From assembly GCF_001895925.1 (NCBI RefSeq), contig NZ_MPPI01000003.1, positions 62,001-126,000 of the forward strand: a stretch of DNA of 64,000 nt, read 5' to 3'. The notes under the pieces are model-generated. The model saw only the letters and a list, made by a program, of their open reading frames with translations, made no database searches and was not told the origin of the DNA. Position numbers and translations under genes: made by a program. The DNA comes from Phormidesmis priestleyi ULC007 (GTDB taxonomy: Bacteria; Cyanobacteriota; Cyanobacteriia; Leptolyngbyales; Leptolyngbyaceae). This document shows, piece after piece, positions 1 to 64,000 of the stretch. Each line of letters starts with the position of its first letter. Within the stretch, counting starts at the first letter, position 1.

Positions 1-623
1 TTCTCCCATCTCCAATTGGGGCGGTTCCATTCATAAACGCCTTGAATCTCATATTCATTGCCGTTCTCAAATCGGACGGTGCAGTTTGTGCTGAATTGGT
101 TCTCAGCAACCCCATCTTTATAAAGGGGGCTTTGGGTTTCAGTAATGCCAACCACCGTGCAAGAAAACCACTCTCGGCTGCAAGGCCCAGTGTCTTGCAC
201 CCACTCCCACAGCCCGTTAGACAGCTCAATGCGATCACCCACTTTTAGCCACACCGATTCTTCTTCATAGTCAGCGAGATCAGCCGCAGTAATCGTTTCT
301 AGCCACTGAAGCCCAAAAGAATCTCGAATAAACTGCACGGTGCCTGAAGTGCGATCGTGCAGCCAGTCATTAAGCAGCGTGGTTTTCCAAGATTTGTTTT
401 GCTGCTCTTGAGCTTTGATAAATTGAAACAAGGCTTGACGTTGATCAGAGGTCAGTGCAGCCAGGGGATTGAGCGCTAATCTCTGATCAGGGGATGATTC
501 ACACAGTCGCTCTCTCAGCACAGCAAATAGAATCTGCTGTTGAGCATCGTTTAAAGGATAGCCAGCCGTTTCACAGTGACGAAGGGCAGTTTGCAGGGCT
601 GCTTCGATCTCAGCTTGGGTCAT
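1..623 (-). CDS. Unrecognised protein, C-terminus outside the window
   Basis: An open frame runs leftwards from an ATG at 623 to the window edge without a stop, giving at least 207 codons. The product begins MTQAEIEAALQTALRHCE. It has a mainly helical, charged first half and a Trp/Gly-rich second half with VGDRIELSNGLWEWVQDTG. There is no signal peptide or obvious membrane segment. I do not recognise the family. It lies on the same strand as rsmI, about 100 bases downstream of it, so the two could be co-transcribed. Codon use and GATCG content match the neighbours, which supports a real gene. Confidence 0.7.
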   Translation of the reverse strand, partial: MTQAEIEAALQTALRHCETAGYPLNDAQQQILFAVLRERLCESSPDQRLALNPLAALTSDQRQALFQFIKAQEQQNKSWKTTLLNDWLHDRTSGTVQFIRDSFGLQWLETITAADLADYEEESVWLKVGDRIELSNGLWEWVQDTGPCSREWFSCTVVGITETQSPLYKDGVAENQFSTNCTVRFENGNEYEIQGVYEWNRPNWRWE

Positions 624-721
624 GGGCAAACCGATAAAGGGAGCAATAGGAACTCTAAGCCCGTCATTCAATCCCAATTATGACAGAAGTGTCGTTTAGC
701 TTACATCGCTTCTGAGTCGTC

Positions 722-1570
722 TCAAGATTGGTCTAGAAGCGAGAGCGCTAGTTGATAAATTTGCCGCCGGGGGAGCGAGGTCTGTTGGGCAAGCTGACGG
801 CTGGCATCAGAGCGAGAAAGCCCTTGATCGAGCAGACTTTGTAGCTCAGACTTTAAAGCGGTTTCTGATAAGACGACTTGCACCGATTCAGCGCCAGCCA
901 CGATGATCGTATATTCTCCTTGAGGTTCTCGCTTGAGATAAAGCTCGATCGCTTCATCAACCGTGCCTCGCCAAAATTCTTCGTGCAATTTTGTTAATTC
1001 TCGTGCCAAAGTGATTGAGCGATCGCTCCCTAACATATCTGCTAAATCTTGCAAAGTAGCTCTCAATCGATGAGGAGATTCATAAAAAACGATCGTCCGT
1101 GATTCAGAGCGCAAGCTTTCTAAGTGAGGGCGACGGGCTTGACTTTTAGCGGGCAAAAATCCTTCAAAGATAAAGCGATCGCTGGGCAAACCCGATGCAC
1201 TCAACGCCGTGATCACGGCGCTGGCTCCCGGAATCGGCACGACCGTAATCGCTTCATCAGCACAGGCTTTGACTAATTCATACCCTGGGTCAGAAATTCC
1301 GGGCATTCCCGCATCACTGACAAGGGCGATCGAGCGTCCTTGCTGCAATCTTGACAGTAGCTCTGAGGTGCGAGTTGTGAGATTGTGTTCGTGATAGCTG
1401 ATCTGAGGTGTTTTAATTTGAAAGTGATGCAGCAACTTTCCAGTATGTCGAGTGTCTTCAGCCGCAATCAAATCGACCGTCTGCAAGATCCGCACCGCCC
1501 GAACGGTCATATCTTCGAGGTTGCCGATCGGAGTGCCCACAATATAAAGAGTTCCAGCATTTGCATCCAT
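722..1570 (-). CDS. rsmI: 16S rRNA (cytidine-1402-2'-O)-methyltransferase RsmI
   Basis: RsmI methylates the 2'-hydroxyl of C1402 in the 16S rRNA decoding centre using SAM. The 282-residue product is normal for the family. It shows the N-terminal signature VGTPIGNLEDMT (residues 10-21), SDAGMPGISDPG (85-96) and PGASA (114-118), all typical of the tetrapyrrole-methylase fold. The ATG at 1570 is preferred over an in-frame TTG at 1597, because family members start only a few residues before TLYIVGTPIGN. With that start the gene is only 26 bases from the divergent kinase gene, so each promoter probably lies inside the other gene. Confidence 0.95.
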   Translation of the reverse strand: MDANAGTLYIVGTPIGNLEDMTVRAVRILQTVDLIAAEDTRHTGKLLHHFQIKTPQISYHEHNLTTRTSELLSRLQQGRSIALVSDAGMPGISDPGYELVKACADEAITVVPIPGASAVITALSASGLPSDRFIFEGFLPAKSQARRPHLESLRSESRTIVFYESPHRLRATLQDLADMLGSDRSITLARELTKLHEEFWRGTVDEAIELYLKREPQGEYTIIVAGAESVQVVLSETALKSELQSLLDQGLSRSDASRQLAQQTSLPRRQIYQLALSLLDQS

Positions 1571-1596
1571 AAGGGCGATCGTAGCGTGTTGAGACA

Positions 1597-2457
1597 ATGA
1601 GAAAACACGGACTTTTTATTGGAATGATCACGCTTGATTTGATTTATCTCGTCGAGCAGATGCCAAACCGCAATCAGAAAATTGCAGCGCTCAGCTCCAC
1701 GATCGCGGCAGGCGGCCCAGCAACCAATGCAGCCGTCGCTTTTAGCCATTTAGGAAACGATGCCACACTTTTAGGAGCCGTGGGTGCCCATCAAGTTAAT
1801 CATTTGATTTTGGCAGATTTGCAGCAGTGTGGGGTGACGATCGCTGATCTCGCTCCAACTCGAATTGATTCGCCTCCGGTGTCGTCGATTATCGTCACTC
1901 AATCAACTGGAGAACGAGCAGTCGTGGCAATGAATGCGATCAAGTCTCCCCTTAACGCGAGTTTATCAATGAACTTAGACGAAGTTGATATTGTCTTGAT
2001 TGATGGACATCAGATAGAAGCGAGTGTAACGATCTCTCAACGCGCAAAACAGCAAGGCATTCCGGTTGTCATCGATGGCGGTAGCTGGAAACCAGGATTT
2101 GACCAAGTGTTGCCCTGGGTCGATTATGCAATTTGTTCTGCAAACTTCTATCCACCTGATTGCCACAGATCTGAACAAGTGTTGAGCTATCTCGCTAAGT
2201 GGGGAATTTCTCAGATTGCAATCACGCGGGGGGAAGGCGCGATCGAGGTTGTGAGTGAAGGCGTGAAAAGCGCGATCGCCGTACCCAAGGTTGAAGTGAT
2301 CGATACGCTTGGTGCAGGCGACATTTTTCACGGTGCTTTTTGCCATTTTATTTTGCAGTCTGACTTTTTTAGTGCTTTGACTGAGGCAGCTAAAATTGCT
2401 GCTTATTCCTGCCAGTTTTTTGGCACTCGTGAATGGATGTCTGCAAAACGTGGGTGA
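1597..2457 (+). CDS. PfkB/ribokinase-family carbohydrate kinase
   Basis: This is a predicted ATP-dependent sugar kinase of the ribokinase/PfkB fold, 286 residues and cytosolic. The N-terminal substrate signature GGPATNAAVA lies at residues 39-48. The C-terminal PfkB signature DTLGAGDIFHGAF starts at 236, with the catalytic base Asp242 in GAGD. Substrate specificity cannot be read from the sequence; ribose, fructose or a nucleoside are all possible. It is divergent from rsmI and is followed after about 50 bases by an unrelated small gene. The sequence from GLFIGMITLDLIYL onwards fits the usual first strand, so the ATG at 1597 is plausible. Confidence 0.88.
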   Translation: MRKHGLFIGMITLDLIYLVEQMPNRNQKIAALSSTIAAGGPATNAAVAFSHLGNDATLLGAVGAHQVNHLILADLQQCGVTIADLAPTRIDSPPVSSIIVTQSTGERAVVAMNAIKSPLNASLSMNLDEVDIVLIDGHQIEASVTISQRAKQQGIPVVIDGGSWKPGFDQVLPWVDYAICSANFYPPDCHRSEQVLSYLAKWGISQIAITRGEGAIEVVSEGVKSAIAVPKVEVIDTLGAGDIFHGAFCHFILQSDFFSALTEAAKIAAYSCQFFGTREWMSAKRG

Positions 2458-2505
2458 AGCAGACTTTAAAATGAAGTAGTCAACGGCTTAAAGAGAAATA
2501 ACTTT

Positions 2506-2832
2506 ATGACAGTTCGACAACCGCGATACAGCAAAGAAGAACTTGCTCAACGCGCTCACGAGATTTATGAATCTCAAGTGCGCGCTGCTTTGCAGATGCC
2601 GCAAGGGTCGCAAGTCGAAGCAGACAACTTCGGCAAAATTGTAGCGATCAATATTGAAACCGAAGCCTTTGCGATCGCTGATGATATTCTGACTGCTACG
2701 AATAGGTTGTTTGAGAGACTACCTGATGCTCAACCTTTCGTTCGTATCGGACATCGAGCCGTTCATCGTTTCGGCGCACGGAGCCTTAGAAAGTCTAAAG
2801 GTGGCACAGTCACGATCGAAGCACTGAAGTAG
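2506..2832 (+). CDS. Small conserved protein, paralogue of the 49.6-kb protein; partner gene absent
   Basis: This 108-residue protein begins MTVRQPRYSKEELAQR, almost identical to the start of the protein encoded at 49617-49889. Both also share EIYESQVRA, GKIVAI and a C-terminal VRIG/RFG segment, so they are clear paralogues. This copy has an extra stretch of about 13 residues (around 31-41) and a longer tail. The paralogue overlaps a retropepsin-like aspartic protease gene; no such partner follows here, only a broken DUF433 gene. The family is not one I can name. An antitoxin-like or regulatory role is inference from the pairing at the other locus. Confidence 0.7.
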   Translation: MTVRQPRYSKEELAQRAHEIYESQVRAALQMPQGSQVEADNFGKIVAINIETEAFAIADDILTATNRLFERLPDAQPFVRIGHRAVHRFGARSLRKSKGGTVTIEALK

Positions 2833-2946
2833 GTGAAGGCGATTGGTTAGGTAGAGTCTAATATTGCATTGAAGTGGCAAATAGACGAAAACTGGGAACA
2901 AGCAATATGCGGTAACAACTTTGTGTAAGGAACTAGCGTTACTCTC

Positions 2947-3188
2947 ATGAAATTAGATCGAATAACTACCAATTCAAATCGGATGAATGGACAGCCCTGC
3001 ATTCGCAATTTTCGTCTTACCGTTCGTCGAGTAATTGAGCTACTGGCTACCTATCCTGATCGAGAAGAGCTGCATCAAGAATTTCCAGAACTCGATATGA
3101 AGACATCCGGCAAGCCTTAATTTTCGCATCGTCCTACTTAGACGATCGTATCGTCGAGTTACCTAACCACTATGAGACTGTTGCTTGA
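2947..3188 (+). pseudogene. Frameshifted DUF433-family antitoxin remnant
   Basis: From ATG 2947 the frame reads MKLDRITTNSNRMNGQPC, then RLTVRRVIELLATYPDREE, a classic DUF433 N-terminus. It then meets TAA at 3118-3120. One frame over, the expected C-terminal half continues as EDIRQALIFASSYLDDRIVEL up to TGA at 3186-3188. Reconnecting the frames requires a net one-base change near 3097-3104, where five bases stand in place of six. DUF433 proteins are small DNA-binding antitoxins usually paired with DUF5615 PIN-like toxins, and a fragment of such a toxin overlaps the 3' end here. The module is dead unless the frameshift is programmed, for which I see no slippery site. Confidence 0.8.
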
Positions 3189-3207
3189 TCAGGGATTATC
3201 TTCGTAG
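3172..3207 (+). pseudogene. Twelve-codon remnant of a DUF5615 PIN-like toxin
   Basis: An ATG at 3172 overlaps the 3' end of the DUF433 remnant and reads MRLLLDQGL, the standard start of DUF5615 PIN-like toxins, then two codons and a TAG. The overlap arrangement is the one normally seen for DUF433-DUF5615 operons. The rest of the toxin is missing, and the next 50 bases have no related reading frame. Confidence 0.6.
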
Positions 3208-3258
3208 TTTGCCACTGTTGCCTAATGTCTAACAATATTTCTCTGACCGTAAGTGAGG

Positions 3259-4146
3259 ATGTTTAATTTGGATACTCTGCCTCGTGATCTGCAAGAAATT
3301 CTCGCGATCGCCCAATCGATCGGTTGGGGCGCTGCTGCAATTCTCTTAGACGCACAACAAACTTCATTTAGCATTGAGCAAGCGGGTGAAAGCCCCGTGA
3401 CAACGGCTGACTTAGCTGCCAATCAATACATTCTTGATAATCTGCAAGCAGCCTTGGGAGTGCAAGATTTCGCCTATTTAAGTGAAGAGACGTTTAAATC
3501 ACAGCCGATCGCAGACCGACTCGATCGCCCCTGGGTTTGGATTATTGACCCCCTAGACGGCACCAAAGACTTCATCAATCGCACTGGGGAATATGCCGTT
3601 CACATCGCCTTGGCTCATCAAGGTCGTCCTGTTTTGGCAATTGTTGCCTGTCCTGAAAAAGACAAGCTCTATTATGCGACCTTGGGCGGCGGTGCATTTG
3701 TTGAAACTCGTGAATCAGAAACCTTTCACTCTCAGCCCGTCAAAGTCTCCACTAAAAATCAGCCTGAAGAATTAACGATCGTGGCAAGTCGCAGCCATCG
3801 CGACGATCGATTTAACCAACTCATGCAGCAATTCCCCTGCAAAGATCAGCGTCAAGTCGGCAGTGTTGGCGGCAAGATTGCAGCGATCGTCGAGCAGCAA
3901 GCCGATGTTTACATTTCGCTGTCTGGCAAATCTGCCCCTAAAGATTGGGACTTTGCCGCCCCAGAGCTAATCTTGACCGAAGCAGGCGGAAAATTTACTC
4001 ACTTTGACGGGTCGCCTCTGCACTATAACCAAGAAGATGTCAGTCAATGGGGCGGCATTTTGGTCAGTAACGGGCAGTGTCACGAAGCGTTGTGCGATCG
4101 AGCCGTTAGTCTTTTAGCGGCGATCGACCAATCCCAACCGTTTTAA
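3259..4146 (+). CDS. Inositol-monophosphatase-family phosphatase, CysQ-like
   Basis: This is a Mg2+-dependent phosphatase of the IMPase/FBPase fold, 295 residues. The metal-binding motif DPLDGTKDFI begins at residue 97. An SEET acidic motif lies near 75, and the distal WDFAAPELILTEAGG signature lies near the C-terminus. The closest functional match by motif spacing is 3'(2'),5'-bisphosphate nucleotidase (CysQ), which recycles PAP formed during sulfate assimilation. Inositol monophosphatase activity cannot be excluded. I chose ATG 3259 rather than the in-frame GTG at 3253. It converges with the methyltransferase gene with a 9-base gap. Confidence 0.85.
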   Translation: MFNLDTLPRDLQEILAIAQSIGWGAAAILLDAQQTSFSIEQAGESPVTTADLAANQYILDNLQAALGVQDFAYLSEETFKSQPIADRLDRPWVWIIDPLDGTKDFINRTGEYAVHIALAHQGRPVLAIVACPEKDKLYYATLGGGAFVETRESETFHSQPVKVSTKNQPEELTIVASRSHRDDRFNQLMQQFPCKDQRQVGSVGGKIAAIVEQQADVYISLSGKSAPKDWDFAAPELILTEAGGKFTHFDGSPLHYNQEDVSQWGGILVSNGQCHEALCDRAVSLLAAIDQSQPF

Positions 4147-4155
4147 GTTCAGCAT

Positions 4156-4800
4156 CTAAGTTCTGCTGGCAATCACTGCATAAAAAGGGTCGCCGCCGGG
4201 CAGCCCAAACATTTGAAAGAGGCTCGGCGTTTGCGACTGTTTAGCCACGACTTCGGGTTCTGTAAAGCCAGGAATCGCTTTGAAATAGTGCTTGACTAGC
4301 TCAACTCGGCTGGCTTCAGAACCGTCACGCCAAGCAGCGATCGCTTTTTGATAAAACATCCGATTTGAGAAGCTAATAATGGCAATGCCGCCCGGCTTGA
4401 GAATGCGATGAATCTCAGTAAAAATTGCTTCTGGATACTGCACGTACTGCACAGACACCGTATTTAGCACCACATCAAAAGACTGATCCTCTAAGGGCAA
4501 CTTGGGATTTTGATTGAGATTTTGCACAAAGTAATGATCAAACCGAGGGTTACGCGCCAGTTCTTCTGCATTTAGCCCGTGCCCTTCAACGTGAGCAAAC
4601 TCGATTTCTTCTGGCAAGTGAGAAACCCAACTGCTCATCATGTCAAAAATGCGAGTGTTTGGCTTTAATCGCGATCGATAGAGTTCTGTCAACTGCTGAA
4701 TAAAGCCTTCATCCACATGAGTGACAAACCGAGGAGCATCATAAAACAGCGTATCGTCTGTGTCGTCAAGCTTGGTGCGCTGGTTTGAGTTGAGCAACAT
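4156..4800 (-). CDS. Class I SAM-dependent methyltransferase
   Basis: This 214-residue protein has the Methyltransf_11-type fold. The product shows IFDMMSSW in place of the usual glycine-rich motif I, then LPLEDQSFDVVLNTVSVQYV (motif IV region) and HRILKPGGIAIISFSNR (motifs V-VI), which are diagnostic of this class. The substrate is unknown. It has no signal peptide. It sits convergent to the CysQ-like gene and 85 bases downstream of the alpha/beta-hydrolase gene on the same strand, so the two may share a transcript. The weak motif I is a family variant seen in some plant and cyanobacterial members, as I recall, rather than a defect. Confidence 0.85.
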   Translation of the reverse strand: MLLNSNQRTKLDDTDDTLFYDAPRFVTHVDEGFIQQLTELYRSRLKPNTRIFDMMSSWVSHLPEEIEFAHVEGHGLNAEELARNPRFDHYFVQNLNQNPKLPLEDQSFDVVLNTVSVQYVQYPEAIFTEIHRILKPGGIAIISFSNRMFYQKAIAAWRDGSEASRVELVKHYFKAIPGFTEPEVVAKQSQTPSLFQMFGLPGGDPFYAVIASRT

Positions 4801-4885
4801 GGTAAATCAGCAGAGGGTTAAGAACTTTGTATAAAGTTATGTTAACAAATTCATGTTGCTCCTCATCATTCCCATTAGAGAGCTT

Positions 4886-5812
4886 TTAAGTGGCTCGAAT
4901 CACCTCAGCGATCGTCTGTGACACAACCTCATTGCTCCAATAGCTGCCGTGAGCTTCACCGCCCCACAAAACAGGAATCAGCCGTTGTTGAAAGGGTCGA
5001 TTCAAGAAATTGCCCTTGTCGGTGATTACATCCTGAGTCTGAACATATCGACTGGATTCATTGAGCAATAGAGGAATGACTCCTTCTAATGGATACGCGA
5101 TCGGATCACCGGGATGAGCAAAATTTCGCCAAGGAATCGGCTTTTTCTTTAAGTTATAAAGCTGTTCTAGCAAGTTTTTAAGATCAGGAGACAAATCATG
5201 AGTGCTGGCACCGCCCAAAGTGCCGCTAATCGTTAGCAAGCTAAACAAAGAGATCGGAGAACCCATCGTGTGAATGCTGGTGATCGGAATGCCAGTTCCT
5301 TCAACAGGAGGTAGCCCAAACAGCGTATTCCGAATCTGTTGAACGGTTTGCCGAATCTTAGGATCTAGTCGGGTGTCTTCCCATCGAGCCGCAAACAGGA
5401 GGTCAAAGAGAATGACCGTTCCCCAGCTATGAGTCACGAGGTGCAAGCGATCGCCTGGAGCAGTGTTTTGCAACACCCCTAATACATCTTGCTCAAATCG
5501 CTGAACGACCTGAGAGCCAACGTGCCGACTTAAATAAAGGGCTGCATCGCCCACAAATCCTAAAACCTGTTGGGTGCGAAAGTCTTGAAACCAAAAATCT
5601 GACCACTTAGGCGAGGCTTTAAATCCATTCAAAAGCTCGTCTTGAGCCTCTTGATTTAAGTCTCCCCAGAAAAACACGATCGGTTTTAACACTCTCGACT
5701 GATCGCCCACCGATGACTTGATGCGATTAAACAAGCTATCTGCTAACGCTCTAAAGTCTGCTTGTTTACGAGTCTTAACCCCATGAACAAACAAAATGTA
5801 GTCAGTCGGCAT
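4886..5812 (-). CDS. Predicted alpha/beta-hydrolase (lipase-like)
   Basis: This 308-residue cytosolic protein begins with DYILFVHGVKTR, matching the oxyanion-side HG motif of alpha/beta hydrolases. Its nucleophile elbow reads LHLVTHSWGTVI (around 136-147). The first Gly of GxSxG is replaced by Thr, which occurs in some lipases and esterases. A C-terminal WGGEAHGSYW provides a candidate catalytic His. The start at 5812 is well supported by the Shine-Dalgarno sequence AGGAGGT seven bases upstream. The substrate is unknown. It lies upstream of the methyltransferase gene on the same strand. Confidence 0.7.
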   Translation of the reverse strand: MPTDYILFVHGVKTRKQADFRALADSLFNRIKSSVGDQSRVLKPIVFFWGDLNQEAQDELLNGFKASPKWSDFWFQDFRTQQVLGFVGDAALYLSRHVGSQVVQRFEQDVLGVLQNTAPGDRLHLVTHSWGTVILFDLLFAARWEDTRLDPKIRQTVQQIRNTLFGLPPVEGTGIPITSIHTMGSPISLFSLLTISGTLGGASTHDLSPDLKNLLEQLYNLKKKPIPWRNFAHPGDPIAYPLEGVIPLLLNESSRYVQTQDVITDKGNFLNRPFQQRLIPVLWGGEAHGSYWSNEVVSQTIAEVIRAT

Positions 5813-5897
5813 ACGGAGTACCTCCTAAGAGCAACGTTCATCTTCTCTAGAGGATAATGCGTATCGAGGGCGACGATCGTGATCTTTTATGGTGATT

Positions 5898-6070
5898 AAC
5901 GTCAGTTCGATAAGTTCTTTCGCTTCGTTCTTCAGCGCTTCAGCCCCCTAAATCCCCCAATTCTAGGGGACTTCAAGCCCAGAATTGAGGTTCAAAGTCC
6001 CCCAATTTTGGGGGATTTAGGGGGCAGCCCGGATTGGCAATCGTAGCGAAAAGCTTCATCGAATTCACGT
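5898..6070. repeat. MITE-like element, copy A
   Basis: The core is an 18-bp perfect inverted repeat, GCCCCCTAAATCCCCCAA at 5943-5960 against its complement at 6008-6025. Its outer ends are imperfect inverted repeats: ACGTCAGTTCGATAAG on the left, and on the right, read on the minus strand, ACGTGAATTCGATGAAG. The left flank carries AGTTCTTTCGCTTCGTTCTTCAG, also present at 23.5 kb and, inverted, at 44.1 kb. It has no coding capacity. It fills most of the 268-base gap between two minus-strand genes. Confidence 0.7.
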
Positions 6071-6080
6071 ATGATTGGTT

Positions 6081-7544
6081 TCAAAACAATGGAAGATTTA
6101 GCACGACTCCAACCCCGACAATAAAGCCATCAAAGTTGATTCGAGAGTCAGAAGAATGACCAAAACTAAACCCACTAAAGACATTCAATTGACTTTGTGA
6201 AGTAATGGTATAAGTTAAGCGCGCAACCAGTTGGTGATAAACATCGTCTCGCGGTTGTTGCGTAAAGTGTGACCAGGCAAGTTGATAATCGATCGCCGTC
6301 TGAAAGCTGGGCGACAAGCTATAGCTCAAAGACGTGATAAATGAATTGATCAATCGAGACCGATCGTTAGGTTCAGCAAAACTAATCCGAAATTGATAAA
6401 AAGTATTCAGTGACAACTTTTTAGACAGCGCATCTTGGCGGCTCAACTCAAACCGAATCGCATTGTCATTCAAAAAGCGATCGCCTCGAAGGGCATTTTT
6501 TAATCCTTCTCTTGTGGCAAATAGCTGCTGATTACTCCAGCCAATTTCCCCAAAGGTGCGAGGGGTAAGCCGTTGCAAAACGCCCGCCCGAAATCTTAGC
6601 TCGTTGTAGTTGAGATAGCCTAAATTGCTATAGCGAATTAGATTACCGTCGATCGAAGTGACTAAATAAGTGTTGCGCCCGATCGCAGGAGCATAAAAAA
6701 CGGTTAAGCCCGATCGGATCAGCCCATCATTAACCGGGTCAACGCCTGAAAATACATTTGTCGTTCTAAAATAATCGACTCTGGCGATCAAATAAACTGA
6801 GGGTTGCCGCGCTGCCGAAGGTAAAGGAAGGGGTTCTAAAATGCGCTCTCGCAATCTTGGCAACCCTAACTCTGGGTCAATTTCTTGAGCGGGTTTAGCG
6901 AGGATTACTCCTAATTCTGGGTCTTGCGGAGCAGTTGGCGTTTGATTAGTTAGAACTTCACCCATCAGATCAAGCGGCACTTGGCTAAGGGCTGGTTTGT
7001 CTAGATCGAGCGTCAACCTACCCGATGAAAATTTACAGCTAGATTGAGCAGACTGCAACTTCCAGCAGACAGACTGAGCAACGGGCAGAGGGCGACTCAG
7101 CCGACTCAACTTCTCAGGGGTGAGAGATTGCGAAATTTGGGTCGAAAAGCTGCGAAGCGATCGAGTCTGAGTGGTAGTCAGTGGCGATCGCTCGTTTTTT
7201 AACCGAGTAGGGAGCGGTCGATCAACCTCTGCCAAAAGTAAGCTGTCTGAGTTATTTATCTTAAGAGATTGGTTTGAATTAGACAAAACCTGCTCAGGCA
7301 ACTTCGCTTCAGCTTGATCTTGACGTTCTACAGAAGTTAACCGCTCAATTTCAGGTGGTTTAACTTCAGGATGAACTTGCTTAAAGCTTGCAGATGATCG
7401 GGCTGTAAGCAAAGACAAAGACCACGCTGGACTCATTCCCATCAAAACTATCCAGAAAACAAGCTGCCCTAGAAAGGGTTGCGGCAAATAGCAAAGCCGC
7501 TTTTGATTCCACAACAATTGACGCACAGGAAAAGAAACCGTCAC
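6081..7544 (-). CDS. Predicted outer-membrane beta-barrel protein
   Basis: This 487-residue protein starts at a GTG. A hydrophobic segment near residues 27-43 (LVFWIVLMGMSPAWS) looks like a signal peptide. Residues 45-245 are low-complexity and Ser/Pro/Leu-rich. From about 250 to the end there are alternating amphipathic strands rich in Tyr, Asn, Gly and Thr, closing with FDGFIVGVGVVLNLPLF, the terminal aromatic typical of outer-membrane barrels. It is divergent from a FecR-domain protein. I recall such barrels lying beside FecR or CHAT proteins in cyanobacteria, so a role in cell-surface sensing or secretion is possible. The exact function is not identifiable. Confidence 0.6.
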   Translation of the reverse strand: MTVSFPVRQLLWNQKRLCYLPQPFLGQLVFWIVLMGMSPAWSLSLLTARSSASFKQVHPEVKPPEIERLTSVERQDQAEAKLPEQVLSNSNQSLKINNSDSLLLAEVDRPLPTRLKNERSPLTTTQTRSLRSFSTQISQSLTPEKLSRLSRPLPVAQSVCWKLQSAQSSCKFSSGRLTLDLDKPALSQVPLDLMGEVLTNQTPTAPQDPELGVILAKPAQEIDPELGLPRLRERILEPLPLPSAARQPSVYLIARVDYFRTTNVFSGVDPVNDGLIRSGLTVFYAPAIGRNTYLVTSIDGNLIRYSNLGYLNYNELRFRAGVLQRLTPRTFGEIGWSNQQLFATREGLKNALRGDRFLNDNAIRFELSRQDALSKKLSLNTFYQFRISFAEPNDRSRLINSFITSLSYSLSPSFQTAIDYQLAWSHFTQQPRDDVYHQLVARLTYTITSQSQLNVFSGFSFGHSSDSRINFDGFIVGVGVVLNLPLF

Positions 7545-7903
7545 TTTACTTAAATCCGTCTGGCGATCGTCCGCGTAAAAACACTAGAGCAGATCAACCT
7601 AATCTACCGAGTCTTTGCGGAACATTGTCTCACCTGTTATACCCTCATTTGTCTATTTGTCTAATTACCCAAACTCGTCTGATTTGCGATCGAGACTTTT
7701 TCAAGCTTCCTAGCAAAGCCCACAGGTTTCGACATTCGAGTTAAAGTACTGGTAAAGATAGAATAAAAGTCTGTATTTTCACCTAAATGGGTTAACGCGG
7801 ACGCTTGAAGTTCATGTAAACTTTAAGTTACAGGGGCCTCAGCATCTAAGTTATCTCAGTGGAGCTTGATAGCTTCGATGCCCTCTCTGTTCTTGGAGCG
7901 TCT
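7545..7903. other. Divergent intergenic region, no gene seen
   Basis: 359 bases separate the barrel gene from the FecR-domain gene. The region is AT-rich around 7640-7680 and 7755-7840 and must hold both promoters. I see no RNA gene, strong hairpin or operator repeat. Confidence 0.5.
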
Positions 7904-9244
7904 ATGTCTCGTAATTGGTTCCTCGTCGTCACCCTAAGTCTTTTAAGCGCTAGTACGGCAATCTTTCCAATGCCTGTACGCGCTGAAACTCCTTTAAAAT
8001 TTGCTGATATTCAAGCGCTGCTTAGGCAAGTTCGTTTACTACCTAGAAACAAACCTGCACGCCCAGCCCGAGTTAATGAACGAATGCTTACGGGCGACGC
8101 ACTCTCAACGGCTCGTTCTTCTAAAGCCGATTTGCGCTTTAACGATGGCTCTTTTGCACGGGTCGGAGAGTTAGCATTATTTCGGTTCATTCCTAACACT
8201 CGGCAGTTTAACCTCTCAAACGGCACTGCACTGCTGCTAATTCCGCCAGGGCGAGGCAGAACTACGATCAAAACCCCTAACGTCTCAGCGGGAATTCGCG
8301 GATCGGCATTGTTTGTGCGGGTTGACGATCAGACGGGCACCACGATCGTCGGTGCGCTCACCAACAGTGGAATCACGGTGACAGATAATGTGACCAATCG
8401 ACTGGTAGAGCTGAAAGCAGGACAGATGGCAGTCGCCGATCCTAGAGGGTTGCGCTTATTTGATTTTGACCTCACCACGTTCTATCAGACCAGCAACATG
8501 GTTCGCGGGTTAAATTTAGAGAAGAAGCCTTCAGAGGCAAGTTCAGATAAAGATATTGCGGCAGTTCAAGGCGAAACGTCTGAGGCGCTCAGCAAACAAG
8601 AAAAAATTCCCGAAGAAGCGGTTGCTAAAAATCTAGACTTTATCAAGCTGTCTCCCCAGCCCTCTGGTTTCCCTGAAGAGAAAACGGCCACTCCGCTTCC
8701 CACTAATCTGCCTGCGATCGGAAAAGTTGCTCCAGACATCTTTGACAGAGGCACCTTGGGTTCGGGTCAGCCAACTTCATCTAACCCAGAAACTCCTAGA
8801 GTTGAACAGCCTGGCACTCCGCTCCCGACTCCTCCACTGCCTGATAATGTGGGACCAGGGACTGCACCTGTACCACCTCCACTGCCTGATAATGTGGGAC
8901 CAGGGACTGCACCTGTACCACCACCTGATGTGAGTCCAGGATCTGCACCTGTAACACCTAGTCTAACTCCAATTCAAAGAGAGCCGACTACTGCCATCAA
9001 AGCACCTGAACCAGCACCCATCCTGCCGACTCCTGCACCTGTGAGTCCACCTATTCAGGTCACTCCAGCGCCAACATCTGCACCAGTAGTGCCCTCTCCC
9101 ACTCCTAATTCAACTCCAACGGTTCCTGCAAATAATCCATCAAACTCAGCAGTTCCGACAACTCCAACACTGGCACCATCTCTAGCACCGACGATCGCGC
9201 CCGTGCTGCCTTTAGATGGCAGTTCAACACCTGCTCAAAGTTAA
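7904..9244 (+). CDS. Secreted FecR-domain protein with Pro-rich tail
   Basis: This 446-residue protein has a signal peptide (residues 1-28, ending PVRAE). A FecR domain follows, roughly residues 55-160, with RFNDGSFARVGELALFRF and a strongly conserved core reading TPNVSAGIRGSALFVRV. The second half is a long Pro/Thr/Ser-rich disordered tail containing a 45-bp tandem duplication. FecR domains in cyanobacteria are periplasmic or cell-wall modules of uncertain role, not necessarily iron sensing. The ATG at 7904 has GGAG five bases upstream and leads straight into the signal peptide, so it is preferred to the GTG at 7859. It is divergent from the barrel protein. Confidence 0.85.
   Translation: MSRNWFLVVTLSLLSASTAIFPMPVRAETPLKFADIQALLRQVRLLPRNKPARPARVNERMLTGDALSTARSSKADLRFNDGSFARVGELALFRFIPNTRQFNLSNGTALLLIPPGRGRTTIKTPNVSAGIRGSALFVRVDDQTGTTIVGALTNSGITVTDNVTNRLVELKAGQMAVADPRGLRLFDFDLTTFYQTSNMVRGLNLEKKPSEASSDKDIAAVQGETSEALSKQEKIPEEAVAKNLDFIKLSPQPSGFPEEKTATPLPTNLPAIGKVAPDIFDRGTLGSGQPTSSNPETPRVEQPGTPLPTPPLPDNVGPGTAPVPPPLPDNVGPGTAPVPPPDVSPGSAPVTPSLTPIQREPTTAIKAPEPAPILPTPAPVSPPIQVTPAPTSAPVVPSPTPNSTPTVPANNPSNSAVPTTPTLAPSLAPTIAPVLPLDGSSTPAQS
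8836..8925 (+). repeat. 45-bp in-frame tandem duplication
   Basis: Two copies start at 8836 and 8881 and are identical for at least 42 bases. They encode LPDNVGPGTAPVPPP twice within the proline-rich tail of the FecR-domain protein. The identity at synonymous positions implies a recent duplication. Confidence 0.9.
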
Positions 9245-9288
9245 CTACGCAATAGTTAGTAGGGTCAACAGAGAAAGTTAAAAAAGAA

Positions 9289-9328
9289 TGGGTGCCGAGT
9301 TCAAAAAAACCTGGCACCCACGTTTTAT
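9289..9328. terminator. Bidirectional intrinsic terminator
   Basis: TGGGTGCC and GGCACCCA form a GC-rich stem with a loop of about 15 bases. It is followed by ACGTTTTATT on the plus strand and by TTCTTTTTTAAC on the minus strand. It lies between the convergent FecR-domain and TPR genes and can end both. Confidence 0.8.
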
Positions 9329-9340
9329 TGAGCTTGAAGA

Positions 9341-9868
9341 TTAGGCAGACGGAACCAGACGCTTCCGTAGTGACTCTGCTCGACGCTTGGAGGTCTGATT
9401 ATTAGGCTCGATCGTTAACGCTTGCTCATAAGCTTCTAGCGCAGGAGCCGCTAACTGTTTGCGTTCATAGGCGTGCCCAAGGTTGTTAAGAGCCGTCACA
9501 TAATCTGGGGCAAGTTTCAATGCTTCTTTATAGTTGCGGATCGCTAGATCATATTGCTCTTGAGAAAAGTAAGTAAAGCCTAGCGCATTATAAACCGCAG
9601 CCAGTTCTAAACCCTCTAGCGTTTCTGCTTTAATTGCTTTCTGAAACTGCGCGATCGCTTGCACATAAATTCGCTTATCTAGCAGAATGCTGCCTAACTC
9701 GTAATATTCTTGAGCCGTTCCTTTCTCTTTACTAAGTTTGCCTTGCAGCCGAGAAAGGGCTTTTTCAATCTTCTGAGTTTTTAGAACTTGGCGAAAAACG
9801 GTAACAACCGCGATGGCAAGTAGCCCCAATAAACCAGAGATGTAAGCGATCGGAAGGTAACTCTCCAT
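9341..9868 (-). CDS. Membrane-anchored TPR protein
   Basis: This 175-residue protein has an N-terminal transmembrane segment (about 5-25, IAYISGLLGLLAIAVVTVF), a short charged coiled stretch, then three to four tetratricopeptide repeats between residues 50 and 160. Examples are AVYNALGFTYFSQEQYDLAI and ALNNLGHAYERKQLAAPALE. TPRs mediate protein-protein contacts; the partner is unknown. The gene stands alone, convergent to the FecR-domain gene. Confidence 0.85.
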   Translation of the reverse strand: MESYLPIAYISGLLGLLAIAVVTVFRQVLKTQKIEKALSRLQGKLSKEKGTAQEYYELGSILLDKRIYVQAIAQFQKAIKAETLEGLELAAVYNALGFTYFSQEQYDLAIRNYKEALKLAPDYVTALNNLGHAYERKQLAAPALEAYEQALTIEPNNQTSKRRAESLRKRLVPSA

Positions 9869-9942
9869 AGTTTTATCACTTGTGAATTTAAATACGGATG
9901 GTTAAGGCAAAACGTTCGACTGGACTCTTCTTCCAAGGTATC

Positions 9943-10752
9943 TCACAGAAGCCCCCAATAGATCGCTCTCTGCTGAAGCCAACCTTCTGCTTTCCAACGA
10001 TCGAGCGCTTGATCAATCTGTCGTCGCAACTCATCGTATTGAACACCTTTGGGTAACACGATGCAAAGCGGCTCGGCTGAGAGGCGCAATGGCAGCAAGC
10101 GATCGGTCGGAAACTCTTGTACCCAACTACTCAAGATGCTGGTGTCAGCGGAAAATGCAGCGACTTTCCCAGACTCTAGCAAAGCTCTTCCCTCGGTGTA
10201 AGAATTCACCCCAATCAGCTTAGTTTGAGGAAGACGATATCGCAAAGTCGCGATCGTGCTGGAGTCATTGAGAACGGCGATCGTCTGATTCGTCAAATCA
10301 GCAATGCCTCGAATTGCTGAATTTCTGGTAACAAGAGCAGTTCCATCTAAATAGTAGGGGGCGCTGAAACTGACCACTCGCGATCGTGAAGAAGTCGCGG
10401 TGACTCTGGCGATCGTCAAATCAACCTGACCATTGAGAACCACAGCCAGACGATCTCGATTGTTAACTGGCTTAAAGACAACCGAACCAGATTTTCCCAG
10501 TAACTCTTGTGCCAATCGCTGGGCAATATCTATTTCCAGTCCTTGCAGGGCACCGTTAGCATCACGGAAGCCTAAAGGACGCAGATTATCTTTGACTGCA
10601 ACAATCAGTTGACCGCGCTGAACGATCGTCTCTAAATCTGCTGCCCACGAACAAAGGGGCACTGTAAGTTGCGCCCCTAAAAGGTAAAGTCCAATCACTC
10701 TAACAAGAACCCGTTGCAGGTTTCTATTCGTTGGGACTGCTAGCAGTTCCAC
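9943..10752 (-). CDS. Periplasmic amino-acid-type solute-binding protein (family 3)
   Basis: This 269-residue extracellular solute-binding protein has a signal peptide ending near CSWAAD. The SBP_bac_3 fold follows, with LRPLGFRDANGALQGLEIDI, FSAPYYLDGTALVTR and VLNDSSTIATLRYRL. It starts at GTG 10752, five bases after the rplT stop. The longer frame extending into rplT is rejected because it would precede the signal peptide with a positively charged stretch encoded within rplT. It is likely transcribed with rpmI-rplT. No permease or ATPase gene is adjacent, so its transporter must be elsewhere or the protein acts as a sensor. Confidence 0.8.
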   Translation of the reverse strand: MELLAVPTNRNLQRVLVRVIGLYLLGAQLTVPLCSWAADLETIVQRGQLIVAVKDNLRPLGFRDANGALQGLEIDIAQRLAQELLGKSGSVVFKPVNNRDRLAVVLNGQVDLTIARVTATSSRSRVVSFSAPYYLDGTALVTRNSAIRGIADLTNQTIAVLNDSSTIATLRYRLPQTKLIGVNSYTEGRALLESGKVAAFSADTSILSSWVQEFPTDRLLPLRLSAEPLCIVLPKGVQYDELRRQIDQALDRWKAEGWLQQRAIYWGLL

Positions 10753-10756
10753 ACTT

Positions 10757-11110
10757 TTACTTCGCTTGAGCCGCGATTTCCAGCACTTTCGTAAAGCCAT
10801 CTGGGTCAAGAATTGCCAACTGAGCGAGCATCTTGCGGTTGATCTCAATATCTACCTTCTTGAGATTGCCGATCAGCTTGCTGTAGCTCAACCCGTGCAT
10901 CCGAGCGGCGGCGTTGATGCGAGTGATCCACAGCCGACGAAAATCACGTTTCCGCTTGCGGCGATCGCGATAAGCATTCCGCAAGGCTTTCATCACTTGC
11001 TGATTTGCGGTGCGAAAAATAGTCGAGTGTGACCCGCGAAACCCCTTCGCCAGCTTAAGAATCTTTTTGCGGCGCTTACGAGCGACATTACCGCGCTTTA
11101 CCCGTGTCAT
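10757..11110 (-). CDS. rplT: 50S ribosomal protein L20
   Basis: This 117-residue L20 is the normal length, beginning [20 protein letters not shown] with the conserved RNA-binding [20 protein letters not shown]. It binds 23S rRNA early in 50S assembly. It follows rpmI on the same strand with a 103-base gap, the usual order. The translation factor gene infC, found upstream in many bacteria, is not here. Confidence 0.98.
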
Positions 11111-11213
11111 TGTTTGATGTCCTTACTTAAATACTGTGAGATTTAGAATCTCGTTGCCTTTGGCTCTTGCGAAGCTAATCGTCCCAACCTCCTCTGCCTG
11201 ACCTGATCTGTCC

Positions 11214-11411
11214 TTACAAGTAAGGCAGCATCGCCCGAACGTTGTCTGCATCTCGATCGTCTACAAGAGACAACCCAGCAAGGCGACGGCGACGAGAGGG
11301 GCTTTTGTGCTCTAATAAGTGCGCTCTGTGGGTGTTTCGGCGCATAAGTTTGCCACTTCCAGTCGCTCTGAAACGTTTAGCAGCAGATTTACGGGTCTTC
11401 AGCTTGGGCAT
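11214..11411 (-). CDS. rpmI: 50S ribosomal protein L35
   Basis: This 65-residue, highly basic protein begins [20 protein letters not shown] and has [14 protein letters not shown], diagnostic for L35. It is the first gene of the rpmI-rplT-(solute-binding protein) transcription unit. Confidence 0.98.
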
Positions 11412-11791
11412 GGGATTGCTCTAATTCGACACAGCTTTTAATGATAGAGCTAGTTTGATCGATCGTGCAAGTCCCAGTCTAGATCATTAGCTTTGCTCTA
11501 TTCAAACCATCACAATTTTAGAGCTTGCACCTATTCCAATTAGAGCATCCTGACAAATATAGTTTGATCAAACAGAAATCAAGGTCTTAATCGTTCTGCT
11601 GCTCAATGACTCCTGTAGATTTGCGATCGCCGTAATCAAGGTTCCGGTACATCAGTTGACGGAACTACTTTTTAGAAAAAGGTGATTTGGGGAAGCCTTG
11701 AGTGACTTCCTCTACAGTCGGTTATTTCAAGCGATTAGACTTCCCTACTGAATGCTCCCAACTTTCAACACTTTTCGTGTGAGGATTTGTC
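11412..11791. other. Divergent intergenic region, no gene seen
   Basis: 380 bases between rpmI and the porin gene. It must contain the promoters of both. No open frame with family resemblance and no clear riboswitch are visible. Confidence 0.5.
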
Positions 11792-13609
11792 ATGGATAAA
11801 AAGCAAGTGTTATTGACTCAAAAAACTAGTCTGGTTTGTCTACTAGCAGGATCGATTCCTTTAGGATTCGGGTTGCCAGCTATTGCATCTGAGACGATTC
11901 AAACGCTGTCCACTCCCATTGAGAACCCATTATCTCTTGAAACTTCTCAGGCGACTGACCCCTCCGCGATGGCTCAAGTCACTTCGGTTTCGCAGTTGTC
12001 AGACGTTAGACCTACCGACTGGGCGTTTCAAGCGCTGCAATCACTCGTTGAGCGCTATGGCTGCATCGTGGGCTATCCCGACAAGACCTTTCGCGGCAAC
12101 CGGGCAATGACTCGTTTTGAGTTTGCGGCAGGGTTGAATGCGTGTCTCGATCGCGTTAACGAACTAATCGCAGCCGCTACAGCCGATTTGGTCAAGAAAG
12201 AAGACTTGGCAACTCTGCAAAGACTGCAAGAAGAATTTGCCGCAGAACTCGCCACCTTGCGCGGGCGTGTTGATACCTTAGAAGCCAGAACGACCACGCT
12301 GGAAAAACAGCAATTCTCGACGACAACAAAGCTCAGTGGTGAAGTCATCTTTAGTCTTGCATCCGCTTATGGAGCCTATCCCGGTTTGGGAAATCGTCGA
12401 TCGCTGGCAGCGGGCACGACTACGGGCGGCGCACCTGGAAACGATGCCAACGTCGTTTTCAACAACCGTGTCCGGCTAAAGCTCTTAACCAGTTTCTCTG
12501 GCAAAGATCTACTGATTACCGGATTGCAGGCATATAACTTTGGCGGGGGCTTGGGATCGGCACTTGGCTCTCCGCGTCGAGACAGCCTCTCAGGAACGCT
12601 AGGTTATGCAGACAACATCTTTGGCACTGCCAGCAATGCTCGTTTAGCCTTTGAGCCTCAGTTTGGTGCAACCAATCCCTCAAATTTGAGTGGTGCGCCC
12701 GGAAATAACAATTCGATCGGGCTTTACAAGCTGCTCTATATTTTCCCATCTGGCATCGATAAGCTGACTTTGTTTGCAGGCACGGCTGCCGAAGTTGATG
12801 ATGCTTTTCCGACCGTTGTCCCGTTTTATGGAGATGGGCAAGAGTCGATCTCACGATTTGGCAACATGAATCCCATTCTGCGAATTTCTGGCGGCACCTC
12901 TGGGATCGGGTTGGCTTCTGCGGCAGGATTCATTTGGAATATTTCCGATGCGCTAGATTTCCGAGCGCTGTATGGCAGCGTGAATGCAAGTCTTCCGGCC
13001 AATGGAGGTTTGGCAGGCGGGACTCCGCTGGGTGCAGGTTTGTTTGGCGGCAGCTATGTAGCGGCGGCACAACTGACGATCAAGCCCAGTCCGGCGATCG
13101 ACTTCGCACTAAACTACGCCCACAGCTATCACCAAATCAACATTCTCGGTTTAGGAGAATCGGCGGTGGCAGTGGGAGCGATTCCGAATGTTGGGGCAAC
13201 GACTCCGGTGAGTCTCGATTCGGTAGGCGCGACTGCCGCTTGGAGGATTACACCTAAAGTCACCTTGACTGGGTTCGGCTTTTACAGCTTCGTCAATGCA
13301 GTGACCGGCCCAGACGCTTCGACCAATATTCTCAGCTACATGGGCGGGATTCATATCAAAGATGTTTTGACCCCCGGCAGCACCTTCGGACTTTTGTTTG
13401 GTCAGCCACCCGCTCGCGATCGAGTCTCAGGCGCAGCGTCACCTAAGCCTGAAGACACCCGACCCTATCACCTAGAAGCGTATTTCAAATACAAGGTCAA
13501 CGACAATATCAGTGTCACCCCTGGGGTGTTTGTGATCTTCAATCCTGAAGGATTCAGCGGCAACCGAACCATTACGGTACCTGTGATTCGGACGACGTTC
13601 ACGTTTTAG
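11792..13609 (+). CDS. SLH-domain iron-uptake porin (OprB family)
   Basis: This 605-residue outer-membrane porin typical of cyanobacteria has a signal peptide (1-34, ending PAIAS). One SLH domain, about 64-120, includes VRPTDWAFQALQSLVERYGC and NRAMTRFEFAAGLN. A coiled coil follows, about 130-168, rich in Leu/Glu. An OprB-type beta-barrel extends to the terminal TTFTF. The SLH domain binds pyruvylated cell-wall polysaccharide and tethers the barrel to peptidoglycan. Homologues pass inorganic iron and other small solutes. It is monocistronic, and no Fur box is obvious to the eye. Confidence 0.93.
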   Translation: MDKKQVLLTQKTSLVCLLAGSIPLGFGLPAIASETIQTLSTPIENPLSLETSQATDPSAMAQVTSVSQLSDVRPTDWAFQALQSLVERYGCIVGYPDKTFRGNRAMTRFEFAAGLNACLDRVNELIAAATADLVKKEDLATLQRLQEEFAAELATLRGRVDTLEARTTTLEKQQFSTTTKLSGEVIFSLASAYGAYPGLGNRRSLAAGTTTGGAPGNDANVVFNNRVRLKLLTSFSGKDLLITGLQAYNFGGGLGSALGSPRRDSLSGTLGYADNIFGTASNARLAFEPQFGATNPSNLSGAPGNNNSIGLYKLLYIFPSGIDKLTLFAGTAAEVDDAFPTVVPFYGDGQESISRFGNMNPILRISGGTSGIGLASAAGFIWNISDALDFRALYGSVNASLPANGGLAGGTPLGAGLFGGSYVAAAQLTIKPSPAIDFALNYAHSYHQINILGLGESAVAVGAIPNVGATTPVSLDSVGATAAWRITPKVTLTGFGFYSFVNAVTGPDASTNILSYMGGIHIKDVLTPGSTFGLLFGQPPARDRVSGAASPKPEDTRPYHLEAYFKYKVNDNISVTPGVFVIFNPEGFSGNRTITVPVIRTTFTF

Positions 13610-13753
13610 GTCGAAGCCATCCACCGTCATTCCCAACCTACCCTTATCAAAATCAAAAAAGCCATCACTCTGAAATTAATCCGCTAGACTAGAAACCAGG
13701 AAGGACAGTTCGCTGTTCGTCACCGAGTTTCATGGAATCAGTCGTTTCATGAG

Positions 13754-13779
13754 AAGTGGGCATATGACCCACTTTTTTA
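13754..13779 (+). terminator. Terminator-like hairpin just upstream of rimP
   Basis: AAGTGGG, a 7-base loop and CCCACTT are followed at once by TTTTTAT, a textbook intrinsic terminator. It ends 17 bases before the rimP start and 145 bases after the porin stop. It could simply end porin transcription, or act as a leader attenuator of rimP-nusA-ylxR. Confidence 0.75.
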
Positions 13780-13796
13780 TTTGGAGTAGTGGTCAA

Positions 13797-14261
13797 ATGG
13801 TGCATCCTCTGATTCCCCAAATCCTCGATCTGGCTGCCCCCGTAGCAGACTCTATTGGCTTGGAAGTGGTTGCAGCCGTGTTTCATACTCACCAAAACCC
13901 TCCAGTGTTGCGAGTAGACGTGCGAAACCTGCAAAACGACACTGGGCTAGAAGATTGTGAACGCATGAGCCGTGCTCTAGAGCCAGTCCTCGACAGCACT
14001 GACTTCTTCCCAGACAACTATGTTTTGGAGGTGTCAAGTCCTGGCGTTTCACGGTTGCTCACGACCGATCGCGAGTTCATCTCGTTTCGAGGGTTTCCGG
14101 CAACCGTCAGCACCTCTGAGCCTTATAAAGGTCACACCGAATGGACGGGGGATTTAGTTCGTCGAGATGAAAAAGCCGTCTATCTCAACCAAAAAGGGCG
14201 ACCGATTACCATTCCTCGCGATTTAGTCGCTCAGGTTCAGCTAGTCGAAGGTGAAGAATAA
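13797..14261 (+). CDS. rimP: Ribosome maturation factor RimP
   Basis: This 154-residue RimP is needed for late 30S subunit assembly. It shows LDLAAPVADSIGLEVVAAVF, LRVDVRN, the conserved LEDCERMSRALEPVLD, and YVLEVSSPGVSRLLTTDREF, all typical. The ATG at 13797 gives the usual cyanobacterial start MxHPLIPQ. The longer frame from 13749 would run through the terminator-like hairpin and is rejected. It is the first gene of a conserved rimP-nusA-ylxR-infB cluster. Confidence 0.96.
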   Translation: MVHPLIPQILDLAAPVADSIGLEVVAAVFHTHQNPPVLRVDVRNLQNDTGLEDCERMSRALEPVLDSTDFFPDNYVLEVSSPGVSRLLTTDREFISFRGFPATVSTSEPYKGHTEWTGDLVRRDEKAVYLNQKGRPITIPRDLVAQVQLVEGEE

Positions 14262-14346
14262 TTCTCTACTGGTCATTTCTACAGAACAAACTCACCGAAT
14301 GACCCCACCCCCTTTCTAACAATCTAATATTCACGGAGATTTTCAT

Positions 14347-15666
14347 ATGTCAATGGTCGCCTTACCCGGACTCAAAGACATGATCGATAGCATCAGCCGC
14401 GATCGCAACCTGCCCAAGCTGTCGGTTCAAGCCGCTCTACGCGAGGCCCTAATGAAGGGATACGAGCGGTTTCGGCGCACCCAACGCATGGACAGCCCTA
14501 ACTTTGAAGAAGAATATTTCGATAACTTTGAAGTTGAGTTAGACATCGACGAAGAAGGCTTTCGCGTGTTGGCGACCAAAACGATCGTCGAAGATGTCAA
14601 CAACCCCGATCACCAGATTGCCCTCAAAGAAGTGCAAGAAGTCGCGGCTGAAGCCCAAACGGGCGATACGGTGGTGCTGGATGTCACCCCTGAACAAGGC
14701 GACTTTGGACGGATGGCAGCGATTCAAACCAAGCAGGTTTTAGCGCAAAAACTGCGCGACCAACAGCGCAAACTCGTTCAAGAAGAATTTCAGGAGTTAG
14801 AAGGCACCATTCTGCAAGCCAGAGTGCTGCGATTTGAGCGCCAGTCTGTGATTATGGCAGTGACGAGCGGATTTGGTCAGCCAGAAGTCGAAGCAGAATT
14901 GCTAAAGCGCGATCAGTTGCCCAACGATAACTATCGGGCAAATGCCACGTTTAGAATTTACTTAAAGAAAGTGAGCGAAGGCTCTCATCGAGGCCCACAG
15001 CTTCTAGTTTCTAGAGCCGATGCAGGTCTAGTCGTCTATCTATTTGAGAACGAAGTTCCTGAAATTCAAGATGATATCGTCCGCATTGTGGCAGTGGCGC
15101 GAGAGGCAAATCCGCCTTCTCGCTATGTGGGGCCCCGCACTAAAATCGCCGTTGATACCTTAGAACGTGATGTCGATCCCGTTGGCGCTTGCATTGGGGC
15201 ACGTGGCTCTCGAATTCAGGCAGTCGTAAACGAGCTGCGCGGCGAAAAAATTGACGTGATTCGCTGGTCGCCTGATCCCTCAACTTATATTGCCAATGCT
15301 CTTAGCCCCGCCCGTGTAGACGAAGTGCGCCTGGTCGATCCTGATGGTCGTCAGGCGCATATTCTGGTTGCCGAAGATCAACTGAGTTTAGCGATCGGCA
15401 AAGAAGGGCAAAACGTGCGTCTTGCCGCTCGATTAACAGGCTGGAAAATCGATATCAAAGACATCAAGAAATACGATTACGAAGCCGAGAACGAGAGGAT
15501 CGCCGCTTTAGAAGAGTCTCGTCGCCTCGCCCAAGAGCAGGCTGAAGCGGAATATTATGAGGAGTACGATGACGAAGAAGAATATGAGGAAGAGACTGAG
15601 CAGCCTGTGAGCGCAGCCGAGCCTCAGCCAGAAGAACCAGAAGACGAGCAAGAGGACGAGATCTGA
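14347..15666 (+). CDS. nusA: Transcription termination/antitermination factor NusA
   Basis: This 439-residue protein binds RNA polymerase and modulates pausing, termination and antitermination. Domains in order: N-terminal polymerase-binding domain (1-130, starting LPGLKDMIDSISRDRNLPKL), S1 domain (about 140-210), and two KH domains with DPVGACIGARGSRIQAVVNE (near 278) and LSLAIGKEGQNVRLAARLTG (near 345). It ends in a very acidic tail rich in Glu, Asp and Tyr. It lacks the extra C-terminal acidic repeats of the E. coli protein, as is normal in cyanobacteria. Confidence 0.97.
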   Translation: MSMVALPGLKDMIDSISRDRNLPKLSVQAALREALMKGYERFRRTQRMDSPNFEEEYFDNFEVELDIDEEGFRVLATKTIVEDVNNPDHQIALKEVQEVAAEAQTGDTVVLDVTPEQGDFGRMAAIQTKQVLAQKLRDQQRKLVQEEFQELEGTILQARVLRFERQSVIMAVTSGFGQPEVEAELLKRDQLPNDNYRANATFRIYLKKVSEGSHRGPQLLVSRADAGLVVYLFENEVPEIQDDIVRIVAVAREANPPSRYVGPRTKIAVDTLERDVDPVGACIGARGSRIQAVVNELRGEKIDVIRWSPDPSTYIANALSPARVDEVRLVDPDGRQAHILVAEDQLSLAIGKEGQNVRLAARLTGWKIDIKDIKKYDYEAENERIAALEESRRLAQEQAEAEYYEEYDDEEEYEEETEQPVSAAEPQPEEPEDEQEDEI

Positions 15667-15712
15667 TCATTCAGGGGGCGTACTCCAATAATGCGCCCCG
15701 TTGTTTTTGCTT

Positions 15713-15991
15713 ATGGAACCTAATTATCGTCGCTGCATCAGTTGTCGTCGAACTGCCCCTAAACAAGAGTTTTGGCGAGTGGTTAGAAGTCATTCGTCTA
15801 ACACGATCGCTCTTGACCAAGGCATGGGGCGTTCTGCCTATCTTTGTCCACGATCGCAGTGTCTAAAAGCAGCTCAGAAAAAGGATCGGTTGAGCCGCGT
15901 CCTTAAAGCGCCAGTTTCTAAGCAGGTTTATGAAACCCTGTCGCAGCGCCTCTTAGCTGAGACAACGAGCCTATCCAAGACTCAGCACTAG
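15713..15991 (+). CDS. ylxR: YlxR/RnpM-family RNA-binding protein
   Basis: This 92-residue YlxR (DUF448) protein begins MEPNYRRCISCRRTAPKQEF with the CxxC pair, and later has GRSAYLCPRSQCLKAA, the family signature. In Bacillus the homologue binds RNase P RNA and modulates its activity. The ATG at 15713 is preferred over an in-frame upstream start because it gives the canonical N-terminus. It lies 46 bases after nusA in the expected order. Confidence 0.93.
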   Translation: MEPNYRRCISCRRTAPKQEFWRVVRSHSSNTIALDQGMGRSAYLCPRSQCLKAAQKKDRLSRVLKAPVSKQVYETLSQRLLAETTSLSKTQH

Positions 15992-16700
15992 GGTTTAGAT
16001 ATGCCACACGACCCACCTACTGCCTAAAATTGCGATATCATGGAAGCAACGTCATAGGGATTGATAGCCAACTCCAGCGCTTGTGATCAAGAAGCGAACA
16101 AATGGAAGGCAAGGAAAAGCAGAAAATTAAGCAATACATCAGACTCCATGCAGTCATCAGGAGTCGGGTTCGCTAAAATTGAAGTTGTCTTGACTATCCC
16201 AGACCCACTTGTTTGAGAGATTAAGTCTCAAGTCAAGTAAATCTTTCCTAAAAACCTAGTTGACTCACGTTGAGGTACTAAAGCTTGCCCTTAAACGATC
16301 TGCTCCACTTCCAAAATTCCATCTTAGAATTGCGATGCCTAGATCCAGCGTTTAGGCATCCAAGTTCTGGAGTTCGATCGGACTGTAGTGCAGACAGGTG
16401 TGAGTCAGTGCAACAATAGAGCATAGGGTGGGCGATCTCTGAAGTAGCTTTTCAGAAAGACTAGCCTACTGAAAATTTCAATAAGCTTTTGCGAAAAAAA
16501 CGTAAAAGCTGTTTACATTGTGGATCAATCAGTCTGTATAGACTGTTTAACCAAAAATGCTCTCAAGATTTCAGAGTTTTGACCACCGTCAGATCTTTGA
16601 AAGCCCGCCAGAGCATAACAGAGTCAACCCAGATCGAATGTAGTTTTAGTCAAAACAGAAGGCAACTATGTGACAACCTGGATCGAATGAGGAAGAGTGG
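15992..16700 (+). other. Long leader/intergenic region before infB
   Basis: 709 bases without a convincing gene inside a cluster that is usually tight. Visible structure: CTTGACT (16189-16195) pairing with AGTCAAG (16231-16237) around an inner TGAGA/TCTCA stem; TTTTCAG/CTGAAAA at 16449-16475; and AGCTTTTGCG, seven A, CGTAAAAGCT at 16484-16510. A 71-codon TTG-start frame (16489-16704) crosses the last hairpin and has no family resemblance. A separate infB promoter and structured leader are likely. Confidence 0.5.
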
Positions 16701-19700
16701 ATGAACAACGCCAAAGTCAGAATTTACGAGCTATCACGAGAATTGAATCTAGACAACAGAGATCTCTTAGCGATCTGCGAACAACTTAATATTTCAGTCA
16801 AGAGCCACAGCAGCACCATTACAGAAGACGAAGCCGAAAGGATTCGGGCTGCGGCGGCAAAATACACGGCTAGTCACCCACCTTCTACAAAGTCGAATCC
16901 AACTCGTCAATCGGCTAATTCACAACCTGCTGAGATTAGAAAGAAAACGCCCTTGAATATTCAGAAGAAACAGCAAATTTTAGAAATTCGCAGACCGATC
17001 ACGCGCTCTGCGTCTGAGCCACAGCCCGAACTCAAAGCTCCTCCTACACCTCAGCCGACCGCGACCCAGACTCATCAAGCTCCCGCGAACCCTGCTGAAT
17101 CAAATCGTCCAACACACCTAGAATCAGAAGAATTAAAGCCAGAAACCTCTGATGCGCCGATCGCACCCACTGAGTCTTTTGCTGACCCGGCGGCAGACAT
17201 TTCGCCTGCTCCTGTGGAAGCGCCTCAGCCCGAACCTCCAGCGGCAACTCAGAAGCCTAGCGTTTCGATCGCTATTGAGCTTGTAGAAGAAAAGCCCTTG
17301 TCTCAGCCTCCGGCAAGACCTGCGGCAACCTCTTCTCGCCCTTCAACGGCTACTAAGCCCGTTCTAAAGCGCGACAAAGCCGCCCAGCCAGCACCTAGCG
17401 CAACAGAAGCGCCTCGTCGAGAACTTGGGGCAGCGCCTCAGCGAGAAGGTAGTAGACCTCAAGGCGGCTCTCCGGGTGAAGGGGTTCGTCGTCCTGTTCC
17501 AGGTGGCAGACCTGGTGAAGATCGCTCCACTCCTCGCCCACAGACGATCGTCGAATTGCGTCGTCCTAAGCCTGTTCAATCACCTCAAGACTTTGCTGTT
17601 CAGGGCGATGGTGCTGCAACCGCAGGTCTAGTTCTGCGTGTTAACCGCCCAACCAGACCTACGGCTGACGCGCCCGTTGCTCCTGGCCCGCTCGATCTGC
17701 AACTCAACAAACCGACCCCGCCGAAGCCCAAACGAGCTAAAGGATGGGATGACGAGGAAGAGGAAGTACAGGAGTTTCCCTCTGACAAGGCGAAGCTCGC
17801 AGCGAAAGGCAAGCGACGTGTTCAGCCCAAGATCGACGAAGATGACGACGACGATCTCGACAACCTGTCAGGTGGCGGAATTGTGGATGCTGCTCAAATG
17901 AGCATTTCCTTAGCGCGTCCTGCCAAGCCCAAAGGTTTGCCGGGTCAAATCAGGGTGGCTGCGGCTCCAACGCCCGCCGCTCCGCAGCGTAAAAAGTCTG
18001 GCGGCACTCGCGATCGTCGCGATCGTCGCGATCAAGAAGTTAAGGTCGAGCGTCCAGAAACCATTACGCTGACAGGTGGTTTAACGGTGCAAGATCTGGC
18101 TCAAAGGTTAGCCGTTCCTGCGACTGATTTGATCACCAAGCTGTTCATGAAGGGAATCGCAGCGACCATCACCCAAACTCTGGATATCGGCACTGCAACC
18201 ATGGTTGCCGAAGAATATAACGTTGAGGTCGAAGCGGGTGAGAAACAGGAAGCCGCCCGTAAAGTGACTGAAATGGTCGGCGCTGAGGATTTGGAGTACC
18301 TGATTCGTCGTCCTCCAGTGGTCACCATTATGGGTCACGTTGACCACGGTAAGACCACTCTACTCGACTCGATTCGCAAGACAAAAGTCGCTCAGGGAGA
18401 AGCGGGTGGGATCACCCAGCATATTGGGGCTTACCACGTTGACGTAGAGCACAACGGGCAAGAACAGCAGGTGGTCTTCTTAGACACGCCGGGTCACGAA
18501 GCCTTTACCGCGATGCGGGCACGAGGCGCACGGGTGACTGACATTGCCATTCTGGTTGTGGCAGCCGATGATGGCGTACAGCCGCAGACCATTGAGGCAA
18601 TCAGCCATGCGAAGGCAGCAGGTGTGCCGATCGTCGTGGCAATTAACAAAGTAGACAAAGAAGGGGCACAGCCCGATCGCGTCAAGCAAGAACTCACCGA
18701 GTATGCTCTGGTTCCTGAAGAGTGGGGCGGCGACACGATTATGGTGCCCGTCAGCGCCATCAATGGAGACAACCTGGATACCCTTCTAGAGATGATTCTC
18801 TTAGTAGCAGAAGTTGAAGATCTGTCTGCAAACCCCGATCGCTCCGCTAGAGGGACGGTGATTGAAGCCCATCTCGACAAGGCTAAGGGCCCGGTTGCGA
18901 CGCTGCTGATTCAGAACGGAACGCTGCATGTTGGCGACATCTTAGTCGCGGGATCGTCGCTGGGTAAGGTGCGAGCAATGGTGGACGATCGCGGTAAGCG
19001 CGTTCAAGTCGCATCGCCTTCGTTTGCGGTAGAAGTCTTAGGCTTGAGTGATGTTCCTTCTGCTGGAGATGAATTTGAAGTCTTCCAGGATGAGCGCGAA
19101 GCTCGTGCCGTTTCTGATGCAAGAGCCGACGATCAGCGTCAATCTCGACTGCTGGCTGCTGTGTCTTCTCGTCGAGTCAGCCTGAATACGCTCTCTGCTA
19201 AAGCGCAAGAAGGCGACCTCAAAGAGTTAAATCTGGTTCTAAAAGCAGACGTTCAGGGTTCGCTCGAAGCCATTCTTGGTTCCTTGCGTCAACTGCCTCA
19301 AAAGGAGGTGCAGGTACGAGTGCTGTTTGCGGCTCCGGGTGAAATCTCTGAAACAGACGTTGACTTAGCGGCGGCGAGTGACGCTGTGGTCATTGGCTTT
19401 AACACGACGTTGGCTCCAGGGGCGCGACAAGCTGCCGATCGAGCCGGGGTCGATGTGCGCGACTACAACATTATCTACAAACTGTTGGATGATGTGCAGG
19501 GCGCGATGGAGGGTCTGTTAGATCCCGAAATGATCGAAGAACCCCTCGGTCAGGTTGAGGTTCGGGCGGTCTTCCCAGTAGGACGCGGTGCGGTTGCGGG
19601 TTGCTATGTGCTATCTGGCAAGATCGTCCGTAACTGTAAGATTCGCATCCGTCGGGGTAACAACCTGGTTCACGAGGGCAACCTTGACTCTCTGAAGCGG

Positions 19701-19835
19701 ATGAAAGAAGACGCACGGGAAGTCAATGCTGGCTATGAGTGCGGTATTGGCTTAGATAACTTCAGCGCCTGGCAAATTGGCGATATTATCGAGGCTTACC
19801 GCATGATCTCGAAGCGTCGGACGCTCGCTAAATAG
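16701..19835 (+). CDS. infB: Translation initiation factor IF-2
   Basis: This 1044-residue GTPase places initiator tRNA on the 30S subunit. The IF2 N-terminal domain is at 1-55. A long disordered Pro/Ala/Arg-rich linker (60-440) follows, as in other cyanobacterial IF-2. The second IF2_N domain starts near 452. The G domain has [13 protein letters not shown] from about 545, [15 protein letters not shown], and NKVDKEG. Domains II-IV follow. The length matches the cyanobacterial family. A GATCGTCGCGATCGTCGC run near 18014 encodes an Arg/Asp repeat in the linker. Confidence 0.98.
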
Positions 19836-19840
19836 AAAGC

Positions 19841-19880
19841 AAAAGGCAGAAGGTTAAAACTCCTCCTGCCTTTTCTTTTG
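19841..19880 (+). terminator. Intrinsic terminator after infB
   Basis: AAAAGGCAG and CTGCCTTTT form the stem, with AGG/CCT extending it after a one-base bulge on each side, followed by TCTTTTG. It starts 6 bases after the infB stop. Confidence 0.85.
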
Positions 19881-19903
19881 AAAATCTCATCTGCGATCGA
19901 GTC

Positions 19904-20488
19904 ATGCAGAAATTTGAGCATCAGTTGGAAACCATTTACGCGGTCGATCGCAACACATGGCGAGGCTGGCTAGAGAAAAATCATGACACTGCTCTCGGCA
20001 TTTACCTTATTTACTACAAAGTGAAAAGCGCTAGGCCTAGCGTTCGGTATAATGAAGCGGTCAAAGAAGCTTTATGCTTTGGCTGGATCGACAGCAAAGT
20101 CAAATCGTTGGATGAGGAACGCTATCAGCAGATATTCACGCCCCGAAAACCTAAGAGCGTGTGGTCAAAATTAAACAAGCAGTCCATCAAAGAACTGATT
20201 GAGCAAGGTTTGATGACTGAGGCGGGGCTGAAAAAAATAGAAGCTGCGAAACAGAATGGCTCCTGGGAGTCATTGGATGCGATCGAAGCTTTGACCATTC
20301 CCGCAGACTTACAGCAGGCACTAGCAGCGAACGAAAGGGCTAACCGACATTTTGAGGCAGTTAGTAACTCATCCAAGAAGATCATTCTCTACTGGGTTGG
20401 AAGTGCCAAACGATTAGAAACTCGGTTGAAGAGAATTGAGAAAACGATCGCTTCAGTCGCGCAAAACGAAAATCCATTAGGACGGTGA
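19904..20488 (+). CDS. YdeI/OmpD-associated family protein
   Basis: This 194-residue member of the YdeI/OmpD-associated family (annotated in places as bacteriocin protection) has the N-terminal WRGWLEKNHDTALGIYLIYY, the hallmark EALCFGWIDSKVKSLDEERY, and the RKPKSVWSKLNK segment. The biochemical role is not established. The C-terminal 12 bases overlap the end of the convergent acyl-CoA dehydrogenase remnant. Confidence 0.88.
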   Translation: MQKFEHQLETIYAVDRNTWRGWLEKNHDTALGIYLIYYKVKSARPSVRYNEAVKEALCFGWIDSKVKSLDEERYQQIFTPRKPKSVWSKLNKQSIKELIEQGLMTEAGLKKIEAAKQNGSWESLDAIEALTIPADLQQALAANERANRHFEAVSNSSKKIILYWVGSAKRLETRLKRIEKTIASVAQNENPLGR

Positions 20489-20928
20489 GAAGTCTTCTTT
20501 TCTGGTTAATCGATCGAGGGTTGCCATCATCACTGCGGTGGTTTGTCCCGAAACGGTGAAAACTAGTGCCTCACGATAAACTCGTTGGGCAGGGTGATAT
20601 TTAGAATTGGCGGCACCACTGGAAACGGTCACAGCAGCCTGAGCGCATCGGTTGGCAATATTGACCGCCCAACCCCTCAAACGCAATTTTTCCTCAAAAG
20701 ATTCTCTTTGCTGTTGAGCCACGTAAATTTTGCTGCGACAGTCGCTCAATTCTTGAGTCAGCGATTCTAAAGCGGGCGCGATCGTCAAATAAGATTTTGT
20801 TTGAGCGGTTGTTTTGAGAATGTCTAACCCTGCTTGAGCACATCCGATCGCAAAGAAACTATGGTTGAGAACGTTAAGACGATCGCTGTTGTGAATGGCT
20901 TGTGCCGATCGAACAAATGCCACATCAG
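20477..20928 (-). pseudogene. C-terminal remnant of an acyl-CoA dehydrogenase, cut by the IS
   Basis: The frame reads out of the insertion sequence and continues with SDRLNVLNHSFFAIGCAQAGLDIL..., a helical segment and then YREALVFTVSGQTTAVMMATLDRL. This matches, as I recall, the C-terminal helical domain of acyl-CoA-dehydrogenase-family proteins. Only about 150 residues remain. The upstream catalytic part is not present on the far side of the IS: minus-strand frames of 21968-22221 show no related sequence. Either the insertion was followed by a deletion or the element marks a rearrangement. Family assignment is moderately certain. Confidence 0.6.
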
Positions 20929-21967
20929 AATCACGTGAGTTGGACGGAAGATAGAAGCGCAAAAGGAAAGCTGAGACTACCTTTGAAAGTCATGTAAACC
21001 TTTTGAGTCTCAGCCTGGACACCATCGTATCGCACTTGGATTTGACTCCCATCTTCGGGGAGGTGGACGACTTCTGTGAGCAGTTTGAGCAAGCTGGGTC
21101 AAGTCAGGCTCAACTCCCTGCCGTACCCGGCACCCGGCACTATCGATCCCGCATGTGCTTGAGGGAAGTGATGACGATCGTCATCGCGTTTCATGGAGCG
21201 GGGCTGAGAACGTTCAAAGACTTTTATAGGTTGACGGTGCTGCCCCACTGGCAGAAAGCCTTTCCCAACTTGGTCAGTTATAACCGCTTTGTTGAATTGA
21301 TGCCTTGGGGCTTGATGCTACTGTGCTGCTTCGCCAATACCCGCAAAGGAGAGATGACAGGCATTGCCTTTATCGACTCCACGCCCCTTGAAGTGTGTCA
21401 TCCAGCACGCGCTCATGCTCACAACGTCTTTCAAAACCTTGTCGGTTGGGGCAAAAGCTCAACTGGGTGGAAGTTTGGCTTCAAACTGCATCTGATCATC
21501 AACGATCAAGGAGAACGCTTGGCGTTCAAACTCACTCACGCCCATACCGAACACCGCCAACCTGTGCCTGAGATGACCCAAGACTTAATTGCACAACTCT
21601 TGGGAGATCGCGGCTACATTAGCCAAAAATTGTTTGAAGAACTCTACGCAAGCTTCGCTACCCGCAGGGTTCGCGGTTTCCAACTAGTCACCCAATCCAA
21701 AAAGACTATGAAGCAGCGCTTGGTCAAATTGATGGATAAGATCTTGCTTCGCCAGCGGGCGCTGATGGAATCGGTCAACGCTCCACTGAAGAACGTTGGT
21801 CAGATCGAGCATTCCCGGCATCGCAGTTGCTGAAATTTTCTAGTCAACTTAGCAGCAGGACTGATCGCTTCCACTTATCAGCCCAAGTTGCCATCCTTAG
21901 ATCTCAAACCCAAAGGGTTGCCTCCTCTGCCGCCTGCCATCTTTTAGGCCATCGAACTCACGTGATT
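20929..21967 (+). mobile_element. IS982-family insertion sequence
   Basis: The terminal inverted repeats are AATCACGTGAGTTGGACGG on the left (from 20929) and its near complement ending at 21967; read inwards that end is AATCACGTGAGTTCGATGG. The element is about 1.04 kb with one transposase gene. I could not define a clean target duplication: the flanks read tcag on the left and tagatg on the right. Confidence 0.85.
21003..21947 (+). pseudogene. IS982-family DDE transposase with premature stop
   Basis: It starts at TTG 21003 (MSLSLDTIVSHLDLTPIF) and has an IS982-type core: IAFIDSTPLEVCHPAR with the first catalytic Asp, LLGDRGYISQKLFEEL with the second, and ALMESVNAPLKN with the Glu. An in-frame TGA at 21831-21833 follows RHRSC. 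The same frame then continues NFLVNLAAGLIASTYQPKL to TAG at 21945-21947, which is the expected family C-terminus. The stop therefore truncates 314 residues to 276. There is also a local insertion around 21648-21676 encoding SFATRRVRG. This copy is probably inactive. Confidence 0.85.
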
Positions 21968-22221
21968 TAGATGATTAAATTTTCCGCCATACCACCCAAA
22001 AGCGATTACCTTACCCATTTGTCTTCCCAAGGTTGACTCTGGATAAGAAGCATACACGAACTAATGCTTTTGGGGGTAGTGCTATTCAGGAAAGAATGTA
22101 AAAGAGGGAACGTTCCAGCGGGGAAAGAAGCAGCGCTAAAAAAGCAAGTGTTATGACGATCGCTACCAAACCTTATTTTTCTCCAGCCTTTCCAAAATAC
22201 CCCTACCCATCCCTGATCTGT

Positions 22222-23412
22222 TTAAATTCCGTCTCCCCAAACGGGTGCTGGAATCTTCATCGCTTTGGCGAGTTCGGCAGCGACTTCGGGGCGAGAAAAC
22301 TCTGGCGGCGGTAGCTCACCGCGACGCAACATCTCCCGAACTTTGGTGCCTGAGAGATGAACACGCTCTTCAGGCAAGCTAGGACTGGTTTTGGTGGTTG
22401 CCATACTCTCAGTGCGCTTGCAGTAGAAGGCGTGTTCAAACTTCATTGGCTTGATGCCTAACGCATCGGGGTCAAACTCATCAAAAATATGTTGAGCATC
22501 ATAAGTGCCGTAATAGTCGCCAACTCCAGCATGATCGCGCCCGACGATGAAGTGAGTGCAGCCGTAGTTTTTGCGGATCAGGGCATGAAAGATAGCTTCA
22601 CGCGGCCCGGCATAGCGCATTGCGGCTGGGTTGATGGCGAGAATGACGCGATCTTTGGGGAAGTAGTGTTCGAGCATGATTTCGTAGCAGCGCATGCGAA
22701 TATCAGCCGAAATGTCATCGTCTTTGGTGACTCCGACGAGCGGATGCAGAAATAGCCCATCCACCGTTTCGAGCGCACATTTTTGAATGTATTCGTGAGC
22801 GCGGTGAATCGGGTTGCGAGTCTGGAACGCGACGATCGTCTTCCATCCTTTTTCTCTAAAAAGCGTGCGCGACTCGATCGGGTCAATCTGATAGGTCGGA
22901 AACTGCGGGTGAACATCTCGCTGAAGCATCCACACCGAACCCGCGAGATTAATCGCTCCCTGTTTGTAAACCACCGACACCCCCGGATGCTTTTCCTCAT
23001 TGGTGCGGTAGACGTAAAGCGCCTCGTGAACTTTGTCGTAACGATATTTTTGAGTGAGTTCGAGCACTCCGATAAAGCGACCTCGACCATCATCTAGACG
23101 CACGAGACTGCCTTCTTTAAGCGGCTTGGCAACTGCTTCGGTGACGGGTAGCGTGATCGGAATCGACCAGGGCAACCCATTGACTAAGTGCATCTCATTG
23201 ACCACCCGATCGTAATCTGCTTTTTCGAGAAAGCCTGTTAGCGGGCTAAAACCACCAATGGCGATCATCGCCAGATCAGAAGCCGCGCGTTCGTCAAGCT
23301 GCACTCTGGGCAAGTGGTCTGCTTTTGAGAGAAACTCTTCTTGTTGAGCAGGGTTGGCAATGCGATTAATCAGTTGCCCACCGTGAGGAGCAATGCTGTC
23401 TGGATGACTCAT
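22222..23412 (-). CDS. sat: Sulfate adenylyltransferase (ATP sulfurylase)
   Basis: It forms APS from ATP and sulfate, the first step of sulfate assimilation. The 396-residue cytosolic enzyme has an N-terminal PUA-like domain and a catalytic domain with [15 protein letters not shown] (the HxxH nucleotide-binding motif), [19 protein letters not shown], and a C-terminal [18 protein letters not shown] chose ATG 23412 ([14 protein letters not shown]); the frame open to 23529 adds a non-conserved extension. It stands alone, not in an operon with other sulfur genes. Confidence 0.97.
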
Positions 23413-23920
23413 AAGTTGAAGGGTTTCGGATGTAGAAAAACCTCTCCTTTGTCTACGTGAAAAGGAGCCTTTATTGAGGGTAGCAGGATTAGGATCGAGA
23501 ACGATATAAGTAGACAGACTTAGCGTCACTTCAATGAGTTCTTTCGCTTCGTTCTTTAGGGCTTCAGCCCCCCAGAATTGGGTAGGGTTAGGGCGGAGTA
23601 TTTATGCAGGAATTCTAATCTTGAGCCTGCACGTTCTTCTAATCGTCAAAATACCCTTAGGATCGTGAATTAAATAACCTGTAAAACTGGTGAGCGTCTT
23701 CTGCCCCCATCTCTCCTCCCCAAGGAGAAGGAATGGGGATGAGGGTCTTCTATTTAATTTCACCTAGCTACTTAGCTGGAAAACTCTAATTTGAGGAAGG
23801 CAATCATGTCATTTAGTTTTTAGAATCTGGCGAACTGCGTCACTTAGAACAGCAGAGGGTTAGAGAATCTGTGCTGACCCTTTCGTTTTATAGTGAGTAG
23901 CTAACTCTCTGAAGGCTTTG
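23413..23920. other. Intergenic region with repeat fragments
   Basis: 508 bases between sat and the divergent acyltransferase gene. At 23532-23572 lies AGTTCTTTCGCTTCGTTCTT followed by TCAGCCCCC, one end of the MITE-like family seen at 5.9 and 44 kb. At 23659-23678 lies AGGATCGTGAATTAAATAAC, which recurs exactly at 48521-48540. At 23701-23749 there is a C-rich/G-rich partial inverted repeat (CCCCCATC...GATGAGGG). No gene is seen. Confidence 0.6.
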
Positions 23921-24805
23921 ATGACTAGGGACTGGAAGGGCACAAAGGTGAAGGAAAATCGGTTTGATGGCTGGTCACTAGAGGGACGAGACCCCCGGGT
24001 GATTCAAGCGCTCCTGCCGTTAGGAGACTGGCTCTATCGCCACTATTTTCGGGTGACGAGCGATGGCTGGCAGCATTTACCCCCATCGGGAAAGATGTTA
24101 ATTGTCGGGTCTCACAATGGCGGCATGATCGCCCCCGACACCTTGATGTTTATGGTGGACTGGTTTCAGCGCTTTGGTGCAGAGCGATTAGTGTATGGGC
24201 TGATGCACCCCAACGTCTGGATGGTTCCTGGGTATGCCAAGCTGACGGTGCAGTTAGGCGCGATCCGAGCGCATCCTCACATGGCAACGGCTGCCCTGCA
24301 ACGGGATGCAGCAGTCCTCGTCTATCCAGGCGGTGCTGAAGATTTGTGGCGACCGCACCACGATCGTCATCGCATTCACTTTGCAGGACGGAAAGGGTTT
24401 ATTAAACTGGCACTGCGCGAAGGAGTGCCCATTTTTCCTGCGATTTCGCTCGGCGCTCACGAGACGCTGATCATTCTGGCGAATCTCTACCCGCAGTTAC
24501 AACAACTGCATCAATGGGGAATGCCTTGGCTGTTAGGGATTGACCCGATCGTCTTTCCCATCTACCTAGGATTGCCGTGGGGGTTGGCGGTGGGCCCGTT
24601 GCCCAATGTTCCGTTCCCAGTGCAGATCCACACGCGGATTTGTACGCCGATCATATTCGAGCGATCTGGTCGGGCGGCGGCGAACGATCGCGCCTATGTC
24701 GATGCCTGCTATGAGCGAGTCTCTAGCCAGATGCAGCAGGAACTCGATCGACTCGTGCAGGGTCTAGACGGTCTCGATCCTGGTGGCGGTGCTCACGAAA
24801 GTTGA
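23921..24805 (+). CDS. Lysophospholipid/diacylglycerol acyltransferase-family protein
   Basis: This 294-residue membrane-associated acyltransferase of the PlsC/LPLAT superfamily has the catalytic motif GSHNGGMIAPDTLMF near residues 64-78, a His-Asp box with longer spacing like that of DGAT2-type enzymes. The acyl-acceptor motif VLVYPGGAEDLWRP follows near 137. It resembles the cyanobacterial DGAT2-like group (Synechocystis slr2103 type), whose products include acyl-plastoquinol or neutral lipids, but the acceptor cannot be read from sequence. ATG 23921 directly follows an in-frame TTG, which I did not use. It appears monocistronic. Confidence 0.75.
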   Translation: MTRDWKGTKVKENRFDGWSLEGRDPRVIQALLPLGDWLYRHYFRVTSDGWQHLPPSGKMLIVGSHNGGMIAPDTLMFMVDWFQRFGAERLVYGLMHPNVWMVPGYAKLTVQLGAIRAHPHMATAALQRDAAVLVYPGGAEDLWRPHHDRHRIHFAGRKGFIKLALREGVPIFPAISLGAHETLIILANLYPQLQQLHQWGMPWLLGIDPIVFPIYLGLPWGLAVGPLPNVPFPVQIHTRICTPIIFERSGRAAANDRAYVDACYERVSSQMQQELDRLVQGLDGLDPGGGAHES

Positions 24806-24869
24806 TGCCTTAAATGCTGACAGAGCAGACGCTGCCTCTGGTGGTATCTACATCCTCTCATCCCTACTT

Positions 24870-25114
24870 TAACGTCAGTTCGGGTTAATCATTGCCTGCC
24901 TAGCGATTGAACCTGGTCTCCTGTGCAGCCTGCGATAGTTTGATCGTCCAATGCCGAGCGTCTCGCCCCCTAAATCCCCCATGATGGGGGACTTGGAATG
25001 GGCACAATTTCTTGAACGCGGTCGATCTTTCTGCTTCAAAGTCCCCCAAGTTTGGGGGATTTAGGGGGCGAAGGGAACTGAAACGGAGCAGTAACTTATC
25101 CCGAACTCAGGTTA
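24870..25114. repeat. MITE-like element, copy B
   Basis: The core arms are GCCCCCTAAATCCCCCA at 24965-24981 and its complement at 25053-25069. The outer ends are imperfect inverted repeats: ACGTCAGTTCGGGTTAA on the left, and on the right, read on the minus strand, ACCTGAGTTCGGGATAAG. It is longer than copies A and C and has no coding capacity. It fills most of the 456-base gap between the acyltransferase gene and the secreted-protein gene; the rest holds only the hairpin at 25202. Confidence 0.65.
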
Positions 25115-25201
25115 ATTTAGCTGTACGCCTCTTTAAAAAATGGGACATTGTGGAAGCGCTCTAGGCGAAGGTTTCTGGGCGCGAATCTGCTTGCACTAAC
25201 A

Positions 25202-25226
25202 GGGGGGTGCAGAATTCTGCATCCCC
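25202..25226. other. Strong short hairpin, possible terminator
   Basis: GGGGGTGCAGAA and TTCTGCATCCCC form a nearly perfect stem with almost no loop, followed by TTAGTTTT on the plus strand. It sits 36 bases past the stop of the convergent secreted-protein gene. It could terminate transcription from either side or be a small dispersed palindrome. Confidence 0.5.
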
Positions 25227-25261
25227 TTAGTTTTGAATCCCTGTAAATGCTATTCCCAATT

Positions 25262-26551
25262 TTAGTCAGAGTTGAGAGACTGCCGCAGAGCTTCTTGAAA
25301 CTCTTTATTTTGAGCGGCAATTTCATTGATTACGTCTTCAGGAACATCCGCGTCAGAAACCGTTGGAGAAGTTTCTAGAAAAGATTGTACGATCGCAGAG
25401 TCAGAGAGTTCTCTAGCAGAGAAGCGCTGGAGCGGTTGGCGATTGGGGAAGTAGCGATCGCCATCATAACTTCCGCCCGCATAGCTGAATCCTTGAGAAA
25501 CCGTTCTCCCGTCAGGATCTTCGGCTGATTTCACAATCACATCGCCGCGAATAGCATCAATCACTAATTGGCTCCCTGATCGCCGAAACTGAATCAGCGT
25601 GAGTTGATCTGTCGCCGGAGCCACAATCACCTCACCGGGCGCGTAAACATCAAACGTACAGGATTTTGCGCCGATCGCGTTCGCAGTCTCTTTGAGCTTG
25701 AGCAGCAGTGTCGAAGCAATCACCCAGCCATTTCCTCTCGCGTTGAACTTACGATTGTCATCACAGTCTAGCGATGCCATTAAGTCCCGGTCTGAAGCCT
25801 TCCACTCCCAGGTACTCACCACTGAGCAATCGTCGCCTGAACTGGTTTGCAGACAATCTTTCAGCGCTTTTTCACACGGGTCGCCCGATCCTAACAATCC
25901 CATACTGTCAGTAGAACGAACGCCCCAGCCTGTCCCGTTATCGCCGATCGCGCTGCAATACTGCACCCGCACTAGCCCCAGCAGAAGATCTGGCAATCGT
26001 TGAGCTTTGAGAACCTGCTTTGTGGCAATGATGGGAGCCTGAAGAGGTAAGAATGCTGTCCCTCCGCCTTGCCCTGCCCGAATGCGAACTCCCTGAGGCA
26101 CACAGCCGCGATCGTCTCGGTTTTGGCTGGGTCGCCAGCCTAACAGCCCCTCGCCGCCTTTCAGAGTACAGGGGAAACGATAGCGGCTGTCGAGACTCTG
26201 CGATCGCACATAGGCGGTAGGCCCGATCAGGTGTTTGGACGTGACAGCAACGCCGCTCGGAGCCGAGATGCCGGTCAGCGTAGCATTAGAGGTTGTCCCT
26301 TTCGGAACAAAGAGATTCTCATGATAGTCTCGCAGTTGAGTGCGCCATGCCGCCGCCGATTCTGAGGTGCGTCCTCTTTCTAATAAGATGCTATTACCAC
26401 TTGTACGGGTGACAAAGAAAGCTTTGGGAACTGCGGCATGGCTGGCGATCGCAGTCAACAAAACAGAAACTGGAATAGATATGCTGATCGTAAACGGAAT
26501 CAGCGAAGAGACTAAAAGCCAATGCTGACGCGAATGCTTAGGTTGATTCAT
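25262..26551 (-). CDS. Secreted protein of unknown family, coupled to the caspase gene
   Basis: This 429-residue protein has an N-terminal signal or anchor segment (about 13-45, LVSSLIPFTISISIPVSVLL). The exported part has six to eight Cys residues, for example GSGDPCEKALKDC and DDCSVVSTWEW, suggesting disulfides. The C-terminal 130 residues include IDAIRGDVIVKSAEDPDGR and a QRFSARELSDSAI segment with a FecR-like feel. I cannot name the family. The ATG at 26551 overlaps the caspase gene stop as ATGA and has GAGG five bases upstream, so the two are translationally coupled. It is probably the external partner of the membrane-anchored caspase-STAND protein. Confidence 0.7.
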   Translation of the reverse strand: MNQPKHSRQHWLLVSSLIPFTISISIPVSVLLTAIASHAAVPKAFFVTRTSGNSILLERGRTSESAAAWRTQLRDYHENLFVPKGTTSNATLTGISAPSGVAVTSKHLIGPTAYVRSQSLDSRYRFPCTLKGGEGLLGWRPSQNRDDRGCVPQGVRIRAGQGGGTAFLPLQAPIIATKQVLKAQRLPDLLLGLVRVQYCSAIGDNGTGWGVRSTDSMGLLGSGDPCEKALKDCLQTSSGDDCSVVSTWEWKASDRDLMASLDCDDNRKFNARGNGWVIASTLLLKLKETANAIGAKSCTFDVYAPGEVIVAPATDQLTLIQFRRSGSQLVIDAIRGDVIVKSAEDPDGRTVSQGFSYAGGSYDGDRYFPNRQPLQRFSARELSDSAIVQSFLETSPTVSDADVPEDVINEIAAQNKEFQEALRQSLNSD

Positions 26552-29544
26552 AAATTCCTCGCTTGTGATGGTTGCCGACAAGTTTTAATGCGCTCGATCG
26601 CAGAGTCGTAATCTGTATCAAAAATCCAGAAGGCAAGCGTTCTTTTCTCAAATTTGGGAATGGTAGCGCAATCGAGATTCTCGAATACAGCAAAGTTTGC
26701 ACCATACCAGCCGCAGGCTTTGCCTTTTGCTTTGCGGGTTGCCTCTCGCCAAAGCCGATCTAGTTCTAAGAGGGTGTCACACGGCAGTTGCTCTCGTTCA
26801 TCGATCGAGGTGAGTCTGCCATCTTGATTTAAGTCAGCACCCGCTCCAAACCTCCCCATGAGAATTTGGTAGGTCGTTCGTAAGGCTCCTGTATATTGGT
26901 TTTCAAAGTCTGTGAATTGCGTATTGGGCAGCCGTTCGCCAAAATTTTGGGTGTTTAGCTGTTGCTTTAGAGCGGGAAAACGATATTTCTCAATTAATTC
27001 TGCTAAAGATTTGTCTGATTCCGCAGCGATCGCTTGAGTGTTTAAAAGTTGTTTTAATTGAAGTTCCGATAGCGTTTTAGAATCTGTTTGTTTTTGCAGA
27101 TTCAACAGTTTAATCGCGGTTTCTCGGAGTCTGCGGTAGTAAGCCAGCGCCAGCGAGATATCCGCTTCCTTTCCAGATTCGGCTTTGGCTTTCAGCGCCC
27201 GTGCCTCCTCGCGAAACGTGGGCAGAGCAGTGCTTAACTGCGAAATAGATTCTGGAACGTTTCCTGCTAGAAAGACTGCCGCCGTGGCTTCTTTTGCCCG
27301 TTGTTGTTGCCAGCCAAAGACTGCGGCGCTAATTGCAATCAGCGTGGGAAAGGCAATTCTGGCTGCGGTTTTCCACCGCTTGCGAACTTGTTCTTGTCGA
27401 TGCAGGCGATCGCGCTCTGCCTGACTGAGTTGAATAAACTCCTGCGCCAAGCTAGACAGCGGCATGGTGTCTGCATAAACCTGAAGAAAGTTTTCTGCCT
27501 CAGCCAGCTTTGATCCCTGCAACAAATAGGCCAGTTCTACAGGCTTGCCTTGTTGCACCCAGTCTTCAGCCGCATCTTCGATGGTGCGTTTTTGTTTGAG
27601 GGCAAGCCGATTTTCTTCAATCCACTGACGCAAGCGCGACCAATAGCGAATCAGTGCTTCGTGGGCAACATCAATCACCTGCACGCGATTGCCTGCACTG
27701 CGTTCTACCAGTTCCGAAGTCACCACTAGCCGTTCTGTAGACAGTCGCTGAATCACGCGATCGATCAACAATTCTGACTGCTTTGACGTGATTAAATCTC
27801 GTTTCAAGACCTGTCTGCGCGTGTCTTCGGTGCCTTCTCCTAGCTGCGTCAGTTCTAGAAAGATGCGTCGAGCCGTTTCTTGTTCCTGGGGGGATAGTGA
27901 AGCGTAAACTTCGTCTGCCCGTTGTTGTAGTGTGCCGCGAACGCCACCCATTCGATTGTAGGCTGCCAATGTGAGCCAGTTGACCGATCGTCGCTTCCAC
28001 AATTCAGTCAAGGTGTATTGCAGCAGCGGTAAGCTTCCTGGAGAACTCTCGACATCCAGAATCATCTGGGTTACAAGCTCTGCCTCAATGTCTAAATTGA
28101 CTTGCTTCGCAGGTTCCACGATCGCCTGGGCGAGTTCTTCGCGATTCATCGGCTTGACTGCCACCAGGTTGTTCTCGATGTGTTGCGCGAGTTGTGGATA
28201 TTGCAGACATTTGCTAAAGAAATCTGCGCGAAGCGTGATCACTAGACAAAGCTTCTTCCCAAGCTGCTGAATGGCTCCCAGCAGTCCCTCAAAAAACTGC
28301 TGTCGCTCCGTCTCATCTCGGCAGAGGGTAAAGCATTCTTCAAACTGATCAATCACCAACACTACGCGATCGCTTTCACAGGCAGCAATCAGTTGAGCAA
28401 AACCGACGGCTCCTGAGTCGATCAAAGCCTGTGCTTTGTGTAGTTGATCTGCCCGATCGATCGCAGACAATCCCGGTTCTAGAAATGCCTCTGCCAAACT
28501 TTGGCGAGGTTTGTCACCGGGTCTGATTACATAAACCGTCCATAAGTGGCTACCAGAAATTCGCTGACCGAGTTTTAGTTGATGCAATAACCCGGCTCGA
28601 ACCACCGAAGATTTACCACTGCCAGACGCGCCCACCACTGCCACAAACGAGCGATCGCGCACTCTTTCCAGCAGCACATCCGTGAGTGCAGTGCGTCCAT
28701 AAAAGAACCGGGCATCTTGATCAGTACGATCGAAATAAGCCAACCCCCGATAGGGACATTCATCCCCGGTTGCTTCTGAAACGCGGTCACTCACCTGCCC
28801 GGTCAAAATAATTTTGTTGCCGAAGTTGGCAAACAAAGGACGCTGACTGGCAGATTTGAGAGCTTGATTGACTTGCTCAGTCAGCGTAAAGTTTGTGACC
28901 AAACCATCTGAACGGTGCTGAGGATCGAGCGCTTGCAGCAATGCACCCGTCAAAACGCCATGACTGCCAGCCGTTTCTTCGTAGGCGACTTCATACTCTC
29001 GCGAGGCAGCAATAAAACAGCGATCGTGCTGTTCTAAACTACCGGGGTCTGCCTCTTCCAGGTTTTCTTTAAAGTTGAGCAGTTCGCCACTGTAGCAGCA
29101 GTCTAACCAAATAATTTGTTGCCGAATCGGACTTTCTTGCAGTAGTTCGCGCAGCCACTTCAGGCGTAACCCCCACTGATTCGCGTTGGGACTCACATCA
29201 CTCGTTGCCAGAAAGCCTTCTTGAATGCCCCGGTCTTTGCGTAACCCATGCCCTGAGAAGTAGAACAGAGCCGTTTCAGGAATGTGGTTTCCGGTCGGCT
29301 TAAAGAGTTGAACGAGTGCCTCTTCGAGTTGAGTCAGGGTGACTTTGGTTTTGCGTCCAACTCGTGTCGCCTGTGTTTCTGGACGGATGACTTCGGGAAG
29401 TCGCCGGACTCGAAACCCACCGGATTGCGTCAAGCATTGTGCGATCGCTTCTGCATCTTCAGCCGGAGCTTTCAGATTGCTAAGTTGTTCGCAATCATAG
29501 AGATTAATTCCAACAACAAGCGCATCCCGACCCATGACAACCAT
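26548..29544 (-). CDS. Caspase-nSTAND fusion with transmembrane segment and EF-hand-like loop
   Basis: This 998-residue protein has several domains. Residues 1-250 form a peptidase C14 (metacaspase-like) domain with the catalytic pair His99 (FYFSGHGL) and Cys149/150 (WLDCCYSGE). An nSTAND1-type P-loop ATPase follows: entry motif CPYRGLAYF at 263, Walker A GASGSGKSS at 305-313, Walker B VLVIDQFEE at 395-403, and a winged-helix-like helical part to about 650. A transmembrane segment lies near 725-745 (FPTLIAISAAVFGW). The C-terminal 250 residues are helical, with a Ca-binding-like loop DLNQDGRLTSID at 904-915, and lack the WD40 repeats common in this class. An alternative ATG is at 29535. Such proteins act in conflict or cell-death signalling. 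Confidence 0.9.
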   Translation of the reverse strand: MVVMGRDALVVGINLYDCEQLSNLKAPAEDAEAIAQCLTQSGGFRVRRLPEVIRPETQATRVGRKTKVTLTQLEEALVQLFKPTGNHIPETALFYFSGHGLRKDRGIQEGFLATSDVSPNANQWGLRLKWLRELLQESPIRQQIIWLDCCYSGELLNFKENLEEADPGSLEQHDRCFIAASREYEVAYEETAGSHGVLTGALLQALDPQHRSDGLVTNFTLTEQVNQALKSASQRPLFANFGNKIILTGQVSDRVSEATGDECPYRGLAYFDRTDQDARFFYGRTALTDVLLERVRDRSFVAVVGASGSGKSSVVRAGLLHQLKLGQRISGSHLWTVYVIRPGDKPRQSLAEAFLEPGLSAIDRADQLHKAQALIDSGAVGFAQLIAACESDRVVLVIDQFEECFTLCRDETERQQFFEGLLGAIQQLGKKLCLVITLRADFFSKCLQYPQLAQHIENNLVAVKPMNREELAQAIVEPAKQVNLDIEAELVTQMILDVESSPGSLPLLQYTLTELWKRRSVNWLTLAAYNRMGGVRGTLQQRADEVYASLSPQEQETARRIFLELTQLGEGTEDTRRQVLKRDLITSKQSELLIDRVIQRLSTERLVVTSELVERSAGNRVQVIDVAHEALIRYWSRLRQWIEENRLALKQKRTIEDAAEDWVQQGKPVELAYLLQGSKLAEAENFLQVYADTMPLSSLAQEFIQLSQAERDRLHRQEQVRKRWKTAARIAFPTLIAISAAVFGWQQQRAKEATAAVFLAGNVPESISQLSTALPTFREEARALKAKAESGKEADISLALAYYRRLRETAIKLLNLQKQTDSKTLSELQLKQLLNTQAIAAESDKSLAELIEKYRFPALKQQLNTQNFGERLPNTQFTDFENQYTGALRTTYQILMGRFGAGADLNQDGRLTSIDEREQLPCDTLLELDRLWREATRKAKGKACGWYGANFAVFENLDCATIPKFEKRTLAFWIFDTDYDSAIERIKTCRQPSQARNL

Positions 29545-29735
29545 GAACGTAGGAACAGTTTATATTTGCATTGTAAGCAGTATTTTTGATGCTTACGCTC
29601 ACCCTTTCAGGTACTATTACCATCAGCAAACACGCTCTCGATTCCTCCATCAGGAATGGCTTGACGAAACTTAACTTTCTCAGTCAGCATAGGCGTAAAT
29701 CGGGAGACCCACAAATTTTAAGCCTTACAAAATAA

Positions 29736-30131
29736 ATGACTAAACTAACCCCCATTAGACTCGACGACGACACCGTAATTTATATCGAAACGACCGAAGA
29801 TGCGATCGCGACGATTGTTCGACCGGGTTCAGCAGAAGAGGAAGAAGTTCCTGTCACACGGGGTTTCCCCTCGGTTGTTGAAACTCAAAAACAGGCGATT
29901 CAGAACTTTCAAGCGATCGAAGGAACCATTCGCGCTTATACGACCTACACGCTCAGAGCTTTTAGAAACTTAGCAGTGGCTAACGTTGATAAAGTCACGC
30001 TGAGATTTGGCATTGAACTAGGTGGCGAAGCGGGAATTCCCTATGTCACAAAAGGCACTGCTAAGAGCAATTTAAATATTGAAGTTGAGTGTTCCTTTCC
30101 TGAACATAAGTCTGGGGAAAGACCCGTTTAG
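29736..30131 (+). CDS. TRYPCO1-like (CU044_2847 family) small protein
   Basis: This 131-residue cytosolic protein begins with PIRLDDDTVIYIETTEDA, then a linker and a predicted helix, and ends in a strand-rich segment, KVTLRFGIELGGEAGIPYVT. The layout matches the family often labelled CU044_2847, the trypsin-co-occurring domain 1. From memory, that domain is recurrently linked to caspase, trypsin and STAND conflict systems. It is divergent from the caspase-nSTAND gene with a 191-base gap and followed by a lipoprotein gene. The assignment rests on pattern recognition only. Confidence 0.7.
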   Translation: MTKLTPIRLDDDTVIYIETTEDAIATIVRPGSAEEEEVPVTRGFPSVVETQKQAIQNFQAIEGTIRAYTTYTLRAFRNLAVANVDKVTLRFGIELGGEAGIPYVTKGTAKSNLNIEVECSFPEHKSGERPV

Positions 30132-30202
30132 CTAATTCAATCTCTACATTATCCGCTTGTCTTAGATTTTTTGCGGCACTACCCTTTAGTCTGCCTACAG
30201 CA

Positions 30203-30724
30203 ATGAAGCCTCGAATCCTAACCTGGTTAGCAATTAGTGCTGCATTCCTCACTCTCACCAGTTGCACTGAGGAAAATGGGATTGTGCCGCAAACTCGCTG
30301 TAATAACGCAATCGCGATCGCGACTCAAACCTGGGAAGTGGACTATTACATCAGCAAAACCAGTGGTGGTTTGAATAGTCGTCGGACTCACTCGTTTCAA
30401 AGCAATACATTGACCAACGTGAATGGGGAAAAACCTGCGAGTGCGGTTTCTGGTTCAGATGATGAGGGTATTTGGTGGGCTACCTTGCCTCCTCGTCCGA
30501 CTGCTGATGAGGTCGATCAGCACCGCGACATTCAAGAACATAATGACCCGCCCACTTTACAACGATCGGTTGATTATCAACTTCGTTGTGGGGCTAAGAC
30601 ACTGTTGACGGACGCTCTAACTTATCGGGAGGTCAGCAGAGCGGTTCGCTCAGGACAAGTGGCGAGAGTGAGCTACTTCGGAAATCGGGCGCTAAAGGTT
30701 GAAGCCAAGGAGAGCGATCAGTAA
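30203..30724 (+). CDS. Predicted lipoprotein of unknown function
   Basis: This 173-residue protein has a lipoprotein signal peptide ending in the lipobox LTSC with Cys21. The mature part contains three further Cys (QTRCNNAIA and YQLRCGAKT among them) and Trp-rich segments such as WWATLPPRP. I recognise no family. It lies 71 bases after the TRYPCO1-like gene on the same strand, so it is likely part of the same unit and acts at the membrane outside the cytosol. Confidence 0.7.
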   Translation: MKPRILTWLAISAAFLTLTSCTEENGIVPQTRCNNAIAIATQTWEVDYYISKTSGGLNSRRTHSFQSNTLTNVNGEKPASAVSGSDDEGIWWATLPPRPTADEVDQHRDIQEHNDPPTLQRSVDYQLRCGAKTLLTDALTYREVSRAVRSGQVARVSYFGNRALKVEAKESDQ

Positions 30725-30852
30725 GAGAATGTGCCCAGCCGAATGAACCAAATTCCCAAACTAACCATTAGCACAGCCACGATCGCACCCACCCATCGGG
30801 GAATGCCCGCGATCGGTAACACCCACCACCATACCGATACGACACGCGTCAT
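30718..30852 (-). CDS. Small single-pass membrane protein
   Basis: This 44-residue product runs from ATG 30852 (MTRVVSVWWWVLPIAGIP), with GGAG eight bases upstream and one strong transmembrane stretch, VGAIVAVLMVSLGIWFIRLG. The frame extends to 30948, but the upstream part is polar and looks unconserved. It overlaps the convergent lipoprotein gene by seven bases. It resembles small cyanobacterial membrane proteins in layout; the function is unknown. Confidence 0.5.
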   Translation of the reverse strand: MTRVVSVWWWVLPIAGIPRWVGAIVAVLMVSLGIWFIRLGTFSY

Positions 30853-30968
30853 TCCACTCCGTGACTCCCGCTTTTCTGATGACTTCATCAATGCTTTAAC
30901 GTCGCTGTTGTTGGTATCTTGAACCTGCCGAGATGCCGTCCCCCACATCTACCGAAATGGAGCCTGTT

Positions 30969-31442
30969 CTAGTGAATTAGATTGAAATACCGATCTAAAT
31001 GCAGGGTTGTACACCAATCCGATGGTACGATGCAATCATCTTCGAGTAGCGTAATAATTTCACCCTGACTTTGCTGAATGCCCAACGACCGCCGTTTTGG
31101 AACAGTTGCGCCCTGTGGAGCAGTAATCCAATGCAGGGTTTGAAAGCGATCGGGTAATGTCTCAAACCCTGCTGGATAAGTTTGCCAATCTCGCCCGACC
31201 AACACTTTTACTTGATCTTGTAATGTCTGTTGACTCAGAGCGATCAAGCAGCGCTCTAGAAGTGTTGGCAACTGCTGTTCATACAGTTGTTGGATGTAGG
31301 GTTCTTGCCAACTGAGGGGCACTCCCAGAAGCATACGAGTTCCGGTGATGGCTTGTCCAACAAATAGCAGTGCCATAACACTACTGATGATAATGTGAAC
31401 CATCCGCCAATGCTGTGTGCGATCTTTGTAGATGCTTTGCAC
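30969..31442 (-). pseudogene. Chimeric frame: membrane-protein start joined to a glycosyltransferase fragment
   Basis: The 157-codon frame has two unrelated halves. Residues 1-50 (HWRMVHIIISSVMALLF, then ITGTRMLLGVPLSWQEPY) look like the last helix of a DUF4079-type membrane protein. Residues from about 58 read LPTLLERCLIALSQQTL, then RRSLGIQQSQGEIITLLEDD, a family-2 glycosyltransferase N-terminal half lacking its first strand and everything past the DDD-like motif. No single family has this layout, so I read it as a deletion joint between two former genes. Confidence 0.55.
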
Positions 31443-31502
31443 GATCGACAGTGAAAAAATCAGCAGCGCGGAAGCGGCATTTCTGCATCCCAGCCAGCAT
31501 TA

Positions 31503-31683
31503 GTCTTTGAACCGTTTTATCGAACTGAATCCCTCGCGGGTGCGCTCGACTGGGGGAACTGGGTTAGGACTGGCGATCACGAAAGCATTAGCAGAACGAA
31601 TGAGTGGTATCATTACTGTAGAATCTCATCCTGGCGAAGGCAGCACGTTTTACGTTAACCCTTCCAGCAATCGGAACCCGATC
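31503..31683 (+). pseudogene. C-terminal remnant of a sensor histidine kinase
   Basis: GTC 31503 onward reads VFEPFYRTE in one frame. The next frame continues SRVRSTGGTGLGLAITKALA then GIITVESHPGEGSTFYV. These are the F box, G2 box and terminal strand of a HATPase_c domain, split by a net one-base shift near 31530. Everything upstream is missing. The remnant runs in frame into the response-regulator gene without a stop. The kinase that once paired with the regulator is therefore lost at this site. Confidence 0.75.
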
Positions 31684-32358
31684 ATGAGCGCTCACATTTT
31701 ATTAGTTGAAGATGAAGTGAAACTCGCTCGGTTTGTTGAACTGGAACTGGTCAGCGAAGGCTATACCGTGAGCGTGGCACACGACGGTATGACGGGTTTA
31801 ACGCTTGCCCGCGAAGCGACACTCGACCTGGCCATTTTAGACTGGATGCTGCCGGGTTTGTCAGGCTTAGAACTGTGTCGGCGGCTGCGATCGACGGGAA
31901 GCAAAGTCCCGGTGATTTTGCTGACGGCACGAGATGAAGTCAACGATCGTGTCGCCGGACTCGATGCTGGAGCCGATGATTATGTGGTCAAACCGTTTAG
32001 CATTGAAGAACTGTTAGCCAGAATCCGCGCTCATCTGCGTCGCGTTCAAGAAGGCGATGAAGAGGCTCTACAGTTCAACACGTTAAGACTGAATCGGAAA
32101 ACTCGCGAAGTTTATCGGGGTACTCGGTCGATCGATCTCACCGCCAAAGAATTTGACTTGTTAGAGTATCTTTTGAGGCATCCGCGTCAAGTGTTTACTC
32201 GCGACCAGATTCTCGAAAACGTCTGGGGATATGATTTTATGGGCGATTCTAATATTATTGAAGTCTACATTCGCTACTTGCGACTGAAGTTAGAAGAGAA
32301 CCAAGAGTCCCGGTTACTGCATACAATACGCGGAGTTGGCTACACTCTGCGCGATTAA
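31684..32358 (+). CDS. OmpR-family response regulator
   Basis: This 224-residue regulator has a receiver domain with the acidic pair in VEDE (9-10), phospho-acceptor Asp53 in LDWMLPG and the conserved Lys in DDYVVKPF. A winged-helix DNA-binding domain ends YIRYLRLKLE...IRGVGYTLRD. It is similar to RppA/NblR-type cyanobacterial regulators. I placed the start at ATG 31684, where receiver homology begins; upstream sequence in the same frame is a kinase remnant. Without its neighbour kinase it is an orphan and must be phosphorylated by another kinase or act unphosphorylated. Confidence 0.92.
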   Translation: MSAHILLVEDEVKLARFVELELVSEGYTVSVAHDGMTGLTLAREATLDLAILDWMLPGLSGLELCRRLRSTGSKVPVILLTARDEVNDRVAGLDAGADDYVVKPFSIEELLARIRAHLRRVQEGDEEALQFNTLRLNRKTREVYRGTRSIDLTAKEFDLLEYLLRHPRQVFTRDQILENVWGYDFMGDSNIIEVYIRYLRLKLEENQESRLLHTIRGVGYTLRD

Positions 32359-32462
32359 TATTGATTGAATCTGCGTTTTATTAACCCAGCAACCACAGCA
32401 ACACGCTGAGTTCTGAAAAAGTAGACGAGATTTTCAGGCGCAAAATTGCAGGGGAGCTTTGA

Positions 32463-32510
32463 ACAAAAAAAGGGAGGCAGTTTAGAACAGAGATTCTGCA
32501 AAGTGCCTCC
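32463..32510 (-). terminator. Intrinsic terminator of the first glycosyltransferase gene
   Basis: On the minus strand GGAGGCA and TGCCTCC pair around a loop of about 25 bases that itself holds complementary GCAGAATC/TTCTAAACTGC-like stretches. The tract CTTTTTTTG follows. It lies about 20 bases after the stop at 32532. Confidence 0.8.
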
Positions 32511-32531
32511 ACAAAAGTTACGAAGTCAACG

Positions 32532-33920
32532 TTATGAAACTTGAGTCAGTGCTTTTGCCGGAACCACGATCGCACCAGACAAATCACTCGATCGCACAGG
32601 CACTAACATTTCATGCGCGATCGATTGTGCCAACAACCGCCGATAGAGATCACTTAACTGCGCCGCTACGCCCGACCAGCTAAAGTTTTGCTGCACCCGC
32701 TCAGATGCCCGGAGCCTCAGCTTGGTCGCCCACAAGTCATCACCGAGAATGCGATCGATCGCCTCTGCAAACGCATCCGTATCTTGAGGTGGAACTAATA
32801 ATCCGGTTTCTTCGGGGACGATCGAGAACTTTAAGCCTCCGACCGCAGACGCGACGACTGGAGTTCCGCACGCCATTGACTCGATCGCCACCAATCCAAA
32901 TGGCTCATAGTGACTGGGAATCACACATACATCTGCCGCCGTGTAATAGAGCGGGAGACGATCGTGTCCAACACGCCCTACAAAAGTTGTTCGTTTTGAT
33001 AATCCCAACTCTTGTACGATACCTTCAATTCGGTTGCGTTCGTCGCCGTCTGCTTGGGTTGAATCGCTGCCTCCTACAATCACTAAACGAACGTCAGCAG
33101 GATTTTCTTTAAGCTGGGTACAGGCACGAACCAGAGTTTCAATTCCCTTACGCGGATCAAAGCGTCCGACATAGAGAACAATCTTTTCATCGGGTTGAAA
33201 TCCTAGCTGCGATCGCGCCTCCGATTTTGGCATCACATGGAAGTTTTCGATGTCAGTTCCACACGGAATCACTTCAATGTGTCCTTGGCTAGAAACCAGA
33301 CTGCGAAGAGCTTCCTGCTCTTGGGGACTGGTCGCCACAATGCAGTTTGCTTGCTCTAGAATCTGTTGTTCAACGTCTAAGCGAGTGTTGGCGATCGCCG
33401 GACGGTTCGGAACAGCCTGATACTTAATCGCACCTAATGAGTGATAGGTGTTTACAAGCTGAACATTATGGGTTTTCTGCACTTCCAAACCCACCCAAGC
33501 AGACATCCAATAATTGGTGTGGATTAATGGATAGTGATGCTTTGCTTGATATTTTTGAAACGCATTGACGAATGCTGGCATGAATTCAAACAAGCGATCG
33601 CGCGGAATGAATTCTGTGGGGCCCGCCGTTAGGCGAATGGTGCGACAGTGCGGAGAATGTTGCACGATCGTGGCATCATCGGCTCTCGTCTTGCGAGTAA
33701 ACATATCGACTTGCCAGCCCAACTTTGCTAGCGCTTCACCCACTTGACGCACATAGACATTTTGTCCGCCTGCTGCTTCTTTGCCAATGTCTGCGGCAGG
33801 ATCGCCATGATCGGAAATTAGCGCGATCGCTTGCCGATCAGGAGCTTTGGAACGCGCCGAAATAAAGGGATCAGGAAAAGTGGAACTTGACGCATTTTGC
33901 TTGTCGCTTAAAAGCACCAT
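32532..33920 (-). CDS. GT4-family glycosyltransferase, sucrose-phosphate-synthase-like
   Basis: This 462-residue GT-B enzyme has the N-terminal ALISDHGDPAADIGKEAAGG, then GGQNVYVRQVGEAL, seen in sucrose-phosphate-synthase-like group 1 glycosyltransferases. The C-terminal donor-binding domain has VLYVGRFDPRKGIETLV, VIPSHYEPFGLVAIESMACG and VVASAVGGL. The EPFGLVAIE motif holds the donor-phosphate Glu pair. The acceptor and product are unknown. ATG 33920 is preceded by GAGGTG at a suitable distance, so I prefer it to the GTG at 33929. It probably works with the next GT gene in polysaccharide or compatible-solute synthesis. Confidence 0.88.
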   Translation of the reverse strand: MVLLSDKQNASSSTFPDPFISARSKAPDRQAIALISDHGDPAADIGKEAAGGQNVYVRQVGEALAKLGWQVDMFTRKTRADDATIVQHSPHCRTIRLTAGPTEFIPRDRLFEFMPAFVNAFQKYQAKHHYPLIHTNYWMSAWVGLEVQKTHNVQLVNTYHSLGAIKYQAVPNRPAIANTRLDVEQQILEQANCIVATSPQEQEALRSLVSSQGHIEVIPCGTDIENFHVMPKSEARSQLGFQPDEKIVLYVGRFDPRKGIETLVRACTQLKENPADVRLVIVGGSDSTQADGDERNRIEGIVQELGLSKRTTFVGRVGHDRLPLYYTAADVCVIPSHYEPFGLVAIESMACGTPVVASAVGGLKFSIVPEETGLLVPPQDTDAFAEAIDRILGDDLWATKLRLRASERVQQNFSWSGVAAQLSDLYRRLLAQSIAHEMLVPVRSSDLSGAIVVPAKALTQVS

Positions 33921-34043
33921 AATTTTCACCTCATAAACCAGTGGTTAGCCACGATCAACGAGTGACTAATCGACCCATCGAAAACGGACTATTAGAAACA
34001 GGCGACTAACCACCACAACTACAAACTGACGGACAACAGGCAC

Positions 34044-34071
34044 AAAAAAAGTGGAACGTTTTGATCCACTT
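34044..34071 (-). terminator. Terminator overlapping the stop of the second glycosyltransferase gene
   Basis: On the minus strand AAGTGGA, a 9-base loop and TCCACTT are followed by TTTTTG. The first arm overlaps the TAA stop at 34070-34072. It separates the two glycosyltransferase genes into different transcripts. Confidence 0.75.
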
Positions 34072-35155
34072 AGTTGATGTTGCTGGCTGTTAGCAAACTA
34101 GGCACACGACCGTTTTTACTCGTCAATTTTCCTGTCAGAATCTGACGATAAGCAGCTTCATAACCGTTGGTCATTTTCTGAACGCTAAACTCATCAATCA
34201 CACGCTGACGACAAGCTGCCCGATCGATCTCATCAATGCGATTCAGCGCTGCAATGCACTCATCCACGGTGTCACACAAGAAACCCGTCTCGCCGTGAGC
34301 AATCACTTCAGGAGCCGAGCCGAGCCGCATCCCGATCACGGGGGTTCCAGCTGCCATTGATTCCACCATCACCAACCCAAATGGTTCTCGCCAGGTGATC
34401 GGGAATAGTGTCGCGATCGCACTCCCCATTAATGTGTTTTTCTGAACGTGGTTCGCCTCACCCAAATATTGAATTTGCTTGCCGTCAATATGCGGTGCAA
34501 GCTCTTGCTCATAGAACTTACGATCGACAATATCGATCTTTCCTGCCATTTTTAGGTTCCAGCCTGTGCGCTTGGCAATCTCGATCGCCAGATGAGGCCC
34601 TTTATCAGGAGACAACCGACCCAGAAAAGCGAGATAGGGCGACTCATCAGGCTGGGCATAAAACTTATAGCTGTCAACATCAATGCCGTTATAGACCGTA
34701 GAGACGCAGTTCAGCCCCAGTTTTGCTTCTCTCTGGGCGTTTGAAATGCTCACAAATGGCTGCTGACGCGATCGCCAAAACATCTTCTCGTTGTCGGGGG
34801 TGAACACGCCATGTAGCGTGTGAATGGTCGGCGTTTTAACAAATTTTGCATAGGGCAACGCCGCGCAGCCCATATGAGAATGGATGATGTCAAAATCTTC
34901 TGCCTGATCATAGACCTGGCTAAGTTGAAGCATTTCGTAAATCGAATACTCCTTCACAGTCGGATCTTGGCGCAGGGCACGACTATGAACTGATTCAAGA
35001 TTCGCTAAACTGAGCGAGTCACCAGAAGCAAATAGTGTCACCTCATGTCCGCGTCGTACCAGTTCATCGGTCAACAAACTAACGACCAGTTCAATGCCGC
35101 CATAGGCTGGGGGAGGAACTCTTTCCCACAAAGGGGCGACTTGAGCAATCCGCAT
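34070..35155 (-). CDS. GT4-family glycosyltransferase
   Basis: This 361-residue GT-B enzyme begins MRIAQVAPLWERVPPPAYGG, with the group-1 start and the PPxYGGIE motif. FDIIHSHMG follows, then the donor domain with YLAFLGRLSPDKGPHLAIEI and FPITWREPFGLVMVESMAAG. The EPFGLVMVE box carries the catalytic Glu. The sugar and acceptor are not predictable. This subgroup is common in cyanobacteria and often annotated only as glycosyltransferase family 4. It lies upstream of the other GT4 gene on the same strand but is separated from it by a terminator. Confidence 0.9.
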   Translation of the reverse strand: MRIAQVAPLWERVPPPAYGGIELVVSLLTDELVRRGHEVTLFASGDSLSLANLESVHSRALRQDPTVKEYSIYEMLQLSQVYDQAEDFDIIHSHMGCAALPYAKFVKTPTIHTLHGVFTPDNEKMFWRSRQQPFVSISNAQREAKLGLNCVSTVYNGIDVDSYKFYAQPDESPYLAFLGRLSPDKGPHLAIEIAKRTGWNLKMAGKIDIVDRKFYEQELAPHIDGKQIQYLGEANHVQKNTLMGSAIATLFPITWREPFGLVMVESMAAGTPVIGMRLGSAPEVIAHGETGFLCDTVDECIAALNRIDEIDRAACRQRVIDEFSVQKMTNGYEAAYRQILTGKLTSKNGRVPSLLTASNIN

Positions 35156-35831
35156 ATAAACCTCCTACAAAAATCAAACTAGATTTGGAAAGCCTTGATT
35201 TCAGATCTGATTGGTTGACAAGTAATTTTTAAAACGACTTATTCCCAAAGGGAGTTAAGTCAGGTTTACTGGAAAATTTAACATTTGCCAAGGCGGTGAT
35301 TTCGACTTGACAAGTGCAGACGACTACACTTGTTGTATGTGTAGTACGAAGATCTGCGGAAGCTGGGTAAGTAGAAATACTTAAAAGCAGTCGGATGCGA
35401 TCGCAGTTCTGCAACCCGCGTTTAGAGGGTAGAGTCAAATCCTCATACATCGCTCTATGACGCTAAAGCAAGATCGCCAAGCGCTCAAAAATGAAGCGAT
35501 TTGAGGCGCTGCGAAAGTATTCTAAAACACTTAATCTAGGTCGATCGCAAGAACTTATTGCATTTCTGAGCAATTGTTCTTTTTTGTACATAAAATAAAT
35601 TATTTTTTATTGCGAATTTATTCAATTAGGATTGGCTCACCGAGTAATCCTATAGAGAGTTTACAGATTTTGCAAGTCGATCGCAGGGAATTTAAGGCTT
35701 TTTTCTAAAGACTTTCTGATCTTTCTGGATCGTCTCCTCTCGCTCCTCAAACTCTCTAAATCTAGACAGCAGCCAATTGTCAGTTTTTTAGGGTCTGCCC
35801 CTTGACTCAAACCAAGGATGATAGAATTAGC
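35156..35831. other. Intergenic region, no gene seen
   Basis: 676 bases between the glycosyltransferase gene and the thiC leader. The part at 35560-35640 is very AT-rich and may hold a promoter. A 73-codon minus-strand frame at 35229-35450 has no recognisable similarity and unremarkable composition, so I do not call it. Confidence 0.5.
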
Positions 35832-37305
<1,474 letters not shown>

Positions 37306-37326
37306 GACAGTTTCTCAGTGGCTAAA

Positions 37327-37360
37327 AAGCCTGTTTCCTGAGTGGGGACAGGCTTCTTTA
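37327..37360 (+). terminator. Intrinsic terminator after thiC
   Basis: AAGCCTGTTTCC and GGGGACAGGCTT form an 11-12 bp stem with a 5-base loop, followed by CTTTATTG. It starts 22 bases after the thiC stop. Confidence 0.85.
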
Positions 37361-37388
37361 TTGATTTTCTATTGCTCTCTGATTTGAT

Positions 37389-37688
37389 ATGCACGTAATC
37401 AGCTACCGATGTTTACGCGACTATGGCGAACGACACGCCGACTGCAATGAAGCTTTAGATAACTGGTTTAGAATTGCTAGTAAAGCTGACTGGTCTAACT
37501 TAGTCGAGGTTCAAGCCGTTTTTCCACAAGCTGAAGCAGTTGGTAACTTCACGGTTTTCAATATTAAAGGAAATAAATATCGCTTGATAGTGAGCATCGA
37601 TTACGAAGGGCAATTGATATACATCAAATATATTCTCACTCACGCAGAATACGACAAGGAGAAATGGAAAAATGACCCTTATTTTTAA
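37389..37688 (+). CDS. higB: HigB-family toxin (mRNA interferase)
   Basis: This 99-residue RelE-superfamily protein of the HigB type (PF09907) shows LRDYGERHADCNEALDNWFR, the basic-aromatic core ADWSNLVEVQAVFPQAE, FNIKGNKYRLIVSIDY and the C-terminal YIKYILTHAEYDKEKW. HigB toxins cleave mRNA on the ribosome. It overlaps the downstream higA by 17 bases. The toxin-first order is typical of HigBA. Confidence 0.92.
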   Translation: MHVISYRCLRDYGERHADCNEALDNWFRIASKADWSNLVEVQAVFPQAEAVGNFTVFNIKGNKYRLIVSIDYEGQLIYIKYILTHAEYDKEKWKNDPYF

Positions 37689-38076
37689 TCCAGATAAATA
37701 TGCAAATTTGCTGTCTCAGTATCAGCCGAGATTAATTAGAACTGAGGAGGAAAACAACAAAGCTTTGGCGATCGTAGAAGAATTAATGCACCGTCCAAAT
37801 CGCAGCCTAGAAGAGAATGAGCTTTATGCGTTGCTGATCACGCTAATTGAGAAATTTGAACAGGACTATTACTCACCTGGTAAGGCTTCTAATCCTCGCT
37901 CTCTGCTGCTCTTTTTAATGGAGCAACGCAACCTCAAACAATCAGATTTGGTAGATGTGATGGGTTCTGAGGAAGTTGTTTTAGAAGCGATCGCTGGCAG
38001 CCGAGAAATCAATCAAGCTCAAGCAAAAGCTTTAGGCGGATTCTTTCAAGTTGATCCGAGTTTGTTTTTGACTTAA
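37672..38076 (+). CDS. higA: HigA-type antitoxin with helix-turn-helix
   Basis: This 134-residue antitoxin of the COG5499 type has an N-terminal helical toxin-binding part (about 1-75, with EELMHRPNRSLEENELYALL) and a C-terminal XRE-like helix-turn-helix (about 80-130, with FLMEQRNLKQSDLVDVMGSE, then INQAQAKALGGFF). It neutralises HigB and likely represses its own operon. It starts inside the end of higB. Confidence 0.9.
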   Translation: MTLIFNPDKYANLLSQYQPRLIRTEEENNKALAIVEELMHRPNRSLEENELYALLITLIEKFEQDYYSPGKASNPRSLLLFLMEQRNLKQSDLVDVMGSEEVVLEAIAGSREINQAQAKALGGFFQVDPSLFLT

Positions 38077-38311
38077 GGATAGATGATTTTAGAATTAGGC
38101 TAATTGGTATTCAATCAAACTGATGCGATCGCTTTCTTGCAAGGCTAAAAATTCTTGATGCAGAATGAAATTTCTCACTCTGAAGTCAGGATTCTGACCC
38201 AACAAAGATATCCCTCACCTTGACTCGAACTTGGGATATTACACTACAAACGATCGGATCTTCCACTGCATACACTGCTTCTTCACTGCTTCTTCGTAGA
38301 GTCCTCTCGCC

Positions 38312-38899
38312 TCACATCCCTCGAATCACCTGTGTAAACTCATTCACCGCATCATACTGGTCAGCCATTCGTGAATACTGTGCCAACACCACCAAATCTA
38401 AATCAGGCAGCAAAGAACTTTGGGCAACCCTTTCGTAGCCATTTTCTTGAAGGCAATAGGCTGAAATTGTGCCGTCTTCCCAGAACCAAACTTCAGGGAC
38501 TTTTAAGCGTTTGTAGATTTCTAGCTTGCTAATTCCGCCACTGGTAACGGTGATTTCTAATACTAAGTCGGGGATAGGCTTTTTAGTGCCCAAACTGTAC
38601 GACTCATCCGGTTCTCGTCTTGCGCCATCTTTCCGCTTGCCGAGAGTAGTGCTTCCCCGAATATAAAACCGAATTCCTCGCTCTCGCATAAAAGCTTCTA
38701 TCAAGCGACTGACGGTACATTTGGGTTCTTCGTGTTCTTCAAAAAACGGAGCCGTGATTTCTAAAAATCCATCCAGGTAGATTAAGCGTGCGCCTGTGCC
38801 TTCTAGCTCTACGTCTAGTCTTTCGAGAGCATCCCAAGTGAGGTTGTAGAGAAGGACGGAATTTTGGCGAGTTGGTTTTTCGAGAACTGGAGAATTCAT
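38312..38899 (-). CDS. Uma2-family (DUF820) restriction-like endonuclease
   Basis: This 195-residue protein of the PD-(D/E)XK fold carries YLDGFLEITAP near 40-52, with EPDESYSLGTKKPIPDLVLE around 97-116 holding the active-site Asp and the ExT motif (LEITVTSG). A Lys-containing strand follows (KLEIYKRLKVPEVWFW). Uma2 proteins are abundant in cyanobacteria, usually as accessory genes of unclear role. The 235 bases between higA and this gene contain no gene I can support. Confidence 0.85.
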   Translation of the reverse strand: MNSPVLEKPTRQNSVLLYNLTWDALERLDVELEGTGARLIYLDGFLEITAPFFEEHEEPKCTVSRLIEAFMRERGIRFYIRGSTTLGKRKDGARREPDESYSLGTKKPIPDLVLEITVTSGGISKLEIYKRLKVPEVWFWEDGTISAYCLQENGYERVAQSSLLPDLDLVVLAQYSRMADQYDAVNEFTQVIRGM

Positions 38900-38941
38900 A
38901 GGTCGATCGCTCTAAACCTGGATGTGATTATTTTAGGCGCT

Positions 38942-41900
38942 TTAGCCAAGCCCGATCGCGGCAACTAAGCTCGATGTCCCCAACAGATTAACAGCAGTGC
39001 CAGAACAAATAGGACACATACAAGCGGCTGGCGACATTGGGGGTTGTACTTGGGAAGTTGAGGCAACGGTTGCAGTCAGTCCACTCGCAGCAGCGACTAT
39101 ATCTAGAGAAGCATTAGGAGCTGTGATCGCAGCAGGAACCGCCACGGCTTGCCAACTACCTGAACTGCTATAGGTATAGTAAGTGTCCCCAACAAGCAGC
39201 TTCATTGAGCCATTAGCACCATAGTAGTTTTGCAGTCGGATAGAACCAGAACCTAGCCCGATCGTCAAGTCGCTTCCGCTGACCGCAGTGGTCAGATTAG
39301 ACAAGTTAAATCCTGCAAGCTCTAGACTATCGGCAGCACTGCTAGAATCAATCACATCATCTCCCGTAAACGTGCCAAACGTATAGCCTTTAAAGACATT
39401 GCTTGCAGTGTTGGCGATAATGTAATCATTGCCACAGGAAGTAATGAGATTTTCGATCATAGTGCCCTCAGCGATCGTGGTGCCAAAGTTAGACGTGGCG
39501 GATTGCGAACCCTGGGGAATTCCATCGGTCGGCTGACTATCCTGACCATAGTCATAATAAGTTGACCCATTGTAAGAAGATTGAGTGGTTAAAATGCCAC
39601 CTGGATTGAGGTCAAACCGATAGCTTGACCCACCAGACAACCCAGAAAAATCTAAGGTGTCTACCCCACCAGCATCCCAAATGCTCTGCTTTAACTCAGT
39701 GGTAGTGCTGCCAAAAAACTGATTTGCAACGCCATAACCATAGACCGTGTTAAACGTGTAGGTGGTCGCGTCGGCGTTTTGATTTCTTGCCCCATAGAGA
39801 TACTGCAACGCCCGAATATCATAACTCATGGGCGTAATGGCTTTACTGCCATGATATTGTGTGTCACTCGTGCCATTGTTATAAGTCATCACAGTGTTGG
39901 TCGTGTTATCTTCAGTTGGTGATAAGAAAGGTGCTTCTGTAGTGCCCCCTCCAACGTTGTAATTTCCGGGGTGTTTTAAGCCAAGCGTATGCAGCGTTTC
40001 ATGAATCAGTGACATATAGCCATAGGTTCCTGCACTTCCTTCAAAACTTGTGGCTCGATTAGGGTTGAGATGAATATCACCCCCACTATTAGAGCCTGGA
40101 TAGTAGCCATAGGCATAAAAGCCGTAGGCAGCATCGTTGGAGTTTGCCTTACCGTCAGAATACATATAGCGGATGACTCCACAACTTGTTGCCGTATCGG
40201 CCACTTCGACAAACCGGACGTTGATAAACGACTCGATCGACGACAAAATCGCCCGCACATTATTCTTAATGGTAGTGCTGATCTCCGAAACGATCTCGCG
40301 ACCCGTGTAACCAGACGCATTAGCGTAAAAACTGTAGGTAATCACCCCACCATTCACGCTCGTATTCCAATAAGCGCGGTTTGCGTTCAAGAGGGCATCG
40401 ATCAAGGGATTGCCAGATGCTGCACCATAATTTACTACAGGGTCTTTGACCACATTGGTGATGGACACCTCCTTAGAATCGCTGCCTATGCCTCGGTTGG
40501 CGTTGTTGCTCTCATTTGCCTCGCTGACTGCATTGAGCGAATCAACAATCATGCCAATGTGGTAGCTATTAGTGCCATCTTTAACCCAGAAGCCATCAGC
40601 AGATCCAGGTAGATAGAGCGTCTTGCTGATTGTTGCCGTTAGCGTGTTGGCGGCTATCGTGTCTAGATCACAGATTGCGAGGAGACGATCGTCTGTTGTC
40701 ATCGTGGTGTCTTTCGAGAGATAGAACGCCACCCGGAAAGGTCGAGCATCAGCACCCGTGTTTTGAATCTTGAAATTAGCCGTCAGGCTGTCTCCTGTGG
40801 TGAACGAGACTTGGGCAATATCAAAGAAAGAGCCAAACAACTCCGGTTGAGCATCAAACTCCAAACTGTCTTGCCCAAAATCGGTTTGAGAAGAGATTAG
40901 ACTGTTGCCATAGTCATATTCGCTGCCTAACAAGTTTGTGCCCGATGCTTTCCCTTGATTGAAGTAATAGGGAGTATAAGTCTTTTGACTATTGTCAATA
41001 TCGTAGTATCGATCGACAAAGACTTTGCCGACATCAGTAGCAATTCCTTCTCGACTGGATTTTGTGATGGAATAGTTGCCGTTTGAGCCGATGTCGTTAT
41101 TGTTTGGATTCGAGTCCAAAAGGCTTCCAACTGTGTAAGTTCCCGGTTGAGCATAAACCCATCCACTATAGTAGTCAGCCGTGTTGTCTTTCCCGTTATA
41201 GTAGTAGATGAAGTTATATTTAGAGTAGCTAATGTCATAGACCCATTTGTCTAATCCAAAGTCGTTATCGCTACTGTTTGAGTTGCCAATAAAATCGTAT
41301 TCACTGCCTAGATAGTTTGTGCCTGAAGTTTTTCCCTGTCCAAAATAGACGGGTGTGTAAGAGGTAGAGTTCTCGCTGTTGTAGTACTTGTCTACAAACA
41401 CCTTACCCAGATCGGCAATATTTTCAGCCGCGATCGCTGACTTAATCAGATATTTGCCAGCGTAACCCGTCTCATTGTTCCCAATCACTGCATCAAAAAG
41501 TTGACCCGCGCTATAAGTATCAGCATAAGCATAGACATGTCCTGTATAGTAGTCTTTACAGTTGTTACTCCCGTTGTAGTAGTAGGTAAATTCGTATTGG
41601 TAGATAGGCAGGGCAGCCGACAAATTAAGTGTGTAGCTTGTGATGTCGCTTCCATTTAAGCTAAGCCGAACATAGTAAGTGCCCGCAGATAATAACCCAC
41701 TGCTAATAGATTCTGCTGAGTTGCCAGCGATCGCAGAAGTTTGAATTACCGCACCACTGCTGTTAAGAAGCTGTAGATCAACATTTGCGCTAAGACCATT
41801 CAACGTCAGGCTTAAACTACTGTTTGCAGACAGTGTAAATTGGTAATCATCCTCAAGATCATTAGCACTGCCTAGCGATTCTCGGAAGGTGGCATTTTTA

Positions 41901-42916
41901 TCCAGCGTTCCGATGTTAAAAGCATTTGCGATCGTGTCTCCGACTACATCATTGATCAGCTTTTGTTCAAATTGCTTGCCAACCCCTTCTATCCTCCAGT
42001 TTGGGTCAGCAACTTTGGTAAGAAAAACCGCCGACTCAATGACGTTATTGTTCATCAGCCAAACTGCGTTTTCACCAGTGACATAATTTCGCCAAATGAC
42101 ATCAGTCTGCCCATCCTGATTGAAGTCAGCAACTCCTTCTATATTCCAATCTGTGCCAGCAACTTTGGTAAGAAAAACCGCCGACTCAATGACGTTATTG
42201 TTCATCAGCCAAACTGCGTTTTCACCAGTGACATAATTTCGCCAAATGACATCAGCCTGCCCATCGTGATTGAAGTCGGCAACTCCTTCTATATTCCAAT
42301 CTGTACCAGGAACTTTGGTGAGAAAAACCGCCGACTCAATGGCGTTATTGTTCATCAGCCAAACTGCATTCTCGCCAGTGGCATAATTTCGCCAAATGAC
42401 ATCAGTCTGCCCATCGTGATTGAAGTCGGCAACTCCTTCTATATTCCAATCTGTGCCAGGAACTTTGGTGAGAAAAACCGCCGATTCAATGGCGCTATTG
42501 TTCATCAGCCAAACTGCATTCTCGCCAGTGGCATAATTTCGCCAAGTCAGCTCGGTTTTGAGATCAAAAACAGCAGACAGATTCAGACTATAGCGAGTGC
42601 TGTCTTGACTCGTAGAAACCCGGAGATAATAAGTTCCTGGATTGAGAACTGCACTGACCAGTTCACTGATCGCGCCCTGGTTGTTCGATATCGCCAGAAT
42701 TTCGCTGCTGCTGACGGTGCCGTTGCGATCGCGATCTTGAATTAGCTCCAGGTTGGCATCTCCACTCAAGCGATCGAGCACTGTACTGAGACTGCCGTAA
42801 CTTTTTAGCTGAAACCGATAATAGTCGGTTAAATTAGCGCTCACTGAGTCAGTTAACGTTTGCGCGCTAGAAGACAGGCTGATCTCTTTAGCCGTCTCTA
42901 AAGTATTATTTGACAC
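38942..42916 (-). CDS. Large multidomain metzincin (M10-like) protease
   Basis: This 1324-residue, probably exported protein has several regions. A PPC domain (about 1-115) ends GTYYLRVSTSQDSTRYSLNL. Four 50-residue FG-GAP/VCBS-like repeats (about 123-312) each carry WRNY, ENAVWLMNN and DFNxDGQ. A second PPC domain spans about 320-440. Two 130-residue repeats start YxFxYYYNG (about 445-690), followed by a CARDB-like domain (about 700-820). A zinc protease domain has HETLHTLGLKHP at His972-His982 and the Met-turn TPMSYDIRALQYLYG. The serralysin-like tail has only degenerate Ca-binding repeats. There is no classical signal peptide, so type I secretion is possible. Confidence 0.88.
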   Translation of the reverse strand: MSNNTLETAKEISLSSSAQTLTDSVSANLTDYYRFQLKSYGSLSTVLDRLSGDANLELIQDRDRNGTVSSSEILAISNNQGAISELVSAVLNPGTYYLRVSTSQDSTRYSLNLSAVFDLKTELTWRNYATGENAVWLMNNSAIESAVFLTKVPGTDWNIEGVADFNHDGQTDVIWRNYATGENAVWLMNNNAIESAVFLTKVPGTDWNIEGVADFNHDGQADVIWRNYVTGENAVWLMNNNVIESAVFLTKVAGTDWNIEGVADFNQDGQTDVIWRNYVTGENAVWLMNNNVIESAVFLTKVADPNWRIEGVGKQFEQKLINDVVGDTIANAFNIGTLDKNATFRESLGSANDLEDDYQFTLSANSSLSLTLNGLSANVDLQLLNSSGAVIQTSAIAGNSAESISSGLLSAGTYYVRLSLNGSDITSYTLNLSAALPIYQYEFTYYYNGSNNCKDYYTGHVYAYADTYSAGQLFDAVIGNNETGYAGKYLIKSAIAAENIADLGKVFVDKYYNSENSTSYTPVYFGQGKTSGTNYLGSEYDFIGNSNSSDNDFGLDKWVYDISYSKYNFIYYYNGKDNTADYYSGWVYAQPGTYTVGSLLDSNPNNNDIGSNGNYSITKSSREGIATDVGKVFVDRYYDIDNSQKTYTPYYFNQGKASGTNLLGSEYDYGNSLISSQTDFGQDSLEFDAQPELFGSFFDIAQVSFTTGDSLTANFKIQNTGADARPFRVAFYLSKDTTMTTDDRLLAICDLDTIAANTLTATISKTLYLPGSADGFWVKDGTNSYHIGMIVDSLNAVSEANESNNANRGIGSDSKEVSITNVVKDPVVNYGAASGNPLIDALLNANRAYWNTSVNGGVITYSFYANASGYTGREIVSEISTTIKNNVRAILSSIESFINVRFVEVADTATSCGVIRYMYSDGKANSNDAAYGFYAYGYYPGSNSGGDIHLNPNRATSFEGSAGTYGYMSLIHETLHTLGLKHPGNYNVGGGTTEAPFLSPTEDNTTNTVMTYNNGTSDTQYHGSKAITPMSYDIRALQYLYGARNQNADATTYTFNTVYGYGVANQFFGSTTTELKQSIWDAGGVDTLDFSGLSGGSSYRFDLNPGGILTTQSSYNGSTYYDYGQDSQPTDGIPQGSQSATSNFGTTIAEGTMIENLITSCGNDYIIANTASNVFKGYTFGTFTGDDVIDSSSAADSLELAGFNLSNLTTAVSGSDLTIGLGSGSIRLQNYYGANGSMKLLVGDTYYTYSSSGSWQAVAVPAAITAPNASLDIVAAASGLTATVASTSQVQPPMSPAACMCPICSGTAVNLLGTSSLVAAIGLG
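41980..42548 (-). repeat. Four tandem 150-bp coding repeats
   Basis: Units repeat with exact 150-base period inside the metzincin gene; for example gccaaatgacatcag occurs at 42091 and 42241. The copies differ by only a few bases, far less than expected from protein constraint alone. This indicates recent expansion or gene conversion. Each encodes one FG-GAP-like propeller blade with a DxNxDG calcium loop. Confidence 0.92.
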
Positions 42917-43038
42917 AAGGTTTCCTCTGCAAGAATCTGAGTTTTCTTTAGAGTTCCTTGCAGAAGATTAAGATCTATGTACTTATAAAAACTTTACATA
43001 TAAAAGCACTTGCGCCTACGAGATTTCACTTAGGCTGG

Positions 43039-43935
43039 TTAAGAGATCGGCTCAAAAACCATTTGAGGAATTAGGAGCCGCCCTTCCTCCGATTCGACTA
43101 GTTGAGCAATGCCCAAAAACCGATTGTCCTCATGACGAACTCGGACGATCGCAGCATTGATTACCTCATCTGTTACCACTTTTTGTCCCCATCGCCAACG
43201 CTTGGCAGGTTCTTCAGGCAGGGTGAAGATCGGCAAGTGAGCCAGAGCAATATCGGGATCGATCGGCGAGAAAGCCTGATCTTGCACTTGAGTAGCAAAT
43301 TCGTCTAATGTCAAGCTGTCACTGAGCGTAAACCCACTGCTATCAGTGCGAATCAGTTTGGCTAACGTGCCTCCTACGTCTAACATCGCGCCCAAATCAC
43401 GGGCGATCGAGCGAATATATGTCCCCGACCCGCAGGCGATCGCCAAGTCTAATTCTGGAAACTCGCCCGATCTCCAATCCAAAATTTCTAGCTGATAGAT
43501 GTCTACAGACCGGGCAGGGACTTCAATTAATTCGCCCGATCGGGCCAGATCATACAGCCGCTTTCCCTGAACTTGAATCGCACTATAGTTGGGCGGCACC
43601 TGCTGAATCGTGCCTTGAAAGAGCGGCAATTTTGATTTCACCGCCTCTAAGGTCAGTCCTGATGCAGGCTGCTTCGCAAGCACCTCGCCCTCTAAATCAT
43701 CAGTCGCAGTCGTCAACCCAAAGCAAATCGTTGCGTGATAGGCCTTATCTGAAGGCAAATATTGCAGCAGTCGAGTGGCCCGACCTAGCGCGATCGGCAA
43801 CACGCCCGTCGCAGCCGGATCGAGCGTTCCGGCGTGACCTACCCGCTTTAGCTTTAAAATTCGCCGCACTTTCGCGACACAATCATGAGACGTAAACCCC
43901 AAAGGTTTGTTGAGGTTGAGAAACCCGTTAATCAC
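43039..43935 (-). CDS. truB: tRNA pseudouridine-55 synthase TruB
   Basis: This 298-residue enzyme makes pseudouridine 55 in the T-loop of tRNAs. It begins [20 protein letters not shown] and contains the catalytic motif [19 protein letters not shown] with the nucleophilic Asp near 39. [14 protein letters not shown] follows further on. The length is normal. The downstream MITE-like element and hydrolase gene are separate. Confidence 0.97.
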
Positions 43936-43977
43936 AATTCACCTTTATTTAACGCTCGATAGAAGTGGTTCACTCCG

Positions 43978-44118
43978 ATGATGAATTCGGGAGAGCTACC
44001 TAAATCCCCAAGATTGGGGGACTTTGAACCGGAAATTTTGGCTTGAAGTCCCCCCAATTGGGGGATTTAGGGGGCAGAAGCCGCTGAGAACGAAGCGAAA
44101 AAACTCGTCGAACTCACC
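43978..44118. repeat. MITE-like element, copy C
   Basis: The core arms are CCTAAATCCCCAA at 43999-44011 and TTGGGGGATTTAGGGGGC at 44058-44075. The right flank read on the minus strand gives AGGTGAGTTCGACGAGTT, then TTTCGCTTCGTTCTCAG, matching copy A in inverted orientation. The left end is TGATGAATTCGGG. It sits between the truB start and the end of the next minus-strand gene. Confidence 0.65.
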
Positions 44119-44119
44119 T

Positions 44120-45799
44120 TTATTTAGTCAATTGGTCTACATTTAGCGATCGCACTAGACTCAACGGCAAAGGGTCTTGACTAATAAATTGGGCATAACT
44201 AGCCGACAAATAGGGTCGATAGTTGGGCTGATTGGCGATGTAGGTTTCAAAGAATGCCAGACTGAGGGCATTCATATAGCGACGGGCAACTTCTGGAGCA
44301 GGGCCCACCACTTCAGGCGGCAACGGGATCGAATCATTAGTCGTGGTTTCTTCTAACGTAGAGAAATGAGTGCCGCGATCGAGCAGCGCCAGATAACGAT
44401 CGGGAGACTGCAACCAGGTAAAAGGCTGCACCTGCTCTGGCAGCGCTGGGGCAACCGTATCGGCATTGCCAGACACAATCATCGTGGGAATTGAAATTTG
44501 GTTGAACCCAGCTTGACCGATCACCGCACTATCGATCGGGTTAATGGCAAAAATCGCTTTCACGCGTGAATCTTGCAAGCCATAGTTGAGGGGCGGTAAG
44601 GCATTTGCTCGACATTGCAAAAGCACCGATAAGTTGAGGGTGTTGTCAAGCGCTTGAGTGCCACAGTCTTTTTGCAGTTGCTCAAAGTTGATCGGCGCAC
44701 CTGCCAGCGCTAAAACAGTGTAGCCTCCAAATGATTGCCCTAAAACGCCAACCTGCTCTAGATTAAGACGACCATAGCGGGGGTCAGACTTGGCACGGCG
44801 CGTCAGGTCATCTAGCAGATATTTAATATCAAGCGGACGATCGACAAACTCACTCGGTGCGGCAGCTTCACCAACCGTTCCGGCAACCAAGGCTTGAAGC
44901 TGTGCGGCATTGCTGCCAGGATGTTCGGGCACTGCCACCGCAAACCCATGAGAGGCGAGATGCTCGGCTAAATAGCGAAACGTCGTGCGATCGGAACCTA
45001 AGCCGTGAGAAATGATCACTACCGGAATTTTAGGGGCTTGGCGCTCCGTTCTGATCTGCGGAAGATAGACATCGACCGGAAACACGCGATCTCTGCCCAA
45101 TGCCGTCACAAAGCTGCGCGTTCGATCGACTAATCGGATCGTTTGTTTTTGCCAACTAAATGCGCCTCGACTTGCCAAATCGGGCAGCGGAGTCGTAGTG
45201 GCGATCGGCGAAGCGAGGGCTTCTAGTTGTGCTAGTTGGTTGATCGTGGCGGTGGCTTGGTTAGTGCGGCTGACTGCCTGTTCTAATTCTCCGGCAATTT
45301 GGAGGCTGCGCTGCAAGTCGATTCGCAGTCCGCGCGTCGGAAATTTGCGAAACACATTCAGAGGAGTCAGCCCTTCGGGATCGCTGGATGCTAAAATCAA
45401 CGCCGCTCGAATTGCATAAAAGCCCGTGTCTCGCGATTCGGGCTGAATCACCTGACCCAAACGCCGCAGCAAAATTTCTCCTTGAGGCGTGTAGAGAAAC
45501 TGAGAAACCGCGATCGGGGTTAAGTCTGCCCGCACTACTAATGCCTGCCGCAAATCTGCCAATCGTTTGGCATCTGCATATTGAGAATAGACGAACAGGT
45601 CGCTATCTAATTCACCTTTGCGGACAAAGGCTTCAAGGGCAGCCACCGAAATCGATCGTTCCAGCGCACCATAAGATACATAAAGTCGCTCGGCACTGAC
45701 AGCAGGACGAGCCAGCAGGGCGACAGGAATCAGACTCCAACTCAAAAGTTTGAAGCTTTGCCGAATCCAATTAAGTCGGGGTTGAGAACGATCGTACAT
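44120..45799 (-). CDS. DUF1400 alpha/beta hydrolase (PAF-acetylhydrolase/lipase-like)
   Basis: This 559-residue exported protein has a signal peptide (about 1-35, with LLSWSLIPVALLARPAVSAE). A DUF1400 domain (about 35-170) starts ERLYVSYGALERSISVAALE. An alpha/beta-hydrolase domain follows with the oxyanion motif VVIISHGLGSDRTTFRYLA, nucleophile motif VLGQSFGGYTV, acidic residue in MIVSGNADTVAP and His in RGTHFSTL. This two-part architecture is typical of cyanobacterial periplasmic lipases or esterases. ATG 45799 is preferred to TTG 45826. The start has no close Shine-Dalgarno sequence. Confidence 0.87.
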   Translation of the reverse strand: MYDRSQPRLNWIRQSFKLLSWSLIPVALLARPAVSAERLYVSYGALERSISVAALEAFVRKGELDSDLFVYSQYADAKRLADLRQALVVRADLTPIAVSQFLYTPQGEILLRRLGQVIQPESRDTGFYAIRAALILASSDPEGLTPLNVFRKFPTRGLRIDLQRSLQIAGELEQAVSRTNQATATINQLAQLEALASPIATTTPLPDLASRGAFSWQKQTIRLVDRTRSFVTALGRDRVFPVDVYLPQIRTERQAPKIPVVIISHGLGSDRTTFRYLAEHLASHGFAVAVPEHPGSNAAQLQALVAGTVGEAAAPSEFVDRPLDIKYLLDDLTRRAKSDPRYGRLNLEQVGVLGQSFGGYTVLALAGAPINFEQLQKDCGTQALDNTLNLSVLLQCRANALPPLNYGLQDSRVKAIFAINPIDSAVIGQAGFNQISIPTMIVSGNADTVAPALPEQVQPFTWLQSPDRYLALLDRGTHFSTLEETTTNDSIPLPPEVVGPAPEVARRYMNALSLAFFETYIANQPNYRPYLSASYAQFISQDPLPLSLVRSLNVDQLTK

Positions 45800-45890
45800 A
45801 AAAAACACTGCTCCAATCGAGGGCAAGTGCAGAAATTACTCTAGGTTCAGCATAATTGATTTTAGGCGTTGCAGGAGGGGATGAAATGGC

Positions 45891-45956
45891 TGTAGGGGTA
45901 GCGCCCCCGTGCCTACCCCTGACGGAGGGCAACCACGGGGGGATTGCCCCTACCCA
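45891..45956. repeat. G/C-rich dispersed-type repeat
   Basis: TGTAGGGGTAGCGCCCCCGT, CCTACCCC, GGAGGGCAACCACGGGGGGA and TTGCCCCTACCC form nested inverted repeats (GTAGGGG with CCCCTAC; GGGGGCAA-like arms). Related GC-rich wording appears near 60753. It lies upstream of the hydrolase gene and beyond the end of ligA, outside coding sequence. Confidence 0.55.
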
Positions 45957-46022
45957 ATCATCCTATTCCGCAATGCCCAATTTTATTGGGACGCAATGGG
46001 ACGATCGCTCACAACTTACCTC

Positions 46023-48110
<2,088 letters not shown>

Positions 48111-48242
48111 TCACGCGACTTGCCGTTAGTGGAAGCGTTATTATAAACTTCGTTGTCTGCCTCAGTTCAGATTTTGCTGAGGGGTTACAAAACGAACACG
48201 ATCGAGTATCCTAACTAGTAATTCCGTACTTTGGGGTAAACC

Positions 48243-48521
48243 ATGCGGGTTTGGCTGGCTTGTTTTCTAGTTTTGTTTGGGCTATCAGAACTGTTTCAGT
48301 GGATGAAGCAGCTTTCGTTGCCGTTGCCTGTATTTATTTTGGGTGGGGCATTTTTGGCGATCGTGTCTAACTACGATCGTCGTGCCGGATTTCCCTTCAA
48401 CATGATCAGTAGCCCAACTCGTGATTCTCAAGCGATGCCTCCCGCACCCGCTCAGACGGTCATTCCCCGATCGTCGTCACCTCAAAAGCCGATCTCATTT
48501 ACGATCCGCAAGTCAGACTAA
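48243..48521 (+). CDS. Conserved small cyanobacterial membrane protein
   Basis: This 92-residue product has a hydrophobic N-terminus (MRVWLACFLVLFGLSELFQW), a second hydrophobic stretch LPVFILGGAFLAIVSNYD, and a polar Pro/Ser-rich tail. The LSELFQWMKQLSLPLPVFIL pattern is familiar from cyanobacterial hypothetical proteins. No function is known. It is divergent from ligA with a 174-base gap. Confidence 0.7.
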   Translation: MRVWLACFLVLFGLSELFQWMKQLSLPLPVFILGGAFLAIVSNYDRRAGFPFNMISSPTRDSQAMPPAPAQTVIPRSSSPQKPISFTIRKSD

Positions 48522-48570
48522 GGATCGTGAATTAAATAACTCCGACTGTTGCAGTTCATAAACATCGGGG

Positions 48571-49062
48571 TTAACCGCTCTCAGGCAACCAATCTTCCGC
48601 CAACACTAGCTCTAGAGAATAGGGACACGCATCTGGAAACATCGCAATTTCCAGACTGGTTTGTTTAGCAGCTTGGCGACGTGCCCGTTGATAACTCTCT
48701 TCAAGTTGCTCTGCGGGATAACTTTTTAGACTGGGACTATCTTCAAGAGCCAATTCAATCTGAGTCCGCGCATCCGTGATGGAATCTAACCAACTATCCG
48801 ATCGGCGCTGAGATTGATATTGCCACTTGAGCAGATGCAGTAAAAGACGAGTTAGCTGACTAGCAATTCCTCGCCGTTCACTCTTACCCAAGTCTTCAAC
48901 CTCTTCAATCAGATGCAGCACGTCAATTTCGTGCCAGCGGCGCTCCCGCAACAACTGAGTTGTTTGAGCAATCCACGAATTAAAATCTGCCAAGTATGTC
49001 TCACTCACGATTTGATGCCTACCACTAATCATTACGGAGCGCGGTTGCAACACATTCATCAT
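48571..49062 (-). CDS. DUF29-family protein
   Basis: This protein of up to 163 residues has the DUF29 core: TYLADFNSWIAQTTQLLRER, EIDVLHLIEEVEDLGKSERR and LLLHLLKWQYQSQRRS...SWLDSI. DUF29 proteins are numerous accessory proteins in cyanobacteria, often near toxin-antitoxin genes; their function is not established. Family members usually start just before the YLADF-like motif, so a GTG at 49008 is a possible true start. The ATG at 49062 gives an 18-residue extension. Confidence 0.85.
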   Translation of the reverse strand: MMNVLQPRSVMISGRHQIVSETYLADFNSWIAQTTQLLRERRWHEIDVLHLIEEVEDLGKSERRGIASQLTRLLLHLLKWQYQSQRRSDSWLDSITDARTQIELALEDSPSLKSYPAEQLEESYQRARRQAAKQTSLEIAMFPDACPYSLELVLAEDWLPESG

Positions 49063-49245
49063 AACGCTTGATACGCATGGCGCTTTTCACATATTAGAGA
49101 TTGTGGGCAACATCCCAACTGCGCCCAACCAAAAAATAGGAGGGCTAACGTTCCGATTGAGCGGCTGCAAATGACATCGACACCTTACGTTGTTGACTGC
49201 ACTCAATTTCTGATGCGATCGTAAATGAGAACAGAGCGATCGCAT

Positions 49246-49620
49246 CTAAAACGTAACTTTGTTGAGTTCGACACGACCGCCCTCAAATACTTGCACCATT
49301 AGCTGATAGCCCTCCATCAGGGACATGCCGACAAGTGGTTCTGAATCAGCCTCATCGACCGGGATTTTCAGAAGATTCCCATCCCAGACTAAAACTGCTT
49401 CATAAACATTGAAAACGCATTCACTCCCATCGCCAAGAATGGCTCGTCCTCGCCTTTTCCATGTCAGATTTAACTGAGCGATTAAATCTGAAGACAGTGA
49501 AAGCCAACCATTAAAGCCTGTGTCCACGATCGCGTCTTGTGTGTAAACCTTTCCATCGGAGCCACAAACTGAAAGTGGAATCATCGGCTCAAAATCTGCG
49601 TTGACGATCCCGATGATCAT
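49246..49620 (-). CDS. Retropepsin-like (clan AA) aspartic protease
   Basis: This 124-residue protein has one catalytic motif, AIVDTGFNGWLSLS (Asp33 region), the hydrophobic WDGNLLKIPV strand and the flap-side VGMSLMEGYQLMV, the layout of small bacterial retropepsin-like proteases that act as dimers. Its ATG overlaps the upstream gene as ATGA (49617-49620), so the pair is co-translated. The substrate is unknown. Confidence 0.85.
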   Translation of the reverse strand: MIIGIVNADFEPMIPLSVCGSDGKVYTQDAIVDTGFNGWLSLSSDLIAQLNLTWKRRGRAILGDGSECVFNVYEAVLVWDGNLLKIPVDEADSEPLVGMSLMEGYQLMVQVFEGGRVELNKVTF

Positions 49621-49889
49621 ACGGCTCTCTTCGTGCGTCCGCCAAATCGACGAACATGGCGGGAACCAATGCGGACAATCCAGATTTGAGCGTTAGGGTG
49701 ACGGGCTTCGAGGCGATCGCAGGCAGCAATTTCACGCGCATCAACTTCAAAGTCTCCGGTTTCGAGGTCGATCGCCACAATTTTACCATGATTGCCTTCC
49801 TCAACTTGGGCGCGAACCTGAGATTCATATATCTCATCGCCACGTCGAGCAAATTCTTCTTTGCTGTAGCGGGGTTGTCGAACTGTCAT
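49617..49889 (-). CDS. Small protein coupled to the aspartic protease; paralogue of the 2.5-kb protein
   Basis: This 90-residue protein begins MTVRQPRYSKEEFARRGDEI, then EIYESQVRAQVEEGNHGK and IVAIDLETGDFEVDAREI, closing with IWIVRIGSRHVRRFGGR. The family is unnamed to me. The shared opening with the 2506-2832 gene shows common ancestry. The four-base overlap with the protease gene and the small size suggest a toxin-antitoxin-like or regulator-effector pair. That role is inference. Confidence 0.75.
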   Translation of the reverse strand: MTVRQPRYSKEEFARRGDEIYESQVRAQVEEGNHGKIVAIDLETGDFEVDAREIAACDRLEARHPNAQIWIVRIGSRHVRRFGGRTKRAV

Positions 49890-50013
49890 CGGCTTGACCT
49901 CGTTTCAACGTTAATCCCCCACATCTTAACTTGGGAGACTAATTGTTTTCCTCAAGGACTATGTTAGGCAGAACAATTGCACCTTTTTAATCAAGTTTTT
50001 ACTAATCTTACGG

Positions 50014-51000
50014 CTAAGGCAGCGGAATTCCCAATGAACGAATGGCAAGCTTGACAATTCCTTTAACAACATCACTGACTGCTGCATCACCCAAGGATTG
50101 ACTCCACTTAACCAATTTGTCCTGCATTGTTCGATTGTTCTGAGCTTGAGTTGCTAAATCTTCTGCTACCCGCTTTTGAGCAACTTCAACTGTTACACCT
50201 CGATTTTGCAACTGCTCAATTAAATCTTCGATAGGTGCCGCTGCCAAGCTTAAATCCTGACTGAGATGAAGGTAATTGACCTCATCTTCGTAAATACTCG
50301 GAGCACTTTCATTCAGATATTCTCTGCCTCTAAAATCGTCTCTATCAGGTAGAGTGAGTATAGTAGGCTGACTTAATATTAGACTAAGTAAATTAGCAAG
50401 TTTTGATGTGACATAGGAAGGGATTAATTTATGATTTTTCGTTCCCGAATAGATCACGAACCTAATTAAGCTGTGATAGAAATCAACTGCTGCACGTTGG
50501 GCGGGCTTAGTAAACTCGTGATGTTTAAGAATATCCCCTAGCGCATAGTAGATTGCGTGAGACACGAGAAAAGCGTGGTCAGTATCAGCATCGTAAAGGT
50601 CATAGTCTTCTACTTTGACTTTGAGAGGATAACCGACTTCTTTTGCTATCCCGTAAATAGCTTTTGCCGCACCGTATACCTTTTCGCGTCCGTAATTTGT
50701 ACTAATTACGGAACAAATAGACTGATTAAATTCAGGTTCACCATAATTTTCTAACTGACACAAAATCCTGCAATAATATCCGATTGCGCGAATACAATTA
50801 TCCACCCCAACATCTACAAGAAATTCATCGGGTGCATGAACTTCAAACATTTCTTGTAAATGCCTAAAAAACGCTCCTGATCTGCTGGCTGGAATCGATT
50901 CGTAGAAAACTGATGAAAGCTTCCACACTCCGCCATACCACTCCATCATGCTGTACAAGGGCATTGAGGAGTACTTTTGTAATTCTTCGGCAGATAACAT
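50014..51000 (-). CDS. Unrecognised 328-residue protein
   Basis: This helical cytosolic protein has no signal peptide. The first 240 residues contain no motif I can name. The last 75 residues read IEDLIEQLQNRGVTVEVAQK, then WSQSLGDAAVSDVVKGIVKL and end RSLGIPLP. Tails of this kind are familiar to me from cyanobacterial accessory proteins, possibly effector-associated adaptor domains; this is recollection, not a search. Composition is more AT-rich than its neighbours (ligA, lysS), consistent with an acquired gene. Confidence 0.6.
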   Translation of the reverse strand: MLSAEELQKYSSMPLYSMMEWYGGVWKLSSVFYESIPASRSGAFFRHLQEMFEVHAPDEFLVDVGVDNCIRAIGYYCRILCQLENYGEPEFNQSICSVISTNYGREKVYGAAKAIYGIAKEVGYPLKVKVEDYDLYDADTDHAFLVSHAIYYALGDILKHHEFTKPAQRAAVDFYHSLIRFVIYSGTKNHKLIPSYVTSKLANLLSLILSQPTILTLPDRDDFRGREYLNESAPSIYEDEVNYLHLSQDLSLAAAPIEDLIEQLQNRGVTVEVAQKRVAEDLATQAQNNRTMQDKLVKWSQSLGDAAVSDVVKGIVKLAIRSLGIPLP

Positions 51001-51219
51001 AGGTACAAAGAGAGAAAGGTCTAATGAGGATCTACACTAGCTAATTTGACTGTTCCTTAAACTTTAGCCCTAATCTTGCAGATTACTGACCTCGAAAATC
51101 CTTTCAAACACTAAAGGTTTACTCCACGTTCCCGCAGACTTCACCCTTATAATAGAAAGCTGCTATTAGCCTTCAGTTGCATCCTGCTTCTTGGCTGCGT
51201 ATCCAGGAATTTTTAAGCC

Positions 51220-52734
51220 ATGTCAGACGATCTTCGCGCTACTCGCCTCGAAAAAGTTGAGCAACTCAAGCAACTAGGCGTAAACCCCTACGCTTATCGG
51301 TGGCAGTCAACCCACCACGCTGCCGAATTGCAGGAAAAATATGCTGACTTAGCCAGCGGTGAAGAAGTCAAAATCGAAGTCGCGATCGCAGGCAGAATCA
51401 TGGCGCGGCGCGTCTTCGGCAAACTGGCATTTTTCACGCTGCAAGACGAGACGGGCACGATTCAGCTTTATCTCGACAAAACGCGCATTCAAGAAAACAT
51501 GGGTGAGGCAGACCCTCAAGCCTTTGACCATCTCAAGCAACTCACCGACGCGGGTGACATCATTGGCGCAAAAGGCACCGTCAAGCGCACCGAAAAAGGC
51601 GAACTCTCGGTCTACGTCAATGAATATGTGATGTTGACCAAATCGCTGCTGCCCCTGCCCGACAAATGGCACGGCTTAACCGATGTCGCAAAACGCTATC
51701 GTCAACGCTATGTTGATTTAATCGTCAACCCCGAAGTGCGGCAAACCTTTCGTCGTCGTGCCCTGATTACTGCGGGAATTCGTCGCTATTTGGATCAGCA
51801 AGGCTTTATCGAAATCGAAACGCCCGTTCTTTTGTCAGAAGCGGGAGGAGCCGATGCGCGTCCGTTTGTCACCTATCACAACACGATGGATATGGAGCTT
51901 TATCTCCGCATTGCCACCGAGTTGCACCTGAAGCGCTTAATCGTGGGTGGTTTTGAGAAAGTGTTTGAACTGGGGCGCATCTTTAGAAACGAAGGCGTTT
52001 CGACCCGACATAATCCAGAATTTACGTCGATCGAGGTCTATCAGGCATACGCTGACTATCACGATATGATGGCGCTGACCGAAGCGATCATTACCACCGT
52101 TGCTCAAGAAGTCTTGGAGACTTTAAAGATTACTTACCAAGGCGAAGACATCGATCTGACTCCTCCCTGGCGTAGGGTCACGATGCACGACGTTGTTCAA
52201 GAAAAAACCGGACTAGATTTCACGCAGTTCCAAACTTTAGACGAGGCAAAAGTCGCGGCAAAAACGGCTGGACTGCATGACATTGAGAAGTGTGGCTCGA
52301 TCGAAAGACTTCTCAACGAAGCCTTTGAACAAAAGGTAGAAGACACCCTAATCCAACCGACGTTTGTTTTAGATTATCCCGTCGAGATTTCGCCACTCGC
52401 AAAACCGCATCGCTCAAAGCCTGGGCTGGTCGAGCGATTTGAGCTATTCATCGTCGGACGGGAAACTGCAAATAGTTTTTCGGAGTTAACCGATCCTTTA
52501 GATCAACGATCGCGACTAGAGGCACAAGCCGATCGTAAAGCCGCCGGAGATCTCGAAGCCCAAGGCGTTGACGAAGACTTTCTCACTGCGCTGGAATATG
52601 GAATGCCGCCAACTGGAGGGTTGGGAATCGGCATCGATCGACTAGTCATGGTGCTGACTGATGCCCCTAGCATTCGCGACGTGATCGCCTTCCCATTACT
52701 AAAACCTGAGAAATCTGATTCCGAGGAGTCTTAG
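51220..52734 (+). CDS. lysS: Lysyl-tRNA synthetase, class II
   Basis: This 504-residue enzyme charges tRNA-Lys. An N-terminal OB-fold anticodon-binding domain (about 50-150) includes [19 protein letters not shown]. The catalytic core has motif 1 around [20 protein letters not shown], motif 2 with [20 protein letters not shown] and motif 3 with [16 protein letters not shown]. The length is normal. Transcription likely starts in the 219 bases between it and the divergent unknown gene. Confidence 0.97.
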
Positions 52735-52836
52735 AAAGATCTGTGCGGGAAGTCAATTTTTATCGAACATAGACTGATGATTGCCCTGTTGAAGAATGTT
52801 TAGATTCTTTATCAGGCAACAATGGTTCGGACAAAA

Positions 52837-53480
52837 TTAGGCAGCAATCACGCCGTAAGAGCCTAGGGTTTGGTAGTTAGGGTGGGATTTAATCTCCGGT
52901 GGGGAGAGGTCTAACGTTGAGATCAAGGTGTCCAGCAAATGGTCATTGAGTGCCCGTCGCTTGACACTTGCCATCGAGAAGACAAAGGAGCTTCCAGCTT
53001 GGCAAGATTGAGAGCGGTGAAACTGGCATTGAAATGGAAATCCAGCTTTTTGACCGACCGCGCTTGGCAGGCACACAGTCCGGTGAATTGTTTCGCGTCT
53101 CGGAAGAGAAATTCGATTTGAAAGCGCAGTTTGTAGAACTGCATAATCTGAGTCGGGTCTTGTTCGACATCCGACATCAGTGCTGAACAGCAGGCAAGTG
53201 CGAACTCGGTGAAGGCGATGGTCTACCAGGTAGGTGACTCGAATCGCCCGTTTCAACGAGACGTGCCAGACTCGTTGGGTGTAGAGGTCAAACTGGGGTT
53301 GCACGGTTTCCACAAAGGTGAAGCGGGTGAGGTCTTGGAGGTCAACTTTGCTGTCGTACTGACGGGGGTGCCCCGCTGCTTCTGCACCCCGGTATGCTAA
53401 ATATTGCACCGTTGAGGGGAGTTGAGGGCGTATCAGGGTGAGATGCCCCAGATCTTGATCCATCCGGTGCGCTTTGTTTC
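52837..53480 (-). pseudogene. Decayed IS4-type transposase, 5' truncated with frameshifts
   Basis: Minus-strand frame one reads RMDQDLGHLTLIRPQLPSTV to about 53180. Frame two then gives MQFYKLRFQIEFLFRDAKQF, the IS4 YREK signature (Y, R+3, E+4, K+7), and FNASFTALNLAKLE to about 52990. Frame one resumes with SMASVKRRALNDHLLDTLIS to the stop. The two changes (near 53180 and 52980) break the gene. The N-terminal half with the first catalytic Asp residues is missing. It lies downstream of, and convergent to, lysS. Confidence 0.8.
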
Positions 53481-53485
53481 TAATC

Positions 53486-53532
53486 TGCACCCTATCTGAT
53501 GGACAGAAAAGCTATCCATCAGATAGGGTGCA
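53486..53532. repeat. 18-bp perfect inverted repeat
   Basis: TGCACCCTATCTGATGGA (53486-53503), an 11-base loop and the exact complement TCCATCAGATAGGGTGCA (53515-53532). It lies right at the broken 5' edge of the IS4-type remnant and may mark the truncation joint or be an independent palindromic repeat. No T tract follows, so it is not a standard terminator. Confidence 0.85.
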
Positions 53533-53666
53533 AAAACTGTCTGGACTATTGCAAAACCGAACCCTCATTCAATTGGGAATGAAGGCTGCTTAACTATCAT
53601 AGCGATCGCGCTAAAATTGTCCGTGCTTTGATTGCTGCACTCAATTTTTGATGAGATCGCTCTACA

Positions 53667-53999
53667 TTACATTGCCAGTTTATTGACGTGATCTAACATT
53701 TGCAACCCATGAATCAGAGACGAGCCGCCCCGAATTGCCGTTGCGACATGCACGGCTTCGGTCATTTGCTCTAGGTCTGAGCCTTGCTGCAAGGACTCTT
53801 TGCTATAAGCCTCAATGCAATAAGGACACTGAACGGTGTGAGCAACCGCCAGCGCAATCAACGCTTTTTCTCGCTTTGACAATGCTCCTTCTGCAAACAC
53901 AGCTCCATAGTAAGCAAAGAACTTCTCCGCCAACTCAGGGTTGCCCTCGCCGATTTGACCAAAATGGGGCAAGTGTTCGGGCTTGTAATAGTTATCCAT
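53667..53999 (-). CDS. Carboxymuconolactone-decarboxylase-like, arsenosugar-associated peroxidase-like protein
   Basis: This 110-residue AhpD/CMD-fold protein begins YYKPEHLPHFGQIGEGNPEL, then GALSKREKALIALAVAHTVQ and CPYCIEAYSKE (the redox CxxC near 58-61) and IRGGSSLIHGLQML. This matches the TIGR04169-type group usually found next to the arsenosugar radical-SAM gene arsS. No arsenic gene is nearby here. The reaction is unproven; a thiol-dependent peroxidase-like role is the family assumption. Confidence 0.85.
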   Translation of the reverse strand: MDNYYKPEHLPHFGQIGEGNPELAEKFFAYYGAVFAEGALSKREKALIALAVAHTVQCPYCIEAYSKESLQQGSDLEQMTEAVHVATAIRGGSSLIHGLQMLDHVNKLAM

Positions 54000-54058
54000 A
54001 GGGGTTCTCCTCCGATATGCTTAACTTGAGTGAGTTCTCACGCATTTGCAAACTAACT

Positions 54059-54589
54059 ATGAAACGTTCTCTTCCGATCGCGTTCTTTCTGAGCTTAACG
54101 TTAGGGGCGGCTGTGATGGCTGCCAATCCAACTCAGGTGCAAAAATTGCTCAATTCTGGAGAATGCATTAACTGTGATTTATCAGAGGCGAGTCTCTATA
54201 GCTATGTTTTGGATGGCGTTAATTTGACGGGTGCCAATTTGAGTGCGGCAGCGCTGCAAGGTTCTAAACTCAACTCAGCAAATTTGAGCAATGTGAAGGG
54301 CGATCGCGTAAATTTAGCGCTTGTGCAATTAAAAGATGCCAACTTGCAGAACGCAAACTTAACTAAAGCCAATTTGTTTGGAGCCGATTTAAGAAACGCC
54401 GATCTTTCGGGTGCAAATTTACAAGAAGCGATCTTAGAAGGAGCCGATCTCAGAGGCGCAAATCTTAATCAAGCCAATCTTCAAAAGGCTAATTTTGTGA
54501 AAGCAAAAATGGCAGGCGCAACGCTAGAAGGTGCAAAACTTGGAGGAGCCAGAATGCCAGACGGCAGCGAGTATAAACAGCAGAAATAA
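54059..54589 (+). CDS. Secreted pentapeptide-repeat protein
   Basis: This 176-residue protein has a signal peptide (1-21, SLPIAFFLSLTLGAAVMA). A short Cys pair follows (GECINCDL), then about 20 A(N/D)LXX pentapeptide repeats forming a right-handed quadrilateral helix, for example ANLTKANLFGADLRNADLSG. The CxxC-like ECINCDLS start is common in cyanobacterial periplasmic pentapeptide proteins. ATG 54059 places the signal peptide at the terminus, so I prefer it to the ATG at 54017. Confidence 0.85.
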   Translation: MKRSLPIAFFLSLTLGAAVMAANPTQVQKLLNSGECINCDLSEASLYSYVLDGVNLTGANLSAAALQGSKLNSANLSNVKGDRVNLALVQLKDANLQNANLTKANLFGADLRNADLSGANLQEAILEGADLRGANLNQANLQKANFVKAKMAGATLEGAKLGGARMPDGSEYKQQK

Positions 54590-54905
54590 CGCTAATCAAA
54601 TCACCAAATCGCATTCAAACTGAGAACAAACCCAGGTAAAATCTCTTAGCTGCAAAAGTTATCGCGTCCGGTGAGCGCGAATGTTATGCCACTCACATTC
54701 CAGTTGTGGCAGTAGAGGACAAAGGTGAAATTTGTCGCATGGTCTCAACAAGGGAGAATTCTAAATTTCCTACTCCTTCGGTTATTTCGTGTAGAGTCTC
54801 AGTAATTCAGCATAATACAGAAGTATTAGTGATGATGGAGAAGCGGTGACGATCGCAAACTAGTTCTGTTAAGCTTTTAAAGGGGATTAATTAGGGGGAA
54901 CTCAA
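54590..54905. other. Intergenic region, nothing identified
   Basis: 316 bases between the pentapeptide gene and the VapC-type module. No RNA gene or clear hairpin is seen. A promoter for the toxin module is presumably in the AT-rich part near 54780-54880. Confidence 0.4.
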
Positions 54906-55121
54906 ATGGCGACCAATACTTCTTTAGAGGAACGGCTGGCAGCAGTAGAAGCAGCGATTGCTGAGTTGCAGAAGCAAGTTGCGACTCCTCAGCCGAACAA
55001 CTGGCTGCAACAAATTACAGGGTCTTTTAAGGATGAACCTGCTTTTGAAGGGGTGCTTGCTTATGGTCGAGCGATTCGTCAAGGCGATGAGTCTCTCCTC
55101 GAAGCGCAAGACGAGTCGTGA
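54906..55121 (+). CDS. Small antitoxin-like protein upstream of VapC
   Basis: This 71-residue protein has an N-terminal coiled coil (SLEERLAAVEAAIAELQKQV) and a C-terminal segment reading FEGVLAYGRAIRQGDESLL. The layout and the overlap of its TGA with the GTG of the PIN toxin gene identify it as the likely antitoxin. It is not a classical AbrB- or RHH-type VapB. A GGGGGA ribosome site precedes the ATG. Confidence 0.75.
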   Translation: MATNTSLEERLAAVEAAIAELQKQVATPQPNNWLQQITGSFKDEPAFEGVLAYGRAIRQGDESLLEAQDES

Positions 55122-55546
55122 AATATTTGTTAGATACGGATCATCTGAGCATTCTTCAGCGGCAAGCAGGGCAGGACTACACCAACCTTTCGAGTCGCAT
55201 GGCTCACTACCCACTATCAGATTTCGCTGTCTCAATTGTGACATTTCACGAGCAGATGCTTGGCAGCCATACTTATATCAATCGCGCTCGCAGTCTGGAT
55301 GACCTGGTGAATGGGTATGAACTGATGACGCGACTTGTCCGCGATTTCAAGGTGTTGCCGCTTGTCTCATTTGATCCAGGTGCAGCTATGGCACTGAATC
55401 AATTACAGTTGCAACGAATTCAACTGGGAAAAATGGATGCTCGGATTGCAGCTATTGGGCTATCCCGTGAATTGGTTGTGTTAACTCGTAATCATCGAGA
55501 TTTTGTTAAAGTGGCGGGGTTAATACTCGAAGATTGGACAGTTTGA
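55118..55546 (+). CDS. vapC: PIN-domain toxin, VapC type
   Basis: This 142-residue PIN ribonuclease begins KYLLDTDHLSILQRQ with the first catalytic Asp, has Glu in VSIVTFHEQMLG and the C-terminal acidic residues in LGKMDARIAAIGLS and LTRNHRDFVKV. It starts at GTG 55118 overlapping the antitoxin stop (GTGA). PIN toxins of this type cleave tRNA or rRNA. It seems intact. Confidence 0.9.
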   Translation: MKYLLDTDHLSILQRQAGQDYTNLSSRMAHYPLSDFAVSIVTFHEQMLGSHTYINRARSLDDLVNGYELMTRLVRDFKVLPLVSFDPGAAMALNQLQLQRIQLGKMDARIAAIGLSRELVVLTRNHRDFVKVAGLILEDWTV

Positions 55547-55705
55547 AGCATCAACAGAGATAGTCGCGTTGATCGCGGCATAATGGGAACGCTCTCCTTG
55601 GGCATTGGGTTCAAATTTCACCTCTGGATTTGCTCGACAAAGCTGATAAAACTGCTCGTCGGTCATCTCGATCACAGGGTTGAAATTGATGGTGTAGGCT
55701 GTCAT
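55520..55705 (-). pseudogene. N-terminal remnant of a Uma2-family gene
   Basis: The 61-codon frame begins [20 protein letters not shown], then QLCRANPEVKFEPNAQGE, the familiar N-terminus of cyanobacterial Uma2 (DUF820) proteins. After about 38 residues the similarity stops where GELxVMSPTGG would follow. The rest is encoded by sequence overlapping the 3' end of vapC. Its ATG overlaps the mnmG stop as ATGA, which may keep it translated. I read it as a gene truncated when the VapC module arrived. Confidence 0.65.
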
Positions 55706-57609
55706 CTCAGCACTTCCGCAGCTTGGCGAGATTGGATTTCTAAATAAACGAGCAGGGCGTTAATGTCAGCAGGATTGACCCCGCCGATACGAGTTGCTTG
55801 TCCGATCGTCATTGGTTTGACTTTCGCTAACTTTTCTCTCGACTCTTTTGAGAGGGTGGCGATCGTAGCATAGTCTAAATCATCTGGCAGCTTGCGATGT
55901 TCTTGACGAGCGGTTTGATCAATCTGCTGCTGCTGACGTTGAATATAGCCAGAATATTTGATGTCAATTTCTGCGCCTTCTTTTTCAGCCCGATCGAGCG
56001 AAGTGTTTGCTAATCCATGCCGTTCTAAATCCACGTAGTGGAACCCAGAGCGACGTAAAAGTTCTGCTAATGTGATTGAACCTTTAATCGCTTGTTGTGT
56101 GTTTTCAGCAATTACTTTGCCAATCTCGTCGCGTTCTTTGATGCGTGTCTCGTGCAATCGCTCTTTTTCAGCCGTGATTTTTTCTTGCTTGGCGGTGTAG
56201 AGTTGCCAGCGCCGATCGTCGATCAGTCCAATTTCTCGACCCAGTGACGTGAGACGCTGGTCAGCATTGTCCGATCGCAGGAGTAAGCGATATTCCGATC
56301 GCGAGGTCAACACCCGATAAGGTTCGCGCAAATCTTTAGTACACAAATCATCGATCAGCGTGCCGATATAGCTCTGCTCACGCGGGAAGACAATCATCTC
56401 CTGATGGTGACAAAATCGAGCCGCATTTACGCCCGCGACTAATCCTTGAGCCGCCGCTTCTTCATAGCCTGTGGTGCCGTTGATCTGACCTGCACAAAAC
56501 AGTCCATCTACTTTTTTAGTCATCAAAGTGGGATAGCACTGCGTCGCTGGCAGATAGTCATAATCGACCGCATAGGCAGGACGCAGCATCGCACAATTTT
56601 CTAAACCGGGGAGCGATCGCAGCATTTGCAATTGAATCGTTTCGGGCAACCCGGTCGAAAACCCTTGAATATAAAGCTCTGGAATGTCGCGTCCTTCTGG
56701 TTCGATAAAGATCTGATGGCTCTCTTTATCGGCAAAACGGACAATTTTGTCTTCGATGCTGGGGCAATAGCGCGGCCCTTTAGAATCAACCCAGCCTCCA
56801 TACACCGGGGAGAGATGGAGATTTTCGCGAATGATCCGGTGAGTCTCTGCGGTGGTGCGCGTCAGATGACAAGGAATCTGTTCGCGCTCAATCCACACGT
56901 CTGGATCAAAACTGAACCAGCGAACATCGGTATCGCCAGGTTGTGGTTCTAAGTTTGAGAAGTTTACAGAGCGGCGATCGACTCTTGCAGGTGTTCCAGT
57001 TTTTAAGCGCCCCGTCTCAAATCCCAATCGATTTAGCGTCTCGGTCAATCCTACCGCCGCAAACTCTCCGGCTCGTCCTGCCGCCATTGACTTGTTGCCA
57101 ACCCAAATCATCCCACCCAAAAACGTCCCGGTGGTCAGCACGACCGCTTTGCATTCAAACGCCACCCCAAAGTAGGTTTGCACTCCAACGATTTCGTCAT
57201 TTGCACCTAAGACAAGATCCGTCGCCATGCCTTCGCGAATGGTCAAATTCTCTTGATTTTCGACCACGCCCTTCATTACCGCCGCGTATTCGCGCTTGTC
57301 GGTTTGCGCCCGCAGTGCCCACACCGCCGGGCCTCTTGACGCATTGAGAATGCGCTTTTGTAAGTAGGTACGATCGCTGACCTTGCCAATCTCGCCGCCC
57401 AGCGCATCGACTTCATGCACCAATTGTGACTTTGCCGGGCCGCCGACCGCCGGGTTACACGGCTGCCACGCGATTTTATCGAGGTTTAGCGTCAGCAGCA
57501 GCGTGCGACAGCCCAGTCGAGCGCTGGCCAGTGCCGCTTCACAGCCAGAATGTCCGGCTCCGACGACCACCACATCAAAGGCATCAATAAAATCTATAGG
57601 GGCGTTCAT
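55702..57609 (-). CDS. mnmG: tRNA uridine 5-carboxymethylaminomethyl modification enzyme MnmG
   Basis: This 635-residue FAD enzyme, with MnmE, modifies U34 of several tRNAs. It shows the FAD motif [72 protein letters not shown] and a C-terminal MnmE-binding helical domain. ATG 57609 matches the usual start; the frame open to 57663 adds 18 unconserved residues. Its stop overlaps the small downstream Uma2 remnant. Confidence 0.97.
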
Positions 57610-57839
57610 GGCGACGGGGTGCGGCAAGAGGTCAGGCTCTATTTTAACGGGTAGCGCTGGCATTCAACTTTTCAAGCAAACGAAACATTGCCCATCGTCT
57701 TAAACGATCGTCATACGACATAATGATTCTGTCTCCCCCATTGAGTTTGGAGCAAAAGCCAGTGCAGAACTTTCCACGGGACGCACTGGCTTCTACTTTT
57801 GATCGTCTTTGAACCAAAATAGCACTTGATTGAGTAAAA

Positions 57840-58022
57840 ATGAACCAAGATGAACCACAAAAAACAAAGGAATCTTCTCGGCGTTTGAATGTCCCTTTGA
57901 CGGAGGACGAGAGCGAAAAGCTTAAAAAACTGGCAAAAGTAGAAGAGCGATCGGAAGGCAAAACAGCCCAAAGGTTAATTCGAGATGGTTTGAAGAAAGC
58001 GGAAGAAGAAGGAAAAATTTGA
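57840..58022 (+). CDS. Small ribbon-helix-helix-like protein
   Basis: This 60-residue highly charged protein has a short strand-like RRLNVPLTEDE, then two helices (SEKLKKLAKVEE and KTAQRLIRDGLKKAEEE). That is the spacing of CopG/ribbon-helix-helix DNA-binding proteins. No toxin gene is adjacent. Identity as a DNA-binding regulator is inference from pattern. Confidence 0.6.
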   Translation: MNQDEPQKTKESSRRLNVPLTEDESEKLKKLAKVEERSEGKTAQRLIRDGLKKAEEEGKI

Positions 58023-58185
58023 AGCGATCGCGAACCGCAAACCTCCAAAAAGTAGAACTTCTTTACTAACCCTTCAGAAATAGATCCAATTCGGCAAACT
58101 CCTTGAGAGATTTTACGGAATTTGCCAGAGAATCGGGTAAATCGCGCTATGGTAAACAGCAAATCTGAGCTTCTCGAAGAGACGA

Positions 58186-58500
58186 ATGAAGTATTTTTTC
58201 CTCTCCGATGGTTGGTTGATCGGTCGCATTTGGGAACTCGGTGGCTTGTGGAACGAAATCGCCTGGAGGCGTAAACCAGAAATCGAGCAAACGACACTCT
58301 GCATCTGGGAAAACGACGAAAAGCTCTGGCTCTATCGCGTCGAAGATGCCATTCTCATGGTTGAAGTCAAGCCAAGTTTAGAGATCGCCGCGACGATGAC
58401 TAACCCTGCGATCGGACAAGTGGTTTTAAAGCGACTGATCACCGCCGACCAAGCGATCGTGATTCTCTGTAATAGTACAGATTTAAATTCAGATTCATGA
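58186..58500 (+). CDS. Conserved hypothetical protein
   Basis: This 104-residue protein is rich in Trp, with GGLWNEIAWRRKPEIEQTTL, CIWENDEKLWLYRVEDAIL and a C-terminal VVLKRLITADQAIVIL. It has no signal or membrane segment. The pattern is reminiscent of cyanobacterial hypotheticals, but I cannot name a family. Its function is unknown. It follows the RHH-like gene by 163 bases. Confidence 0.6.
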   Translation: MKYFFLSDGWLIGRIWELGGLWNEIAWRRKPEIEQTTLCIWENDEKLWLYRVEDAILMVEVKPSLEIAATMTNPAIGQVVLKRLITADQAIVILCNSTDLNSDS

Positions 58501-58662
58501 GTGTGCCGTTTCCACCAGACTCAACTAAAATTCTTCATTGAATGTCATCACCGCTCACTTGAGTGAGTACAATTTCTAGGCGGATATTAAAATTCGTACA
58601 GGATTTAGCTCTAACTTTGCATTTGAGCTATCCTCGCTTAATGTCGTCGTTGGGGATCATCT

Positions 58663-58755
58663 ATGTCAAACGCCGATAACACCTGTGATCAAAATCAGCC
58701 TAAACTTTCGCTAGTTATTCTAAAAGGTGCATTTGTAGTCAATCGTCTGTTTTGA
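58663..58755 (+). CDS. Possible 30-codon leader peptide
   Basis: An ATG at 58663 opens a 30-codon frame (MSNADNTCDQNQPKLSLVIL...) whose TGA lies 20 bases before the start of the next gene. I have no family evidence. It may be a translated leader of the 58776 gene or chance. Confidence 0.25.
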   Translation: MSNADNTCDQNQPKLSLVILKGAFVVNRLF

Positions 58756-58775
58756 TCGACATCAGCAAGAAAGCT

Positions 58776-59855
58776 ATGACTCAACCCGTCACAAACTCCA
58801 AACCTCTCCTCGATCCCATACAAAATGACTCCTGGAACTCGGAGGCTAACACTCTGCCTGAGCCATTTCTGGTCGAGTCTTATGCCGATCGCTTGATGGA
58901 TGATCTGTTTGGTGATGTCGATCGCTTACTCGATGGGGCGGTTCCTCCCTCGGAGCCAGTGCGGGTTGAAGCGCCCGCTCCTAAACCTAAGCTCAATCTC
59001 GCTCCACCTCCCTTATCGTCTGGGCTGCTGGCTCATCCTCAATGGCAATCTCACCCTGAAAGCGCTCACCACAGTCTGCCAGACCTGGGTGAATTGGCTA
59101 ACACCCAACCACCTGCCCCTCGTAGCAGTGGGTTCACCCGCTTTTTGATGATCACAGGATGCACATCTGCGGTGGCAGCTTTAGCCGTCTGGTTAGTGAC
59201 CAGTGGCATGGCGAGTCGATTTGTGACAGCCTTGACTCAACCGCCTGAGACAGTCGCTCCAACCACGATCGCGCAAACTCCCCCCATAGACACCAACGCG
59301 CAGTTTTCTGACTATGTGCAGCGATCGCTCGAAGCCATCGATCGCAGAGCCACGACTGGAAAATCAGAAGGATTGCCCACGGCACCTTATAACAGTGGGT
59401 TGCCAACGGTTCCGGTTCCGGCTAATCAACCGCCGCTACGATCGTCGGTGACTCTGCCAAAAGCGTCTCCGCTCGTGATCACGGTGCCCCAAGCCCCGAC
59501 CCCCATTGACCCTTCGCGCCGGGAGTTAAATCAGATCTTGGTTCGGCTTGCCAGTGTTTTAGAACGCCTCTCTCCGACTGCCAATCGCCCTGCTGCTTTG
59601 CAACCTCCAGCGACATCGATTCCTCAAGTCAGCCCTGCACCCATCGGGCCTCAACGTACCTTAGTCGGAGTGCTTGAGAGTTCTGATCCTTCGCGATCGG
59701 CGGCTTTATTTGAGATCAACGGAATTACTCAGCGCTATTATGTCGGCGAAAGTATTGGGTCAAGTGGCTGGAGCCTGGTAGAAGTTTCTAAACAATATGT
59801 CACCGTGCGGCGAAACGGAGAAGTTAGAACGATCTCCGCAGGTCAGAAACTCTAA
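58776..59855 (+). CDS. Single-pass membrane protein with GspC/PilP-like C-terminal domain
   Basis: This 359-residue protein has a cytosolic Pro-rich N-terminus (about 1-120), a transmembrane segment near 122-146 (FLMITGCTSAVAALAVWLVT), and a periplasmic Pro/Thr-rich linker. The folded C-terminal domain (about 290-359) has LVGVLESSDPSRSAALFEIN, ITQRYYVGESIGSSGWSLVE and VTVRRNGEVRTISAGQKL, resembling the HR domain of GspC or PilP. It is a conserved cyanobacterial protein type, perhaps linked to pilus or secretion assembly. ATG 58776 is preferred to TTG 58752. Confidence 0.75.
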   Translation: MTQPVTNSKPLLDPIQNDSWNSEANTLPEPFLVESYADRLMDDLFGDVDRLLDGAVPPSEPVRVEAPAPKPKLNLAPPPLSSGLLAHPQWQSHPESAHHSLPDLGELANTQPPAPRSSGFTRFLMITGCTSAVAALAVWLVTSGMASRFVTALTQPPETVAPTTIAQTPPIDTNAQFSDYVQRSLEAIDRRATTGKSEGLPTAPYNSGLPTVPVPANQPPLRSSVTLPKASPLVITVPQAPTPIDPSRRELNQILVRLASVLERLSPTANRPAALQPPATSIPQVSPAPIGPQRTLVGVLESSDPSRSAALFEINGITQRYYVGESIGSSGWSLVEVSKQYVTVRRNGEVRTISAGQKL

Positions 59856-59919
59856 AATAGCGATTAGGAGATAGCGCTGCGATCGCTATTCATCATTCAC
59901 TATTGCAGGAGTTGCGGTC

Positions 59920-60498
59920 ATGGGTCTGTTTGATGATTTCAGTCGGTTTCTCGAAGCTCGACTTGATGAGTTTCTGCGAAATAACCCTCATTTAGAGTTG
60001 CAGGCGCTCGAAGAAAAGCTGCGGGAACAGGAGCAAGAAACGCGGCGGCTGATGGCAGACCTGCGGCTAAACGAAAAGCAACTTCAAGACGAGATTTTGG
60101 CAACGGCTCAAGAAATTCAGCGCTGGCACATTCGGATTGAGAAAGCAAGAGCGGCTGGTAGACTTGACCTGGCCGAGCCTGCCCAAGCACATGAGGCGGG
60201 GTTGCTGCGAGAAGGAAACCAGAAATGGGGACAGATGGAGATGCTCAAACAGCGCCTCAAGCAAACTGAGGAGTTGCAGCAGCAGATTCAAACCCGTCGC
60301 CAAGAGGTGCAAACTAAGCTCACCGAAGCTCAAGCGGCTCGTGCGACTCAGACCGAAACCCGTTGGGCAGTTAACGGCTGGAATCAGGATCAAAACGCGA
60401 GCTATATCCACAGTTCGGCTGACCCGCTTGAGCAAGAGTTTAAGCGCTGGGAAGCACAAGAAGAGCTTGAGCAGATGAAGCGGCAAATGGGGAGATAG
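59920..60498 (+). CDS. TIGR04376-family coiled-coil protein
   Basis: This 192-residue protein begins MGLFDDFSRFLEARLDEFLR, then NPHLELQALEEKLREQEQET, the defining start of this cyanobacterial family. Residues 25-140 are a continuous coiled coil, and the C-terminus has DPLEQEFKRWEAQEELEQMK. The function is unknown. It follows the GspC/PilP-like gene by 64 bases and may be co-transcribed. Confidence 0.9.
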   Translation: MGLFDDFSRFLEARLDEFLRNNPHLELQALEEKLREQEQETRRLMADLRLNEKQLQDEILATAQEIQRWHIRIEKARAAGRLDLAEPAQAHEAGLLREGNQKWGQMEMLKQRLKQTEELQQQIQTRRQEVQTKLTEAQAARATQTETRWAVNGWNQDQNASYIHSSADPLEQEFKRWEAQEELEQMKRQMGR

Positions 60499-60517
60499 AG
60501 AGGCTAATTTAGCACAG

Positions 60518-60550
60518 TTCCCTATCTAACTTTAGATAGGGACGTTTTTG
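60518..60550 (+). terminator. Intrinsic terminator
   Basis: TCCCTATCTAA, a 2-3 base turn and TTAGATAGGGA form an 11-bp stem, then CGTTTTTGG. It lies 20 bases after the TIGR04376 gene stop. Confidence 0.8.
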
Positions 60551-60752
60551 GACGTTTAAATGCTGCGAATCTAGATCAGAGTTAGCTACATTAAATAGAA
60601 TTTCTTCGGGAACTCTACAGATAGAAATATCTTTCTCACGATCGCTTCTACCAAACCCAATAGAAGTCTGGAACTATAAAACTTCTATGACATCTGATTA
60701 TTTATTCATACCGATTTCAAAAACAATTACGACGGCTGGAACGGTTGCGAGA

Positions 60753-60772
60753 GGGCACGGCATGCCGTGCCC
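60753..60772. repeat. 20-bp perfect palindrome
   Basis: GGGCACGGCATGCCGTGCCC is fully self-complementary. It is followed by CCTACACACCCCGCGTTTAT and then GGTGCCGTGCCC. Similar GC-rich text is a common dispersed repeat in cyanobacterial genomes. The 367-base gap around it (60499-60865) holds the terminator above and no gene. Confidence 0.85.
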
Positions 60773-60865
60773 CTACACACCCCGCGTTTATGTACGGGAA
60801 TGGTGCCGTGCCCTGATGCGGATCTGTCGCGTGAATCAAATCGGAATCACTTAGATTTAATAGAA

Positions 60866-61540
60866 ATGCACAGCACTCTCAGGATTAAAAACAAGAAGAT
60901 TAGAAATTGGCTTAACTTTTTGCTGGCGATGCTGATGTCGATCGCGCTTGTCTATCAGACGCAGCCCTCTACGCTGGCGATCGCGCCTCCAGCAAAGTTA
61001 GTGGACATCCGATCGATTAGCCCAAACATTAAATTGGACATTCGATATGCTACTAAAAATAATTTCACAAAACAGCAGCTTTATCGGCAAGCTCGTTGTT
61101 TGCTAAAGCCAAAAGTTGCCGATGATTTATCAAAAGTGCAAGCAGATTTAGAAACGCGAGGGTTGAAGTTAAAGGTATATGACTGCTATCGCCCTTTATC
61201 GGTGCAAAAGCTGATGTGGAAGATTGTGAATGACGATCGCTATGTTGCAAACCCTGCCAACGGGTCGAGACACAATCGTGGATCTGCGGTAGATGTCACA
61301 TTGGTAGACAAGTCTGGCAAAGAATTAGAAATGCCAACAGGATTTGATGATTTTAGCGATCGTGCTCATCGTGATTACAACAATGTCAGCAAGGCAGCAA
61401 AAGAAAATCGCCAGGCTCTAGAAGCAGCAATGATCAAACGCGGGTTTATCCCTTTGCAAGCTGAGTGGTGGCACTTTGATGCAAAAGATTGGAAACAGTC
61501 GCCCTTGATGGATATATCGTTTGAGGCGATTCCTGAGTAG
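60866..61540 (+). CDS. VanX-type D-alanyl-D-alanine dipeptidase (M15D)
   Basis: This 224-residue exported zinc dipeptidase has an N-terminal signal or anchor segment (about 13-35, LNFLLAMLMSIALVYQTQ). LDIRYATKNNFTKQQLY follows, then SRHNRGSAVDVTLVD with zinc-binding His and Asp, and EWWHFDAKDW with the catalytic Glu and zinc His. Family members cleave D-Ala-D-Ala in wall turnover; here it is probably metabolic, not vancomycin resistance, as there is no vanHA context. ATG 60866 is chosen because it starts right before the signal segment. Confidence 0.9.
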   Translation: MHSTLRIKNKKIRNWLNFLLAMLMSIALVYQTQPSTLAIAPPAKLVDIRSISPNIKLDIRYATKNNFTKQQLYRQARCLLKPKVADDLSKVQADLETRGLKLKVYDCYRPLSVQKLMWKIVNDDRYVANPANGSRHNRGSAVDVTLVDKSGKELEMPTGFDDFSDRAHRDYNNVSKAAKENRQALEAAMIKRGFIPLQAEWWHFDAKDWKQSPLMDISFEAIPE

Positions 61541-61679
61541 ATTCATAGACACCTCGAAGATCACTCATCAAGGATCTTGGATCAAATGACCTGACTATAG
61601 GGTGATCATCTAACGCAAATTTTTAACTATTAATTCGGCGATTCATACTTCGATTCAGCAACGCATTCAATAAGTTGGA

Positions 61680-63137
61680 TTATTCGTTCAGCATTTTTCT
61701 GGCTAACTGGCGTTTTGTTAAATAGCCCAAGGTTTGCATCGCTCGATCGATTTCTGGTGTCCAAGGCAACCCGCAGTTAAGGCGCAGACAATTGGCGTAG
61801 TTGCCAGAAGGTGAAAACATCACGCCCGGAGCAACGCTGATTTGATGGTCTAATGCCTCTTCGTAGAGTGCCATTGCTTCAAATTCGTTGGATAACTCTA
61901 GCCATAGAACATATCCTCCACTGGGTCGTGTGACTTTGGTTTCGGCGGGGAAGTAGTCACAGACGGCTTGGGTCATGCGAATGATTTGAGACTGGTAAGC
62001 GCGGCGGAGTTGTCGCAGGTGACGATCGTAGCCTCCGTTTCCGAGAAAGGCGGCGACGGTGAGCTGAGACGCGATCGAGGTCATCCAATTCATGGCCATT
62101 TTAAGTTGCTCGATTTTGAGCTGATAGCGTCCGGGCACTGACCAACCGACGCGCAATCCGGGTGAGAGGGTTTTGCTGGCAGACGCACAGTAGAGAACGC
62201 GCCCTTCTGTATCGAAGGCTTTGACGGCTTTGGGGCGGGTGCCTTCAAAGTGCAAATCGCCGTAGATGTCGTCTTCGATCAGGGGAATGTCGTATTGGTT
62301 TAATAAGGTGACTAAATGCTGTTTATTGACATCACTCATACAGCTTCCTAATGGGTTGCTGAAGTTTGGGACTAGCGCACAGGCGGCGATTTGGCGATGC
62401 TCAAGGGCGGCTTCTAAGTGGTCAAGAGAAATGCCTTCTTGGGGATGAGTAGGCAATTCTAAGGCTTTGAGATGAAGAGATTCTAGTGCTTCGAGGATGC
62501 CATAGTAGCAGGGAGACTCGATCGCGACAGTATCGCCTGGTTTCGTGACGGCTCGTAGAGACAAATAGACCGCTTCTGTGGTGCCGTTGGTGATTACAAT
62601 CTCGTTGGGATTGATGGAGCAACCTGCATCAATTAAGCGTTTAGCTACTTCGTGATGCAGCGATTCACATCCCTTGGCGATCGAGTAAGAGTGAACGGCT
62701 TCGGAGTGGGTGCGAATTATCTGACTCATTAGGCGATTGAGGGTCGCGATCGGCAACAGTTCTAAACCGGGGACGGCTGCGCCAAGTTTGACTTTATTGG
62801 GGTCGCGCATGGTGACTCCGACCCGATAAGCGAGGGAGACTTCAACGGGGAAGTTGTGTTTGGGCAAAGCGGATTGTTTTGGCTCGTCAGGAGTGAATAA
62901 ATGGGATTGTTTGACGAAATATCCTGACTGGGGACGGGCCCCGATTAAACCTTGATCTTCTAATAATCGGTATGCCTCTAAAACGGTGGAGATGCTCACC
63001 GAAAATTGTTCGTGCAGTTTGCGAACGGAGGGCAGACGATCGCCGGGTTGCAGTGTTTTTTCGGTGATTAAAGTGCGAATCCGATCGGCAACGTGTTCAT
63101 AAAGGTGTTGAGACGGAGCGAGTGATTGGAGGGTCAT
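61680..63137 (-). CDS. MocR-type GntR/aminotransferase fusion regulator
   Basis: This 485-residue protein has an N-terminal GntR winged helix (about 10-78, LQPGDRLPSVRKLHEQFSVS, then TVLEAYRLLEDQGLI) fused to a fold-type I aminotransferase-like domain. That domain has ITNGTTEAVYLSLRAV, VPNFSNPLGS and the PLP-Lys motif SASKTLSPGLRVGW. MocR proteins use PLP or an amino compound as ligand and usually control a neighbouring gene. It is divergent from a small gene and an EamA transporter gene, its probable target. The 245-base gap holds the shared control region, with the direct repeat ccataacagttgcag/ccataacaattt at 63206-63243 as a candidate operator. Confidence 0.92.
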   Translation of the reverse strand: MTLQSLAPSQHLYEHVADRIRTLITEKTLQPGDRLPSVRKLHEQFSVSISTVLEAYRLLEDQGLIGARPQSGYFVKQSHLFTPDEPKQSALPKHNFPVEVSLAYRVGVTMRDPNKVKLGAAVPGLELLPIATLNRLMSQIIRTHSEAVHSYSIAKGCESLHHEVAKRLIDAGCSINPNEIVITNGTTEAVYLSLRAVTKPGDTVAIESPCYYGILEALESLHLKALELPTHPQEGISLDHLEAALEHRQIAACALVPNFSNPLGSCMSDVNKQHLVTLLNQYDIPLIEDDIYGDLHFEGTRPKAVKAFDTEGRVLYCASASKTLSPGLRVGWSVPGRYQLKIEQLKMAMNWMTSIASQLTVAAFLGNGGYDRHLRQLRRAYQSQIIRMTQAVCDYFPAETKVTRPSGGYVLWLELSNEFEAMALYEEALDHQISVAPGVMFSPSGNYANCLRLNCGLPWTPEIDRAMQTLGYLTKRQLARKMLNE

Positions 63138-63382
63138 CGCGATTCCTCAATGGCTCAAATGCCTGTTTTTGGTTGCGAGAGATACAGTTTAGAGCGATCG
63201 CAACCATAACAGTTGCAGAAACTAAAACTGTAACCATAACAATTTAACTCAACTGCATCTGTTTTGCTCGTGAGAGATCCGGCAATATTACATGAAGACG
63301 ATTAGTTCTGAATTAACGAGGTGTGAATCTCTTTTATCAACTGGAACAGAATCATATAATCAGCAATGAAGGAGAATTTCAA

Positions 63383-63568
63383 ATGAATCTGAGGCATTTA
63401 TGGAATGATTTATCGAACGTGTTGGTTAATCGTTTAGAACCGAGAATAATAGAGAAGCACGATCGCTGTGGTCAGTCTTATTATGAGGTTTATGATCCGA
63501 CGAGTCAGAAGTTTAGTTCGTTGAATTCTGAAAAAGAAGTGCGGGCTTGGCTCGATCAAAGATATTAA
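63383..63568 (+). CDS. Small hypothetical protein
   Basis: This 61-residue protein has MNLRHLWNDLSNVLVNRLEP and a C-terminal CGQSYYEVYDPTSQKFSSLN. It is probably conserved in cyanobacteria. ATG 63383 has a strong AAGGAG site, unlike the upstream in-frame start at 63323. It abuts the EamA gene (TAAATG) and so forms an operon with it. Confidence 0.75.
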   Translation: MNLRHLWNDLSNVLVNRLEPRIIEKHDRCGQSYYEVYDPTSQKFSSLNSEKEVRAWLDQRY

Positions 63569-64000
63569 ATGAATAACGAAGTCAAGGCTTACATTTGGGG
63601 CGCTCTTGGAATCATCGGATTTGGCTTGACGTTGCCTGCTACAAAAGTGGCGATTCCTTTGTTTGGAGTCGTTGCTGTTGGTGTTGGTCGTGCTGTTATT
63701 TCCGGTGTTTTAGGGCTATTGTTGCTTTGGATTACGAAAAGCAAGATCCCTACTATTAAGCAAATCCAAAGACTGAGAGTTGTAGCATTGGGTGTTGTTT
63801 TCGGATTTCCACTTTTTAGCGCTTATGCAATGAATGATGTTCCGGCCTTTCATGGCGCGATCGTAATAGGTCTTCTACCATTATTCACAGCGTTGTTTGC
63901 TGTAATTTTGGCAAAAGAAAAGCCGTCCGTTAGATTTTGGATAGCTGCTGTTGTGGGAAGTGCCACGATCGTAATCTATTCTATCTACGTGGGTGGTGGA
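63569..64000 (+). CDS. EamA/DMT-family transporter, C-terminus outside the window
   Basis: From ATG 63569, 144 codons stay open to the edge. The product begins VKAYIWGALGIIGFGLTLPATKVA and has about five membrane segments, including VVAVGVGRAVISGVLGLLLL and GAIVIGLLPLFTALFAVILA. This is the usual EamA half of ten-helix drug/metabolite exporters. It directly follows the small gene and is divergent from the MocR regulator, which likely controls it. The substrate is unknown. Confidence 0.88.
   Translation, partial: MNNEVKAYIWGALGIIGFGLTLPATKVAIPLFGVVAVGVGRAVISGVLGLLLLWITKSKIPTIKQIQRLRVVALGVVFGFPLFSAYAMNDVPAFHGAIVIGLLPLFTALFAVILAKEKPSVRFWIAAVVGSATIVIYSIYVGGG

Follow-up and report, generated by a model that had tools for sequence, protein, structure and literature searches.

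A conserved receptor and secreted-protein gene pair with exchanged effectors suggests a modular surface alarm in cyanobacteria

Four adjacent genes in the window analysed here, a 64,000-nt stretch of Phormidesmis priestleyi ULC007 (contig NZ_MPPI01000003.1; all coordinates are those of the whole window), raise the question of which of them belong together and whether a signal from outside the cytoplasm could reach a cytosolic caspase through them. The locus (25262-30724) had been described from the sequence as one divergent unit comprising a caspase fused to an nSTAND ATPase and a membrane segment, an exported protein, a TRYPCO1-like protein and a lipoprotein. With respect to layout this description was accurate, as all four ORFs are present and both the 4-base overlap and the 191-base divergent gap lie where they had been placed (Table 1). 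The ATGA overlap of the receptor gene with the gene for the secreted partner (SEC) likely reflects translational coupling, and the same -4 overlap is present at L030, L072, L085, L129 and L154. The divergent gap, which measures 118-192 bases at L030, L137, L140, L145 and L151, is the probable shared promoter region of P0002 and Trypco1; a promoter scan of this region in the window returned nothing above chance.

Table 1. Positions of the locus features in the window
Feature	Position	Strand	Details
Receptor gene P0002 (caspase-nSTAND)	26548-29544	-	998 aa; Pfam C14, nSTAND1; TM and Lys/Arg bias
Parts of P0002 (residues)			caspase 8-237; nSTAND1 264-668; predicted TM helix ~731-750; predicted extracytoplasmic CTD ~755-998
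CTD coding part of P0002	26551-27300	-	family alignments, AF2 model, GUN4 matches
SEC gene P0001, secreted protein	25262-26551	-	429 aa from its ATG; hydrophobic N-terminus
ATGA overlap, P0002 stop/SEC start	26548-26551	-	4 bases, read from sequence
Trypco1 protein P0003	29736-30131	+	PF19493; divergent from P0002
Divergent intergenic region, P0002/Trypco1	29545-29735	.	191 bases
Lipoprotein P0004	30203-30724	+	lipobox LTSC read in sequence

Several other features of the window and its relatives were recorded. An inverted-repeat element with 28-nt arms that are 86% complementary lies between the acyltransferase and SEC genes (24963-25071); it is MITE-like, with dispersed copies in four related genomes (G001, G008, G009 and G013). 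A second short dispersed repeat family (23653-23780) has many copies in G001 and G008, and a separate secreted FecR-domain protein is encoded at 7859-9244 (FecR part 8099-8353). When relatives were compared for an empty site, the locus flanks fell on different contigs in G001.

The receptor P0002 is indeed a fusion of caspase and nSTAND ATPase. Specifically, Pfam assigns Peptidase_C14 (8.4e-16) and nSTAND1 (9.9e-129) to the segments listed in Table 1, the Walker A motif (P-loop) is intact, and the His/Cys dyad that defines an orthocaspase is preserved (FSGHG and DCCYSG). The membrane segment is weak in this member, its best 17-residue mean hydropathy being 1.78, and was missed at a 19-residue cut-off; it is nonetheless real. 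In almost every relative the segment aligned with it is an unambiguous TM helix, and a hydrophobic segment precedes the C-terminal domain (CTD) in 42/42 receptors examined. Around this segment the same 42 receptors carry 209 Lys and Arg residues on the N-terminal side and 81 on the C-terminal side, an excess that predicts an N-in/C-out topology with the caspase and ATPase inside and the CTD outside. For a cyanobacterium, outside may mean the periplasm or the thylakoid lumen. PADLOC recognised the caspase through its generic model and added two ATPase matches, both weak; the P0002 sequence had no match in the PDB, and Pfam found none of the MoxR-vWA-VMAP triad domains of VMAP ternary systems in the four locus proteins.

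Across the divergent gap, P0003 is a Trypco1 protein, an identification on which the original prediction depended: it matches PF19493 at 2.3e-22 (79.8 bits), far above the curated cut-off of 24.6, and NCBIfam NF041216 at 2.5e-25. Of the 11 loci with a fused or split caspase, 7 have Trypco1 next to the caspase, six of them divergent within 118-192 bases; Trypco1 occurs in 1/32 other CTD loci, a trypsin version. It is not exclusive to CTD loci, as 43/58 relatives hold about 100 copies, four of which are at such loci. Trypco1 is an accessory of protease-bearing versions, which matches its association with peptidases in the published passages cited here (PMC7159879, PMC10907252). That caspase, STAND and TRYPCO1 parts are known to recur together was an overstatement. 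In those passages, Trypco1 is defined with trypsin and caspase systems pair with alpha/beta-hydrolase or EACC1 (both PMC7159879), although PMC10907252 reports loci that combine Trypco1 with peptidases resembling trypsin or caspase.

The lipoprotein P0004, which has no family in Pfam or NCBIfam, behaves differently. It has homologues in 22/58 relatives, and outside this window no caspase, Trypco1 or SEC gene accompanies any of them within the flanks examined (1.5 kb in most genomes, ~8 kb in four); it is missing from all 42 other CTD loci. Some of the homologues sit in an ORF of ~480-510 aa. We therefore rejected the lipoprotein as a system component; it is a chance neighbour. The gene order in the window does suggest a four-gene unit in which lipoprotein and secreted protein both serve one envelope-signal system, yet a lipoprotein family that is conserved and still linked nowhere else makes this extremely improbable. 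What stands of the predicted unit is the linked caspase-nSTAND and SEC genes, with Trypco1 as a frequent accessory. Likewise, of the two genes whose neighbourhoods had been singled out for checking, SEC is found beside the receptor gene in relatives and the lipoprotein never is outside this window.

The first SEC homologues beside caspase-nSTAND genes came from G013 and G009, where a divergent Trypco1 gene and, further downstream, a COP23 gene are also present. The CTD then served as an independent query, both against 390 genomes and against 84,980 species genomes in a single scan that rests on two short peptide patterns from a closer CTD subset and is thus not exhaustive; gene models at CTD loci were made by script, with HMMs built in this analysis. 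A re-trained CTD profile separated true matches (E < 1e-20, 22 genomes) by a clean gap from a second tier no better than 5e-7. EF-hands were considered as the source of this second tier and rejected, since the matches inspected were GUN4-like proteins with the GUN4 core. The searches yielded 43 distinct loci with a CTD, and every one of those with a named source is cyanobacterial. In 40 of the 43 the next gene 3' of the CTD gene is SEC, in the same orientation (within 200 bases in 38/40); the remaining three loci run into a contig end within 600 bases. Moreover, among the 390 genomes the SEC core is present in 22/22 with a CTD versus 9/368 without (one of the nine at a contig edge), a co-occurrence with a Fisher p of 4e-29 when phylogeny is ignored. 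The conserved unit is thus the receptor gene with the SEC gene, and the conserved arrangement is Trypco1 / receptor - SEC, followed in some genomes by COP23, with the lipoprotein excluded.

Variations on this arrangement were also seen. Tandem SEC genes, two behind one receptor, occur at L087, L122, L129 and L141, and a COP23-family secreted gene is the third operon gene at L030, L145 and L140. The nine genomes with SEC and no CTD indicate that SEC has other uses. SEC homologues without a CTD receptor lie beside other genes at L032, L068-L071 and L078, with an LRR-TPR-CHAT protein nearby in L032 and an LRR-pentapeptide protein and M48 peptidase adjoining in L069; a second SEC-using system possibly lies behind such loci.

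The secreted protein had been tied to the caspase, and as a linked gene pair that association holds. What SEC follows, however, is not the caspase but the CTD beyond the TM helix: relatives retain CTD and SEC while their N-terminal or upstream module is CHAT, trypsin/TIR or another. At CTD loci the caspase is fused in ten, split in one and a separate gene in three (two of these with TIR), CHAT occurs at nine, trypsin with TIR at two, and the others have HetE-N, NACHT or unassigned small proteins as neighbours, some of these assignments resting on sequence likeness to a Pfam-tested member of the group. A maximum-likelihood tree of 42 CTDs requires 17 changes of effector label against a minimum of 5, a count that is indicative because the label "other" is a mixture. 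The cytosolic effector is thus swapped repeatedly on a constant nSTAND-TM-CTD plus SEC chassis, a pattern that suggests a modular alarm at the bacterial surface. Copies of receptor or SEC that are broken were seen at L130, L126, L158/L131 and L156/L127; L130 has a transposase-like ORF between NTPase and CTD, and a DDE transposase gene is adjacent at L126. Such broken copies and transposases suggest rapid turnover as in defence genes.

As judged from its sequence, the CTD appears to be an undescribed helical domain with four near-invariant cysteines (kept in 39-40 of 41 aligned sequences), a DxNxDG loop and a GUN4-related core. The loop, found in 35/42 CTDs and reading DLNQDG in P0002, resembles a calcium loop, through which calcium might play a part; the dockerin profile reaches E 0.22 in P0002, and EF-hand_5 gives 0.14 at best. 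The AF2 model is confident (pLDDT 86.5, pTM 0.85), but Foldseek found no match for it with E up to 0.001, and the CTD profile had no sequence match in the PDB. Pfam GUN4 matches 19 of 27 CTD members (best 4.2e-7, core only), and hhalign aligns 61 columns of CTD and GUN4 at P 1e-4, with controls above 0.1; the rest of the GUN4 profile is unmatched, and P0002 has no Pfam GUN4 match at E up to 1. The core therefore seems related to GUN4, a relationship that does not extend to a claim of porphyrin binding.

These GUN4 matches, the known fusions of GUN4 to orthocaspases (in the parts of PMC8283722 and PMC5756287 cited here; the former lists 29 orthocaspases with GUN4) and the COP23 gene after SEC in three genomes would fit a housekeeping sensor for photosynthesis or redox instead of a conflict system, in which a GUN4-derived CTD follows tetrapyrroles or the redox state of the periplasm or thylakoid lumen and COP23 is a partner in some genomes. 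We regard this as quite unlikely, as only ~60 columns match GUN4, no GUN4 structure is among the fold matches listed, and the patchy spread (22/390), the repeated exchange of effectors, the broken copies and the inserted transposases are reminiscent of conflict genes.

SEC itself is well modelled (AF2 pLDDT 81.8, pTM 0.80), with sequence identities near 25% and two cysteines, C128 and C150, invariant in 24/24 sequences; conserved cysteines in both CTD and SEC are expected for an oxidising compartment outside the cytosol. Its tails vary, with CAP in 8 of the 22 members scanned and SLH, TonB_C, ASH-type Ig domains and SPOR with NAGPA in others, and the SEC of this window has no recognised tail domain. 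A PDB search with the SEC profile brought up nothing but CAP structures, which it reached by way of the CAP tails that relatives carry. Other cells could be the targets of CAP and phosphodiester-glycosidase tails, and this, together with the occurrence of SEC without a CTD beside the LRR-TPR-CHAT gene, would be compatible with SEC as an unrelated secreted passenger of the operon, such as a CAP-type extracellular effector, with the CTD merely an anchor. The near-perfect linkage of CTD and SEC despite effector changes and such divergent SEC sequences makes this very unlikely, and the SEC of this window lacks any such tail.

A different role for SEC is raised by its weak profile similarity to FecR (hhalign 56-80% probability, in an alignment that includes signal-peptide columns). 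In Foldseek the SEC model had no match with E up to 0.001, and the periplasmic domain of PupR, an anti-sigma regulator of FecR type, was the only listed match above 0.5 probability (E 0.79). SEC could accordingly be a brake that, like FecR or an anti-sigma factor, holds the receptor off while bound and frees the caspase when it is lost or displaced upon damage to the envelope or entry of a phage. Translational coupling would favour the stoichiometry typical of inhibitor pairs. Set against this, no SEC scanned reaches Pfam FecR (PF04773), so that we rejected SEC as a FecR protein and take the similarity as suggestive at most; a braking role appears rather unlikely.

The model we prefer, with confidence slightly better than even, is a two-gene transmembrane alarm of NLR type in which SEC gates the extracytoplasmic CTD to release the cytosolic caspase. 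It starts from the observed linkage, conservation and effector swapping and from the predicted topology, a receptor with caspase and nSTAND1 ATPase in the cytosol, a single membrane crossing and a Cys-rich CTD beyond it. We infer that co-translated SEC would dock on the CTD and convey either the envelope's state or the presence of an extracellular ligand, and that in relatives the variable tail (CAP, SPOR, SLH or TonB_C) would supply wall anchoring or ligand binding. Altered contact between SEC and CTD would then switch the nSTAND module to an ATP-bound oligomer, bringing caspases together for target cleavage and hence cell arrest or death, with Trypco1, where present, as a putative adaptor or brake of the protease. 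The short TM helix of this member, its SEC without a recognisable tail and the nine genomes with SEC and no CTD weigh against this model. An extracytoplasmic part coupled to a cytosolic protease, as originally proposed, is thus still the best reading, with the lipoprotein no part of it. More tentatively, and at somewhat less than even confidence, these proteins may represent a family of transmembrane NLR-like receptors that are signalled by a dedicated secreted, envelope-attached co-receptor, with a modular effector and sensing tail around a new GUN4-derived domain as the hub.

The bacterial NLR-like proteins studied so far mostly survey the cytosol. If our model is true, bacteria possess, in addition, death switches that are triggered at the surface and whose effectors can be interchanged, and cyanobacterial orthocaspases, for which upstream signals are largely unknown, would gain a concrete candidate input; under the co-receptor reading, the pair would be what a surface receptor and its extracellular ligand-binding partner are elsewhere, in bacterial form. 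In the main-text passages of the open-access literature considered, we found no description of the nSTAND-TM-CTD and SEC pair. Among known systems, bNACHT, Avs and other NACHT/STAND defence proteins have the order effector-STAND-sensor with swapped effectors and are cytosolic sensors of phage proteins. Our receptors share this order and this swapping, but an extracytoplasmic domain with a secreted partner takes the C-terminal sensor position. EACC1-caspase (System 4, Kaur et al. 2020, PMC7159879) and EACC2-caspase systems (Kaur et al. 2021, PMC8195603), as described in the passages cited, are similar in being two-gene units with an N-terminal caspase, variable domains including STAND and membrane association, some with a TM segment and extracellular domain. 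There, however, the caspase is constant and the other parts vary, whereas in our loci nSTAND-TM-CTD and SEC stay the same and it is the caspase that is exchanged; the EACC1 systems are, moreover, mainly actinobacterial, and here the partner is secreted with no EACC1 gene. EACC1-caspase membership was rejected, as NCBIfam caspase_w_EACC1 (NF047832) scores 107.1 bits against a cut-off of 140, and the Trypco1 and SEC neighbours of P0002 have no EACC1 match in Pfam or NCBIfam, leaving no 5' EACC1 gene. DGR-diversified antigen sensors (PMC10907252) are also STAND sensors, with periplasmic placement of the target suggested, but the passages cited describe them as using a reverse transcriptase and CLec variable domains, and the proteins analysed here show neither. 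Trichodesmium caspase-CHASE2 and Microcystis MaOC6 likewise combine a cytosolic caspase, a TM segment and an outward C-terminal sensor, but with different sensor domains and, in the parts of these reports cited, no STAND switch or dedicated secreted partner (PMC3501461, PMC5756287). Finally, GUN4-orthocaspase fusions (PMC8283722, as listed there) join caspase and GUN4-related sequence in one polypeptide as ours do, whereas our CTD matches the GUN4 core only, carries extra cysteines and the DxNxDG loop, and lies beyond a TM helix.
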